64,000 bases of DNA from Liolophura sinensis (Eukaryota > Mollusca > Polyplacophora > Chitonida > Chitonidae): the NCBI RefSeq assembly GCF_032854445.1, contig NC_088297.1, forward strand, positions 2,605,991-2,669,990, in the 5' to 3' direction. Below, in pieces: positions 1 to 64,000 of the stretch. Numbering within the stretch: position 1 is the first letter of the stretch; every line of letters begins with the position of its first letter. Under the pieces are notes generated by a model. The model saw only the letters and a program-made list of their open reading frames with translations, was not told where the DNA came from and made no database searches. Both the position numbers and the translations under genes were made by a program.

Positions 1-1457
1 TGGCGCAAATCCCTCCACTGCAGAGGGCTGCGCACATAACAGGGATGACGTCGATAGAGTTGGAGGACACGACACAGACAGTGTTTCCTTGACGGAATCC
101 CCTCTTCCAGAGAGCGGAAGCGATACTTCGGACCATTTCGGCCATATCCCGGTACCGGTAGCTTTCATCGCGCTGTGAATCTATCTGGAAAACGCATTTT
201 TATTCAGCATCAGTCTGTTTTAATACTGAATTTCTCCACGTTTTAATCGTTAATATCTGCAATTTTTATTTTGTTCTTTTAAATTGAAAACGAGAGAGCG
301 GGGGTGAATGCAAATTCTTTTGGAAACGCAGAGAACCATTCTATAAATCTCCTAACTGACATAAACCCCGCACTTTTTGATAAGTATGCCTATATTATAA
401 GTATGCCTATGTTATAAGTATGCCTATGTTATAAGTATGCCTATGTTATAAGTATGCCTATGTTATAGGTAAAGAAACATGGCAACAATCCATTTGTGAA
501 TTAACCTTAAAACTAGCAATATAAAAAATTACGTACAACGTATTCTTTTTAAGCATACATTTTTAGAGTTTCTATACTACCTATCTAAAATATTTAACGT
601 TTTAGTTTTCTGCACGAATTTCTGATGGATTATCGTAAAGGTGGTTCAGTTTTAAGACTTGAGTGAAAAAAAGTCACTGTACATTATATATAAATCTAGC
701 TAACAGAAGCACGATCGATTAACTATTCCATTTCTTGTAGGCTTCATAATTTCAATAGAACTACCTCAGTGCTCCGCTATACTGGTACCAAAGACGCCAT
801 GACCCAATTCCACAAAGCCATTTTTTTTTTAAAAAGGCAGAATGTCCTGAATATGCTTACTTTTTTGTAACCGAAGGTGAATATTGACACCTGTATTAGG
901 TGGTCAAGCTTTTAATTTCTACGGCCCAACAATAACTTTTATAATCGCATTTCAAAAGTCGACATAAGTCAAAGAAATCGGTCTTAAAATTTAAAATGGT
1001 GTTTGAGTAACTACGTACCAAACGCGTTGGACACGACACGGTTATCTCATCTAACCACAGCCACTGTTTGTTAACTCGCATAAAAGTTGTGTGTACTCAC
1101 AACTGCCACCTGGTCGCCATGTAGATCAAACTGACGGAGAAGGTAAGAGCCAAGTGGCACTTCCGGAATATCAATGTGAGTGTAAGACATGAAATGAGAG
1201 ACGTTATGGTTCCCATCAGCTATCCCCACGGACGTGGCCTTACGGCAGGCACCTCCGGGGCTGGTGACCAGGATCTCGGGGACAAACCGCGGGGCAAATT
1301 GCGGGGCAGCCTCAAAACCTTCGTTACATCTTTCTTCACCGTTGTCGGTCTTCTCCTTGCCCCTGGTTTTTTCCTTGCCCCTTTTCTTGTTGAGGAGAAT
1401 CTTGGACCGCTTTTTCTTCTGCGTACGCGTCACCGTGGTTGTTTCTTCCACCTCTAC
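1..1457 (-). CDS. AMP-binding enzyme (4CL/luciferase-like acyl-CoA synthetase family), partial gene
   Basis: Two joined exons are visible on the minus strand: 1457-1101 (acceptor ctccttacag, donor GTT|gtgagt) and 184-1 (acceptor ttttccag), running off the left edge. Joined in phase 0 they read ...IPEVPLGSYLLRQFDLHG / DQVAVV-IDSQRDESYRYRDM, then ALWKRGFRQGNTVCVVSSNS and a Cys/Gly-rich run. This is the usual start of adenylate-forming enzymes (residues before the P-loop motif): the SYLL..FD..GD.VAV pattern, then a Tyr-rich strand, then AL...GF..G..V. Family knowledge: these enzymes activate a carboxylic acid with ATP and usually transfer it to CoA. The catalytic motifs lie outside the window, so substrate and activity cannot be judged. 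The first visible exon carries an odd Lys/Arg-rich, Thr-rich N-terminal stretch of about 60 residues (QKKKRSK..NKKRGKEK). An in-frame TGA lies just upstream of its acceptor and there is no ATG, so at least one further 5' exon must exist. Confidence 0.8.
380..467. repeat. 17-bp tandem repeat, 5 copies
   Basis: Unit ataagtatgcctatgtt, about five near-perfect copies. It lies in the intron between the two visible exons of the AMP-binding gene. Confidence 0.9.
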
Positions 1458-1680
1458 CTGTAAGGAGAGTCAACATTTCTTTCTAAACAAAAGTAGTGGC
1501 ATTTGGAAGGTAGGAAGTTTTTTTTGTGGCAAATGTGAAAGTGACCAAAGTCAAGGGTCAAATCAACATCTTCTGTCAGCTTGCTGTTGCTCTCACAGTT
1601 CCAGTCATTTTCTTTAACCAAGCGTACTAGCAGTTAGACCCTGCTAAACTTTATAGTCCGGACTAAAATGTCATTAGTTT

Positions 1681-1863
1681 TGTGGGTGGAAAACGGGCAC
1701 AGCCCGGGGGAAACCCACGACGATCCGCAGGTTGCTGACAGACCTTCCCACTTACGGCCGGATAGGAAGCCAGCATGAGCTGGACTTGAACTCACAGCAT
1801 TGGTGAGAGGCTCCTGAGTCATTACGCTGCGCTAGCGCTAACCGACTGAGCTACGGAGGCCCC
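1681..1863 (-). mobile_element. SINE-A copy with tRNA head
   Basis: Reads on the minus strand from ggggcctccgtagctcag (A box) through a B-box-like gtgagttcaagtcc to the central core; the 3' tail is missing. Confidence 0.9.
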
Positions 1864-2030
1864 TTTAAACCTGGCTTAACTTTTAATAGACTTATGAAAC
1901 ACCCACCTGTAGGCTGTAGGCTCACATTTCTCGAAATTTCCAAGTCATGTTGTACTGGATCCAATTGTTCAGAAGTGTATTAGTTAATGTTGGTATTGAG
2001 TAATACTTCAAATTTTAGCCAAAAGTCATA

Positions 2031-2131
2031 CTTCAAATTTTATCATTCTTTGGCGACCGGAAAGTTGTGAAAAAAAAGAAGATACACGCAATGAAGAAAG
2101 GCTACTGACCTGCGAATATTATAACTTCCGA
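2031..2131 (+). repeat. Dispersed repeat, copy 1 of 2
   Basis: Closely matches 4587-4690 in the same orientation: tatcattcttggcgacc-like start, a gttgtgaaaaaa run, then gatacacgcaatgaagaaag and tgcgaatattataacttccg. Family unknown. Confidence 0.8.
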
Positions 2132-3316
2132 CATGATGTTATCTAAAGTCAGATTATAACACCAGAGGGCTTAGTTTATAGCTAAATACCACTACTCCAG
2201 TATTTTGGGAATAACTACAAATTTGAAGATTTGGCGATAAGATTCTGGTGATAAGTGTTAATAAGTTTAGAACAACTGGACCCTGGATTTCAACATCAGC
2301 TAGAAAAGCATACTCGCGCGGGTCTATGAACTAAATGGTCCACACATTTTAAGGATCTAGGTGATTTGGTTAAACAATGACAGCTGGAACAGTGATAGAC
2401 TGTTGAGTTGGCCTTGCGGTTTGTTCAATGTTAAACCTTAAAAAACCAGTCCCATCTTTATATACAAAACCAACGGTACCAGTGGGTCCGATTTTCTGAA
2501 GAAATGAATGAATGAATGAATGATAATGGCTAAGCGTCACTTTTGTCAGTACTGTTTGATCTCACAACAGCTTTGGATTGCCGGTAATATGTCCAGAAAA
2601 TTGTAACGTTTAGGTCGATGCTTTGCCTTTAGATGATTTTACATCATAAAACAAAGAAGTATGGAAAACTTCGTGTCAATACCGCACAATGGCGACTCGG
2701 GTCCAAGCTGGACTGACCATTGTTCTTTTGTAATGTGTGAGTAATACCTCACCAGTTGTGGCGTCACAAAACGTCATTGCTAAAGGAGGAATATACAATA
2801 GAATTGGGGCGCTTAAGATTATAAGGAAACGCCGGTGTCGTCAGCTTATGGGGACCAATCACATAACAATAACGGCGAATAACGTCACACGATTTGCTAG
2901 GCTAGGCTAGCGACATCATTGTTTCCGTATAATCGTAGGCGCACTAAGCCTCTACTTTAGGATGCAACGCTTTTTGACTGTGTGAAGGTAAATTTGATCT
3001 GTCTACAAGTACATACAGAAAGGATGTTGCAAAGCTTATAGTTCTTTTTTTATTCTATAGTTCTATGCCTTCAGTTGTCCGTTGTAAAAGACATCTTTTC
3101 ATTGAAAGTGGCGTTTTATCCTCTATCATGTAACTAAAATGGTAGTATACTTTACAGCTGCGAAGTACAGTTTGCTAAACAAATCTGCACCAGACTTTTG
3201 TGCAAAATACATAATAGCTGAACCTTTCATCTTCTATATAAAACATCCTTACAAGCAAAGAAATGACGAAATTAGGGTGGAAAGTATTCAAACACATCCA
3301 TGTTTATATCTGTTCA

Positions 3317-3545
3317 TTTGTTTATTTGACTTTTGTTTAACACCATACTCAAGAATTTGTATGTTATATGATATCGGTCAGTTTGATGCGTGGAGGAAGC
3401 AAGTGCCCGGCGTAAATCACCAACATTTGGCCAGTTAGTGATGAACATTCCCCTATGTGACACACAGATAAGCAAACCATATTGACAGAGGACAAGAACC
3501 AATGGTCACACGAGCTTTTTGTCACCATGGCGACGCAAGCAGTGA
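3317..3545 (-). mobile_element. Divergent SINE-like element (gtttaacaccatactcaagaa end)
   Basis: Carries a variant of the SINE-A 3' end (gtttaacaccatactcaag) followed by gtggaggaagcaagtgcccgg, then an unrelated stretch (acacacagataagcaaacc). A degenerate relative lies at 27130-27310. Probably an older relative or composite of SINE-A. Confidence 0.5.
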
Positions 3546-4586
3546 GAATGAGGCAATCCACAAATTCCTTGAGGAAGGCCGCTAACTGTTCTTATCACAT
3601 ACCTATTGTTACATGTTACCCGCCTGATACAGGACCGTGCGATATTTTTCCATATCACCACCCCCCTCTGAGCATTCGCACGCGCCGAACTACTTCGGCA
3701 CTGGGTGACCTTTGGCTGGGAAAGCTTTCTAAATGGGAATTTCCATGCAGCGCTCACCTACTTACATGATCATGCGATTTACTGTCTTTAAACCCTCGGA
3801 AAAAAGTGTAACTTTCTACACTGTCTGCATGTCATTATCAAAGGCAAACTTGTCACAAAAATGCTGCAAAGGTCAACAATTACGCTGCAGCTTCTCATAG
3901 AAAAGCTATGTAGGAAATAATGAGCTACGTCATTTCAAAGGCACCAGTTGCACGTATCCTTCCACCTCAAGCGTAGCCCTGTCCTACCCACTCAGTACAT
4001 AAAAAGAAATGGACTCGTGTGTCCCATCCAGTATTTCTCCCTTGAAGAACGATGCGTTTTTTGTTTGTTTTTTTTTCCCACAAAATCTCACACACAATGT
4101 CAACCATGGCACTCGCAGAAGTACAACTTCAGGAATTTTCCAGGGAGTATCCTTCTCAAACTGTACATTCCACTGTACAAGTCCCGATAGCCATGAACTT
4201 TGATAACAAACTTTCCAATGCAGAAACCTCAGAAGTTTTGAAAGTCTTTCTGTCGTCTGGCGTGCAACTGGCGTGCAACTCACTAATTTTGTAAATTATT
4301 GAAGTTATATGTTCTCTTTTAAAGTAGGTCAATTTTTTGGGGGCGCATACAAGTCTGGACTATACTCTTATGTCAAAGTGTACCACTTGACCCCACTGGT
4401 GAGGCACAATCCATATGAAGATTAGATTTTTGATTTTTTAAAAATTGACCGTATTTTGAACCAGGTCATTAATTATCCAACGGGCTATTTTCTCAATTTT
4501 CACTCATTTTGTTTGGAAAAATTGACCTTCTTAGCGCAACAATCGTCTGTTTCAGGTAAATGGGACGAACTAATTCTAACTAGAAA

Positions 4587-4690
4587 ACACAATTTTATCA
4601 TTCTATGGCGACCGTAAAGTTGTGAAAAAAAAAAGAAGATACACGCAATGAAGAAAGGCTGTTGTCCTACGAATATTATAACTTCCGATA
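4587..4690 (+). repeat. Dispersed repeat, copy 2 of 2
   Basis: Partner of 2031-2131 with only a few mismatches. The edges do not show obvious terminal inverted repeats. Confidence 0.8.
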
Positions 4691-5287
4691 AAATAATCCT
4701 ACCGAGGTGATTAAAATGTCAATTTAGATCTTAATACACCGTTGATGTGCGAGGATTATGTTAACGCTTTTTCCATAGAAGCACATAACGGGATCCCTCT
4801 ATAGGCAGATCATGCGAAGCTTCTCTCGTGTGTGCACTTTGAAACGCGATATCGGACATTTTTTCATTTCATTTATTTACTCAATATGTGGCGGATGCAT
4901 TTGATCTATTACAGGTATCTAAAAAAATGTCTTTAAAAGCACTGCTCCACGTACAGAATGTCTTCTAAATTTCATTTTCATCGCTTTACACAACTTTGCA
5001 TTGTCTGTTATTTTTTTTTCCTACGACTAAACTGCGGCTGCGAACTATTGCAATACGTTAAAATTTATAACAATCTCCATGAGCGCGTACTGGTTTTAGA
5101 GCGTGGCGCAGGCCATCGCACTACCAGACACCACGTAAAGCAACAGAGTGCCAGGTACATAACTGGATTTTAATGTCACAAAATAGCTTTTATATGAGAT
5201 ATGTGATAGATAGATTGTCAGTGCAGTGATCTGATCGGCATCATCGTATTGCTCGAGTTTTGCACTATCTAGAAATATATATGTATT

Positions 5288-5430
5288 TTTTATTTGATTT
5301 ATTAATTTATTTATTTGATTGGTGTTTTCCGCCGTACTCAAGAATATTTAACCTAGACAACAGCGGACAACACTATGGTGGCGGAAAACCGGGCAGAGCT
5401 GGGGGAAACCCACGACCATCCCTACCTAGA
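5288..5430 (-). mobile_element. SINE-A copy, 3' part
   Basis: Contains the tttatttgattggtgttttc tail and cggaaaaccgggcagagc core; head absent. Confidence 0.9.
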
Positions 5431-6594
5431 GATAATTAGTGTAAATTACATTTGGTGACAATTTATAGGGAAAGGAAACAACCGTGATTCCAGCAAAGTA
5501 TCGTTATATACATGGACGTCTTCTTTATTCACTGTTTCACAAGAATTACTTCTCACTGTTGTGCTATGTTTAGTATAAACCAAAGCATGGACGAATAACG
5601 GCACATTCGCAGTTTGAGAAATTTAAAACGAGGAAACCTTTTTGTTGAACGAAGCAGTAGAAATAAAGTGAGCATCAGTTAATATTTGTACCAACTGTAT
5701 TTTTACGTTTTCCTTTCTTTTAAGGGTCTTCTAATGTAATATTTCTGCAAGTTCATACTACATTATACATGATTTACGCTGTACATAGCACATCTAAACA
5801 GAACTCAATATAATCTTTACAACACAGTTTACATATACATATACATGCACCCACAGTATACATGCAGATAGAACAAAGACTGCTTTACATCTAGCGGTAC
5901 CTAAGAGCTTCAATGATACATGAATAGGTACTACAAAGCGATGAGTAATGTTTAAAGGAAAATAAAGACAGATATGCCAAAAAACTTTTTTACATTCATT
6001 TTTGAGGTATATTTTATATTTGTTAATTTCCGCTCTATTTTATACATATTTCCGTCAGCGGTCGGAAATGTTAGGAAATGACGTCATCTATGAACACGTT
6101 AAGAACACGGTACCAGGTTACCGCTCCCAATTCGTGCTCTCTCCCAGGAAATGTTGTTTTGAGGCTTATCTTTAAGAACGTTACCACACCATACGACTTT
6201 ATCTCCATACCGACCGCTGGGGCGTCAGCAAAACTGTAGTTTAAGACAACTCTTACATCCAAAGAGGAAAGCTGATAATTTTTTTCACTAGTACTTTAGT
6301 ATGTTAAGGATACATCCTTCACTCGTATTAACATGTAAAAACCAAGCATTTCATCCTGCAATGTCTTTCTTCTTAAAGGTTGGTACCTTATAAATAGATC
6401 CAAAAGTCTCTGTGAGGGGAAGGGGACGTTGGGCGATTCAGTCACCACGTGAGCCAAATATAATTGTGTTCCAGGATAATCAGAAATTGTTGGAAAATAT
6501 TTAATTAGTGTTTCGTCTTGATCTATAATTGTGCACATTCTCTGTATTGTTTTAATGTGGTTGTATGTTAAATGTGATGACAACACAGCATTCT

Positions 6595-6845
6595 GCGTAA
6601 TTCTAGACCAGCGATGCCACTACATTTTTTCTTACCTAATTCTGCTTAAGCTATGGTGCTAGGGGGTGTATAAGTTGTTACTATGTATGCATTTACATGA
6701 ACAGTTAGGAGAAAACCCTGACTGACGTAAATTGGTAAGAGGCCTTACTTCACTGGTTAGGCTACATATGACCATTTGCCAGCTATCAAACCGTCGTCAC
6801 TACTCTGGGTTTTCTCTTTATGCTGTAAGTCTAAATCATATCCTG
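6595..6845 (+). repeat. Dispersed repeat family C
   Basis: Contains gaccatttgccagctat, tgactgacgtaaattgg and a gggttttctctttatgctgt end. Related copies are at 19125-19225, 36585-36850, 46238-46400 and 53655-53812. Class not recognised. Confidence 0.7.
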
Positions 6846-6949
6846 AGGGATATTGTGATAGGCACACTGTTAGACTGCGCGAAGTCGAAGTCAAGCACAG
6901 CCTTGGCAGATCTCTGATACATGACACACGTATGGATAGCTCGGGTTAC

Positions 6950-7093
6950 CTGTATGGATTCGCTGGAAGTGACAGGGGAGAGATACTCAAAGGAACGGTA
7001 CGTTGCCTCGGCTGACCCCAGACGACCCCTGGACATGCGGAGAGTCGATGACAACACTGTGACGTCTCCCTTGTGGGTGATACAGTTGCCCAT
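6950..7093 (-). CDS. Candidate first coding exon with MGNC N-terminus (possibly of the AMP-binding gene)
   Basis: On the minus strand an ATG at 7093-7091 opens 48 codons ending at ATACAG|gtaacc (donor at 6949-6948), phase 0. The start is MGNCITHKGD, followed by Ser/Thr-rich sequence ending TSSESIQ. Met-Gly-x-Cys is the classical N-myristoylation plus palmitoylation signal. The exon sits in a locally GC-rich island inside AT-rich DNA, and its ATG is followed by G. Its phase-0 donor fits the phase-0 acceptor at 1457. If they are spliced, the AMP-binding enzyme would have an acylated N-terminus. This is inference; the segment may be chance, or an exon of another gene. Confidence 0.33.
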
Positions 7094-7805
7094 CCTTAAC
7101 CCCGGGGCTTGTTGTAGTTATGTCCGACAATATTTCTTGTAAGAGTCCACTCTTCCGTGCATGACCAGAAAGAGGAAGTCAAGAGCGTGAAGCTGCGCAT
7201 GCGGAGTCTCTGGTTTCTCTCCGAATCAAATGCTACTATTTAGTCTTTTGTAGAATCGTTATTGTCATTGTATTTGTAGATCTCCAACTGAGTTGACACC
7301 AAACTGTACCGGTTTTATTGTGTAAAGCGAAAAGCTGGCCTATGAGACATTTTCAAAAACAACCAGGTTCTACATTTTAGCAGCTCTTGTAAATGTGGGT
7401 GAAGCCAGGCTGACATAAACACACGACGTGTTATGTAACAAATACGTTGTTACCAGAATTGCGTGCAATAAGAATCTGAAAAAGTGTAGTGGGCACAGCT
7501 TACCTTTGTACAATGTGTCAACTCTTTAGTCTCGTGCCTTGTTACACAAAGGATATATGCACAGACATAAGAACAATCCCTAATCCTGCACTGTTTAATA
7601 TTTGTCCACAACACATTGTCGCTCACCCTCCTTTGGTGATGTTGCAATGAATTGACGTCATATCCCCTACCACATGACTAAAGCGGCAGTCGATTCTTTG
7701 CCAGTCCCAATCTAGCACCTCATGGTCTGCTCATCTTCATCTATTTACGATAGTATTCTTTGCCTGACAGTTTTCGTTGTACATTTCGCCTTCTCACTAC
7801 AACGA

Positions 7806-7880
7806 ATTGACCGCAGTCGTATAAGTGAAATGATTTTGAGTACGGCGTGAAACTCCAATCTGATAAATAAATAAATACAA
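7806..7880 (+). mobile_element. SINE-A 3' fragment
   Basis: Ends with gtcgtataagtgaaatgatt, gtacggcgtgaaactccaat and an (aaat)n tail. Confidence 0.85.
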
Positions 7881-7996
7881 TAAATTGTTAACATACATCC
7901 ATAGACATGTTTCTCTCTTTTTCAAAATACTCAATAATGTTTTAATTCAACGACGACAGCTTCAAGTACAGCTCGTGCTAATTTTCTCTAGTCATA

Positions 7997-8125
7997 CGTG
8001 TGACGGTCGTTCAGCAACCTGCGCATGGTCGTGGCTTTCCAACGTGTTAAGCCCGTTATTTTCCCCCTTGGTTATACTGGTTGTCATCGTGTAAGTGAAA
8101 TATTCTTGAGTATGGAGAAAAAATA
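7997..8125 (+). mobile_element. SINE-A core and tail
   Basis: Contains cagcaacctgcgcatggtcg and gtgtaagtgaaatattcttg, moderately diverged. Confidence 0.8.
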
Positions 8126-8375
8126 AACCGTATCGTTTGGCAAGATACTGACACTCTTTCTGTTATATGAGGTACAAATATGCACCAATGTGCAAATATG
8201 TGGAAGACCAATCGTTTAAACAGCAGAAACGAACACATGGGCGTCATCAAAAGCTTTATGTTGTCGCCGAGTCACGATCAGAAGTGAGAGCGGGTAATCT
8301 ACAATTTTTACATTCACTTCAAAGAAAAGACAACTCTTGACTAAATGAATATATGCATCGTTAAAGCTTGTCATA

Positions 8376-8946
8376 TTAAAGGAGAAGAAAGCTTAAAACA
8401 ATGACACTATAGGCTGAAAAGAACACATTTTTTATATCTGGTGGTGCCTGCTGCATAATTTTGCGATTTTTTCTCGCCATACACGTAAAGCCTGAAAACG
8501 GCAAAGCTGGCGTAAATCCCTGAGTCCATGGCCTCCTCCATGTTTAACACCCTGTAATTTATGCTGGGGGTGTGTTGCCTCTCAGCCAGTGAGAGTTGTT
8601 AAACTGTCGGCTGGTTCGTGTAAACTCGGAACCTACGTCCAACATTTCGGTTTCCCGATCGTCAAGCGAAAAACAAATTGTACTCTTCTGGGAAGAAGAG
8701 TTCTACCGGAAATATACGAACTGTACTTCGGCGGTTTCCGACAGCAAATCTCTTCCTAACACAGAAGACTTCAGTACTAGTTCTTAGGCAAAAAAGGAGT
8801 CGCCCACAGTGGATTTTGGCGCTGACGTTATTTATAATTTATCAACTTGAGGTACATATTGGAATTTTTTATGGCATGCACCCGTGAGGAAATGCATACT
8901 CTTTTCAATGGTATTTGTTTGATATTTAAATTTTCTTCTCCTTTAA
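8376..8946. mobile_element. Nonautonomous DNA-transposon-like element with 15-bp terminal inverted repeats
   Basis: ttaaaggagaagaaa at 8376-8390 is the exact reverse complement of 8932-8946. The outermost TTAA at both ends could be a target-site duplication of piggyBac type, or part of the terminal repeat. There is no transposase frame in the 571 bp. The elements at 45022 and 48374 start with a similar ttaaaggaaaaga. Confidence 0.6.
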
Positions 8947-9629
8947 GACGCATGCATTTTTACTTTTTTGATGTTGTTCACCCGACATATCATATATCGT
9001 ACTAAGCCAAATAGCGCCATACTCCTTACAGCGCATGCGTATATGCATGATGACGGATATGTCAGTTTCAATCTGTCTAGGTAATCTACATGTACATCCA
9101 GAGATGACATCAGCTGACGTAAGATGACGTCAGATGATTCGCAACCCCTTGAAATACATTTGCTTACAGCACAAGAAGCATAACTGTCGACTTATTCCTT
9201 TTTTTGCAAATACACAGTGTAAAAGTTTGCTACGTCTGGATACATTGTCTTAGAGCTTCAAGCAGTACTGACATGTGTCAGTTCAGAAATTTTTTCCCAA
9301 TCGTCTGTGTTGTAAGGACAATTTACAGGATCGACCAAGCGTGAAGTCGTAGACGTTGTTAAACGTTGGATTCATTTGTCGGCGGTATGTGATGAGCGGC
9401 GAATGTTTTTTTTTGTTGTTGTTGTTGTCTTTGGATTTTGAATAGCTTTAAGTAGAATTTGGGTACGGTGGTGTCTAGCAGATTGGAGGGACATCCTTGG
9501 CGGACTGGTTTCTCCAGGTAATTAATGAATGACAGGGACTGAATGAATGAAATAGGGGAAAAGAGTTCACTGGGAAATAATTTCAGCCATATCGTGAGAA
9601 ATGAAACTGACAAGTAGTCATCTATCTCC

Positions 9630-9958
9630 ACGCTTGGGGATTAACGTCGTACTTAATTTTTCAGTGACATGACGATGAAGGAGTCTTTAGAGTGCATGTA
9701 ATGTGCCTGCTTGTTGCAAGACGGATTTTCACCGCTCTTTCATCTAGTGCTGCTTCACTGAGACGCTTTACCGAAGGCAAATAAGCTGCCCCGTTCGAAC
9801 CATTATACGGATACGGGTCAACCAGTCGTCGCACTCTCCCCTTCATGCTGTAAGCCAAACGAGGGACTTCCTCTTTTAAGGTCTTAGGTGTGACTCGACC
9901 CAGGATTGACCCTGGATCTACCGCTCCCGAAGCTCTACCAACTGCGTTATTGGGGCAG
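9630..9958 (-). mobile_element. SINE-B, near full length
   Basis: Second tRNA-headed family. The minus strand starts ccccaataacgcagttggta with a tRNA-like head, then ggtcttaaaagaggaagt-like body, and ends aagtacgacgttaatcccca. Matches 48866-49215 along its length. Confidence 0.85.
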
Positions 9959-10015
9959 TACGTATAGAGTGTAAATGTTTAGTATACATCAAACTACAGG
10001 TAATGACTGATAAGA

Positions 10016-10212
10016 AGCCTTCTTGGCCGAGTGGTTAGCGTGCTTGCGCAGCACAGTAAACCAGGAGCCTCTAAACAATATCAGCAACAATATGCTGATT
10101 TCCTTTTCAGTCCTGCGTAAGAAGTCTGTCAGCAACCCGCGGATGGTCGTGGATCTCCCTCCACCACGACCCTGATCGCCGTCGTATAATTGAAATGTTT
10201 GTTTTATTGTGA
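10016..10212 (+). mobile_element. SINE-A copy with head, diverged
   Basis: Starts with ccttcttggccgagtggtta (A-box-like) and continues to cagcaacccgcggatggtcg and gtcgtataattgaaat. Confidence 0.8.
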
Positions 10213-10509
10213 TGTAAAACAAATCAGTATTGAATCAAATTAAATCAATGACTGATTAATAACGTCGTTATCCTCATGTATGGGCAGGTCTCAAGAATTT
10301 TTCAGTGTGTATTCATGACAGTCAGTTTTACGGGTGGAGAAAACGGATGTACCCAGTGTGAACCACCAATCTTTGACAGGTTACCCAGATATCCACGCCG
10401 TCTTGGTGGTAGATATTCGAGTGCTTCTCAACAAACGTCAGTCTGCACAAAGGAACACGAGCGTTGTCAACCGCTCAGTGTTATACAAGTTCCACGAACA
10501 TGCAGTTAG

Positions 10510-10780
10510 ATTTGTTTATTTATTTTATTAATTTCATTTGTGTTTTACCCCGTACTCAAGAATATTTCACTTATACGACGGCAGCCAGCATTATGGTGGG
10601 AGTAAACCGGACAGAGCCAGGGGGAAACCCACGACCCATCCACAGTTTGCTGGAAGACCTTCCCATATACGGCCTGAGAGGAAATCGGGTGGACTTGAAC
10701 TAGCAGCGACCGCATTGGTGAGGGGCTCCTGGGTCATTGCGTCTTGCTGGCCTGCTAATCTCTTCGGCCACGGAGGCCCC
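10510..10780 (-). mobile_element. SINE-A, near full length
   Basis: Complete on the minus strand from ggggcctccgtggccgaag to the (aaat)n tail. Flanked by aacatgca on both sides (10497-10504 and 10781-10788), a likely target-site duplication. Confidence 0.93.
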
Positions 10781-11024
10781 AACATGCAATGAGAACCTTA
10801 GAATGTGCAAATTTTTTTTTAGATATTAAAAGAGCTGTTCAGCGAACGTCAGTCTGCGCAGACCGCCACAGACCGTCGTCAACAGCTCAGTATTATGGAA
10901 GACTCACCAACATGCGGTGAGAGCCAACGAATCTGCAAGTGTTCAGTCCTATGCCAGCTTTGAACCTGCGCCGTGCTAGTTTTAGCTACTGAAAATCATG
11001 GCTGTTCACCACTTGTCAAGGGCA

Positions 11025-11274
11025 ACACTGAAAAAACTAATCTGCTAATTTTTACAGAAAATCCTTTGTCTGAATGATGTTAGAATGCATTACGCTAGAC
11101 TATTCTGTTAAATATAACACACACATTGTATTGATTCAATATAAAGATTTTATTACACTAGCAGGATACTTTGTTAAATATGACAGAATATTATGTTATA
11201 ATAACAGAATACATTCTAGCATCACTCAGACAACAGACTTTCTGTTAGAATTAACAGACTAATTTTTTTAGTGT
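11025..11274. mobile_element. Palindromic MITE-like element, family P
   Basis: Ends acactgaaaaaactaatctg and cagactaatttttttagtgt are inverted copies, and homology extends inward for about 75 bp (tgtctgaatgatgttagaat against attctagcatcactcagaca). Rich in aacagaat motifs. Related copies are at 25488, 28810 and 59190. Confidence 0.8.
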
Positions 11275-11944
11275 AGCTCCCAATAACGGCAGTAACTACA
11301 AAGTTTTTGTCACTGCAGCTGAGTTAGTGATAATGGTGTGAGGTTGTTGAGGAAATGTTGTATGCCCATTTTCACTTCATATCATACACTCTTTGTGTCA
11401 TGCAAGCGAAATAACTTTCTGCACACTTTGTCAGTTACAGGCAGACCAAAAAAATAAAAGCATCACAAACCATTTGAACTATTGTTACTAAGCCTACTTC
11501 CTTCAATTAAATTCGCCATATTTAAAAAACTAATTCATATCTCGACAAATTATAGGACGTTTCGTAGTTGTTCCTCAGCCTGCAGGCTAAAATGGCTGTA
11601 TCTGTTGTGACAAGATGAACACTACATGCCTGTAAGACTTCCGTGCAATGAGCTGTCAAGATGACAGAGTGATAAAGCGTGATGACGATGTTCGTACCGC
11701 TTACAGGGTAACACAGCGAAGACAGCAGCAAAATTATACACCGCCACGTAAAAAAAAAAACAGATCATACACATTGCACTAGGTTGTGCGAATTTAATTT
11801 TAGTGACATCCGTTTTGCTAACCTAGCGATCGAACAGAGTTGGTTTTGCTAGATTAGACAGGTACGGGTGGTGTCAGTTATGATGACGTCACGGTTTAAG
11901 TTATTAACTCCTAAATGCCTAAACATTACCTCTCACCATAGTAA

Positions 11945-12000
11945 TAGCCGCTATCGTATAAGTAAAATATTCTTGATTACAACGTAAAATACCAATCCCA
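11945..12000 (+). mobile_element. SINE-A tail fragment
   Basis: ccgctatcgtataagtaaaa followed by ttcttgattacaacgtaaaa. Confidence 0.7.
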
Positions 12001-13021
12001 CCCCCCCAAAAAACATCAATAAAAAATTGCTCACAAAAACTAACAAAATGCCCTTACATTATAACGAGTCCATAAACTCCCACCCCCCAACCCCCACCCC
12101 CCAACCCCCACCCCTTTAGTTGATCAACTGATCAGACTATACACAAGAAAATGTGAATGAAAATGATTAAGGCATATCACCAAGCTCAACTTCCGCTATA
12201 TTGTGGCACCGAGTCTGCGATTTAATCATGAAGATAATATTATGATTTTCAGTATTAAAATGACAATACCCCACACAATATCCAAATGGACTCCAGGAAT
12301 TCAACCTACATGCTGCAAAGCATAGCACTACTCTTTTGTTTTACATTTCATAGGGACAGTAGTTTATTTGTTGTATTTGGAACGAACTAAGCATGCGCAG
12401 TGCATATGTTATCCATTATTCATGTTAAACGAATAATTTGATTTTGATTAGTATCTAATCGTGTTTGACTGTCATAATTATGTTTACCTCCAAAGGCTCT
12501 TTTGATTTTATCTGATTTGTCTTTAGCGCCGCGCTACTCGTTATAATTCAGCTGGTTCATGGGAGAAGACGGCAGTAAGCTAAATGTAACTTTCTAATGT
12601 AACCTTTTCTCTTGACAAATATTTACTGCTCAAAATCTGATTGACAAATCTCTTAATTTCACCATTAGCCAAAGACTTTGACCGATTAACTCTTGCCGCC
12701 CTATTATAATTTAGATACTACGGTGTAAAACACAAATCAAATAAGATAGGCCAAACTCTTATAGGCCAAAGGTTCAATTTTACTGTACCGGTAACAAATA
12801 AATAAATAAATAAATAAACACGAAAAAAAACAATAAGAAAGCAATATAAAGTGTTGTCTCATGATATACACCAAACTGAATTTGACAATTAAGGCAGTAT
12901 TTCAAGGAACTCTGAAATAAACAGCTGAGTGAAAGCATCGCTTGATTGCTCATGTGTAACTAATGTCGATGCGCCTTCAGTTGGGAAAAAAAGCCAACCA
13001 ATAAAAAATTAGCAGGCCCAA

Positions 13022-13030
13022 ACATATAAG
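13022..13030 (+). promoter_or_regulatory. Possible TATA element of the plus-strand astacin gene
   Basis: acatataag lies about 257 bp before the start codon. A spaced initiator was not obvious, so this is only a candidate. Confidence 0.3.
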
Positions 13031-13286
13031 TAGTGAGTTTCACCTAAGATATCATAATAACCCCGGGAATCAGTCGATCAGTCTTGAACCGTTCAGGCAG
13101 TCTCTATAACGGTTTGCTTCTTTTTCTGAATAGCTGCCGTGGTCTTGGAAGGAAAAGACACAGACGCTAAAAGCTAACATAAGCTGAAAACTTATCTATA
13201 GCAACTGTAAAAGTGATTAACGCAAAAAGTTACTGCGTTTAGATTTCGGATTTGGATCAAAGCTCCGAAACCGTACCCCAGCAGCC

Positions 13287-16200
13287 ATGTTGGTTCCGTT
13301 ATGTATATGGCTCTACGTGGCCTGTGTGTCCTTGATCAAAGGTATGCCCCTACTGGGGGAGAATGCTCCTCATTCTCGTGTTACACGAGCAGCGATGGAG
13401 GGCTTGATGAGACGGACGTTCGACTTTAGCACGACGTGTCCTGGTGGCATCATCCTTAAAGTTAAAGACACTCAAATCAACAGGAGAGACCTCCGGCTAG
13501 GCGCGGATGAGGCGGTGAGTTATCTCCCTTAAAATGGCCTGTTGCGATTTCTTGTTTCGTAAAAATGATTTCAATTTCCACTATAACCATTCGTAACTGT
13601 GTGAGACTTTCCGATTTCTGTGCATTCTAAATTCTACGACGCACTCTATTTCTTATACTCTCTTAATTGCCACGGTCTTTCTAATTTTCTGCGCAGTTTT
13701 CAGTTGTATGAAAATTTAAGATCCCGGTATCTACATATACGGTATCCTCATCACCACCCTCCCCCCCCCCCTGTCCCCCCACTGCCCCCATCCTCTCCTT
13801 CCCTTACATGCTAATATACCTATATTGGTATTTCTATGAAAATTTCAGTTGTATGATTCATTCTTTCCTTGTCAACTTCTCTTTTCGATACACTCTTCAC
13901 CGTGGTCATATACGAGATACCAGCCATTTTAATTATTACTACTTGGGGCCTCCGTGGCGCAATTGCTTAGCGCGCTAGCGCAGCGTAATGACCCAGGGTT
14001 CTCTCACCAAAGCGGTCGCTGTGAGTTCAAGTCCTCTCTGGCCGTATGTGGGAAGGTCTTGCAGCAACCTGCGGATGGTCGTGGGTATCCCCCGGGCTCT
14101 GCCCGCTTTCCTCCCACCTTAGCGCTGACCGCCGTGGTATAAGTGAAATATTCTTGAGTACGGCGTAAAACACCAATCAAATAAATAAATCAATAAGTTA
14201 ATACTACTATTATTTAATAATATTTTACTCCGTGTATTTCACGCATATCTTCGTTTCTTTGATTCTCTGGGCTCGCCGTCTATTCTTTCATTTCCTTCGC
14301 ATTCCTAGATGTTGCCTTTTCTATAAATTCCATCATGGGTAGTTTTAAACATTCAGCTTGGCTGAAAAATATAGTCTTGAAAGGAAACAACTGAGAAAGT
14401 CCTTATCATTTCATTCATCTAACAATCGATCAGTCACTTAACAGTTAATCAGAAATCAGAAACAAAAACGTCTACACTGTTTACTTGGCAGGCGGTCATA
14501 GCTGAAGGGTTGTTTGACCAGAGCTTTGAGGACCGAGTGGACGTCTGGTGCAAAGTCGCGAAACTCACCCAGGAGTTGGCGGCCAGTATAGGCCGAACAG
14601 TGGTAAGTAATTTAATGTATTACTTTGTTGAATCTATTCGTTTATTAAACAACTTTAGGGTGCCTCCGTGGGTTAGTAGTTAGCGGGGTAGTTCAGTACA
14701 ATCACCCAGAAGCCTTCCAGCAAAGCGATCGTTGCGAGTTCAGCTCATGCTGGCTTTCTGTCCGGTCGAGCGTGAGAAGGCCTGTCAGCAACCTGGTCGT
14801 GAGTTTTCCCTGGGCTCCATCCGGTTAGCTCCCATCATAATGCTGGCCGCTGTCGTGTAAGAGAACGCCAACATTTTATACACGCTTAATTCTATAGTGT
14901 GTCCACCGTAAAAAATAATTTGACATTATTCACAAGACAAGGGTAACAGTGAATTCAAGCACTTCCAAATTCCTCCGAAACTCTTGTTTTACTCTTTTAA
15001 TCAAGTAAAAATTTTGAAATTAGGAGGAAAATTAATATTTTATCATCCAAAACATCATTCGGAATGCTTAACCCTGTTGCTGCAGTTTGAACACCATCAG
15101 CCATTAAAATAAATAAACAGATAGCAATTCCTTTGCTTATGGGTATAAATTTTCCCTGAAAACTAAAGTAAATATCTTATCTGGCTGCACAAACATGCTG
15201 TCGTCGCTAACCAGTTTAAATAAAGTTATCGTATTTAACTTGAGACGGGCTCTGTCCAATTTCCTCTCATTGTAATGCTGGCTATCGTCGTATAAGTGAA
15301 AAAGTCTATATAGAGTAAGGCAAAAAACACCAGTAAAACAAATAAACACCACATGTTATTTTTTGGGGGGGTTTGTTGTTGTGTTCCTTGCTTTATAATT
15401 CAGCATTTAGATGTTAATATTCTTAATAAAGATTAGTCCTCTGTACATTGAGAAAGTAGATGACAACTACGATAAAAGTGTGTGTTATCGCTCATCACTT
15501 GTATTCATTGGGTTAAATTATGTTCTCATCTACTAGTATTTAAGTTGTGCTAAACACGTCATAACTTATAATGACCCGTTTTCCAGGACACCTTTGATAT
15601 CAGCGAATTGAAGTTGTATCAAGGTGACATCCTCTTGACTCCGAGGACGGTGGACAAGCTAGTTGACCATGACGAAACTCCCGGACGTAAGCAGAGAACC
15701 CTTCGTCCCAGTGGTTCAAACCCGGACTTCGCACTGCTCGCTAAGGATCGTTCAGCCCGCTCTGCGGAAAGAGTAAAGAGGAAGGTGATCACCGATAAAC
15801 AGTATTTCTGGGACAACGCAATAGTGCCATGGAGATTTGATGACAGCAAACTTAGTAAGTAACAAAGTTTGGTGGTATTTAGAAGTTGGTTGTTGTTGAG
15901 GAAGAGCATGTTGTTTATTGCAAATGCCGAGTTTTATGCTCAAACTTGAGACTACTGATAATATGATAATGTGGAACAATTCCCGCCTCCAGTAATTCGC
16001 GTCCAAGCTGTATATTGTATTCATTCCTGCCTATATGATGACGAACTGTGTGCGAGCTGTAAGCCTGCATGAAGTACTCATTAGAAGAGAAAATTGGTCG
16101 TCGCGGATTAGACCCTACTATTCCGGCGTTCTCATTCACTCTGTAAATATGGAAGTCGTTAATTTTCTGAAATGAAATATCGATATCATCATTGAACATT

Positions 16201-19200
16201 ACTTTGTAACTTTGCCTTGTACATATTCCCGATATATGTAGCCAACATATTTAGAAACATTTAGTTTTCATTCGTTTTATTTTATTCCTCTGTCCGCGAA
16301 CTACTGTTATAGCGTTTCGTGTCTCATTAGTTTCATTTTTTCGTAAATTTGATATGTAAAAGTTTATGGGTGAATGGAGGGTTTCAGGGAAGATCATTAT
16401 TGACTCAGTGTGTCATATAAGCGTTGAAGTTGAGATTAGGCTTGGGACTTGAGATTATCTTTATTTCTCGCTAATATCGCTTGTGTTTCACTTCAGCCCT
16501 TGATACAAGAGAGCTCATCAGGGAAGCTATAGCTTCATGGGAGACAAATACATGCATGCGATTCCCGGAAAACAATAGCCCTGGATCCACACCACATCTT
16601 CGATTTATTCAACATAATGGGTAAACGTTATCTTCATATCTGTTCCCCGAAACATACGTATTATAACAGACGTAATATATTTATGTCTCTGTTATTGTAT
16701 TTATTTATTTATTTATTTTATTGGTTTTTAACACCATACTCAACAATTTGTCACTTATACATTGACGACCTGTTTTATGAAACCAGGTGGCCCTTGGTGA
16801 GCCACTGACCCTTGTCAATCTGCTAACAAACTTTCTCATCTACGTGTTTACGTACCAATATTAGTGGGGGGGGGAGGGGGGGAGTGGCTCTCGTCAAACG
16901 GTAGAGTGCGCCAGCGCTCACGTAGGCGTTATTGTAACCAAGGCCTCTCGAAAACTGAGAAGCAACAAGTCAACTGCCCAAACACAAAAATGTTTGAATC
17001 CAAATAAGTAGCTAGTCTTTGAATGTCTCAGATTGTAATCTAGTACATGTATTCATTTGGTGGTCTTGCAGCACCCTGCGGATGATTTTGGGTTCCCACG
17101 GGGCTCAATCCCGTCCGCACCTCTCCTAATCTTGGCCGCCGTCGTATAAGTGAAATATCCTCAACTACGGCGTAAAAGTAAATAAATACAAATATATAAA
17201 TGATTTTGGGATGGGGCTAGTGTGGGATTATTGGTAAGATTTGCTCCAGCAATTGCTGTCAGCTAATGTACCCGGTTAACCAATGGTGGTTTCCTTCTGG
17301 ATAATGTTTTCCCTTTAACATTTGACATTTAACTCATATGTAAGGCTACGGCTTACATTTTTGAATATTGATCTATTCCACGTTGTTTCATTCACAGCCA
17401 CTATAATCTGTCACAATTAATAACAACTGATAGATCATTTCAAACTGTATATTTCCACAGGTGTTATTCCTACATCGGGAAAGATCCGGCTGGACAACCA
17501 GTTTCAATTGGTCGTGGTTGCGAAACTGTAAGTCATATTAACATTCAAGCTAAAATGCCTTAGGATAAAATATTATAATAAGAAACAGAATCTAAAACAC
17601 CATTAGTCATAAATATTGATCATAAAACATAGGTTACTAATGAAGCGCTGGATACAAAACCATGCTCTGCATTACATTCCCGGGTAAGTAACATTATCAC
17701 TTCAAGTGCCTGAACATGTCACTGGAAAAGAGAGATGTATTAAAGACTAAGTGTAATATAGGCATGGAGTGTAATAAAGACATTCGGTGTAATAATACCG
17801 GGAAGTGTAATAAAGACATTCGGTGTAATAATACCGGGAAGTGTAATAAAGACATTCGGTGTAATAAAAGCGTTGTATGTGAGACAAACCTGAATTATAA
17901 ACAAAAAAAGACATGAGGCGTGAGAAAGATCTGGCCGCGGTATCCCGAAGAGATTTTCGACTTAGGTCAAAATTTCAAACCCCTTTAAATTTGTTATTTC
18001 TCGTGTAACAAGGTCAAAAAAAGTTCTGTGTAAGTTTTTGTATAACAAATTTCAAATACCAAATTAAATGGTTGAAGTTTTGACTTTAGTTTAAGATTGC
18101 TTCTTGTTACCGAGCCGTGAGGTGTTAACACGCATGAGATTTAATGGGAAAATGAGATGTCATAAAAGCAATGGATGTAAAACAGATATGAGGTGTGATA
18201 AAGGCAGACGATGTAATGGATGTATGATGTGTAATAATTGGGAGATAACTCTAAAAAAAGTCCAAAATGCACTGGGTATGTCGCCATAACTCTTGTATTA
18301 GAACTATATCACCTCGTCGACGTTTTCTCACTCACTGTCATTTTTTTCATTGATGTATTTCAGTTGGGAATAATCTCTCATGAAATTGGCCACGCAATCG
18401 GATTTTCTCACGAACAGTCTCGCCCGGACAGAAATCGTTATGTCCGGATAAACTTCAGTAATGTCTGGCGAGGATTTGAAGGGAATTTCTACGCTAACAA
18501 ATGGAATACTTTTCATACAGAGAACACGCCATACGATTACAGCTCTCTCATGCACTACGCTTCCAGAGTAAGTACGAAGTTCCTTTGGCCGTTTGTGAAG
18601 TCATCATCGAATTCCTCTAAATTCGAATGAAAATGGTACGCACTATTGGGTTTTCTCGACCAGACACGTGACTCGTAAATTCTCGTTTAAATTTATGCCC
18701 CAATATACAGGTCTCGCGTGATAATGCGTGAAAAGCCAGTAGTGTACCAGGCTTCCTGTTTTCCATCAATATCGTGTGCATATTTGTATCTCTCATGTGA
18801 CAAAGTTCTTCAGTAACTTGACACAATTCGGTGATTTACGCAAGAAACTGGAGTGGCAAATCATGGTACCAATCAAAACTGCCTTAAAAATGAGTAGACG
18901 CTTTCCTTATTCTGGAAAATAACTTATATCATTACTGTGTTTTTTTTCTTTTTCCATCTCACAGGACTTCGCTCGAGACGTGTCGCGTGACACTCTGGAA
19001 GCCGTGGACCCTGCAATGAGGGCGACGATGGGCCAAAGAGACGAATTATCTTTCTGGGATATCAAGGGGGCCAACAGCAGATACTGTTCTCGTAAGTCAC
19101 AGCCAAAGCAGGGTCACCACGGGAAGAGCTCTTATAGACTCATACCTTCATAACAGGGTACAGCACAGAGAGTAAAACTGGAGTAGCGACGACCAATGTG

Positions 19201-21282
19201 ATAGTTGACAATTTATCACACGTGCTCTAAGAGATCTTTGCTTAAAGTTAATGCTATTTTTGAAATGTTGCTAGTCTTGACCCTGAAAATGTTTTTGTTG
19301 CCATCATTGTGGCTCATCATGCAAATACATTGCACCATGTATCATATCTCAGCTGGATTTGTTGGGGGAGTAAAATCACTGGCACAATATCTAAAAGTTA
19401 TGGACAACGACGGTTTGTTCTTTCCTCATGGAACATGTTTATTGGGATTGTTTTTTGTTTTACAGAGAGCTGTGGCGAGGATTCCTTGGAATGGGACCGA
19501 TGTGCTCATGAAGGGTTCAGAAACCCAAATAACTGTAGCGAGTGCCTTTGTCCATTAGGATGGGCGCCACCATTCTGCGAAGAGCCCATCTCTAGTAGTA
19601 AGTCACAGCTTTGCTATACTCTTCAGTGTGTGTTGAGACCAAGTTCGTGTTGAGTACTACTGTGTGTTGAGTCTAAGTGTGTTCTAAGGCAAAATGTGTA
19701 CTAAGATCAAGTCACTGATAGGGCTAAGTCTAAGCTCAGACAAAACGTGTGCTATGTCTGTGCTAATCCGGAGTCACCGCCAGGAGCTTGTTTTCAAAAA
19801 CGGAGTCGAGTCAGTTGTTTGGATTTTGTTTATAGCAATCTACATGAAGCTTGTTAATCTGGATTAAGCTGTACCCCTGCTTCACATTTCTTATACAGTA
19901 ATAAGTTATCTAATGTTAACGCTAATGTTAACGCTTAAATTATTCATTTAATCATTAATTATTACATAGTAAACAAATCGTCTGAAAAGAAGACGTTAAC
20001 AACAATTTCAACTGATTTTATGTTATTTTCTGTCTAGAATTTTTGGTATTTATAAGTGTTGTTCAGTAGTTTCTAATTTTAATTTTTGATGTAAATCTTT
20101 CTTCATGAGGAATAACCACAGTCTACAAGGCACTCGGTGGAAAGAGAAAGCTAGAGAGTGTGTGTGTGTGATGGGTTCGGGCGTGAGATGGTGTCCTCAG
20201 TTTAAATGTACATAACTGTAGCCAGGAAAAATTGAAATACATTACATTATAGTTAATTATTACACAGTCATAAAGTACACTTATATACCCTATATTTATT
20301 TGTTTATTTGACTGGTGTTTCACACCGTACTCAAGAATATTTCACTTATACAACCTCATATATGTGCGTACTTTAAAATACAGGACTGACTGGAGGAGTT
20401 CGCCTACATCTTTCCATTCTTCACGAGAATGTCAACCAATAAACTGTGTTTTTTTTTTATCCTACAGCTGATTGTGGCATTAACACTTTTGAAGCAACAA
20501 CCTCCGTTCAAACTTTCACCACGCCTGGTTACAATGAAGATGGAATGGCGCTGGAGACTACCTGCGCATACAGGTTCACGGTAAGCACAGAAGATTTGAT
20601 CTACTGTTTTGAAAGATAATACAGCACATAACATAAACTTAGTTCATTCGTAAGAGAGATAACTGTAAATATAAATCAACTTTTAGTCTGGGATTTTTAT
20701 GAGGCCATGCTAGAACAGCGAGAAACGACGTCGCGTCAGTCGTACCCCAGTAATTTGAAATGGTGCGCTCATTAAACTTAATGTGGGATACTTCATCGAT
20801 ATGTATTAGACTTCAAGACTAGAATTCCAAATATGTATAAAAACGAAAATTTTCCGTTTATCTTCCGTTTTACATATACACACTGCCAAAAATGATTTTA
20901 CAACAAACATTTCTGGTAGTTTTCTTCCCCAAAAACTGACTAACTTAAAAGACACGCATCGTTAGATAGACCACATAAAAGGTGCGCATAAAATAGGCCC
21001 ATTTATTTGTTTAGAATTTTTAGAGAGAGTTAAAAGCATTTAAAGGTTTGAATTCCAAGGTGGACTTTATGGATAACCCTATCGGTGTATAGGAACAGCC
21101 TTAGGAGAATAGTGCAGATTAAAATTGTTAAAACATCTACGGCCGTAAGTGGGAAGGTCTGCCAGCAACCTGCGGATGGTCGTGGATTTCCCCCGAGCTC
21201 TGCCCGGTTTCCACCCACCATAATGCTGGCCGCCGTCATATAAGTGAAATCTTCTTGAGTTCGGCGTAAAACACCAATCAAA

Positions 21283-21325
<43 letters not shown>

Positions 21326-24300
21326 ATGAATGAATGAATGAATGAATGAATAAAACATCTAATTATTCATATCCGTATTATTATTGTTATTGGACATTCC
21401 GTCAAAAGGTCAGCTGTACATCCATTTTCTTCGATTCTAATTAGTAATTCAACATTTTTTACGCATGCCAGGCCCCGGACAACATGAGAGTCAGGATGAA
21501 GTTTGTGAATGACTTTGTTATCGAGGACAGCTCTAGGATTGCCCGTGCCCCAGCCTGTGGCTCTTTCGTAGAAGTCCGACACCAAAACATGGCTGTAACG
21601 GGCCCAAGGTAAAACCGATGTTTTCGTTTGAGGGTCAAATTTCACATTTGTACTGTATGCCACTGGTGGAAGGTAAAAGATGTAGCTACTAAATGTAAGG
21701 TTAGAAAATATGCGATATATTAACTGGGTAAGACTAAACTGCTATCAGAACCTGCAGAGATACTGAATTCCGTAAAAAGATATTTCACCAGGACTATTTT
21801 GAATTACATTCCATGATGAGACTGTAACCCTAAACGCAACTATCACGACGACATATTAGTATATCTGTAATACGTTTCACAATGACTCTTACATTTGACC
21901 TACGTCACTCCTCTCTTAGCTACATGAGTCCCAGCATTGACTTCTGGCAGATAAAAGGTGCAGCCATTCGCAACATCAGTAGACCAAACAAAGTGCGGCC
22001 ATTCACAACATCAGTAGACCAAACAAAGTGCGGCCATTCGCAACATCAGTGGACCAAACGAAGTGCGTCCATTTGCAACATCAGTAGACTAAACAAAGTG
22101 CGGCCATTCGCAACATCAGTAGACTAAACAAAGTGCGTCCATTCGCAACATCAGTAGACTAAACAAAGTGCGGCCATTCGCAACATCAGTAGACTAAACA
22201 AAGTGCGTCCATTCGCAACATCAGTAGACTAAACAAAGTGCGGCCATTCTCAACATCAGTAGACCAAACAAAGTGCGTCCATTTCCAACATCAATAGACC
22301 AAAGTGCGGCCATTTCCAACATCAGTAGACCAAACAAAGTGCGTCCATTTGCAACATCAGTAGACTAAACAAAGTGCAGCCATTTCCAACATCAGTAGAC
22401 CAAACAAAGTGCGTCCATTTGCAACATCAGTAGGCTAAACAAAGTGCGGCCATTCTCAACATCAGTAGACCAAACAAAGTGCGGCCATTCTCAACATCAA
22501 TAGACCAAACAAAGTGCGGCCATTCGCAACATCAGTAGACCAAACAAAGTGCGTCCATTTGCAACATCAGTAGACTAAACAAAGTGCGGCCATTCTCAAC
22601 ATCAATATACCAAACAAAGTGCGTCCATTTGCAACATCAGTAGACTAAACATTGCGGTCATTTGCAACATCAGTAGACCAAACAAAGTGCGTCCATTCGC
22701 AACATCAGTAGACCAAACAATGTGTGGCCATTCGCAATATGAGTGGACGGATGAAAGTTTGATTCTGTCACTTTCTATTTGGCAGATTCTGTGGCAGGGA
22801 AACTCCACAAGAGGAATTCGTCTCGCACGGTTCAGATCTTCTACTCACAACCGCCAACTTTTTCACTTCAAACAGAGGATTCCAAGTGGAATATTCTGCA
22901 GGTAGGACTATATTTGTGTGGATGCAGCAAAATTCGGTGAACAAGGGATTCGTTGATTTACAGATACACAATCTTTTAAAGCTTAACGAACATAGATTCT
23001 GACATGATTTATTTATTTATTATTTGATTCGTGTTCACGCTGTACACAAGAATATTTCACTTATACGACGGCGGCCAGCATTACGTTGAAAAACCCAGGG
23101 GAGACCCATAACCAGGTTGCTGACAGACTTTCCCACCTAGACTTTTGTATGAATACATGATGGCAACAAAATTCTGTGAACAATATTTATTTGATTGATG
23201 TTTTATGCGGTACTCAAGAATATTTCACTTGTACGACGGTGGCCAGCATTATGGTGGGAGGAAATCGGGCAGAACCAGGAGAAAACCCACGATCATCCGC
23301 AGGTTGTTGCCAGGCCTTCGCACGTACGGCAGGAGAGGACTGTGAACAATAAGATGTGCTTGCAAGTGCAGGTACAATACCCTTGAAAATTTAGTCAACG
23401 TCGTCTTGGTATACATGATACAGCAAGAACTCAGTGAAAAGAGAGGTGCTTGTGGCTACAGGCAAAGAACGTTGTAGAACTTAACCGGCATAGACTTGGC
23501 AGAATTCTGTGAATAGAAACATGCATATAACTACTGGCAAAGCACGTTGTAGATCTTAGCCGGTATAGACTTGGCAGAATTCTGTGAATAGAAACATGCA
23601 TATAACTACTGGCAAAGCACGTTGTAGAACTTAGCCGGCATAGACTTGGCAGAATTCTGTGAATAGAAACATGCATATAAGTACTGGCAAAGCACTCTTA
23701 TGCTGTTGTAAATACTCCTGTCCGTAATATGTTCATATTTGTAGTGTTTGTTTTGATAAATCCACAGTTCTTGATTGGGCCACCAAGCACCTGCCATTTT
23801 CACAAGCGTTGCATCATATCTCGTCACATTGTTTGCGTTATGGTAGTTTAGAGGGTTGTTTAGCTTCTCATATTACCTGGTCGTATAAACCGTCGTACAA
23901 TTTTCAAGAGGGGCCTCCGTGCTTCAGTTGGTTAGCGCGCTAGCGCAGCGTAATGAACCAGGAGTTTCTCACCAATGCGGTCGCTGTGAGTTCAAGTCCA
24001 ACTCATGCTGGCTTCCTCTCCGGCCGTCTGTGGGAAGGTCTGTGAGCAGCCTGCGGATGGTCATGGGTTTCTCCCGGGCTCTGCCGTCGTATAAGTGAAA
24101 TATTCTTGAGTACGGCGTAAAACACCAATCAAATAAATAAATAAATAAACAATTTTCAGGAAGTAACTTGATGTGTGTCTATTCCGCCAAAGGGCTGAAC
24201 CCCCCTGAAGACACCGAAGACACCAGACATGACACCCCACACAGTCACACTATATTGACACCGGACCAACCAGTCCTGTTTCCTTGCTCTCACCTTCCCA

Positions 24301-27088
24301 GTGCTGAGCGCCAAGCGAGGCAGCAACAAGTACCATTTTACAAATCTTTTGGTATGACTCGGCTCCAAGTTTGAACCCGGGTCTCCCGTCTTCAAAATAA
24401 ATATACCGTTGTATATAAACTTTCTGCTTTTCATTTCAGAATTTTGTGGTGGCTGTTCGGCCGAATCGAACTCAGATTCTCAGCCGGCTTGCTTGTCAAC
24501 CGAGTTGTACCCGTGTAACAGTGTGTAAGTAGAAACCTTAATCGAGATGCATGTGTAAAATGTTATAATCTAACATTTGTCTTAAGAGCAATCTTTATTC
24601 AGTGATGGACAGTTCACGTAACATAAGAAGAATTTAGTTCTGCAAAAGGAGGTAATTCATTTTTCCTTACTTTATAACGTACCGCAGTAGCAGTATCGGA
24701 CATTTACTGATATTTAGAGGTTATTCGTTCACTCAGTAACGGTCTATCTGTTTATCTGTTTGACTCAGATCTACGCCTCGTGAGAATCTATGCTTTGATG
24801 TGGCCGCTGACAACAAGTATTATTGCTGTGATGGCTTCACCCTCTCAGGAGATACTTGCTCAAGTAAGTCTTCACAGTTGAAAATGTAAAACATTGCCTG
24901 GATTAGTAATTAATCACAGGTGGACGCGTTCAACATTAGCATGGAATCGTTATTATACCTACAGAGAATGGAATTGTGCCATGGAGTCGTACATAACACA
25001 TATGATGATGTCATTTTGCAGGACAGACCGGCATCATTTCTCCGGCCACAACAGAAGCCACTACGACGACAGCTGAACCAACCACGACTACAACTGAAGC
25101 GACTACCACTACTACTCAGCCGACTACCACTACAACTCAGCCAACTACCACTACCACTCAGCCAACTACCACTACCACTCAGCCGACTACTACCACCACT
25201 CAGCCGACTACCACTACCACTCAGCCGACTACCACTACCACTCAGCCGACTACCACTACCACTGAAGGCACGACCACCACATTCTCACCGATTGTAGGCC
25301 CACTGGTCAACAGATGGTCGAAATGGTCGAAATGCTATGGATCTTGCGGGAGTTGCGGATCGCAGTTACGACGATACATATGTCACGTAGATCCCTGCGC
25401 GTAAGTCCTGAGCTTTACATATCACAGGGTTATGTTTATTTCCATTATTTGTCGAAAAACAAAAAAATGAAAAAAGGGGATTAAGATACACCGAAAAAAT
25501 CAATCTGTTATTTTTAGTCTGTTATCTGAGTGGTACGAGAATGTATTCTGTTATTGCAGCAGATTATTCCGTTAAATATAACACACATACATGTATTCTA
25601 TTAGTTTAAAATAACGGTTCAATTAAACTAACAGGATATTATGTTGAATATAACAGAATATTGGGTTATAATAAGAGAGTATTTAACAGTCAAACAGGTG
25701 GAATATTAGAATTTCCGGGGGCATCAATGGGTCTGATGGTTAGCGTGCTAGCAGTGCTTAATGACCCAGGAGCTTCTTACTTAACAGATAAAAATGTGAT
25801 ATATCAGGATGTAGTTAACAGATGTACTTAGGAGGTGAAATATCTGAACTTGATGACCACTTAAAAAAAGTGAAATATCAGATCAGAATCGGTTCATGTA
25901 CTTAACAGATAAAAAAGATCTTAAAAGATCTTGATTTACTTGGCAGATAAAAAAGATGAAACATCTGAAGTTGATAACCGGATAAAAATCCACACTTCAC
26001 CTACAATTGTTCGTATTATGCAGCCGAAACGCTACATGCACAAGATAAATTGAATGCTGTATAATAAAGTTTGAATTCCATAAATAAGTTTTCTGCAGAA
26101 AGGTGAACTCGAGCTTCTAGGCGACTGTTTGGCGTCTTTTCGCTGAATATGGTGTAAACCATAACCAATCAACTTCGAATTTATGTGAAGGAAATGGCAC
26201 ACTCCGTATCTGAAGATGTAGCATTGAAATTGGTATCTGAAAATACGTTTACCTACTTGGTTTGGTTACTTTTTTCAGCTGTGCTAAACACTGTCAAATG
26301 TTTCGAGTGTATGGTAGAATGTGCGACCATGCATGAAAACTGAATCTGATTTTGAATAACCAACTACTTATAAACCACTGGCCTTTGGCAAACCACTGAC
26401 GTTCACCCGTTGAAAGTTGCTCCCGTTCATCAGCGCTGTTCATTGGCTATTTGTAACATTTCGAATCGGTCTAAATCCAGGGACATTCCATTTTCTTCTA
26501 TAGGAATACGACAAATTATCTTATATACTAAAGTTGAATACTTCAATCATTTATGTTCATTTTTCAGCGCGCTCTACCAATTTAGACAGTGCCAGTTAGA
26601 AGGATGTGCCGAACCCCAACCTCAGTGTTCTGCAGATGTCAGGTAAGTAATTTTTCAAATTTTTATTTAATTTATTCATTCATTAGTAACGTTTATTGTT
26701 TTTCTTTTTATTCCCTTCATGCCAGTTTCTTTATAACTTTCTGTCCGAAATTTTTGTCGATTGTTATATCTAAGACCTGTTTAAGACATATTTCTCACCC
26801 CAGTTTTAAGGAATTGTCAGTATTTAGTTCTGCCATTTCCTCTAATTTTGAAATTATGCAAGACTATGGAAGTCTGCTTCTTTCTTAATTCAAGACACAT
26901 TTACATTTAGAGTCACACTTTTATTAAACATTTACATTATATCGTACTTGATGTACTTTTGTTTTTTTGTGTGTGTGTTTACAGGTAGTATTTACCTCAA
27001 GTTTATTTTTCGTCTTCTTTTACGTTTTAGAGAAATTCCTGTACCAGGAGGAGGACAAAACCCTAAATTCCGCGGAAATAATCTGTGA
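13287..27088 (+). CDS. Secreted astacin metalloprotease, astacin-EGF-CUB-Cys module-TSP1 (gene 1)
   Basis: Sixteen GT-AG exons form one 772-codon frame: 13287-13514, 14492-14602, 15587-15854, 16497-16620, 17461-17527, 18364-18567, 18965-19091, 19466-19597, 20468-20580, 21472-21608, 22786-22901, 24440-24524, 24769-24863, 25022-25400, 26568-26642, 27031-27088 (TGA). Residues 1-20 are a signal peptide (MLVPLCIWLYVACVSLIKG). The pro-domain runs to a furin-type RVKR at 175-178. The catalytic domain (about 180-377) has the zinc motif HEIGHAIGFSHEQSRPDR (His272, 276, 282; Glu273) and the Met-turn SLMHY (Met329, Tyr331). An EGF-like domain spans Cys379-Cys414 and CUB spans 423-541. A Cys-rich module covers 543-602. 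Nine Thr heptads precede a TSP1 domain (WSKWSKC, 701-707). All catalytic residues are present, so an active extracellular protease is expected; its substrate is unknown. The domain order resembles nematode astacins with EGF, CUB and TSP1. Introns carry SINEs, MITEs and three tandem arrays. Confidence 0.95.
13945..14198 (+). mobile_element. SINE-A, full length, in intron 1 of the plus-strand astacin gene
   Basis: Head ggggcctccgtggcgcaatt, B-box region gtgagttcaagtcc, core cagcaacctgcggatggtcg, tail caaataaataaat. Confidence 0.95.
14658..14862 (+). mobile_element. SINE-A, diverged copy in intron 2
   Basis: Starts gggtgcctccgtgggttag and runs through the core to taatgctggccgctgtcgtg; tail lost. 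Confidence 0.8.
15238..15347 (+). mobile_element. SINE-A 3' part
   Basis: ggctatcgtcgtataagtga then gcaaaaaacaccagtaaaac. Confidence 0.8.
16695..16765 (-). mobile_element. SINE-A-related tail fragment
   Basis: tttatttattttattggttt then aacaccatactcaacaattt and cacttatac. Confidence 0.65.
17060..17187 (+). mobile_element. SINE-A core and tail
   Basis: cagcaccctgcggatgattt ... ggccgccgtcgtataagtga in intron 4 of the plus-strand astacin gene. Confidence 0.85.
17768..17873 (+). repeat. 36-bp tandem repeat (18-bp half units), intron 5 of gene 1
   Basis: Three units of gtgtaataaagacattcg plus gtgtaataataccgggaa. The translated frame has a Cys every six residues (KCNKDIRCNNTG). A degenerate relative at 18140-18240 shows the same gatgtaataa spacing. 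Confidence 0.88.
17932..18117. mobile_element. MITE-like element, family Q
   Basis: The ends ggccgcggtatcccgaagag and ttcttgttaccgagccgtg are imperfect inverted repeats (about 40 bp, aagtcaaaa inner edge). Homologous to 36327-36547, including ttatttctcgtgtaacaagg. Intron 5 of the plus-strand astacin gene. Confidence 0.7.
18364..18567 (+). CDS. Gene 1 exon 6: zinc-binding and Met-turn exon
   Basis: Sixty-eight codons, phase 0 at both ends, from LGIISHEIGH to PYDYSSLMHYASR. It holds the whole HExxHxxGxxH motif and the Met-turn Tyr ligand in one exon. The donor is a single AGA|gtaagt. The paralogue's exon 6 has the same length, but there its end is amplified into repeated donor sites. Confidence 0.96.
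19125..19225 (-). repeat. Dispersed repeat family C, short degraded copy
   Basis: cagagagtaaaactggagta, gcgacgaccaatgtgatag and atttatcacacgtgctc; intron 7 of the plus-strand astacin gene. Confidence 0.5.
20293..20356 (-). mobile_element. SINE-A tail fragment
   Basis: tttatttgactggtgtttca and caagaatatttcacttatac. Confidence 0.8.
20940..21120. repeat. Dispersed repeat family D, short copy
   Basis: cttaaaagacacgcatcgtt, agttaaaagcatttaaaggt and aaggtggactttatggataa match the first third of family D. Intron 9 of the plus-strand astacin gene. Confidence 0.6.
21140..21350 (+). mobile_element. SINE-A, 5'-truncated, with 11-bp target-site duplication
   Basis: Begins cggccgtaagtgggaaggtc and ends in a long (aaat)n/(aatg)n tail. 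taaaacatcta flanks both sides (21129-21139 and 21351-21361). Lies in intron 9 of the plus-strand astacin gene. Confidence 0.95.
21955..22742 (+). repeat. 35-bp minisatellite, about 22 copies, intron 10 of gene 1
   Basis: Unit aacatcagtagaccaaacaa followed by agtgcggccattcgc. Variants alternate gcggcc/gcgtcc and gacc/gact. The array ends about 40 bp before the exon 11 acceptor (ctatttggcag). Confidence 0.96.
23005..23142 (-). mobile_element. SINE-A core and tail
   Basis: caagaatatttcacttatac and cggcggccagcattacg, then gttgctgacagactttccc. Confidence 0.85.
23183..23340 (-). mobile_element. SINE-A core and tail
   Basis: tatttatttgattgatgttt to cacgtacggcaggagagg; the tRNA head is absent. Confidence 0.9.
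23437..23700 (+). repeat. 75-bp tandem repeat, about 3.5 copies, intron 11 of gene 1
   Basis: Unit starts gaatagaaacatgcatataa (23511, 23586, 23661) and includes agcacgttgtagaacttagc. Confidence 0.94.
23907..24148 (+). mobile_element. SINE-A, full length, with target-site duplication
   Basis: Intact A box (cttcagttggttagcgcg) and B-box region. acaattttca flanks it at 23897-23906 and 24149-24158. In intron 11 of the plus-strand astacin gene. Confidence 0.95.
24168..24385 (-). mobile_element. SINE-B, 5' and middle part
   Basis: Minus strand: cgggagacccgggttcaaac, then ttgttgctgcctcgcttggc, then gactggttggtccggtgtca. Sits in intron 11 directly before exon 12 of the plus-strand astacin gene. 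Confidence 0.85.
25022..25400 (+). CDS. Gene 1 exon 14: Thr-rich linker and start of TSP1
   Basis: After a short lead, nine 21-bp units encode EPTTTTT, EATTTTT and seven QPTTTTT, followed by EGTTTTF. Such Thr/Pro repeats are typically heavily O-glycosylated stalks. The exon then enters the TSP1 domain (WSKWSKC, then CGSCG, then RRYIC). The 21-bp repeat makes this exon prone to length change between alleles. Confidence 0.93.
25078..25266 (+). repeat. 21-bp coding repeat (QPTTTTT)n
   Basis: Nine units, consensus cagccgactaccactaccac plus t, inside exon 14 of gene 1. Confidence 0.93.
25488..25715. mobile_element. Palindromic MITE-like element, family P, degraded right end
   Basis: acaccgaaaaaatcaatctg start, gttaaatataacacacatac centre; the right arm has decayed and abuts a SINE-A head. 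Intron 14 of the plus-strand astacin gene. Confidence 0.75.
25722..25785 (+). mobile_element. SINE-A head fragment
   Basis: catcaatgggtctgatggtt then agcgtgctagcagtgct and taatgacccaggagc; only the tRNA-like part is present. Confidence 0.7.
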
Positions 27089-27129
27089 ATGTAAGTATAT
27101 CAGATTTTAATTGTTGACTTAATTATTCA

Positions 27130-27310
27130 TTAGCTTGTTGATTAACTCCATAATTAAGAGTTTTCACCTATACAATGGCGGTCGTATTTCTGTATGGAGG
27201 AAACTGGAGTGGCCTAGGCAAACCACTAACATTTCTCCTGTTACTGAGGACCTTTCCGGCATGTGGCATACAGATATACGCACTATAGCCAACTATGGAA
27301 GCCAACTTTC
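27130..27310 (-). mobile_element. Divergent SINE-like element, second copy
   Basis: Shares cacctatacaatggcggtc, a tggaggaaactggag motif and a cagatata segment, in the same order as the element at 3317-3545. It lies just 3' of the first astacin stop codon. Confidence 0.4.
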
Positions 27311-27483
27311 TCTCAACCAATGTTAGATTACGCAAAATGTCACAAGACCCTCATTGCCACAAATTGTCCTTCTTGTCACAAAGGCCATACACGCCGTAAA
27401 GGCAGTTGTCCCGGAATAGATTTTCCTTTATTGAAGCGCTTATTTGCTTGCTATTTAACGCTGTGGTCCAGACCTTTCTGTTA

Positions 27484-27489
27484 AATAAA
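27484..27489 (+). terminator. Possible poly(A) signal of gene 1
   Basis: aataaa about 395 bp after the stop codon, immediately before a SINE-A copy. No nearer canonical signal was seen. Confidence 0.35.
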
Positions 27490-27507
27490 CTATGTAAAAG
27501 TTTAATA

Positions 27508-27648
27508 TCTATTTATTTGTTTGATTTGTGTTTTACGCCGTAATCAAGAATATTTCACTTATACGACGGCGGCCAGCATTATGGTGGGAGGAAACCGAGC
27601 AGAACCCCGGAGAAACCCACGACCAGCTGCAGGTTGCTGACAGAACTA
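27508..27648 (-). mobile_element. SINE-A core and tail
   Basis: gtgttttacgccgtaatcaa to gcaggttgctgacagaac, high identity to other copies. Confidence 0.93.
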
Positions 27649-27820
27649 AGGTTTAATAAGGGAAGAAACATAAATTCAGAAAAGAACGGACAAAATAGAA
27701 CTGAATGTTACATGATACAATGACTATAATCCGAACAAATTTTAAGCAATAATAGTGTATGCCACATGAATCTTGTGTTGCACTTGTTAAGTATGGTAAA
27801 TACCTTGTCAAACAACGAAG

Positions 27821-28083
27821 GGGGGACCTCCATGGTTCAGCTGGTTGGCGCGCTACCACAGCGTAATGACCCGTAATGACTAATGCGGCCGCTGTGAGTT
27901 CAAGTCCAGCTCATGCCGGCTTCCTCTCAGGCCGTAAGTGGAAAGGTCTTCCATCAACCTGCGGATGGTCGTGAGTTTTCCCCGGGCTCTGCCCGGTTTC
28001 CTCCCACCATAAATCTGACCACCGTCGTATACGTGAAATATTTCTGGGTACGGCGTAAAACACCAATCAAATAAATAAATAAA
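27821..28083 (+). mobile_element. SINE-A, near full length
   Basis: gggggacctccatggttcag head, with a short internal duplication (taatgacccgtaatgac), core and (aaat)n tail. Confidence 0.93.
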
Positions 28084-28809
28084 AGAATGGAATATTTGCA
28101 TCTTGTTATTCAGAAGTTTCCTCGTTTACAGGTTTGTAAATGGACATCTACCTGGTGTGGAAGATATAGCGGGCACGGAAGAGTGATTCAGTACATCCCG
28201 GGGGTAGAGGGATGGGTTGTGCATGCATAAGCTATTTGTCTTTGGGTCATAGATGTAGCAAAAATTCTGACTTTCATGTTTCATTTACATCAAGATATGT
28301 ATAATACTGTACATTTCACCATGCTGGAAACGTAAACTTTCCTTCTAAACATAAAGCCTTATCATTTGATGATGAACGCGTGGGGATTACATGAGGAGGG
28401 GAGAGTGGGCGTAAGTAATACCACTGGATTAGCTTGTCAGCTCTTGCTGAAAAATCCTGTGAAGTATTCCAATACATCTTCTTTGAGGTGCTAATCCGTT
28501 GTGCGTTAAGTGAACTTTACTCTGCACTCAAGGGGGTTACAAGAATTACAAATTTTAAAATACGCCATTATAGATTTTGGATTGTTAATTATAATTTATT
28601 TATGCATATTTATTATTGCACTCCAAGTTCTAAAGTGCATAAAGTGTGTAAATGTTTCAAAATGATACTTTTTTCAATACAATGTTTCATATCACCGGAG
28701 CATTTTAAACTTTTTTAAAACCAGGGTTCCATACATGATGAAGATGATATACTTTTATGTTTTATATATATATTTTTTTAAACATCATTGTTTACACTCC
28801 AGATGTAAG

Positions 28810-29045
28810 TACACTAAAAAATTGAAGTGTTTGTCTGAGTGATGCTAGAATGTATTCTGTTATAAGAACACAATATTCTGTCATATTCAACAGAATATCC
28901 TGTTAGACTAATAGAATCTTTACATTGAATTACCAGAATATGTGTGTTATTTTGAACAGAACAATCTGCTGGACTAACAGAATACATTATAGCAGCACTT
29001 AGATAACAGGCTTTCTGTTAAAATTAACAGATTTTTTTTAGTGTA
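28810..29045. mobile_element. Palindromic MITE-like element, family P
   Basis: tacactaaaaaattgaagtg ... attaacagattttttttagt with gatgctagaatgtattctgt and its inverted partner. Confidence 0.8.
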
Positions 29046-29637
29046 TTTTGGATGAGACCTTTTCTTAGTGGCGTTTTATTTTGAGTGTGTAAGACTAATT
29101 GATTAATTGGTGTTTAACAATGTGTTCACGAACTTTTCAAGAACTTTTCACGAACTTTTCACGAAATCATTAACATCAACTCCTTCGATCTTTGCCGTAA
29201 CCCTTTGAATATATCGGCCTTTGTTGTAAACTTCGTGCTATATACTGTAAGTTATATTTATTGACACACCTATGTGTTATATAGTTTCTTCAAGTCATCT
29301 GGAAATCTCACTGTATCCAGTTGTGTGATATATATGGAAAATGACATAATTAATGGCATTTTTCCATGAAATATATTGTGCTATATCATAATGAAAAATA
29401 AATTATTGTCGTTTATTATATCGCAGATCGCATGCGTCCATGTTGTTTGTCCATATTTAATCACCATACGTACATTGTATTTACCATTAGATGTGTACTT
29501 CTGTTTAACTCTAGGTCCAAACGGTGGACATGTTAAATATGTGCCATATCTCTGAGCTTTCAGTGCCACTTAAGCTCGATAATAGGTCTTCACCACAGCC
29601 AAATGACAAATCACCAAACATATTACGGACATGTAGC

Positions 29638-29815
29638 GACTGTAATATGAGAGCAACTGTAATGTGAGAGCGACTGTAATATGAGAGCGACTGTAATGTG
29701 AGAGCGACTGTAATATGAGAGCGACTGTAATGTGAGAGCGACTGTAATATGAGAGCGACTGTAATGTGAGAGCGACTGTAATATGAGAGCGACTGTTATG
29801 TGAGAAAAAGTGTAA
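29638..29815 (+). repeat. 17-bp tandem array (34-bp dimer), about 10 copies
   Basis: tgtaatatgagagcgac and tgtaatgtgagagcgac alternate almost regularly, so the effective period is 34 bp. Confidence 0.95.
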
Positions 29816-30094
29816 TTATGTATACTTGTTATGTTATTGGTTGGTTAAAGCCGCGGTGAGTTCAAATCATTCATACGGAACAGGAAATAGCGCAAACGGC
29901 CGAAAGCCAAGCATATTTCAGCGGGGTTATATCTGTTGTTGCTGTATACAAAGGTTTATGTCTTTTCCGTTACAGGGCTATCTGATAAACTGTCAGATAA
30001 CGTGTGACTATACGAGAATTTGTAGAGCTATGTTCAACAGCAGAATTAAGCAGTAAACTACGAAAGGTCTCATTTTGCTTGCAACGTCAAGAGT

Positions 30095-31012
30095 GATCCA
30101 AACACAGTCTGATGGTTGAATGGTGACAACACAAACACAGTTCACTTTCTAGTGTAACAACAGCACAAAAACAGTTCATTTTCGTTTGTAACAACAACCC
30201 AAACACAGTTCACTTTCTTTTGTAACAACCCACATTTTGTTCACATTATTTTATAGCAAAAATCCAAAAACTGTTCACGTTCCTTTATAACAACATCTCA
30301 AACACTGCTCACATTTTTTGGCAACAAGAACCCAAACACAGTTCACTTTCTTTTGTAACAACGTCTTAAACTCTATTCACATCCTTTTGTAACCACAATC
30401 CAAACACTGCTCACATTATTTTTGTAACAACATCTCAAACACTGCTCACATTATTTTGTAACAATAACCCAAATACTGCTCACATCCTTTTGTAACAACA
30501 ACCCAAATACTGCTCACATTATTTTGTCACACTAACCCAAACACTGCTCACATCCTTTTGTAACAACAACCCAAATACTGCTCACATTATTTTGTAACAA
30601 TAACCCAAATACTGCTCACATCCTTTTGTAACAACAACCCAAATACTGCTCACATTATTTTGTAACAACAACCCAAATACTGCTCACATCCTTTTGTAAC
30701 AACAATCCAAATACTGCTCACATTATTTTGTCACACTAACCCAAACACTGCTCACATCCTTTTGTAACAACAACCCAAATACTGTTCACATTTTTTGTAA
30801 CAACAACCCAAATACTGCTCACATTCTTTTGTAACAACAACCCAAATACTGTTCACATTATTTTGTAACAACAACCCAAATACTGCTCACATTATTTTGT
30901 AACAATAACCCAAATACTGCTCACATCCTTTTGTAACAACAACCCAAATACTGTTCACATTATTTTGTAACAACAACCCAAATACTGTTCACATTCTCTT
31001 TTAACAGTCAAC
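30095..31012 (+). repeat. 34-bp satellite, about 27 copies (subfamily 1)
   Basis: Unit caacaacccaaatactgctc followed by acattattttgtaa, alternating with an acatccttttgtaa form. Confidence 0.95.
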
Positions 31013-31189
31013 CCAACACAATCATCTTGCTTTTGTGACAACAAACAACATTCACTTTTATATACCACAATAAGTAAAACACACTCTACTTTATTTACTA
31101 TTTGTGCTACTCTACATAGTGTCATGAACAAGGTCCCCATTCTGGTGCATCAGTAACCCAAAGAATTCACTGACTTGAACACTACCCGT

Positions 31190-31662
31190 TTTCTGTTGTA
31201 ATGGTAACAAAAGCACAGTCCACTTTTTTTTGCAAGAATATCAAGTTTATTTCGTAGCAATATACCAAAGAATGACCACTTTACTTTGTGAGAATAAAGC
31301 AAACAAAGTCCACTTTATTTGGTAGCAATAGGCCGCCCACTTTACTCTGTAGCAATGAAGCAAACACTGCCCACTTTACTCTGTAGCCATGAAGCAAACG
31401 CTGCCCACTTCACTCTGTAGCAGTGCAGCAAAGACTGCCCACTTTACTCTGTAGCAATGAAGCAAACACTGCCCACTTTACTCTGTAGCAATGAAGCAAA
31501 CCTTGCCTACTTTACTCTGTAGCAATGAAGCAAACACTGCCCACTTGACTCTGTAGCAGTGTCGCAAACACTGCCCACTTTACTAAACTAAACTAAGCTT
31601 ACTTTACAATAAACCAAGCACTGGCCACTTTACTCTGGGGCAAAAATCCAAACAAAGAGCAT
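31190..31662 (+). repeat. 34-bp satellite, about 12 copies (subfamily 2)
   Basis: Unit gcaatgaagcaaacactgcc followed by cactttactctgta. Aligns with subfamily 1 at about two thirds of positions, with degenerate units between the two blocks. Confidence 0.92.
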
Positions 31663-32807
31663 GATCTTTTCTAGTAAGAAACCAAGCCCTGTCCATCCAC
31701 AATGTCACACACATTGTTTGCTGCATGTTTCCATGGAAATCTCCAGTACTATCGTGTACCAAGAGATTAGACGGTAAGTTATATATAAAGAATTTCTCTA
31801 CATATGTTTGTATTTCATAGGTATTACAAATTCAAAAAATATTCATCGGTTTTGTCCGTCAATTTTACTGGTTTGCACATTTCCGATGCTGACGTCAAAT
31901 TACCGGTTTAATCTTAATTTACAAATTTATTAAACACTAGTGTTACATTATAAAGATAGCTCAGTGAGGAGGGTATATATCCGGACATGTAGAGATTTTG
32001 CCTGAAACGATTGGTGCATCGACCGTGTTTTTAACAATATATTTGAAATATTATCATTAATTGTTATCCTAAACACTGTTGATCACTGAGGCTCTAAGCA
32101 ATTGAAGAGGTGTATATAGGTTTGGCACGTGTTGCTGATGTCTACACAATATATACAATCCCCAGATAGGAACGCTTAAGTTTGGGTAAATTTGGGTGAC
32201 ACTGGGCGGGGACACCAGATGCTGAGTCAAACGTCAACATGGCCTGGGGCACACATTTATGAAACGTCTTAAGACTAAAGTCTAAAATTTAAACACAGCA
32301 ACAATTAATAACTTTTAATCTAGGAAATTTAGAATTTATTCAATGATTCTTTACTCCAGAACGATCTACCAAATACAGTTTGAGTTCTTCCTCGTTCTGA
32401 GTTTGGCTTTTCAGATACTTGCAATTTATGGCCTCAGTCTAAAGTTGCTTAATAATTACTCGCTCTGGAAGTCAAGGATAAACGAGCTTCTGAATTTTAT
32501 TTTATCACTACCAACATTTCGCATTTTTCATCGTGGGACTTGGCTGACCACGAAAGCATATTAAGGTGAACATAAGCAGAATTAAATAATGAAATAGTAT
32601 TCCAGAAATGTTCTAAAATTTTTTTTTAAATTCTACACCGCTTATTAACAAGGTAAATAGCAAACAATCGTACCAAGCCACTGATTTGGTGACGCCATTT
32701 TGACAAGTTATAGTTATCTATAGAGTGACGTCACAAACCTAGGCGCTCTTCCTACCTTCGGTATTAAACAATGTGACAATGAGTAAATACCAAAAAAAAA
32801 AAAAAAT

Positions 32808-32942
32808 ACGCCGGACGTTGTTTCCTTTAGTTTGACGCTCCATCAGGGCGATGTTCCTGGACACCAGCGTCATGTTCTGCTCGTCATCGTTTTGGATGGG
32901 TGTAAGCATTTGGCCCAGCTGTCTGTATCGACTTGAGGGAAT
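32808..32942 (-). pseudogene. Unassigned coding-like fragment
   Basis: An open frame after a TAA reads SRYRQLGQMLTPIQNDDEQN then MTLVSRNIALMERQ, which has the composition of real protein. It ends in a 15-base homopolymer. The frame upstream (GPAMFGKFPQVDTD) is offset, so this may be a decayed exon or transposon remnant. No family recognised. Confidence 0.28.
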
Positions 32943-34367
32943 TTACCGAACATAGCAGGACCTTCTGACTGATAACAGGCTCTTTCATTCAGAATTTCGG
33001 AAGATATTTTCGTAATAACCCTGACTTTGCTAGGGGAAGAAATGCAAAGTAACAATATTTTTCTTCAAGTAATTACTCTCTAAGCGGTTTTCTTGCCAGC
33101 TCACCGTGACAAGTTACACTGTATCCTGCCCAACGTATACTCAGCTCCCTGCCCATAAATGTGTGATGGAAAATGCATCAGTTTAACAACTGAACTGACG
33201 GCAAAATCCATTTGATTGCATCGATATCTACCTACTATATCCACAATAAGAAATCGCACTGACAACACAGAGTTAACAGGTGTTTTGACGTGACAGCCGA
33301 TTATCATGTGACACTTTCAGCGCTACTGATTGGCCAAGTTCATAAGGACTTTAACAACTACTCGGAGTGATTGTGCGTCAATGCCATATCCCCAATTCTG
33401 TACTTCATCTTCTCCACTTTAAAAACTTTATAGAATTTTTTTTACATATTCTTCTATGATAACTATGACCTATATCATTTCTTCTGTGTATATATACTGG
33501 TAGACTTTATGTCCAGACTTTAAATTTATCTCAGCTTAAATTAAAACAGATTTATAATGTAAACAATAGCGTTTCTTTCTTGTCACCTTGTATATGTTCA
33601 AAGCACGGCCACACGCACATAATTAACAAGGGCATCATCGCTTGAAGCGTAGGGTTTCATGTACTCTTATGCGGAACATTTCCTGTACACGTAAAATATC
33701 TTTCCGCTTGGCTCAACAAGAAAGTAATCCCCGGAGGGCTGGCGTAACGTCTCAGTGGCGGAGACTGTCACCGGGTAAACCGATCGACCTGACACATCTC
33801 TCTCTCCTCTGCACAATTACAGCAGGTGCCTATTCTATACAGTTTGTCACTATATTAAGATGATTTTGCTTGACGCGCACAAATTTTCTGTTGACGAATG
33901 AAAACTCATTAGACCGATTAGGAGATAACCCCACGTGCACAACAAAGGGCTATTATTTCTTTATTATTAGCGTTTGCAATTATCTAGTATTTTAGTGGCT
34001 ACGTTGCGGAATAAGATCGACCTCTTTGTCTTTTCTATCTCATTTGCAAACCAATCCCACACCAAACAGGAAGCCCGAGATCCCCCCCCCCCCCCACCCC
34101 CACACTGTCACCATGTCACCACACATAAAAGTCAATAACGAGCTGTACTGACAAAACACAGACATCATATGATCATGTGATTGCTTAATAGGCGTCTACC
34201 CAACAATTTATGAAGTTGCATTTTCCGAAAGCGTTTGATTATCACCGGGGAATTTGGTTTCGTATATACCTCGTCTAAGCCAATATCATCCATGTTAAAC
34301 GTTTTATTGAATGTATGCCTGAAATTTGAATGTATACTCGTAGGATCTACATGTGGTATTCTAAATA

Positions 34368-34562
34368 AAATGTGGTCGCTTTGAGTTCAAGTCCAACTCA
34401 TGCTGACTTCCTTTTCGGCCGTACGTGGGAATGTCCTACAGCAACACGCGTATGGTCGTTGCTCTACCCGGTTTCATCCCACCATAATTCTGGCCGCCGT
34501 CGTATAATTGACACATTCTTGAGTACGGCGTGAAACACCAATCGAATAAATAAATAAATAAT
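34368..34562 (+). mobile_element. SINE-A lacking A box
   Basis: Begins at the B-box region (ttgagttcaagtccaactca) and ends (aaat)n. Confidence 0.9.
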
Positions 34563-34827
34563 TATAAATTGTGACCTGGTGATGATCCCACTTTAATGGA
34601 AGCACAACTTTTGAACCGGTTGTGTGGATGTCGCGTCGTGTGCGTTACGTTAGAATAGAAGAGTTTACCCTCACCTGCAATGAACCAGGCATTAACTGCT
34701 TTAGCCCCTTGGAATATTTAACAATTTCCTTTTTTTTTTCTCTAAGTTACATCGGTTGTTGAGTTCGTAAGTATCTCGGTCAGTGAGTTGATGATTTATC
34801 CCAGGCACGTAATTAATCAATTAATTC

Positions 34828-34952
34828 TCTCCCGTAAGGTCTGTAAGCAACTTACGAATGGTCTCGGATTTCCCGCAGACTCCCCCCACACCCCCACCCC
34901 CCACCCCCCAAATAGTCGTGGGTACGCGTAAAACAGCAATTAAATAAATGAA
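34828..34952 (+). mobile_element. SINE-A, degenerate core and tail
   Basis: aggtctgtaagcaacttacg, an expanded C/A-rich stretch, then tacgcgtaaaacagcaatta. Confidence 0.7.
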
Positions 34953-35559
34953 TCCATTTAGACTAAGTCCAGCCTTTCCAGGTCAGGAAAGCTATAATGA
35001 AAGTGAAAGTAGCACAGAATTGTTCATCGAAAGGATTATAATTCCGTCAACACGTGCTGGCATGCTTTATGATTACATAACAATGGTGGAACAGGTAGCA
35101 TCCACTGATGTGTCGTTCCCATTGGCTGACCGATGAGACCAGTGGCGCCGAGTCTGACGTCGGTGAAGGGTATTGTAGCGTCTTGGTGCACGCGATTAAC
35201 GCAATTTTCAGAGAATTGGGACCATCCTCTGTTGGCCACTGAGTCTGCTGCCAGTGGCAGTTCAATCGATGAATGAAATCTACCCTACTTCCAAGCAAAT
35301 CACCTGTGTTCGATGAAAGACTTTTTCAACAGCACGAAGTCAAATATATATATAACCTTGACCCCAACGTCTTTCAGATTTTGAACGAGTCATTGGTAGA
35401 AGTACAATGGAGGTTGTGTTTCGATTTGTGTACAGATATAAGTTAAATGGAAGTTATGTCAAATTTCCATTTTACCTAAATAACGACACACGGTAATTAT
35501 TCTTTGTGCTAATTATTCACATTACAAATATGTACAGAGACTAAAAGCTCTAAACTCTT

Positions 35560-35706
35560 CTACTGGCTTCCTCTTCCGACGGATGGTCGTGGGTTTCCCA
35601 CGGACTCTGCTCGGTTTCTTTCCACTATAATGCTGACCGCCGGGGTATAAGTGAAATATTCTTGAGTAAGGCGTAAAACACCTATCATATAAATAAATAA
35701 ATAAAT
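35560..35706 (+). mobile_element. SINE-A core and tail
   Basis: ggatggtcgtgggtttccca ... gtataagtgaaatattcttg and (aaat)n. Confidence 0.9.
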
Positions 35707-35882
35707 CTAAACGCTGCATGTATTATGTGTCTCCATTTTTCTCAAGCGTTGCTTGGTAATGAGTGGAATATAGTAAGCAAATGCATTTATGCTTTGGGTT
35801 TTACGTCATAATTTACGACTTTCAGTCATACACTGTGCGACGACTAGGAGTCATTAGCTGTGTGTACATAAATTGTGCCTTC

Positions 35883-36080
35883 CTGTGGTAGGGCGTGTCC
35901 CTGCCGCCAATCTGCTGCCGCCACCGGTGTATCTTGCTGAAGACACCAGATAAGACACGCCACCCAGTCACATTATACACACACCGGGTCAACTAGTCCT
36001 GTTTCCTTGTTCTCATCTCTCAGTGCTCAGCGCCAAACGAGGCAACAACAAGTATCATTTTTAAAGCCTTTTGAACAACC
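35883..36080 (-). mobile_element. SINE-B, middle part
   Basis: agtgctcagcgccaaacgag and acaccgggtcaactagtcct match the SINE-B copy at 24168-24385. Confidence 0.83.
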
Positions 36081-36326
36081 TGTCACGAGTGAGTGGACCA
36101 CAGCGCTCATAGAAAAGTTATCTAAATAACTTGATCTGTGGATCACAGTTGAAATTTTTTTTATTTAGTGCACTCCAATTTTATCCACATAAGTATAAGT
36201 TAAATATAGGTGGGTGCTGTGTTAAACACACATCAACCAATCAATCGTTTTATTGTGGCATGTTGCGGGTTCAAATCCAGCCTTGGACAGAGAATTTGTA
36301 CATTTCACCACTCTCACTGTATACCT

Positions 36327-36547
36327 GGCCCCGGGATTACAAAACCATCTTAAACTTAAGACAAAATTTCAGATCACTTTAAAACTGTTATTTCTTGTGT
36401 AACAAGGCCAAACTATTGCTTGACAAAGTAAATTCTGGGTAAGTTCTGGGTAAAACAAATTTCAGATAAAATAACAGAAATGAACGTACAAAGTTTAAAG
36501 ACTGACATTTTGACTTAAGTGTAAGATCGTTTCGTGATCCCGGCACC
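36327..36547. mobile_element. MITE-like element, family Q, second copy
   Basis: ggccccgggattacaaaacc on the left against cgtttcgtgatcccggcac on the right; both continue as inverted arms through ttaaacttaagacaaaat. Confidence 0.75.
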
Positions 36548-36584
36548 TAGCGTCTCAGTTTGCGCAGTCTAACGTTCGTTAAAT

Positions 36585-36850
36585 ATACTTATAGACTTAC
36601 AGCATAGAGAGAAAAACCAGAGCAGCGACGTCAGTGTGACAGTTGGCGAATGGTCACACGTAACCGGTGAAATTCCGTCGCTTGTCAATTTACCTCAGTC
36701 AGGGTTTTATTTAAACTGTTCATGCAAATGCATAGATAGTCGCAATTTACACGCCTCCTAGCACTATGGCTTAAGCAGAATTAGGTTTAAAAATGCAGTG
36801 ATGTTAATTGCAATTTATTAGACAGCACTGGTCTAGAATTACTCAAAATG
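36585..36850 (-). repeat. Dispersed repeat family C, inverted copy
   Basis: acagcatagagagaaaaacc, gcgaatggtcacacgtaacc and cagtcagggttttatttaaa match family C read in reverse. Confidence 0.7.
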
Positions 36851-37298
36851 TTGCTGTCAATGTCTCCCTGAAGATCTGTGGTTTTTTGCCAGTTCTGTTT
36901 CGGAAAATTTCAAGAAGTATAATTTTGATACCTACATAGCTATTAATACACATTACTACTCTGCTCAATTCTGTATGAATGTTTTATATCTTTACTGATT
37001 CTCAGGTGCATAGCTTCGTAGTGCTGTACGTCTTTGTCGTGGAACAAGTCCAAGGACATTTTTCTAACCAGTATTTTTTTAAAGATTGAAGTGACCGTTT
37101 TTTTTACAAAATGTGTAAAAATATAAGCCAGGTTTCAGTCTTATTATCAGTCTTAATCTAATGCAAAATAAATGACTCTTCAGTCTGGACTAAAGGTAAT
37201 ACCGAACATATGTATGCGTCGAAACAGACATCCACGTACCACCCGACAACGAAGTTGGACGTTCTAGGTCAATAATCACAAGGCCAATTCCTAAAACG

Positions 37299-37676
37299 AC
37301 GCTTAACACAAGCTAACAAAATCTAAGAAAGCATATAAAGTGCGAAAATAGAAAGATCATACCAAGAGAAACAGACGTTTAACACAAGCTAACAAAATCT
37401 AAGAAAGCATATAAAGTGCGAAAATAGAAAGATCATACCAAGAGAAACAAACGTTTAACACAAGCTAACAAAATCTAAGAAAGCATATAAAGTGCGAAAA
37501 TAGAAAGATCATACCAAGAGAAACAGACGTTTAACACAAGCTAACAAAATCTAAGAAAGCATATAAAGTGCGAAAATAGAAAGATCATACCAAGAGAAAC
37601 AGACGTTTAACACAAGCTAACAAAATCTAAGAAAGCATATAAAGTGCGAAAATAAAAAGATCATACCAAGAGAAAC
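37299..37676 (+). repeat. 76-bp tandem repeat, 5 near-identical copies
   Basis: Unit acgtttaacacaagctaaca ... gatcataccaagagaaacag. Adjacent units differ at only one or two positions, pointing to recent expansion. Confidence 0.97.
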
Positions 37677-37946
37677 AGCCAACAGGTTTCAATAAAGTAG
37701 GAAAGGCCTAAAGTATGTATGTTTTAGGCGACTAGGTGAAATCAGTATTCAAACCGTGCACCGTGTAGAACATATGTTGCATGTATCTCAGTTGACTTTG
37801 ACTGGTCTTTGACTGGAATTGTTCATATATCGGAAGTGTCAACATAATTCAACACGATGAATATACTTTCCCTAACCTCTGGTTAAGCGGAATTAGACAC
37901 AAGCATGAAGCAGAAGCAGATTGTGCACGCTCTCTCCATATTTACT

Positions 37947-38097
37947 GCCGTACGTGGGAAGGTTTGTCAGCAACCTGCGAATGGCCGTGGGTTACCCCCG
38001 GGCTCTGCCCGGTTTCCTCCCATCATAATGCTGGCCGCCGTCGTATAAATGAAATATTCTTCAGTACGGCGTAAAACACCAATCAAATAAAATCAAA
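37947..38097 (+). mobile_element. SINE-A, 5'-truncated, inserted into a retroelement fragment
   Basis: Begins gccgtacgtgggaaggtttg. tccatatttact flanks it on both sides (37935-37946 and 38098-38109). The right flank is the coding fragment of an older retroelement. Confidence 0.95.
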
Positions 38098-38406
38098 TCC
38101 ATATTTACTTACAAGGGAGTTATACTCATCGTGAAATTTAAGAAACTTAGAGCGAAGGCGTTTGATGGAATAATCTTGACACACTTTCTGCAGGGATAAG
38201 TTGTGATGTTGATTAAAATCGTCACTTAACACACAAGATCTAACAAATGTTACAAGGCTAGATATGTACAGGCCGTATGCATGACCCTTCAGTGTACTGC
38301 TGTCCAAGTAAGGATAATTTACAATGTCAAAACCGAAACTATCTCTCTGACTGTAGGACACCGGAGCCCAGATAAACCTGGAACCAACTTGTACAAAGCT
38401 CACTTA
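38098..38406 (-). pseudogene. Retroelement fragment, C-terminal part of a reverse-transcriptase-type ORF
   Basis: Minus-strand frame with FGFDIVNYPYLD, YGLYISSLVTFVR, DDFNQHHN and KVCQDYSIKRLRSKFLKFHD. I recall similar blocks (NFPFLD, YGVYISQLIRFAR, DFN, GYR..KLR..F.KF) at the C-terminal end of invertebrate retroelement polyproteins; the exact class is not certain. No catalytic RT motif is included. A SINE-A copy is inserted at its 3' side; across that insertion the frame continues into 37946 and below (SLVSKYG then ESVHNLL). Confidence 0.6.
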
Positions 38407-38424
38407 ATGTCTACATTGCTGGTT

Positions 38425-38535
38425 GCCATGGTAGCTACGTACTCGTAACATTAAAGAAGCCGTCGTACAAAAGGGTCCGAGTCATATGACTGAAAAATTG
38501 TTAAGTACGACGTTAAACCCCAAGCACTCACTCAA
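38425..38535 (+). mobile_element. SINE-B 3' tail
   Basis: gtcatatgactgaaaaattg then ttaagtacgacgttaaaccc and caagcactcactcaatc. Confidence 0.85.
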
Positions 38536-40112
38536 TCTTGAATGGATTATTCTAAGAGATATCAAAAATATACTTGAAATAGCGTATTGCATAAATGTAG
38601 TTTATTTATTTCCTGATCATTTGATGGAACAATTTTACAAATCGTTGACATTCGGCACTGTTACACTAGCATAAATGGCATTTTTTTATACACTTAAATG
38701 CCCCATACAGTCACATATTCTGTCCAAGGTGGCAATGTTTAAATTACAAAGTTAATCATATACATCGTAAAAAAAAACACAATATATAATAAAAGAACAA
38801 ATTCATGTTGGAAATGGCCATCAGCAAGTAATTCTAAAGAGATCTGGTTTTGCACATGAGGCACATCAAGGTAAGCCATTAAAACAAATAAATTATTAAA
38901 AGTAGCAAACCATCTTGCAAAACTCCATGTCACTATATTCCAACATGGATATGACAATAAATATATATTGCTTTGTATGATTTTCATGTGGGGGACATTG
39001 GGCGGTCATAAACTGGCGCTGTTGAGTTAAATAAGCTGTATATTTCTGAAACCGATTATTAAACACCGGCAGTTGATTAACCGGTCATCACAGTTTCCAT
39101 GGTTACTCTGATAAACTCAAGCTTCCGTGAAAATGGCTGCGACACTGTTGAGTTTTTCTCGCAAATCTGAAATTATCTCCCGGCTTTACCCTGGAAAGGA
39201 AAAAGTATGAATTAGTGTGTTATCTGTATAGACTCAATTTATACTTGTCGAAATCAAGAATAAAGCTCATTTAATGTTTACACACAGTGATGAGAGGATT
39301 GTGGATTCATTTTTTGCGTGGCATCTGTCGACTAAGTTATATAAACAAGTTAGGGTTGGTACAAGAGCTTCATCTCGTGAACTGTAAACATGTCCCAATC
39401 AGTGATAAATACATTGGTGGATTCCGAATGGAATCAAGACCTCATTCCCACTTCCGCTTTTCAGGAATCGAAGGCTCTGTATTTTAGGATGTAAAGTCTT
39501 TTTTTCGCTTTTTTAATAATGTAGTAGGAAATTCTGGGCGAGAGCACTCAAGGAAACAGGTGGTGATGAGGCTGCCAGTGACGTCCCCTTGCCGTTGCCA
39601 GGCGCCCTTCGAAACTGCTGGCACAGGAAGGTCCAGATTTTGACGGTCAACGTATGTCAAGATTTATATTGCTTTCTGGCATCCGAGACAAGATAGGCAT
39701 CAGTATTTCTTGGCCATGGATTGTCTGTGGCTGACTTACAGCACTTAACGTTAACACTGTCACTTATGAAAAAATTATATTAGACGTCTGAGGCCATGCC
39801 CTCACATAGATGTCGTTCAGCTTGACCGAGGGCTACAACCGACCCACTTTATTCGTGGAATATCCTCTATTGTTCCAATAATAGTTTCTTTGCTCGTCAG
39901 TTTAATTATCAAACTACAGACATTTTTAAAAACAGATGAACGCCATTAGCTTTAAACTTACCTGAAGTATAGTGAGTCATCAATTTCTTGATGATTAATA
40001 TGTTAGTTATAAACCGGGGACAGGAATCTGTTGGCAAAACAAAGCAGAAAAAATAGCTATAACGAGTATATAACTTATTTCTGTTGATCATTTAAATACT
40101 TATCATTAAAGA

Positions 40113-40234
40113 AACAGTGAGCTGCCGATGGTTGTGAGGTTACTCCGTGCTCTGCCCTGTTTCCTACTACCGTAATGGGCGAAATATTCTTGAGTACGGC
40201 GTAAAACACCAGTCAAATAAATACATAAATAAGT
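40113..40234 (+). mobile_element. SINE-A, degenerate
   Basis: gagctgccgatggttgtgag ... gaaatattcttgagtacggc. Confidence 0.8.
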
Positions 40235-40429
40235 TAAAGAAACACGAAAAGTTGATCGTCCGTTACCAAAAGTACCGTATTATATTTAATTATAATGAAC
40301 GATAAATCATCCTGACATCTGATCAAAATGAGACAATGTGGTGACAAGGTGAGAATGTGTAAAACGAATCAACACATTGAACCTGCATAGGCCTACATTT
40401 TGTTCTCTAAGATGAACAGGGTTACTACC

Positions 40430-40609
40430 TGAACGAGGGGCTTAGCACGTTAGCAATGACCAAGGTGGTCGGTAAGAGTTTAGCACATTCTGGCTTCCTT
40501 TCGTGGGAAGGTCTCTCAGCAACCTGCGGAGGGTCTTCTCACCATATTGCTGGCCGCTGGGAAATATTCTTGAGTACGGCGAAAAATACCAATGAAATAA
40601 ATAAATAAT
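40430..40609 (+). mobile_element. SINE-A with internal deletions
   Basis: Degenerate head (ggcttagcacgttagcaatg), core ctcagcaacctgcggaggg, tail gaaataaataaata. Just 3' of the minus-strand astacin gene. Confidence 0.8.
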
Positions 40610-40884
40610 ATGATCAAAACTGACCATTTTTTGGCGCAGGTATAGCACGGAAACCAAAGAAAGAGGGACGGAGGGACATACAGACGGACGGACAAACTCG
40701 CAGTAATGCCCATGGCTTCGAGTGAAAAGTGGGATAATAAACACGGGATATTTTTTTTTTTTTTGTTATTTTTGATCCGGCGCTCGTTTGAAGCACCTTG
40801 AACCACTCTCACGTCAAAAATGGAGCGTGGCGTCACGTGAACAATGTTACAATGCATCACTTTTTAGTGTAAACACATGTTGTT

Positions 40885-40890
40885 TTTATT
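40885..40890 (-). terminator. Likely poly(A) signal of gene 2
   Basis: aataaa on the minus strand, about 12 bp beyond the read-through stop codon and overlapping the alternative stop (TAA at 891-889 of this kb), so the 3' UTR would be very short. Confidence 0.5.
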
Positions 40891-40902
40891 ATGACGTCAT
40901 CT

Positions 40903-43900
40903 TCATGAGCTGCGAAAGGAACATTTGAAGTTTAGCAAATGAGGTAAATAAAAGTCCTGCTTTCGGTCGTTAGACAATTCCCTATTAGACGCTGTCTGGA
41001 AAAATTTTGGAATTCTTACCCTTGGCGTATCACAGAATCCTTCCGGTTTTGTATCGGGGCAAGTTTTCAAGTTACAAGACTCCAATTCGAAATGGTTCCC
41101 CACGCTGAAAAAAATCAATAGATATGCTGTGATAAAGGCAAATACCTGCATGTATGTTACTAATTAGACGTGGTCAAACAAAAAACAATCAAAGGCACAT
41201 TTTCATCCACATCCGTGTTTTATACACGTGCCATAATAAAACATTTCAGTGACCACTTAGAAATACCACTGTACAATATGACGGCATAGAGCGCCATCAC
41301 AGGACTCAACAAACAAGACAGGATGGTACGAGATGAAGTCGGACACTCGTATTTGCACGTGAGACAATGATTGCGTGCGTACGTGTACACGTCACTCCAC
41401 GTAAACTTATGAAGAAATGAACGAGGTAGACATAGAGGTTATCCTTTTTAGGATCGTTTAATTAAAAACTGACAAATGTTATTTACCACGTCCCGGCAAG
41501 ACATAGCCTAGTTCTGTACCGCCTGCCACATGATCCGCAATCCCGGGAGCAGGGACTCCAGTCAGTCCATGGTCCCCATTCATTCAGCCGAGGTTCTGGT
41601 GTAGGTGCGGGTGTAGGTGCGGGCGTAGGTGCTGGCGTAGGTGCTGGTGTAGGTGCTGGCGTAGGTGGTGGGACTATTGGACCTGGACCTGGCTCTGTAG
41701 AACCTATGAAAATGATTTCTTCTTTTAGGATATGGATATCCATATTGTTTAAATAAAATATGAATTTTTTGAAGTGAACAGAATATTTGCAGCCCTAGGG
41801 TTTATGCTGTGGAGTTGGTATCTTAAAAGATCTGCTCAATGCAAAGACTTATCATGTACTATATCAATTTTTGAGCATAAATGCGTTCTAGAAGGCTTAA
41901 TGTTTGTCTTTCCAGAACAGCCCATTAAACGCATAAAAGAAGCGTTTAGCACTGGGGAAACACTTGCTGGCTGCGCCCGGGTACTAAACTGCACAAAATG
42001 CATTAGAGCACAACTCTCCCAAAAGGAATCTGTTAAATTTAACAATATAAAATGAAGCGCACTGAGCTACTTCCGGTTGCCATGTAGTCTATGACACAAA
42101 TCCAGCATTTATTTATTTATACATTTATTTATTTAATTGGTGCTCAAGAATGTTACATGGTGGGAGGACTCGGAGTGATGGGAGAATATTAAACCGTCTA
42201 AGAGTTCGTTATAAAGTACTAGATATGCCAAGATTGTTTAAATCAACCCCGATCCGCAACTCACCAGAGCACATGTCTCCATTCAGGGTGTACCCAGCGC
42301 AGCAGTAGTATTTGTTTGTGTCTTCTAAGTCGAAGCAAGAGTTATCTCTGCCACTGAAAGCAAACACAAACATTTTCGATTAAAGAAAAGTCACAATGAT
42401 TCAAACTTATTTAGGTTTTGGTTTAGAAAAATAGCAATTGCGTGTTCACTGAACACTGGTTATATGAACTATTGTGAAAATTTGTAAGCCGATAAGCAAA
42501 AGGCAAAAGGAATTCCTGCCTTTTTGATGTTAAATTATTGGGTCACATGGTACATGGGTCATTGGGTCACGTGATACATTAGTGCAGTGAGGTTCCACAT
42601 TAGAATCTGATCAGAATCGCCACTGAGTGGAACAGAATAAGACAACAATACGTATATTGCTACATTAGGTGTGTTTTGACGAGATTCGCCATTCAGCGGT
42701 TCGACAAAACACTTGACTAAATTTTCTTTCTGGAAAACAGTATACTTACGATGTGTCACACTCTCGGATTTCTGTCTGCAGACATGCGGGTTCAACACTT
42801 CCGGGGTTACTGGAACATCCACCACATTGCTCTGCAAAACATCCGGAATGAATACAATGATTGCTATGTATCTTATATTAGATAATCTCCATTCATCATC
42901 ACCTGGTCAGTTTAGGTTAAGCAATGATATTATTACATGTCTCCACCGCATAGGAAACCAAAAAAGATTCACTACGACATAAGAGGTGTTTATACGGATG
43001 AAAATCCGGTTTACTGACACTTGGAACGCTTAAGCAAACTAACGACATATATAACTGGTTAGAATACTAAACTATGTAAAAACTAGGTTAGCGACATGAT
43101 GTTCAAACATCATGTATACCGGTGCCTGTTATTTACAACTTTACTATAAGGTGTTTAAAATGTAGTCTAGTAACCCTAATTCTTCGAATATTTGGGGCAG
43201 ATATTAGCAGTGTTGAAAGTAGAATATTACATTTCTTTACCAGCCTTTTGGAAAAGTAAAGATATGAGTATGTGGTTCATTAGATGGTGCTATCAGGAGA
43301 AACTCAATATTCCTGCTACAATTACATATATATTGGCTAAACGGAGCAGATCAGGTGTTCCCAGAATGAGAAGAAAAAGGGTAGTCCTAGTAATGTATTC
43401 AGAATGCGACAGCCAAGAAGAATCTTTAAATATTTTCAAACCTGTCTATTTGAAACTCTGCTCATTACGCAGTCTGTTCGAATCCATTACCCAAAGGTGT
43501 AATTTGTGGGACCTGTTCAACTTGTCATTACTGAGTCTACCCAAAGGTGTATTTTGTTGGGCCTGTTCAACTTGTCAATACCGGGTTTACCCAAAGGTGT
43601 ATTTTGTTGGGCCTGTTCAACTTGTCATTACCGGGTTTACCCAAAGGTGTAATTGTGAGGCATATTGAAGTTGTCATTACCGAGTCTACCCAAAGGTGTA
43701 ATTTGTGGGACCTGTCCAACTTGTCATTACCGAGTCTACCCAAAGGTGTATTTTGTTGGGCCTGTTCAACTTGTCATTACCGGGTTTACCCAAAGGTGTA
43801 ATTGTGAGGCCTATTGAAGTTGTCATTACCGAGTATGCCCAAAGGTGTAATATGTGAGACCTGTTCAACTTGTCATTACCGAGTCTACCCAAAGGTGTAT

Positions 43901-46900
43901 TTTGTTGGGCCTGTTCAACTTGTCATTACCGGGTTTACCCAAAGGTGTAATTGTGAGGCCTATTGAAGCTGTCATTACCGAGTATGCCCAAAGGTGTAAT
44001 ATGTGAGACCTGTTCAACTTGTCATTACCGAGTCTACCCAAAGGTGTAATTTATGGGACCTGTTCAACTTGTCATTACCGGGTTTACCCAAAGGTGTAAT
44101 TGTGAGGCCTATTGAAGTTGTCATTACCGAGTCTACCCAAAGGTGTATTTTGTTGGACCTGTTCAACTTGTCATTACCGGGTTTACCCAAAGGTGTAATT
44201 GTGAGACCTGTTCAACTTGTCATTACCCAGTCTACCCAAAGGTGTATTTTGTTGGACCTGTTCAACTTGTCATTACCGGGTTTACCCAAAGGTGTAATTG
44301 TGAGGCCTATTGAAGTTGTCATTACCGAGTCTACCCAAAGGTGTAATTTATGGGACCTGTTCAACTTGTCATTACCTAGTCTACTCAAAGTCGTATTTAC
44401 TGAGGTTGTCAGACCTATGCTTAGTTTCTCAGAACTAAACTCATGATATTGTGTTTTAGAGTTACATTGTCTGCGATTAATCTAACATAAATAACAAATA
44501 TACAGTTGTTTGCCTACAAAGATCTCCACCTGAAGGCACCTTATCGAAGAAAACAGGATTGTGTACATGAAGTCCTTTAAGTTATGTGAATAGAGTTGGC
44601 GCGCTCTCTTCAAATCTTCCATATATATGATAGATATTTCCTTATTGTAATGCAGCATTCCAAAGCACTATGAAACTGCTTGAAGCGTATACCTGCAGAA
44701 TACTCGACTTGGAAGCCTTCATTCTTCTGCGCTTGCGTTAACATGGTGATCATCACTGACGACCCGTGAGAAATGAACTCGTCCGTCGGTGTCTGTGTCC
44801 CACAGTATCTAAAAAGACGACGACAAAAAACATGAATTATAGTATGACTTATATGAAAAGATAATCTTATTTATTTATTTGATTGGTGTTTTACACCGTA
44901 CTCAAAAATATTTCACTTATACGACAGCCGCCAGCATTATGGTGGGAGGAAACCGGGTTCTTCCCTAGGGAAACCCAAGATCATGCGCAGGTTGCCGGTA
45001 TACCTTCCCACGTACAGCCACACTCTTAAAGGAAAAGACATGCAACAATTGAAGTAGGCATCACCTAATAGACCACTTAAAACTATTCATCAATATACTT
45101 TCATTCATTATTTTTTAGATTTGTGTGAAGAGAGTTAAAGGTGTTTAAACGTTTCAGTTCTATGGTGGACCGTAGGCTCAGTGTTGGATCAGAAATTTTT
45201 TTCCAACTCTAACTACGACCCTGAATGTTGGAATAGATCTTTCTACCCATGAGTAAATGATTACTTAGATAACGTTCTCAAAATGTCCTTCCTTCAAGAA
45301 AAAAGGTGATGTGATGTCAGAGTTCCTTGATACCGTCAGTATGGCTCATAAAACCCACCACAGAACTCAAATATTTGAATGTCTATTAACACTCTCCAAA
45401 AACTCAACAAAAAAAAATGAAAGTACTTTTACCCATAATTTCCAGTTGTATTTATGATGAACCTTTCTTGATATTTTTGCTTTCTTTTACTCTAAAACTA
45501 AAGTGTTACATTAAACACTGTCAACATCATGTGAATTGACTTAACTTGTAAGAGTTATCTGACGACTTTTATAAAGTGTTAATGATTTAACACTCGTAAA
45601 ATGTTCACATTTCAACTACATCAGAAGTCATTTTAAACCAACACTTGAAACAGAGTTGAAAAACACTTTTAATGTAGTAAAAATATGAACACCTTTGGAG
45701 AGCGTTGTAACATTAACACTTCATAAAACTGGTTAGATGCATATAACTCTTGTAAGTGCAGTGATTTCTCGTGATCTTTACAGTGTTGAATGCAACTTTG
45801 GTTTAAAGATAGCGGAGAAGAAAGTTAATTAAACTTTGAAGAAAAATACAGTTCCAATATAACATGTAAACACTTTGGCATAACACTCGTGGGGTGACAA
45901 AGAAAATAAGATGTCAAATGCCGTTCTGATATCTTGCAATTATTTATTTATTTGATTGGTGTTTTACGCCGTACTCAAGAATGCGTTTAAGTTGCTAGCT
46001 TTCAGCTTAAGCCATGTGGCTAGAATGCATTTAAGTTGCTAGCTTTTCAGCTTAAGCCATGTGGCTAGAATTCATTTAGGTTGCCAGCTTTTCAGCTTAA
46101 GTCATGTGGCTAGAATGCATTTAAGTTGCTAGCTTTTCTGCTTAAGCCATGTGGCTAGAATGCATTTAAGTTGCTAGCTTTTCAGCTTAAGCCATGTGGC
46201 TAGAATGCGTTTAAGTTGCTAACTTTTAAATAATTACATGTGCAGCTAGAATAAAACCCTAACTGATGTGAATTGACAAGAGGTCGTATTACACGGGTTA
46301 CTTGTGACCATTTGCCAGCTATTACACTGTCACTGCTCTGGTTTTACTCTCCGTGATGACGTATTCTGTTTGTGCAGTGTCTTTTGTACCTTGAAGAATA
46401 AACTGCAACCAACACAGCTTATGCTAGAATGAGTTTGGCCGAATAAAAATTCTTATTTCGTTTACTTGCCAAGTATTCTCAACTTTTGTATTTATTTATT
46501 CATTTATTTATTTGATTGGTGTCTTACGCCGTGCTCAAGAATATTTCACTTATACGACAGCGGCCAGCATTATGGTGTAAGGAAACCTGGCAGAGTCCGT
46601 AAGAAACCCACGATCATCCGCAGGCTGCTCGCAGACTTTTCCACGTACGGCCGGAAAAGGAAGGCAGCATGACCGCATTAGTGACCGGCTCCTTGGTCAC
46701 TGGCTCGCCAACAACCTTTGCCACGACGAGTTTTAAATGTTTGAAACACTAACATAACTCTGATGTAAATTTTGACGTAAAAATTGTAAAAATTGACGTG
46801 AAATAAACTGTAATGAATATACACAGCTGTGTGAACTCACCGTGGGCCAGCCAGAGCCATGTTCTTGTAGCGCACCTCTACATAAGCTCTACACGCTGGA

Positions 46901-49900
46901 GAATTGGTCTGCATTTGAAACTGATTCACGAACTTCATTTTAATTCTCATGTTATCCGGAGCCTAGAAAATCAGTCAGAACCGAAAAAAAGAAAATGTTA
47001 AAACCATATTCATTTCTCTGGTTGGTACTTTATACCGATGTTTAGACCATACAAATACCTCAACACCAATTATTTTAGACGGCTTACAATTTTAAAGCGT
47101 GGTAGTTTTTATACCGGTATTAAAGCTTTGCGCTGCTTTTAATACTTTTTAACTTAACACTCAGTTTTAGGTTTTCCACTTAACACCCGCTGTTAGGTTT
47201 TCCACTTAACACCTGCTGTTAGGTTTTCCACTTAACACCCGCTGTTAGGTTTTCCACTTAACACCCGCTGTTATGTTCCTTTGTCCTCATATCAATGTTT
47301 TAAAAGAAAACAAAGATTTAAACTTAAAAAAATCTCTACTTGATGAATTAATATATGTTCGCACCTCCGTAACTCAATGATAAATCAGATTTTCACCTAA
47401 GCTAAGCAATGAAAAACAACTCATAACGTGAATTTCTCTCTTCTCACAAAGGAGCAACTTAAATATCCATTGACATCGCAAAATACGCGAGACGTAATGT
47501 CCATGTGGGTTCTCTGGAGCCCAGTCCTCTTAGCGTTTCGTACATTTAAAAATAGACCCCGGGCAGCCAGCACCATCATGAGAATTATGTCATAGTCACG
47601 TAATGAGGCCTTTGAGCAAGTTGCCACGCACATAAAGTTAAAATTAAAAATAAAATTGTAGTGCTTGGTAAAATGTGGTTCTGTTTGTATGAAAGTATTT
47701 TCTTACAACACGGATGCGAATGATTTCCTCTTACCCTGAACAAAAATGCGCATGTCCTGTCGGTAGGATGTCCACCTGACTGGTACCCAGGTGACGAGAA
47801 GGTCCTCACAGTGGTGTCAGCCATTAGTAAGTTCGTACCACATTCCGCTGAGATGAAAAAATATATACAGAAACAGCATTTTAATATTTTGATTTTTTGA
47901 TGTATACAGTTTTATGAAGACCAGACTGACGTTTTTCGTATTTTAAAAAGGAATATTTCTCAGTTGCAAAACTAACAGCCAACTCTAACTGGTCAAGATT
48001 GTTAAAATGAGTTCATGGCAATTTTCAAGACTTACGTGTTTCAATCGGATCCTCGCAGAATGGCGGAGCGAATCCGGCGGGACATGCGCACTCGTCACAT
48101 TTGTTCGGGTTCCGGTAACCGTTGTTCTGACAGGCGCTCCATTCCAAAGTATTTCCACCACATCTGTCTGTAAACATTGATGAGGAAGCGTATCAAATGA
48201 CTGACAGATCAATCGACTGACCGATTATTTTCTTCATTTGTAGCGCTATTACCACAAACTGAATCCATATGTATTGAAGCACTATGACCTTCTGGCCAAA
48301 TGGACTCAAGGGATGGACAGATGGCGAGACCAACTGCTTCACTGATAACATTGGCGTGGTTTGGTTTAATTGTTTCTTAAAGGAAAAGACCTCTGAAAAT
48401 TGAAGTAGGCATCACTAAGTAGACCACTTAAACGTATGCATAAATATGCTTTTATTTATTTGATTAGATTTTTGTGAAAATAGTTTAACATTCTATGGTG
48501 GGCTCTATGGACCATATTATCAGAATTTAGGTACTCTGACGTCACAGGAATTTTTTTCAACGTTAATCACGACACTCAATGTTGGAATAACTCTTTTTTA
48601 CCCATGAGGAAAAGATTACTGAAATAATATTCCCAAAAATTCCTTCCTTCTCGTGAACATCAGGAAAAAGGGGTGCTGTGACGTCAGAGTTCTTAGATGT
48701 CGTCAATATGGCTCATAAAGCCCACCATAGTACTAAAATATTTGAAACCCTTCATATTTAAGCTTTCTTTTATTTTAACCTCATTTATAGCGTTTAGTTT
48801 TACGCGTGGATGAAACGCGGGATGTCGGAGGAGAACAGCACTTCAATACTTGCACACCAAATTGGTGGACCGGCCCGATGGCTCTGTTGGTGGAGCGGGC
48901 GCTCGGAGGTGGCAGATCCAGGGTCATTGCTGGGTCGGATCACACCTAAGACCTTACAACTTCCTCACTTCGCGTTCAGAATCAAGGGGAAGTGCAACGA
49001 CAGGTTGGCCTGTTAGTATGATGGCTCGAGCGGGACGGCTTACTTGTCTTCGGTAAGTCGTCTCATTGACGCAGCTCTATATCAAAGAGCGGTGGAAATC
49101 CGTCCAGTAAGAAGGAGGCACATTACATGTACATGCACTCTTAGGACCCTTTAGTTGTCATATGACTGACAAATTGTTAAGTACGACGCTGAATCCCAAG
49201 CACTCACTAACTCACCATATTGGTGAAAGACAAAGGATGTATAGTAGAAAGTTAGACTGTGCCTCACGAGCGTCGTTGACCGGTTTTTGTGATACCATAG
49301 CCCCGCAGGCAGTGAGAGAAAAATCGCTGTCAAGTCTATACTCACCAATACAATATCTCAAGTTGGCTACTTTCGCGTCATAAAACGACAAGTCGTTCCT
49401 CTGTCCAATCGTTTCTCGCATAGCGGGATCAAGGGAAATGACCGTGTCTTTGGTTCTGTCTTGGGCAAAGTCCTAATTAAGGAAACGACATAGTACAAAT
49501 ACATTAGCCAAAATGAGCATAAGTACCACAAAATTGTGTCGAGCAAGATAAACAGAGCAGGCATAAGAAAAATACAGCATGACCGACTGAGAGTATCATT
49601 TGTCTTGGGTCCTCTTAGGAAGGAAAATAGTGTAAACACAAGTGTTTTGAGACTGGTCGGCCGTAAACATTGTGGCAAGGCAGAACAGACACATAGATGT
49701 GTAAGAAGGAGACATTCCTGCGGTAGCACATCAACAGGACAGATAATATAAGGAAAGTCTTGTCTGTGTAACGAATTAATTGTACCGGTTCTTTTACATC
49801 ATAGGACATGCCATAAACTTAATATAAAGTTAAACAAAACATTAAACTACATTTGACTATCCCTCGAAAACATGCGAATCGGGACGAGTGTACATACCTT

Positions 49901-52900
49901 AGCGGCACAGTTCATGATCAGTCCGTAATGGTAAGGTGGAACGGAACGCATGTACATACCTTAGCGCCGTAGTGCATAATCGATCCTTAATCATAAGGCG
50001 GAATGGAACGCGTGTACATACCTTAGCGCCGTAGTGCATGACCGATCCGTAGTCGTAAGGCGGAATGGAACGCGTGTACATACCTTACCGCCGTAGTGCA
50101 TGACCGATCCGTAGTCGTAAGGCGGAATGGAACGCGTGTACATACCTTAGCGCCGTAGTGCATGACCGATCCGTAGTCGTAAGGCGGAATGGAACGCGTG
50201 TACATACCTTAGCGCCGTAGTGCATGACCGATCCGTAGTCGTAAGGCACGCCCTCAGTGTGATAGTTGAACCAGCTATTGGAGATAAAATTCCCGAGGAA
50301 TCCTCCAAAGACGTTGCCCTCGTTTATCCTGACGTAATTACTGCGGTCCGGACGTGACTGTTCGTGACTCAAGCCGACAGCGTGGCCGATCTCGTGCACA
50401 ACGATTCCCAACTGAAATGAAACAGAAACCACGATTACATCATCATTTTTTGCTATCTTACGAATAACTAGAAGGCATTCCTAGAACCCAGAGAGGCCGC
50501 CTTGGTCAAGGTGGTTTGCATGCCAGGGCTGCGTAATGACCCCGCTACCTGTCACCAATGCGATCCCTTCTAGTTCGTCAAGCTCATGCTGGCTTTCCCT
50601 CCAACCGAACGTGCCAAAGTCTGACACATCCTCCAGATGATCGCGGGTTTCCCCCGAGCTGCCCGGTTTCCTCCCGCCATAATGCTAAGTGAAATATTCT
50701 TGAGTACAGCGTAAAACACCCGTTAAATAAATAAATAAATAAATCAATAAATAGACCCCAAACCTCATCCAGCTAAATGTACAAATTTCCACACTAATTA
50801 CAAAGGGACAATATTTATTTGATTGGTGTTTTACGCCGTACTCAAGAGTATTTCACTTATACGATGGGGGTCAGCATTATGGTGGGAGAAAACCGGACAG
50901 AGCTCGGGGGACCTTCCAAGACCTTCTTTGCAAGACCTTCGTTACAATACCTCCCCACATAGAGAGGAGGCCGGCATGAGCTGGACTTGAACTCTCAGCG
51001 ACAATATTGGTGAGACTCTCCTGGTTCATTGCGCCGTGTTAATCCCCTCGGCCTCTGAGGTCCATGGATAGTTTTAAACCAATTAATGTGCATGTATTTA
51101 TGGAAATACTACACGATGATGATCCGTGTTTGACCAAATCTTCCATTCATAAATACACCGCATATATGGTTTTAAAACTTCGCCAAGGCGCGTTTGCGAG
51201 TACATTCATACGCCGCCATTAAAAACCCAGTATATAACAAATAAAATCAACAAAGCAAATACAAAAGGAGAAAAAAAAATAAAAAATTGAAGAAAACTTC
51301 ACCACAGAGATCACGCAAATGTTGTCTGTAAAAGTGTTTATACCAATCTTTTAGCATTCTAAACCCACAAAACGTAGACAAATGTTTATACATGTTATGT
51401 TAATGTTTTTATTATATCAGAATAGCTGTACTATAAGTTCAGTGATACACAGTATTACATGAACCGATTTTACCCAAATCTAGGTTGGGAAAAAGAATAC
51501 TTCACATCAATATTCCAAAATATGGCCCATACATCTCAACATTAAACTGTAATTTTCTGGACAAATGTAATCTAACTAATTAAATTAGTGCAGGTATGTT
51601 ATTTACAGGGTTTTTTTTTTTCCAGATTTAAATTTTAATATAAATTCATGAAATAATAATTATATATAGCAAAACGAAAGTGTAATTAGATATCTAGCTG
51701 ATTAAATGTTTAAGGTGATACATACATGTAGATGAAATGACAGTAAAGAGAACTCACGAATTCACATCCCCTTCCGATAGAGACAGGCTGCCCGGATGGG
51801 TTTTTTCCTATATAGGAATAGCACCTGATAACAGAGAACAATTGATGTGAAAATAACGTAAATGGCTCGAATTTTGGACGGACGTATGGAAGCCGGATGA
51901 GGACATCCATACCTTCTGCACGTGACATTCGCGCGCAATTTTCCCCGTCCTCTGTTCGCTATGCGTGGGACGAGATGTCTTCATACGGCTTCAATACAAG
52001 CGTGAATTTTTCTCATGAAATTTCAAAAATTTCAAAATTTCAAAAAAGTTCTACATCTTGACGGTTAACCTATGTCAACATTTTTATGGCTGCTTTAAAT
52101 ATAGATATTTACCCAGAGATTTTATTGCATGGCCAAGATAAAATAAACCTGTTACTGGGATGAACTACCTGCTGTGTTCAATTCAGACAAGGGTGCAATA
52201 TATTCGACGGCAGTGTAAAAGGGAATCGTTAACACCGTGATGGCGGGACAGGAGCACTTACCCCCGGTCTTTGATGAAAATTAGATGTGGCGTGGCTCCA
52301 GGGTTGTTGTTCTCCGGGAATCGTAAACAAGTCTTCTCCTCCCAGCTGGCAATACCCTCTCTCACAATGGCGTGATCCGCCGGGGCTAAAGTAAGAAGAC
52401 ATGAACGTGTCAGTTGTTTGTGACTTCGTGGCCCAGGAGCCTCATATCAATGACTCACACCTATACTGATAAAAGACATAATGTGAATTCCAAGTTATGC
52501 CAGGCTTAAATCTTAATACCAATTTTGGAATTATACTTAATTAAAATTAGTACGTGAGAAGGTCTGTCAGCAACCTGTGAATGGTCATTGGTTTCCGCCG
52601 GTCTCTGCCCGGTTTCCTCCGACCATAATGCTGACCGCCATCGTATAAGTGAAATATTCTTGAGTACGGCACCAGTCAAATAAAATAAATATATAAAACT
52701 GCGGGCATTTAGTCCAGACTAGAGTTAATACCGGGCTTAACTGCTAGTACACGTTTGAACACCTGTGCTTAGAGCACCAAGAAAATTAAAGTCTTTTTCA
52801 TATACATTTGTCTAGTTTACTTCTTCATGTTTAACACCATACTCAACAACTAGTCAGATGTAGCTTTTAATTGTATTTCCACAGATGCTTTACTTCATTC

Positions 52901-55125
52901 ATAACGTTTTTTTTGTCTTTGAACACCGGGGCCAAGTTGTTTGAAAGTGTATTAGCTAATTCTGGCATTGAGTCGTTTTCCTTATATTTAAGATTTTAGC
53001 CAAATTCAGCAGCCAATGCAACTGCCCAACGTCCAAGTATTGAGTCTGAAGCTACATCTGAAGAGTTGTTGAGTATGGTGTTAAACATGAAGAAGTGCCA
53101 GTTTTAGTTCGCTTTTAATATTCTGTTATTTTTGGGATAAGAACTAAATGGAAGACTTGATTTAAATTAAATCTGGTATTAAGCCTTAAAGCAATTTTGA
53201 ACAACCCGGACCAATCAACTAAATAAAAAGGTAATCTAACCAGCAGCTGAATGAAACTTACGGAAGTTGGCTCCAAATTTCCAATTGACAACCCCTCCAT
53301 CCCAGAAGAACCTTCTGTTAGAGATAACTTTTCTCTTGGTTCTGCTGCTGTTTACTGACGCTGCACCTGGGTTAACGACGGTGAGTTGCAGTGTTCGCTG
53401 GATACGCCCGGTAGGGTCAAAGTCCACGGCGGCATCGACTGTGCTAGTAGTCAGCAAGATGTCCCCCTGGAAGAGCTCCAGGTCCTTGATGTCAAATGTG
53501 TCCTGTTGAACAACAAGACTGTTTGTTAAAGGAGCGAATTCTATACCATTATAAAAACAATGTGCACTCATGCTTAAGAGCAGGCTTTTTAAATGTTTTG
53601 TTAGGATGCATAAACATTGGCTGTAGCTTATTTTGGTTTTCATGCAAATAAATATTTGCAACTATTTAAGCATTTGCATGAACTGTTAGAATTAAACCTT
53701 AACTGAGGTAACCTGGCACGAGGCCATATATCACCGGTTACGTGTGACCATTTGTCAGCTAATCACACTGTCGTCGCTGCTCTAGTTTGCCTGTCTATGC
53801 TATACGTCTTAATTGTCTTAATTGAGATTGTCATTGTGTAAATGACATATGACAATTACTAGATAATAATTTCAGATGTGAATTTTCATATATGGAGTAT
53901 CAGGTGTAGATGTTTATATGTTTATTCGTGGAGGTTTGGGTGTGGGTGTGTTCAGATGTGTTTATGCAGATGTTGCCTATACGCCGATGTCATCTGAAAC
54001 TATTTTGCCATTTGACAATACAGCAACTCTGACTCGAGTCACCCTTTCTGACTCGAGTCACCCTTTCTGACTCGAGTCACCTTGACAATGTTACAAGACG
54101 CATCAAACAGTACTCACTGTTTTTCCATCAGTACATCAACACGTTCCTCAAATCTCCAATTGTTAAAATACTTACCACAGTTCTGCCGACGCTTTCGGCT
54201 AACTCCTGTGTCATCTTGGCCACTTTACACCAGACTTCAATACGGTCTTCAAAAGTTTGTCCGAATAGAGAAGGTTCGAGTTGTACCTGGTGTGACAAAA
54301 CAAACGGGTTGGGATACCTACTTCTGACTCGTGTTTAACAGTACATTGATTAATTGTTGGATTGATTGATTGATTGATTGATTGAAATTTCAAATGATCC
54401 CTTAACTGGTCAACCGATTCATCCTTTGATCAAGTAGAGGTCAAAGTTCATTTCGAACGTAAAGGCCATGATATTGAAGAAGTATATTTTGATCCATTTT
54501 ACATTTATTTATTTATTTATTTATTTGATTGGTGTTTATACCGTACTCAAGAATATTTCACTTATACGACGGTGGCCAGCTTTATGACGGGAGGAAAGCG
54601 GGCAGAGACCATCGGAAACCCACGACCATCCGCAGGTTGCTGTCAGACCTTCCCACGTCCGGCCGGAGAGGAAGCCAGCATGACCTGGACTTGCACTCAC
54701 TGCGGCCGCGTTGGTGAGAGGCTACTGGGTCATTACGCTGCCCTCGCGCTAACCAAATGAGCCACGGAAGCCCCCGATCAATTTTATAATATCACAGCAG
54801 AGTGGAACGAACTCAAAGATATGAAGATTTGATTATTAATCTGACTGATATAGTACGATGATTTTACATTTACCTCATTTAACTCCCATGAATGTAGATA
54901 TGTTGTACTTACAGCATCGAAGGCGCTGAGACGTAAATTGTTGACGTTCAGTTGTTTGCCGTTTAAGGTAAGAGTGATGCCGTTTGGACACGTGGCGGCG
55001 AAGTCAAACGTTCTTCGGGTCAGTTCTGGGGCGATTGGCATACATCTTACCGTCAGGAGTTTCAGCAAGATCGTGAACCCGACGATACAGCACGCTGTTG
55101 TCTGTCTTTTACAAGCTATCGTCAT
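40903..55125 (-). CDS. Secreted astacin metalloprotease, astacin-EGF-CUB-Cys module-TSP1 (gene 2)
   Basis: Minus-strand exons: 55125-54913, 54286-54176, 53502-53262, 52385-52262, 51824-51758, 50411-50208, 49472-49346, 48167-48036, 47847-47735, 46962-46841, 44808-44693, 42831-42750, 42353-42265, 41703-41487, then 41104 onward. If exon 15 reads through to TGA at 40905-40903 the protein has 719 residues. If it is spliced at 41020 (AGG|gtaaga) to 40909 (tttcgcag|CTC) it has 687. Domains: N-terminal signal (ACCIVGFTILLKLL), pro-domain, RTKR at 162-165, zinc motif HEIGHAVGLSHEQSRPDR (His258, 262, 268; Glu259), Met-turn SVMHY (Met315), EGF (Cys365 on), CUB, Cys-rich module, (PTPA)n linker and TSP1 (WGPWTDWSPCSRDCGSCG). 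Eight exons have exactly the same length as in gene 1. The catalytic set is complete, so an active secreted protease is expected. Gene 1 lies tail to tail with it. Confidence 0.93.
41487..41703 (-). CDS. Gene 2 exon 14: Pro-Ala-Thr linker and TSP1
   Basis: Encodes GPGPIVPPPTPAPTPAPT and further PTPA repeats (12-bp units), then EWGPWTDWSPCSRDCGSCG and RRYRTRLC, a TSP1 start with two Trp and paired Cys. The matching exon of gene 1 has a Thr-only heptad repeat instead. Confidence 0.93.
41590..41680 (-). repeat. 12-bp coding repeat (PTPA)n
   Basis: cctacgccagca / cctacaccagca units alternate within exon 14 of gene 2, about seven units. Confidence 0.9.
42104..42180 (-). mobile_element. SINE-A tail fragment with deletion
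   Basis: tttatttaattggtgctcaa then gaatgttacatggtgggagg. Confidence 0.75.
43480..44402 (+). repeat. 50-bp minisatellite, about 18 copies, intron 11 of gene 2
   Basis: Unit cttgtcattaccgagtctac ccaaaggtgt-anchored. Three 20-bp variants (ttttgttgggcctgttcaa, aattgtgaggcctattgaag, aattta/gtgggacctg) recur in partly ordered triplets, suggesting a 150-bp higher-order unit. Confidence 0.95.
44868..45020 (-). mobile_element. SINE-A core and tail
   Basis: gtgttttacaccgtactcaa to ccttcccacgtacagcc. Intron 10 of the minus-strand astacin gene. Confidence 0.9.
45022..45425. repeat. Dispersed repeat family D
   Basis: Starts cttaaaggaaaagacatgca; matches 48374-48762 through attgaagtaggcatcac, actctaactacgaccctgaa-like and atggctcataaaacccacca. 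No coding frame. Intron 10 of the minus-strand astacin gene. Confidence 0.8.
45938..45984 (-). mobile_element. SINE-A tail abutting a 45-bp tandem array
   Basis: tttatttgattggtgtttta and cgccgtactcaagaatg, after which the 45-bp repeat starts directly. Confidence 0.85.
45985..46226 (+). repeat. 45-bp tandem repeat, about 5.3 copies, intron 10 of gene 2
   Basis: Unit tagaatgcatttaagttgct followed by agcttttcagcttaagccat and gtggc. It begins exactly at a broken SINE-A tail. Confidence 0.95.
46238..46400 (+). repeat. Dispersed repeat family C, partial
   Basis: cttgtgaccatttgccagct and actgtcactgctctggtttt; intron 10 of the minus-strand astacin gene. Confidence 0.65.
46484..46730 (-). mobile_element. 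SINE-A, near full length, head degraded
   Basis: Tail, core (ccagcattatggtgtaagga) and degraded B/A boxes (gtcactggctcgccaac). Confidence 0.88.
47153..47272 (+). repeat. 26-bp tandem repeat, about 4.5 copies, intron 9 of gene 2
   Basis: Unit cttaacacccgctgttaggt plus tttcca. Confidence 0.93.
48374..48762. repeat. Dispersed repeat family D, second copy
   Basis: Same order of blocks as 45022-45425 (attgaagtaggcatcacta, caatgttggaataactc, atggctcataaagcccacca). Intron 7 of the minus-strand astacin gene. Confidence 0.8.
48866..49215 (+). mobile_element. SINE-B, near full length
   Basis: Head gatggctctgttggtggagc, B-box-like gatccagggtcattgctggg, body, and tail tcatatgactgacaaattgt, ending cactcactaactcac. 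Lies in intron 7 of the minus-strand astacin gene. Confidence 0.88.
49890..50250 (-). repeat. 62-bp tandem array of exon end plus 5' splice site, 6 donor copies
   Basis: Each unit holds exon-6 end sequence (ttacgactacggatcggtca, then tgcactacggcgctaag) and the intron start (gtatgtacacgcgttccatt). GT donors fall at 50207, 50145, 50083, 50021, 49959 and 49897, exactly 62 bp apart. The last unit is the most diverged, the middle four are nearly identical. Unit 3 has ccgccg instead of gcgccg, giving a TAA just before its donor in one frame. Confidence 0.95.
50208..50411 (-). CDS. Gene 2 exon 6: zinc-binding and Met-turn exon
   Basis: Sixty-eight codons, LGIVVHEIGH to PYDYGSVMHYGAK, phase 0. The proximal donor AAG|gtatgt (50207-50206) keeps the frame into exon 7 (DFAQDRTK). 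Its last 40 nt or so are repeated downstream in the array at 49890-50250. Confidence 0.95.
50492..50754 (+). mobile_element. SINE-A, full length but diverged
   Basis: gaggccgccttggtcaaggt head, core gatgatcgcgggtttccccc, long (aaat)n tail. Intron 5 of the minus-strand astacin gene. Confidence 0.88.
50808..51062 (-). mobile_element. SINE-A, near full length with core rearrangement
   Basis: Tail and head (ctcggcctctgaggtcc on plus) are intact; the core has a duplicated ccaagaccttc-like segment. Confidence 0.88.
52553..52698 (+). mobile_element. SINE-A core and tail
   Basis: tacgtgagaaggtctgtcag start, tail caccagtcaaataaaataa. Intron 3 of the minus-strand astacin gene. Confidence 0.9.
52819..53096. 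mobile_element. MITE-like element with terminal inverted repeats of about 46 bp
   Basis: acttcttcatgtttaacacc at 52819 is inverted exactly at 53077-53096, and the arms continue through atactcaacaact and tcagatgtagctt with two mismatches. No coding capacity; 278 bp in intron 3 of the minus-strand astacin gene. Confidence 0.85.
53655..53812 (+). repeat. Dispersed repeat family C, partial
   Basis: taaccttaactgaggtaacc-like start, then acgtgtgaccatttgtcagc and ctgtcgtcgctgctctagtt; intron 2 of the minus-strand astacin gene. Confidence 0.65.
54029..54085 (+). repeat. 19-bp tandem repeat with palindromic tgactcgagtca, 3 copies, intron 2 of gene 2
   Basis: gactcgagtcaccctttct repeats at 54031, 54050 and 54069. 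The 12-bp palindrome resembles an extended AP-1/bZIP half-site pair; function unknown. Confidence 0.85.
54504..54775 (-). mobile_element. SINE-A, full length, with likely target-site duplication
   Basis: All parts present. gatccattttaca on the left (54491-54503) and gatcaattttata on the right (54776-54788) look like an aged duplication. Intron 1 of the minus-strand astacin gene. Confidence 0.92.
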
Positions 55126-55322
55126 TTTCTTGCCTACTAGGCTATCAAGCAACTTTCAGTATCACAACCGACGGCAGAGGGAAGAACGTTATGAAATGGT
55201 GACTTTATTGTCACCCAAACGAATATACGACAAAACCTTCTGAAATTTTTGTCCTGGTCAGCAAAATTATCAACCACAGAGACAGACGACACAGAGTAAC
55301 AATTCATTGTTGGCTTAATTTT

Positions 55323-55333
55323 GTTTATATATC
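55323..55333 (-). promoter_or_regulatory. TATA box candidate of gene 2
   Basis: gatatataaac on the minus strand, about 200 bp before the start codon at 55125, a good match to the TATA consensus. Transcription would start near 55300, giving a 5' UTR of roughly 170 nt with no intron required. Confidence 0.5.
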
Positions 55334-55874
55334 TTTCAGTTTCCCGTGCCATAGCGTACCGTGCCTCCCGAAGTTCTCCCCGCTATGCCTGAGTGATCAT
55401 GAAAACCTGCAGGCCTCATCGATGATATCGTAGCCAGGTAGAACGTCAAGGTCACGCATCTATGCACAGCCTCCCTGACATAATCACTTAGGTTAATCCC
55501 CGAGGGTCGTAAATACCCATATTACATCCGCTTTGTTACAGATTTACGAGTTTTTTGTTTTTGTTTTTTTTTTTTTTGGCGTAAATTTGCTTGTGAAAGA
55601 AAAACTTCAGACTGAAGAAAATGGGAAAAGGACTTTTGCAAACATTTAAATTAGTTTTCTTTGCTCAACTGCTGTGTTCTTTGCTGACTGTGTAGTGTGA
55701 AATAATTGTCAACAGGTCCAAATGACATCTGTGACCTATTCGTATTAACACATTAACGACATTAGTATTAATCGATCATCTGATGACTTAGCTCAAACAT
55801 AATGCAGTCTGACTATATGCATAGAGTAACAGAAAGTAATTACATGAAAATTATTAAAAAAAATGTCAGCACTA

Positions 55875-56683
55875 TCACGGAATAGCCAATGGCTTTGTGT
55901 TAGCCCACGGAATAGCCAATGCCTTTGTGTTAGCCCACGGAATAGCCAATGCCTTTGTGTTAGCCCACGGAATAGCCAATGCCTCTGTGTTAGCCCACGG
56001 AATAGCCAATGCCTTTGTGTTAGCCCACGGAATAGCCAATCCCTTTGTGTTAGCCCACAGAATAACCAATGCCTTTATGTTAGCCCACGGAATAGCCAAT
56101 GCCTCTGTGTTAGCCCACGGAATAGCCAATCCCTTTGTGTTAGCTCACGGAATAGCCAATGCCTTTGTGTTAGCCCACGGAATAGCCCATACCTTTGTGT
56201 TAGCCCACGGAATAGCCAATCCCTTTGTGTTAGCCCACGGAATAGCTAATGCCTCTGTGTTAGCCCACGGAATAACCAATGCCTTTGTGTTAGCCCACGG
56301 AATAGCCAATGCCTTTGTGTTAGCCCACGGAATAGCCAATGCCTCTGTGTTAGCCCACGGAATAGCCAATGCCTTTGTGTTAACCCACGGAATAGCCAAT
56401 GCCTTTGTGTTAGCCCACGGAATAGCCAATGCCTTTGTGTTAGCCCACGGAATAGCCAATGCCTTTGTGTTAGCCCACGGAATAGCCAATGCCTTTGTGT
56501 TAGCCCACGGAATAGCCAATGCCTTTGTGTTAGCCCACGGAAAAGCTAATGCCTTTGTGTTAGCCCACGGAATAGCCAATGCCTTTGTGTTAGCCCACGG
56601 AATAGCCAATGCCTTTGTGTTAGCCCACGGAATAGCCAATGCCTTTGTGTTAACCCACGGAATAGTCAATGTCTCTGTATAAG
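55875..56683 (+). repeat. 30-bp minisatellite, 27 copies, open on both strands
   Basis: Unit cacggaatagccaatgcctt plus tgtgttagcc. Because the period is a multiple of three and lacks stops, the plus strand reads (LAHGIANAFV)n for 261 codons and the minus strand reads (AIPWANTKAL)n. There is no sign of splice sites or signal peptide, so it is treated as noncoding. Confidence 0.95.
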
Positions 56684-56816
56684 GATACCATATACTTGTA
56701 AAAGCACATTGAAAAACAGCTTGAAACTATACATAAGCAACATTTAGCAATGTTATACATTTTAGGCTCAAAGCCATTTACAAAAGAGTGCATTTGAAAA
56801 TGGTTTTCGCATTTTA

Positions 56817-57231
56817 ACTGACATTTACTGATCGTTTTACACAGTTTTAAAAACGTCTGTCTGTGTGTTCAAGTATAAATATTTCCATTTTCACATCGGA
56901 AACTATACTGACTACTCGTTCAAACATTTTGCAGGCACACTTTGGCTGAAATATTATCGAGGTCGCGTTCGTACATGCTGATTCTTTCATTCAAAAGCCC
57001 ATGAAGATTAATGCACATCTGTTTACACCGGCACTATTTTCGTCTCTCCACCGATTGCTGTTGATCGCGACAAACACGTATTCGATACATTGGCATGTAC
57101 AGCCGTATATATTCAGACTGAGATGGAACTCTGACAGACATGTAATCGCAACACGGGGAATAACTCATCGTTATTGAGCAACACCCTATTATGTCATGTA
57201 AAATCACTGCTCTACATTGCGTATTCATTTA
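56817..57231 (+). repeat. Duplicated element E, copy 1
   Basis: Matches 62119-62528 over about 410 bp with few changes (aaaacgtctgtctgtgtgtt, gaaactatactgactact, cgtctctccaccgattgctg, cgcaacacggggaataactc). An extra part-copy of its middle section follows at 57232-57330. Confidence 0.92.
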
Positions 57232-57330
57232 TGAAGATTAATGAACATCTGTATAGTTTTAAACCCGATTTTACCGAGGCACTATTTTCGTCTTTCCACC
57301 GATTGCTGTTGATCGTGACAAACAGGTTTG
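57232..57330 (+). repeat. Duplicated element E, internal part-copy
   Basis: tgaagattaatgaacatctg then cgtctttccaccgattgctg repeats 57000-57090 and is not present in copy 2. Confidence 0.8.
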
Positions 57331-57566
57331 CCATTAAATATCATCGTTATACTAAATCTGTTGAAAACTTTTACATCTCCATTTACAAATTTGTACCACA
57401 ACAATAAAAATATACAACCTGAACAAAGGACCTATAATGATGCTGGCTGCGAGTCATTTACGATATCTTCCAGATGAAGTATGCATTATGTAGCGTACCA
57501 TAATTTGTCCGTGACTTGCGCACTACTGTTTTCAAGATTTGAACAGCTGCTTTGTCAAGTGATAAC

Positions 57567-57720
57567 GGCCGTAAGTGGGAAGGTCTGTCAGCAACCTGCG
57601 GATGGTCGTGGGTTTCCCCCGGGCTCTGCCCGGTTTCCACCCACCATAATGCTGGCCGCCGTCGTATAAGTGAAATATTCTTGAGTACGGCGTAAAACAC
57701 CAATCAAAAAAAAAAAAAAA
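57567..57720 (+). mobile_element. SINE-A, 5'-truncated, pure poly(A) tail, perfect target-site duplication
   Basis: Begins ggccgtaagtgggaaggtct; the tail is an uninterrupted A run rather than (aaat)n. tcaagtgataac flanks it exactly at 57555-57566 and 57721-57732. Likely a young insertion. Confidence 0.97.
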
Positions 57721-58643
57721 TCAAGTGATAACAGTACTAATTCCACACGTTGCCGAATTAATTACAAATAAACAAAGAGGAGGCAAATCAGCGGTAGCTG
57801 GGATCGAACTTGTGAACTCAATAGTCAAGTACTGATCGGGTGACTCACTGGCTGACGCTACTTAAGAATAAGGTGTTAAGGATAACATTTATTTTATTTA
57901 TTTATTAGAATGTCGTTCTCAAGAATTTTTCAAGAATGCGAAAGATATCAAGTTTGTTGCAGGCAAAACACTGAGCATGTCTAGAAAAGACTAAATTGTT
58001 GTGGACTGTACAGAACAAAATGGTGGCATCACCGTGCATCAAAATAAGTCTTTGTGAGAAAGAGGTCGATTTCTCTCTCACTCCTTAAACCCACGGAAGG
58101 TGTGCATAGATGCGTGACCTTCTTTGATTCATATACCACCTCTCATATCAAAGCTGTAAGATATACCTACCCCACCCCACCCCCAACCGCAACCCACACA
58201 CACACTGACCTCTCTGCCGTAGGTTTTCCACTTTTGTCACATTAAAAGAAATTCTTTTTTACCTGCAATCAAAAACGCAGATTACACCGACTAGTGCAGG
58301 TGTCGCGTGTGAAAAGACCTTCCGACAGATCGGTTGTTACCAGGGCACGGTGCCTATTGGTTCCCATTGTCACCCAAATTCAGCGACCCAGGGCACCTGC
58401 CCTACCACAACTTGTAATTATCTTAGGAAGCAAATTCGCATAGTTTGTCAAGTTGTTTTGTTTTTTCCTTTTTTTTTTCCTAATATTTCCGTTTTTTCTC
58501 CCCTCAAGCGCAACGCGCCATAGCTTCATGTCACGCTTCAAGGGTGATGTTTAGCTACTGGAGGAAGTGTCCCCGAGTTGTACGTAACTTTTTAATACCC
58601 TGATATTCAGCAGTAATACATGTATGAATGACACTTTTCTGTT

Positions 58644-58902
58644 GGGGCCTCCGTGGCTCAGTTGGTTAGCGCGCTAGCGCAGCGTAATGACCCAGGAGTC
58701 TCTCACCAATGCGGTCGCGGTGAGTTCAAGTCCAGCTCATGCCGGCTTCCTCTCCGGCCCTATGTGAGAAGGTCTGTCGGCAACCTACGGATGGTCGTGG
58801 GTTTCCCCCGGGCTGTGCCCGATTTCCACCCACCATAATGCTGGCCGCCGTCGTATAAGTGAAATATTCTTGAGTACGGCGTAAAACACAAGGAAAAAAA
58901 AA
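58644..58902 (+). mobile_element. SINE-A, full length, perfect 13-bp target-site duplication
   Basis: Canonical head ggggcctccgtggctcagtt with intact A and B boxes, core and A-rich end. acacttttctgtt flanks it at 58631-58643 and 58903-58915. The best reference copy in the window. Confidence 0.97.
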
Positions 58903-59189
58903 ACACTTTTCTGTTTGAACGTTTCAGCACTGGCAGAGAAAAGCACATGTTTAAATTAATCGTCCGCTTAAAATTCGGTATTATACGACACCTAATGCAT
59001 GTATCTCTTGTTGTATATGGACACCCTATGAGTGTATAGCCTATACTAGATTTCCCTTACATCAAAGGTAAACCAGTTACGTCTATAATGCAGAAATGAT
59101 GTGAATATTGCTCATAAAAATAACACAGTTTTTTTTTATACATAAAGTATAAAAACCTGTCAAAATGCAAATTTACAGAATACAGCAGC

Positions 59190-59433
59190 ACTCAATAAAA
59201 TAATCTGTTAATTTTAAGAGAAAGTTTGTTGTCTGAGTGGTTCTAGAATGTATTCTGTTAATATAACATAACAATGTGTCATCTAATAAAAATCTAATAC
59301 AATCATTATGGTGAATTAATAGAATATGTGTGCTATATTTAATAGGACAATCCGCTGGAATAACAGAATACATTCTACCACGACCAAAATAAAACACTTT
59401 CTGTTAAATTAAACATACTTTTTTTGGAGAGTG
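59190..59433. mobile_element. Palindromic MITE-like element, family P
   Basis: cactcaataaaataatctgt ... cattctaccacgaccaaaat with the same internal order as the other copies. Confidence 0.78.
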
Positions 59434-60775
59434 AAGACTTTGGCAGAGCCGACTGTGAAAGCCTCTGTACTGTTATCTACGCGTGGCTCTATGTGGCGCA
59501 ACAAACCAGTTTACCTATACGTGTGCAGAATCAGGAACATTGTAGAAACACCGCAGTAATGTAGAATGTATAATGTAGAAAAAGCACATGTTCAATCTAA
59601 TCCTTTCTTTTTGTCGTTTGTCTTAACTTCATGAGATTTTTTTTAAAATTAGTGAGAAAATAGGAAAAAAAATATTCCTGTGTGGCTTATTTAATCAAAG
59701 AAGAAGGTGAAAAATGTGTAAAGGCTTAATAAAGTGTACGATCTCAAAATGCCAAAACTTGCAAAACACACGAAATTTTTATGTATGGGTGAATGGATTT
59801 AAAGCATGAGTGTCACGTGCATTTATGATGTACAGAAAAGATTATCACACTTAAATTCTCATTCATGCACACAGACTTTACTGTGAAATGTTTATTTGTT
59901 TACTTAGTTATTTATTTAGTTAGTTGGTTCGTTATTTAGTTTGTTAGTCATTTGTGTTTTGGTTCACGTGAGTCGCACGAGTTTATCCGAGACCCCGATA
60001 CAAACTGAACACGTGACAGATCTGCACATATGATAATGGTGGACAACACGTGGTCGCCGTTCACTTCCTGTCACCACAGCCCCATGGAAAGTGTTACTCG
60101 GGAGAATCTTTTCCCTGTCCAGTGCTATAGGGTCGAACGCATACATATCTGGCGCATGCGTCCCAGCTGTATATTTAGCATGACACAATTATCTATGAGA
60201 CATGTCTTTATGAAGGCTTTGCATGGATAGTTCTACACCGAGACTTCAGATAGTAAGCGTATTTTGGAATATATGTGTAGTTGACTAGATGGATTTTGTA
60301 CTGATTTTATCTATATATTTTATTCATTTATTTATTTATGTGAATTTTGGTTAACGTCATAGTTTTTTCGCCTGTACAACGGCGGTTATTTTTAGACGTG
60401 GAAAAAGCCGATTTATTTATTTATGTATTATACCTTAATACATTATACAAGTATATGACGGATAGCAACATGACACCTCATAATTTCTATGCGCAGACCT
60501 GTCTGACTAGTTACACGAATCTTTATTACCATCACAGCCCCATGATGTGTTTGATGCCTTTAAAGAGAAATATCGCTATTTTGAAAATATCTCGCGCGCA
60601 ACATTTTATGGGCTATTTACGTTTTCACACTGCCTTGTACAATGCCACGTGGTCTAGATGGGTAGGGAGCGTGGCTTTACACATTTTCACTTTGCATGCT
60701 TACATGTATACATTTCACAACATAACCCTGATTACATGTATGCTAAACTGATAGTATAGGGTTTATTTTTACACC

Positions 60776-60968
60776 AGTCGCTCTGAGTTCAAGTCCAGCT
60801 CATGCTGGCTCCCTCTCCGGCCGTAAGTAGGAAGGTCTGTCAGCAACCTGCGGATGGTGTGATTTTCCCCCGTGGCTCTGCCCGGTTCCCTCCCACCATA
60901 ATGCTGGCTGTCGTCGTAAAAGTAAAATATTCTTGAGTATTCACCAATCAAATAAATAAATAAATAAG
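60776..60968 (+). mobile_element. SINE-A starting at the B-box region, with target-site duplication
   Basis: Starts agtcgctctgagttcaagtc and ends (aaat)n. tttttacacc is at 60766-60775 and 60969-60978. Confidence 0.93.
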
Positions 60969-62118
60969 TTTTTACACCAAAATTTAACTAACAAAACTAA
61001 CTCTAAAACAGGAAAATACAACGTAACACAATATGATTGCAATAAGAATAACTCACAATACCATGTAACACAATGACCCAGCAACCCCAACCCCTTCCCC
61101 ACAACACACACCACTCCCGTAAGGTTAGGGTATTCAAAACAAGAATGGACGAGAATACAGAAAGATAAAAAAAATGTACATAGTTGACTTCCCTTTTCAA
61201 GGATTTACCTCCCTTGACGGTAGGTGTTAGTTCAATGCTGTTGGCTTTAATGAAATTTAGTCAACTTCAATGATTAACTGTCATTAAACCGCCTGCGAAG
61301 TTTCTTGTAAAAGTTAACTACTTTTCAATGAATGCAATTTGGTTCTGTACATTGAGCACCTGATAAAGTAAACTGCAGTATTGCCCTTAGACCCTTATAC
61401 TTTAGTATTGAAATAAAAGACAGATACACAACATCAAGGGAGGCAATTCCTCGTTAAGAGAAGTAACCTAAATGTATTACGAAAAAACGGAATAGTGTTG
61501 AAGTAGGCCTACCTGGGTGGTTCCTCACACTTACGACAGATGACGCTAATCACTTCACATTCAAGGTACTCAGAATATGTCAGGGAACCACACTAGTGAG
61601 CTTACATGTACCTGTGAAGGCAATCAACTTCTCGTTTTTTCACACGTACAGTATCCGTTTGAGGAAAAAAAGCATTTTGTGAAGAAAACAAAAAGACAAA
61701 GTGTGCCAACACCTTAAAACCATAATAGACGTGGTATGCATTGTATGTGGGCGTAACTTACACAGTAGAAAAAAGTGGGAATTTGGAATTACCGAACGTT
61801 TAGCATTTACGTTACAGAGAAGGATATTTATTGATCAATAGTACAAGTGTAGTCCAATGAATCAGTCAGATCATAAAACGTGACCGTCCTTTACGTGGAG
61901 CGAAATGAGGTAAATTTAAATGGTTTACCATTTACCACATTTGAGGGCGTGGCGGTGTATGTCGCCTGCTTCAGAGCTGCGGTAAACGATGAAGGGGAAA
62001 TGCTGACAGGACAAGAAATTTTACTATTTGTTGATTCTTAAATTCCCCCAGAAAATAACTTTGGACTAATAAACGCCCATAAAGAGATAGATTTCATTAA
62101 CAGTCAGTTTTATTCAAA

Positions 62119-62528
62119 ACTGACATTTACTGTTTTACACAGTTTTAAAAACGTCTGTCTGTGTGTTTAATTATACATATTTCCATTTTCACATCGGAAA
62201 CTATACTGACTACTTGTTCAGTCATTTTGCAGGCACACTTTGGATGAAATATTATCGAGGTGGGGTTAATACATACTGATTCTTTTATTCAAAAGCCCAT
62301 GAAGATTAATGCACATCTGTTTACCGCGGCACTATTTTCGTCTCTCCACTGATTGCTGTTGATCGCGACAAACACGTATTCGATACATTGGCATGTACAG
62401 CCGTATATATTCAGACTGAGATGGAACTCTGACAGACACGAATCGCAACACGGGGAATAACTCATCGTTATTGAGCAACACCATATTATGTCACGAAAAA
62501 TCACTGCTCTACATTGCGTATTCATTTC
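62119..62528 (+). repeat. Duplicated element E, copy 2
   Basis: Same orientation as 56817-57231. Neither copy has a convincing coding frame or visible terminal repeats, so class is unknown. Confidence 0.92.
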
Positions 62529-62604
62529 AGAAATATACTTTTTAAACTGAATTGCATATATGGACCAGTTCTATGTTTTGTTCAATGAAAACATCAATGA
62601 AAAT

Positions 62605-62860
62605 GGGAGGCCTTCGGCCGTGGCCGAGGGGCGTTAGCGCACCAGCGCGGCGCATTGAGCCAAGAGCCTGTCACCAACGCGGCCGACGGTATGCTGGTTA
62701 CAGCTCATGCTGGTTTTCTTTCCAGCCTAACGTGGGACAATCTGTCAGCAACCTGCGGATGGTTGTGGGGGTCCGCCGGGGTCCATAAGGCTGCTCGTCG
62801 TCGTGTTAGTGAAATATTCTTGAATACGGCGTAAAAGACCAACAAAAAAGTAAATAAATA
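62605..62860 (+). mobile_element. SINE-A, diverged full-length variant
   Basis: ggccttcggccgtggccgag head, core gcaacctgcggatggttgtg, tail aagtaaataaataaaat. Confidence 0.88.
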
Positions 62861-63619
62861 AAATAACGAAAATGTCCCAAATACTGACTGGATAATGCAT
62901 TTAGTAAGACTGAAAGCCATTGTGGCAAAATGACAATAAAATGCCCGACCGAATACATTAACCTTGTACGAAATAGAATTAAAAACCAAGTCTATGTACA
63001 CTGCCTGAAAAGTAGATCTTCTGATATTTACTGTTTTCTCTGTGATAACAAGTTTGTAGTCGCATGCAAAGGGGGAATAACTCCGCCAACTAAAGCCAAC
63101 ACCAAAAGATTTGAGAAAATTCAAGCACTGGATTGCCCGACGAGAACAGTGAGATCGAAAAGCTCCCTCCAGACATCATGTCTGTAGCTTATGAAAAAGT
63201 GGAGAAAACTCGAAATCCTGGAATGAGCCTGTTAGCGCATTTGCACACGGGCGAGAACGATAGGAGGGGTTGGCCACGTTCCCATCTGAGCTTTCGCATT
63301 AACTGCTCTGAATGGTTACATTCACTAACCTGAAACTCGGTTCTGTCGCCTGCACTGTCCTCAAGATGTCAAAGCTGTGAGCGGCAAAAACGGATTTCCG
63401 TGATCGTGAAGTAATTCTAAATTTATATCACCTAATTTCAGAGCAATAAAAAGGTAATACAACTGTGGCTGACGCCTCCACTCGAACATTATCCGAACTT
63501 AGCCATTTTCGAATCACGTGACTCTGTTGCTAGGATAGACTCTTTTAATGGTGTACATTTTATTGGTTTCAATTCAGAAGATCCACGAGATAACATGTTT
63601 TTGTAGCGTAAAGCATTAA

Positions 63620-63792
63620 CATATTTATTTATTTATTTATTTATTTATTTGATTGGTGTTTTACGCCGTACTCAGGAATATTTCACTTATACGACGGCGG
63701 CCAGCATTATGGTGTGAGGAAACCGGGCAAAGCCCGGGGGAAACCCACGACCATCCGCAGCTTGCTGGAAGACCTTCCAGCTTGCTGGAAGA
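63620..63792 (-). mobile_element. SINE-A core and tail
   Basis: Long (attt)n, gtgttttacgccgtactcag and an almost perfect core; the truncated 5' end carries a duplicated agcttgctggaagaccttcc-like segment. Confidence 0.93.
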
Positions 63793-64000
63793 ACTTATGT
63801 TAATAACATTTAACATAAATGAGAAAGTGTGCTTACGCTGAACTTGTTTTCTTCTTTTCTTTTTTGTTTATGATCGCAATGTTTAAAAATCACAATCATT
63901 TATGCAGCAAGAACTATACGTACAGGCGTAAACATAAATGTCAGAACGATTTTAAACTTCAAAAATTCATCTTCGTGTACCTGTAAGTCCAAAATGTTGA

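Follow-up and report, generated by a model that had tools for sequence, protein, structure and literature searches.

In gene 2, an astacin-family gene located in the 64,000-nucleotide window of Liolophura sinensis DNA that was analysed, the catalytic exon ends in a tandem array of six 62-bp units, which is very probably a tolerated minisatellite spanning a splice site, a 'mirage', with the first donor predicted to be the one normally used, rather than a dedicated splicing switch. Six donors, AAG|GTATGTACA, follow one another on the minus strand at an exact spacing of 62 bp 3' of this exon, with GT starts at 50207, 50145, 50083, 50021, 49959 and 49897. TRF analysis returned a single array (49876–50247, minus strand, period 62, 6.0 copies, 91% matches, score 595) with its units in register, and together with all six GT positions it confirmed the six-fold amplification proposed in an initial annotation of this DNA. 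The joined exons of gene 2 matched the Pfam Astacin family (PF01400, E 7.2e-46), and both hallmarks of astacins (peptidase M12A), the zinc site HExxHxxGxxH (HEIGHAVGLSH) and the Met-turn (SVMHYG), are present in the 204 nt catalytic exon (50208–50411, minus strand), which ends in phase 0. On the same strand, this exon is preceded by an intron of 1346 nt (50412–51757) and followed by one of 735 nt, counted from donor 1 (49473–50207), and by the next exon (DFAQDRTKDTV..., 49346–49472).

Each unit comprises 42 nt of exon and 20 nt of intron, both the exon end and the intron start thus lying inside it. Unit 1 (50188–50249, minus strand as all others) holds the true exon end, donor 1 and the intron start. 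Unit 2 (50126–50187) is identical to unit 1 except for two boundary bases, as is unit 4 (50002–50063), which is identical to unit 2. Unit 3 (50064–50125) carries one further change and the in-frame TAA at 50087–50085, unit 5 (49940–50001) seven further changes, one of which creates a stop in the coding frame of the exon, and unit 6 (49878–49939), which continues into the remaining intron, 14. In a comparison limited to 60 positions per unit, the two leading bases being left out, units 1, 2 and 4 were identical, and identity to unit 1 amounted to 59–60 positions within units 1–4, 53 in unit 5 and 46 in unit 6. Divergence is confined to the intron-side edge of the array, the exon-side unit being coding, and the splice signal is intact in all six units. 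A search of the 609-Mb assembly with a 25-mer spanning the donor, allowing up to three mismatches, gave matches at five of the six array donors, unit 6 being too diverged to be detected, and none elsewhere, and the reversed control 25-mer gave no match at all; the array is therefore not a product of chance. This probe also revealed neither dispersed copies nor a second haplotype outside the array, which is present at one assembly locus only. The exon body had one other match in a DNA search that skips simple repeats, namely a 54-bp stretch at 83% in a paralogue.

The paralogous catalytic exon of gene 1 (18364–18567, plus strand), likewise of 204 nt, has the single donor AGA|GTAAGT, as had been annotated, and no array was present at the equivalent donor in any of the 20 other astacin loci scored (gene 1 and 19 of the 20 loci fetched, L022, in which the zinc motif was not found, having been left out). 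As the all-against-all protein comparison within the window was dominated by dispersed repeats, its gene 1–gene 2 rows alone were used. An array characteristic of the protease family was rejected on the basis of the 20 loci scored, and the sequences are most simply explained by gene duplication first and the array afterwards, the order that the initial annotation had also favoured.

Translation of the sequence from each of the six donors gave different outcomes. From donor 1, the open frame continues into the next exon, while splicing from donor 2 retains 62 additional nt and causes a frameshift, as had been claimed. Donors 3–6 all read past the TAA at 50087–50085, which corresponds to the in-frame stop annotated near 50085. 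The proposal that only donor 1 keeps the frame holds in so far as the full frame is obtained from donor 1 only; donor 4, however, is in phase, since its 186 additional nt are divisible by three, and fails solely through this stop.

Structures of this kind have been published from amphioxus, where minisatellite-like tandem copies of an exon–intron boundary, at 5' or 3' splice sites, are described as 'mirages' in Adh3, the globins BflGb6 and BflGb9, troponin C and PGBD5, with normal splicing reported (PMC3087553, PMC3902484). The amphioxus and chiton arrays share the tandem copies of the boundary, the retention of AG or GT in many copies, and homogenised inner copies next to diverged edge copies, units 1–4 and the intron-side units of the chiton array resembling BflGb6 in this respect. 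The chiton array differs in its mollusc host, its 62-bp unit and its occurrence among sampled exons (6/97, see below). No exon-edge arrays in molluscs or chitons were found in the literature searched, which covered few subscription papers, and in one mollusc paper (PMC3862624) the word 'minisatellite' appears solely in the reference list. The phylum seems to be the new element, the structure itself having already been published.

Arrays of this type are not peculiar to the astacin gene. Among 97 other exons sampled from the same genome, six had an exon edge clearly crossed by a tandem array, three at 5' and three at 3' splice sites, in a survey that was small, non-random and uneven and in which edges were set by a simple score and, for two of the six, by eye. 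The arrays occurred in kinase (4/38; L026, L028, L037 and L055), astacin (1/2; L061) and P450 genes (1/40; L114) and in none of 17 ABC exons; five were among the first 40 exons surveyed and one among the other 57. Two further arrays, situated ∼15 (L042) and ∼12 nt (L074) inside the intron, were excluded from this count. Extra copies that could be traced mostly retained their signal (GT in 15/17, AG in 12/15). In L037, the additional donors (GTAAGC) seem to match the consensus more closely than the authentic one (GTATGC). Arrays covered 5.1% of the first 20 intron bases at 91 donor edges, a figure based on few arrays, versus 4.4–6.0% deeper in the introns; donor edges are thus covered about as often as the adjacent intron, as expected of tolerated minisatellites. 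Coverage near acceptors was 3.3% versus ∼13% deep in introns, and tolerance there may therefore be incomplete. Two copies were also seen at a weak donor in L105 and, as an unclear case, in L081, and an array in L099 apparently spans a stop codon and not a splice site.

The reportedly undisturbed splicing of the amphioxus genes, the recurrence of arrays at exon edges and the behaviour of minigenes with duplicated donors together led us to read the array as a mirage in which donor 1 is the normal site. The 62-bp stretch, made up of 42 nt from the exon end and the 20 nt of intron that follow, would have been tandemly duplicated after the split of the paralogues, and ordinary minisatellite processes would then have expanded and homogenised the units. 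In the exon-to-intron order of the units, the first one retains the true exon end together with donor 1, and all additional units are intronic, so that expansion would be free of protein cost, and the array presumably neutral, provided that splicing starts from donor 1. This choice is predicted because both flanking introns are long (1346 and 735 nt) and the exon should accordingly be recognised as a unit, in which case the donor closest to its own 3' splice site would win; donor 1 is also the first to be transcribed. Occasional use of donors 2–6 would give rise to frameshifted or stopped transcripts. Such transcripts would probably be cleared by nonsense-mediated decay. All five human minigenes tested that carried a pair of identical donors, with flanking introns of 365 nt, used the upstream donor exclusively, and the switch to exon definition was placed near 250 nt (PMC9225289). 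The same source gives, for human alternative 5' sites, a downstream preference of ∼60% before correction for strength, and reports that larger exons are skipped when both donors are weak.

Whereas mirages were reported from amphioxus in the literature found, they now extend to kinase, P450 and astacin genes of a mollusc and to both exon ends, suggesting that mirages can form in any setting with minisatellite-rich introns and are tolerated at exon edges. With up to seven near-identical splice sites in competition, the arrays constitute natural experiments in which the rule of spliceosomal choice, by which the closest site across the exon is taken, could be tested in a living animal using existing RNA-seq data of the species. 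It is conceivable, though unlikely, that the splice-site arrays in chiton exons (6/97) vary between individuals and that unit number, through a low level of splicing at the extra copies, acts as a heritable dial of mRNA output, of which the astacin array with its six equal donors would be the clearest case.

Also improbable is a splicing rheostat in gene 2 itself, corresponding to the dosing of protease output suggested, but not positively supported here, in the initial annotation, in which some transcripts would use donors 2–6, carry stops and be degraded, so that unit number would set the output of full-length protease. It would fit with six intact and equal donors, of which donors 2–6 all yield frameshifted or stopped products, and with the lack of changes in the donor 9-mer despite the divergence of units 5 and 6 (P = 0.045). 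The longest unchanged run gave P = 0.11. The donors are only marginally better conserved than the remaining unit; selection on them was rejected as marginal, although a weak form would be compatible with these values. Human internal tandem repeats at exon–intron boundaries in segmental duplications likewise involve an exon-edge minisatellite expansion that alters gene structure, but differ in that alternative transcripts are often reported (66% of such intron changes) and new introns proposed (PMC2812944); one Caenorhabditis elegans minisatellite was reported to be enriched near alternatively spliced regions (PMC4039745). A rheostat is opposed by the exclusive use of the upstream donor in the minigenes of identical donor strength (PMC9225289) and by the amphioxus mirages, reported without splicing disturbance (PMC3087553, PMC3902484). 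Moreover, kinase and P450 genes carry similar arrays, which are therefore not tied to this protease. An RNA structure concealing the extra donors was rejected, since folding of the exon plus array was less stable than that of shuffled versions (z +2.4, 100 of 100 shuffles folding at least as well).

U1 is known to protect introns against premature polyadenylation. Redundant U1-binding sites might serve such shielding of the intron or improve exon recognition, and the six good donor matches within ∼310 nt, and a donor score above that of 15 of 26 local donors, are compatible with this; we nevertheless regard it as very improbable. Donor 1 alone is already of ordinary strength, one donor suffices in the 20 paralogous loci scored, and 3' sites were amplified as often as 5' sites in the survey (three and three), which U1 would not explain.

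Still more doubtful is an incipient intron or recursive splicing, whereby AAG|GT would act as acceptor and donor and 62-nt steps would be removed, restoring the frame. Whole multiples of 62 nt would indeed be removed if the GT of any unit were joined to the AG of one further along, and repeats of this type have been proposed as a source of new introns (PMC3087553). Intron gain by tandem genomic duplication (AGGT duplication) similarly starts from a tandem copy of a stretch with a splice signal, but the chiton array requires no new intron and its unit AG appears to be a poor acceptor. A recursive site would have a pyrimidine tract and an acceptor AG directly before the GT, whereas scores of −3.0 to −5.2 were obtained for the unit AGs, compared with 8.5 on average, and never less than 2.6, among 21 astacin acceptors, on a rough scale that gives the acceptor of the next exon itself just 1.7. 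Owing to these weak acceptors, splicing via the unit AGs, whether recursive or self-correcting, was set aside. In unit 5, one mutated AG reaches 1.35, close to the acceptor of the next exon (1.72).

Assembly errors often stem from tandem repeats. An assembly artefact is nonetheless the least credible explanation, as the published assembly that matches this one was built from PacBio HiFi reads with a mean of 8,347 bp at 14x, far exceeding the 372-bp array (PMC11068029), and substitutions set units 5 and 6 apart from the other units.

TRF resolved the end of the catalytic exon of gene 2, the minus-strand astacin-family protease gene, into a 62 bp tandem array of 6.0 copies (49876-50247, minus strand). 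Cutting the units in register on the donor placed six 5' splice sites (donors 1-6, from the exon side to the intron side) with starts at 50207, 50145, 50083, 50021, 49959 and 49897, exactly 62 bp apart as described in the initial annotation. Each unit comprises 42 nt of exon end and 20 nt of intron start, and all six donors read AAG/GTATGTACA. Units 1, 2 and 4 are the same except for their first two bases and, with these bases ignored, units 3, 5 and 6 carry 1, 7 and 14 changes, respectively. The host exon (50208-50411, minus strand) contains HEIGHAVGLSH and SVMHYG, the next exon after the array intron lies at 49346-49472 (minus strand), and the joined gene 2 exons gave an Astacin match with E 7.2e-46. 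The introns flanking the array exon measure 1346 and 735 nt, the exon itself being 204 nt long via donor 1 and 514 nt via donor 6.

Donor 1 yields the sole frame-preserving product, as the same annotation had proposed. From donor 1 the frame is open into exon 49346-49472, use of donor 2 causes a frameshift, and donors 3-6 pass a TAA at 50087-50085, including donor 4, which adds 186 bases, a multiple of three. Read in the exon's own frame, a stop interrupts unit 5 and several residues are altered in unit 6, indicating that these two copies are not maintained as coding sequence. Rare errors from the other donors would be cleared by nonsense-mediated decay. Because the units run from exon to intron, the first always retains the exon together with its donor, and all others are intron. 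Splicing of gene 2 is thus predicted at donor 1, based on the upstream preference in long introns, the long introns present here, the poor scores of the unit AGs as acceptors, and a search for an unusually stable RNA fold at the array, in which none was seen. For human data, Carranza and colleagues (PMC9225289) report that the upstream one of near-equal donors is favoured in long introns, and that five of five minigenes carrying a pair of identical donors and 365-nt introns spliced only from the upstream donor. Contrary to this rule, the same study gives a downstream preference of ~60% when uncorrected for strength, and skipping of larger exons with weak donors.

Twenty further astacin loci were fetched from the genome and the donor following the Met-turn was placed in 19 of them, L022, which lacks the zinc pattern, being dropped. 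A tandem repeat of the donor stretch was found in none of the 20 astacin loci scored (these 19 and gene 1, the paralogue in the window), so that the array is most simply read, on sequence comparison, as younger than the separation of the scored paralogues, in line with the earlier suggestion of a single-donor paralogue and an array arising after the duplication. Long minisatellites of differing sequence lie 3' of the catalytic exon at L005:1096-1664, L006:1213-2201 and L007:963-1201 (coding-strand locus coordinates). Assembly error is an unlikely source of the 372 bp array, since the chiton assembly was made from HiFi reads of mean 8,347 bp at 14x (PMC11068029). Its authors amended the species name from Liolophura japonica to L. 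sinensis (PMC12441733).

Arrays of this kind were found again at other exon edges of the genome, in a small, non-random sample of 97 other exons obtained via family models (38 from kinase, 17 from ABC and 40 from P450 genes, and two from astacin genes of another exon structure). TRF was run over 1.2-2.2 kb around each exon and, counting arrays of period at least 10 and score at least 50, detected arrays in 13 regions among the first 40 (7.1% of flanks covered) and in 25 among the remaining 57 (9.4%). In 6/97 exons an array crossed the exon edge and repeated the splice signal. The 5' splice site is repeated in L037 (65 bp), L055 (67 bp) and L061, another astacin gene (57 bp), and the 3' splice site before kinase exons at L028:57-632 (plus strand, ~80 bp, with CCTGTTTCAG/ATAG present seven times, true site included) and L026:820-1137 (37 bp), and in L114 (32 bp). 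The counts are uneven between families (kinase 4/38, astacin 1/2, ABC 0/17, P450 1/40) and the genome-wide rate is therefore uncertain. The automatic edge test picked up four of the six; L037, where the TRF array starts at the exon edge and the exon-base copy was recognised by eye, and L114, whose exon edge was set by eye, were judged individually. L105, with two copies at a weak donor, and the unclear L081, also with two copies, were left out though the test names both, and L074 and L042 were rejected as their arrays lie just inside the intron. Likewise rejected was L099, in which the stop codon is apparently repeated instead, a 31 bp array (803-903, coding-strand coordinates) seemingly spanning the last codons and stop codon of a P450 gene. 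At L037:288-631 the extra donors read GTAAGC and look nearer consensus than the authentic GTATGC, making this locus a good natural test of donor position versus strength.

Edge coverage by arrays of period at least 15 was scored for 91 donor (of 97) and 92 acceptor edges. Over the intron bases 0-20, 20-60, 60-120, 120-240 and 240-420, it was 5.1, 4.4, 5.7, 4.7 and 6.0% on the donor side and 3.3, 3.3, 7.2, 12.9 and 12.6% on the acceptor side; few arrays underlie these figures, in which arrays are located as if blind to donors and may be depleted near acceptors. Extra copies beyond the true site retained GT in 15/17 cases (gene 2 included) and AG in 12/15, both upper figures because the copy walk halts at badly decayed copies (2 of ~8 reached in L026, 7 of ~9 in L114). 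This pattern is the expectation for a tolerated repeat. In the gene 2 array all 19 changes spare the donor 9-mer (P = 0.045), with P = 0.11 for the longest unchanged run; statistically, sparing of the donors is marginal.

The array is best read as a mirage in a chiton, this name having been given in amphioxus to minisatellite-like arrays of the same structure, in which a 5' or 3' exon boundary is copied in tandem. PMC3087553 describes mirages in amphioxus Adh3 and in globin genes, where the BflGb6 mirage has six units on one haplotype and three on another, and infers regular splicing from Adh3 data and globin RT-PCR; PMC3902484 adds PGBD5 and troponin C. The gene 2 array is probably neutral; that it doses the output of full-length protease, as suggested earlier, is possible but unsupported. 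Elsewhere, in the portions available, human exon-edge tandem repeats are associated with new introns and alternative transcripts (PMC2812944), one C. elegans minisatellite with alternative splicing regions (PMC4039745), and earthworm metallothionein introns contain minisatellites, with none described there across a splice site (PMC12783039). A literature search including PMC3862624 found no molluscan mirage, which is weak evidence as most subscription papers lay outside it.

Within the window, a 30 bp minisatellite of ~27 copies (55876-56678), with a unit length that is a multiple of three and long frames open on both strands, is probably non-coding. Frames resembling GVLRRTQEYFTYTTAASIMVGGNRAEP mark a dispersed repeat, likely a mobile element, that occurs in several places (among the matches listed, 50688-50852 and 57591-57761). 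In the genome, a mollusc haemocyanin domain, a marker of molluscs, gave eight matches, all in one cluster. At G000:C8:30110489-30136174, four kinase matches, each in a 396-aa frame and one with an internal TAG, are spaced ~7.7-8.8 kb apart and, together with a fifth on the opposite strand at 30225363, look like a recent tandem family.
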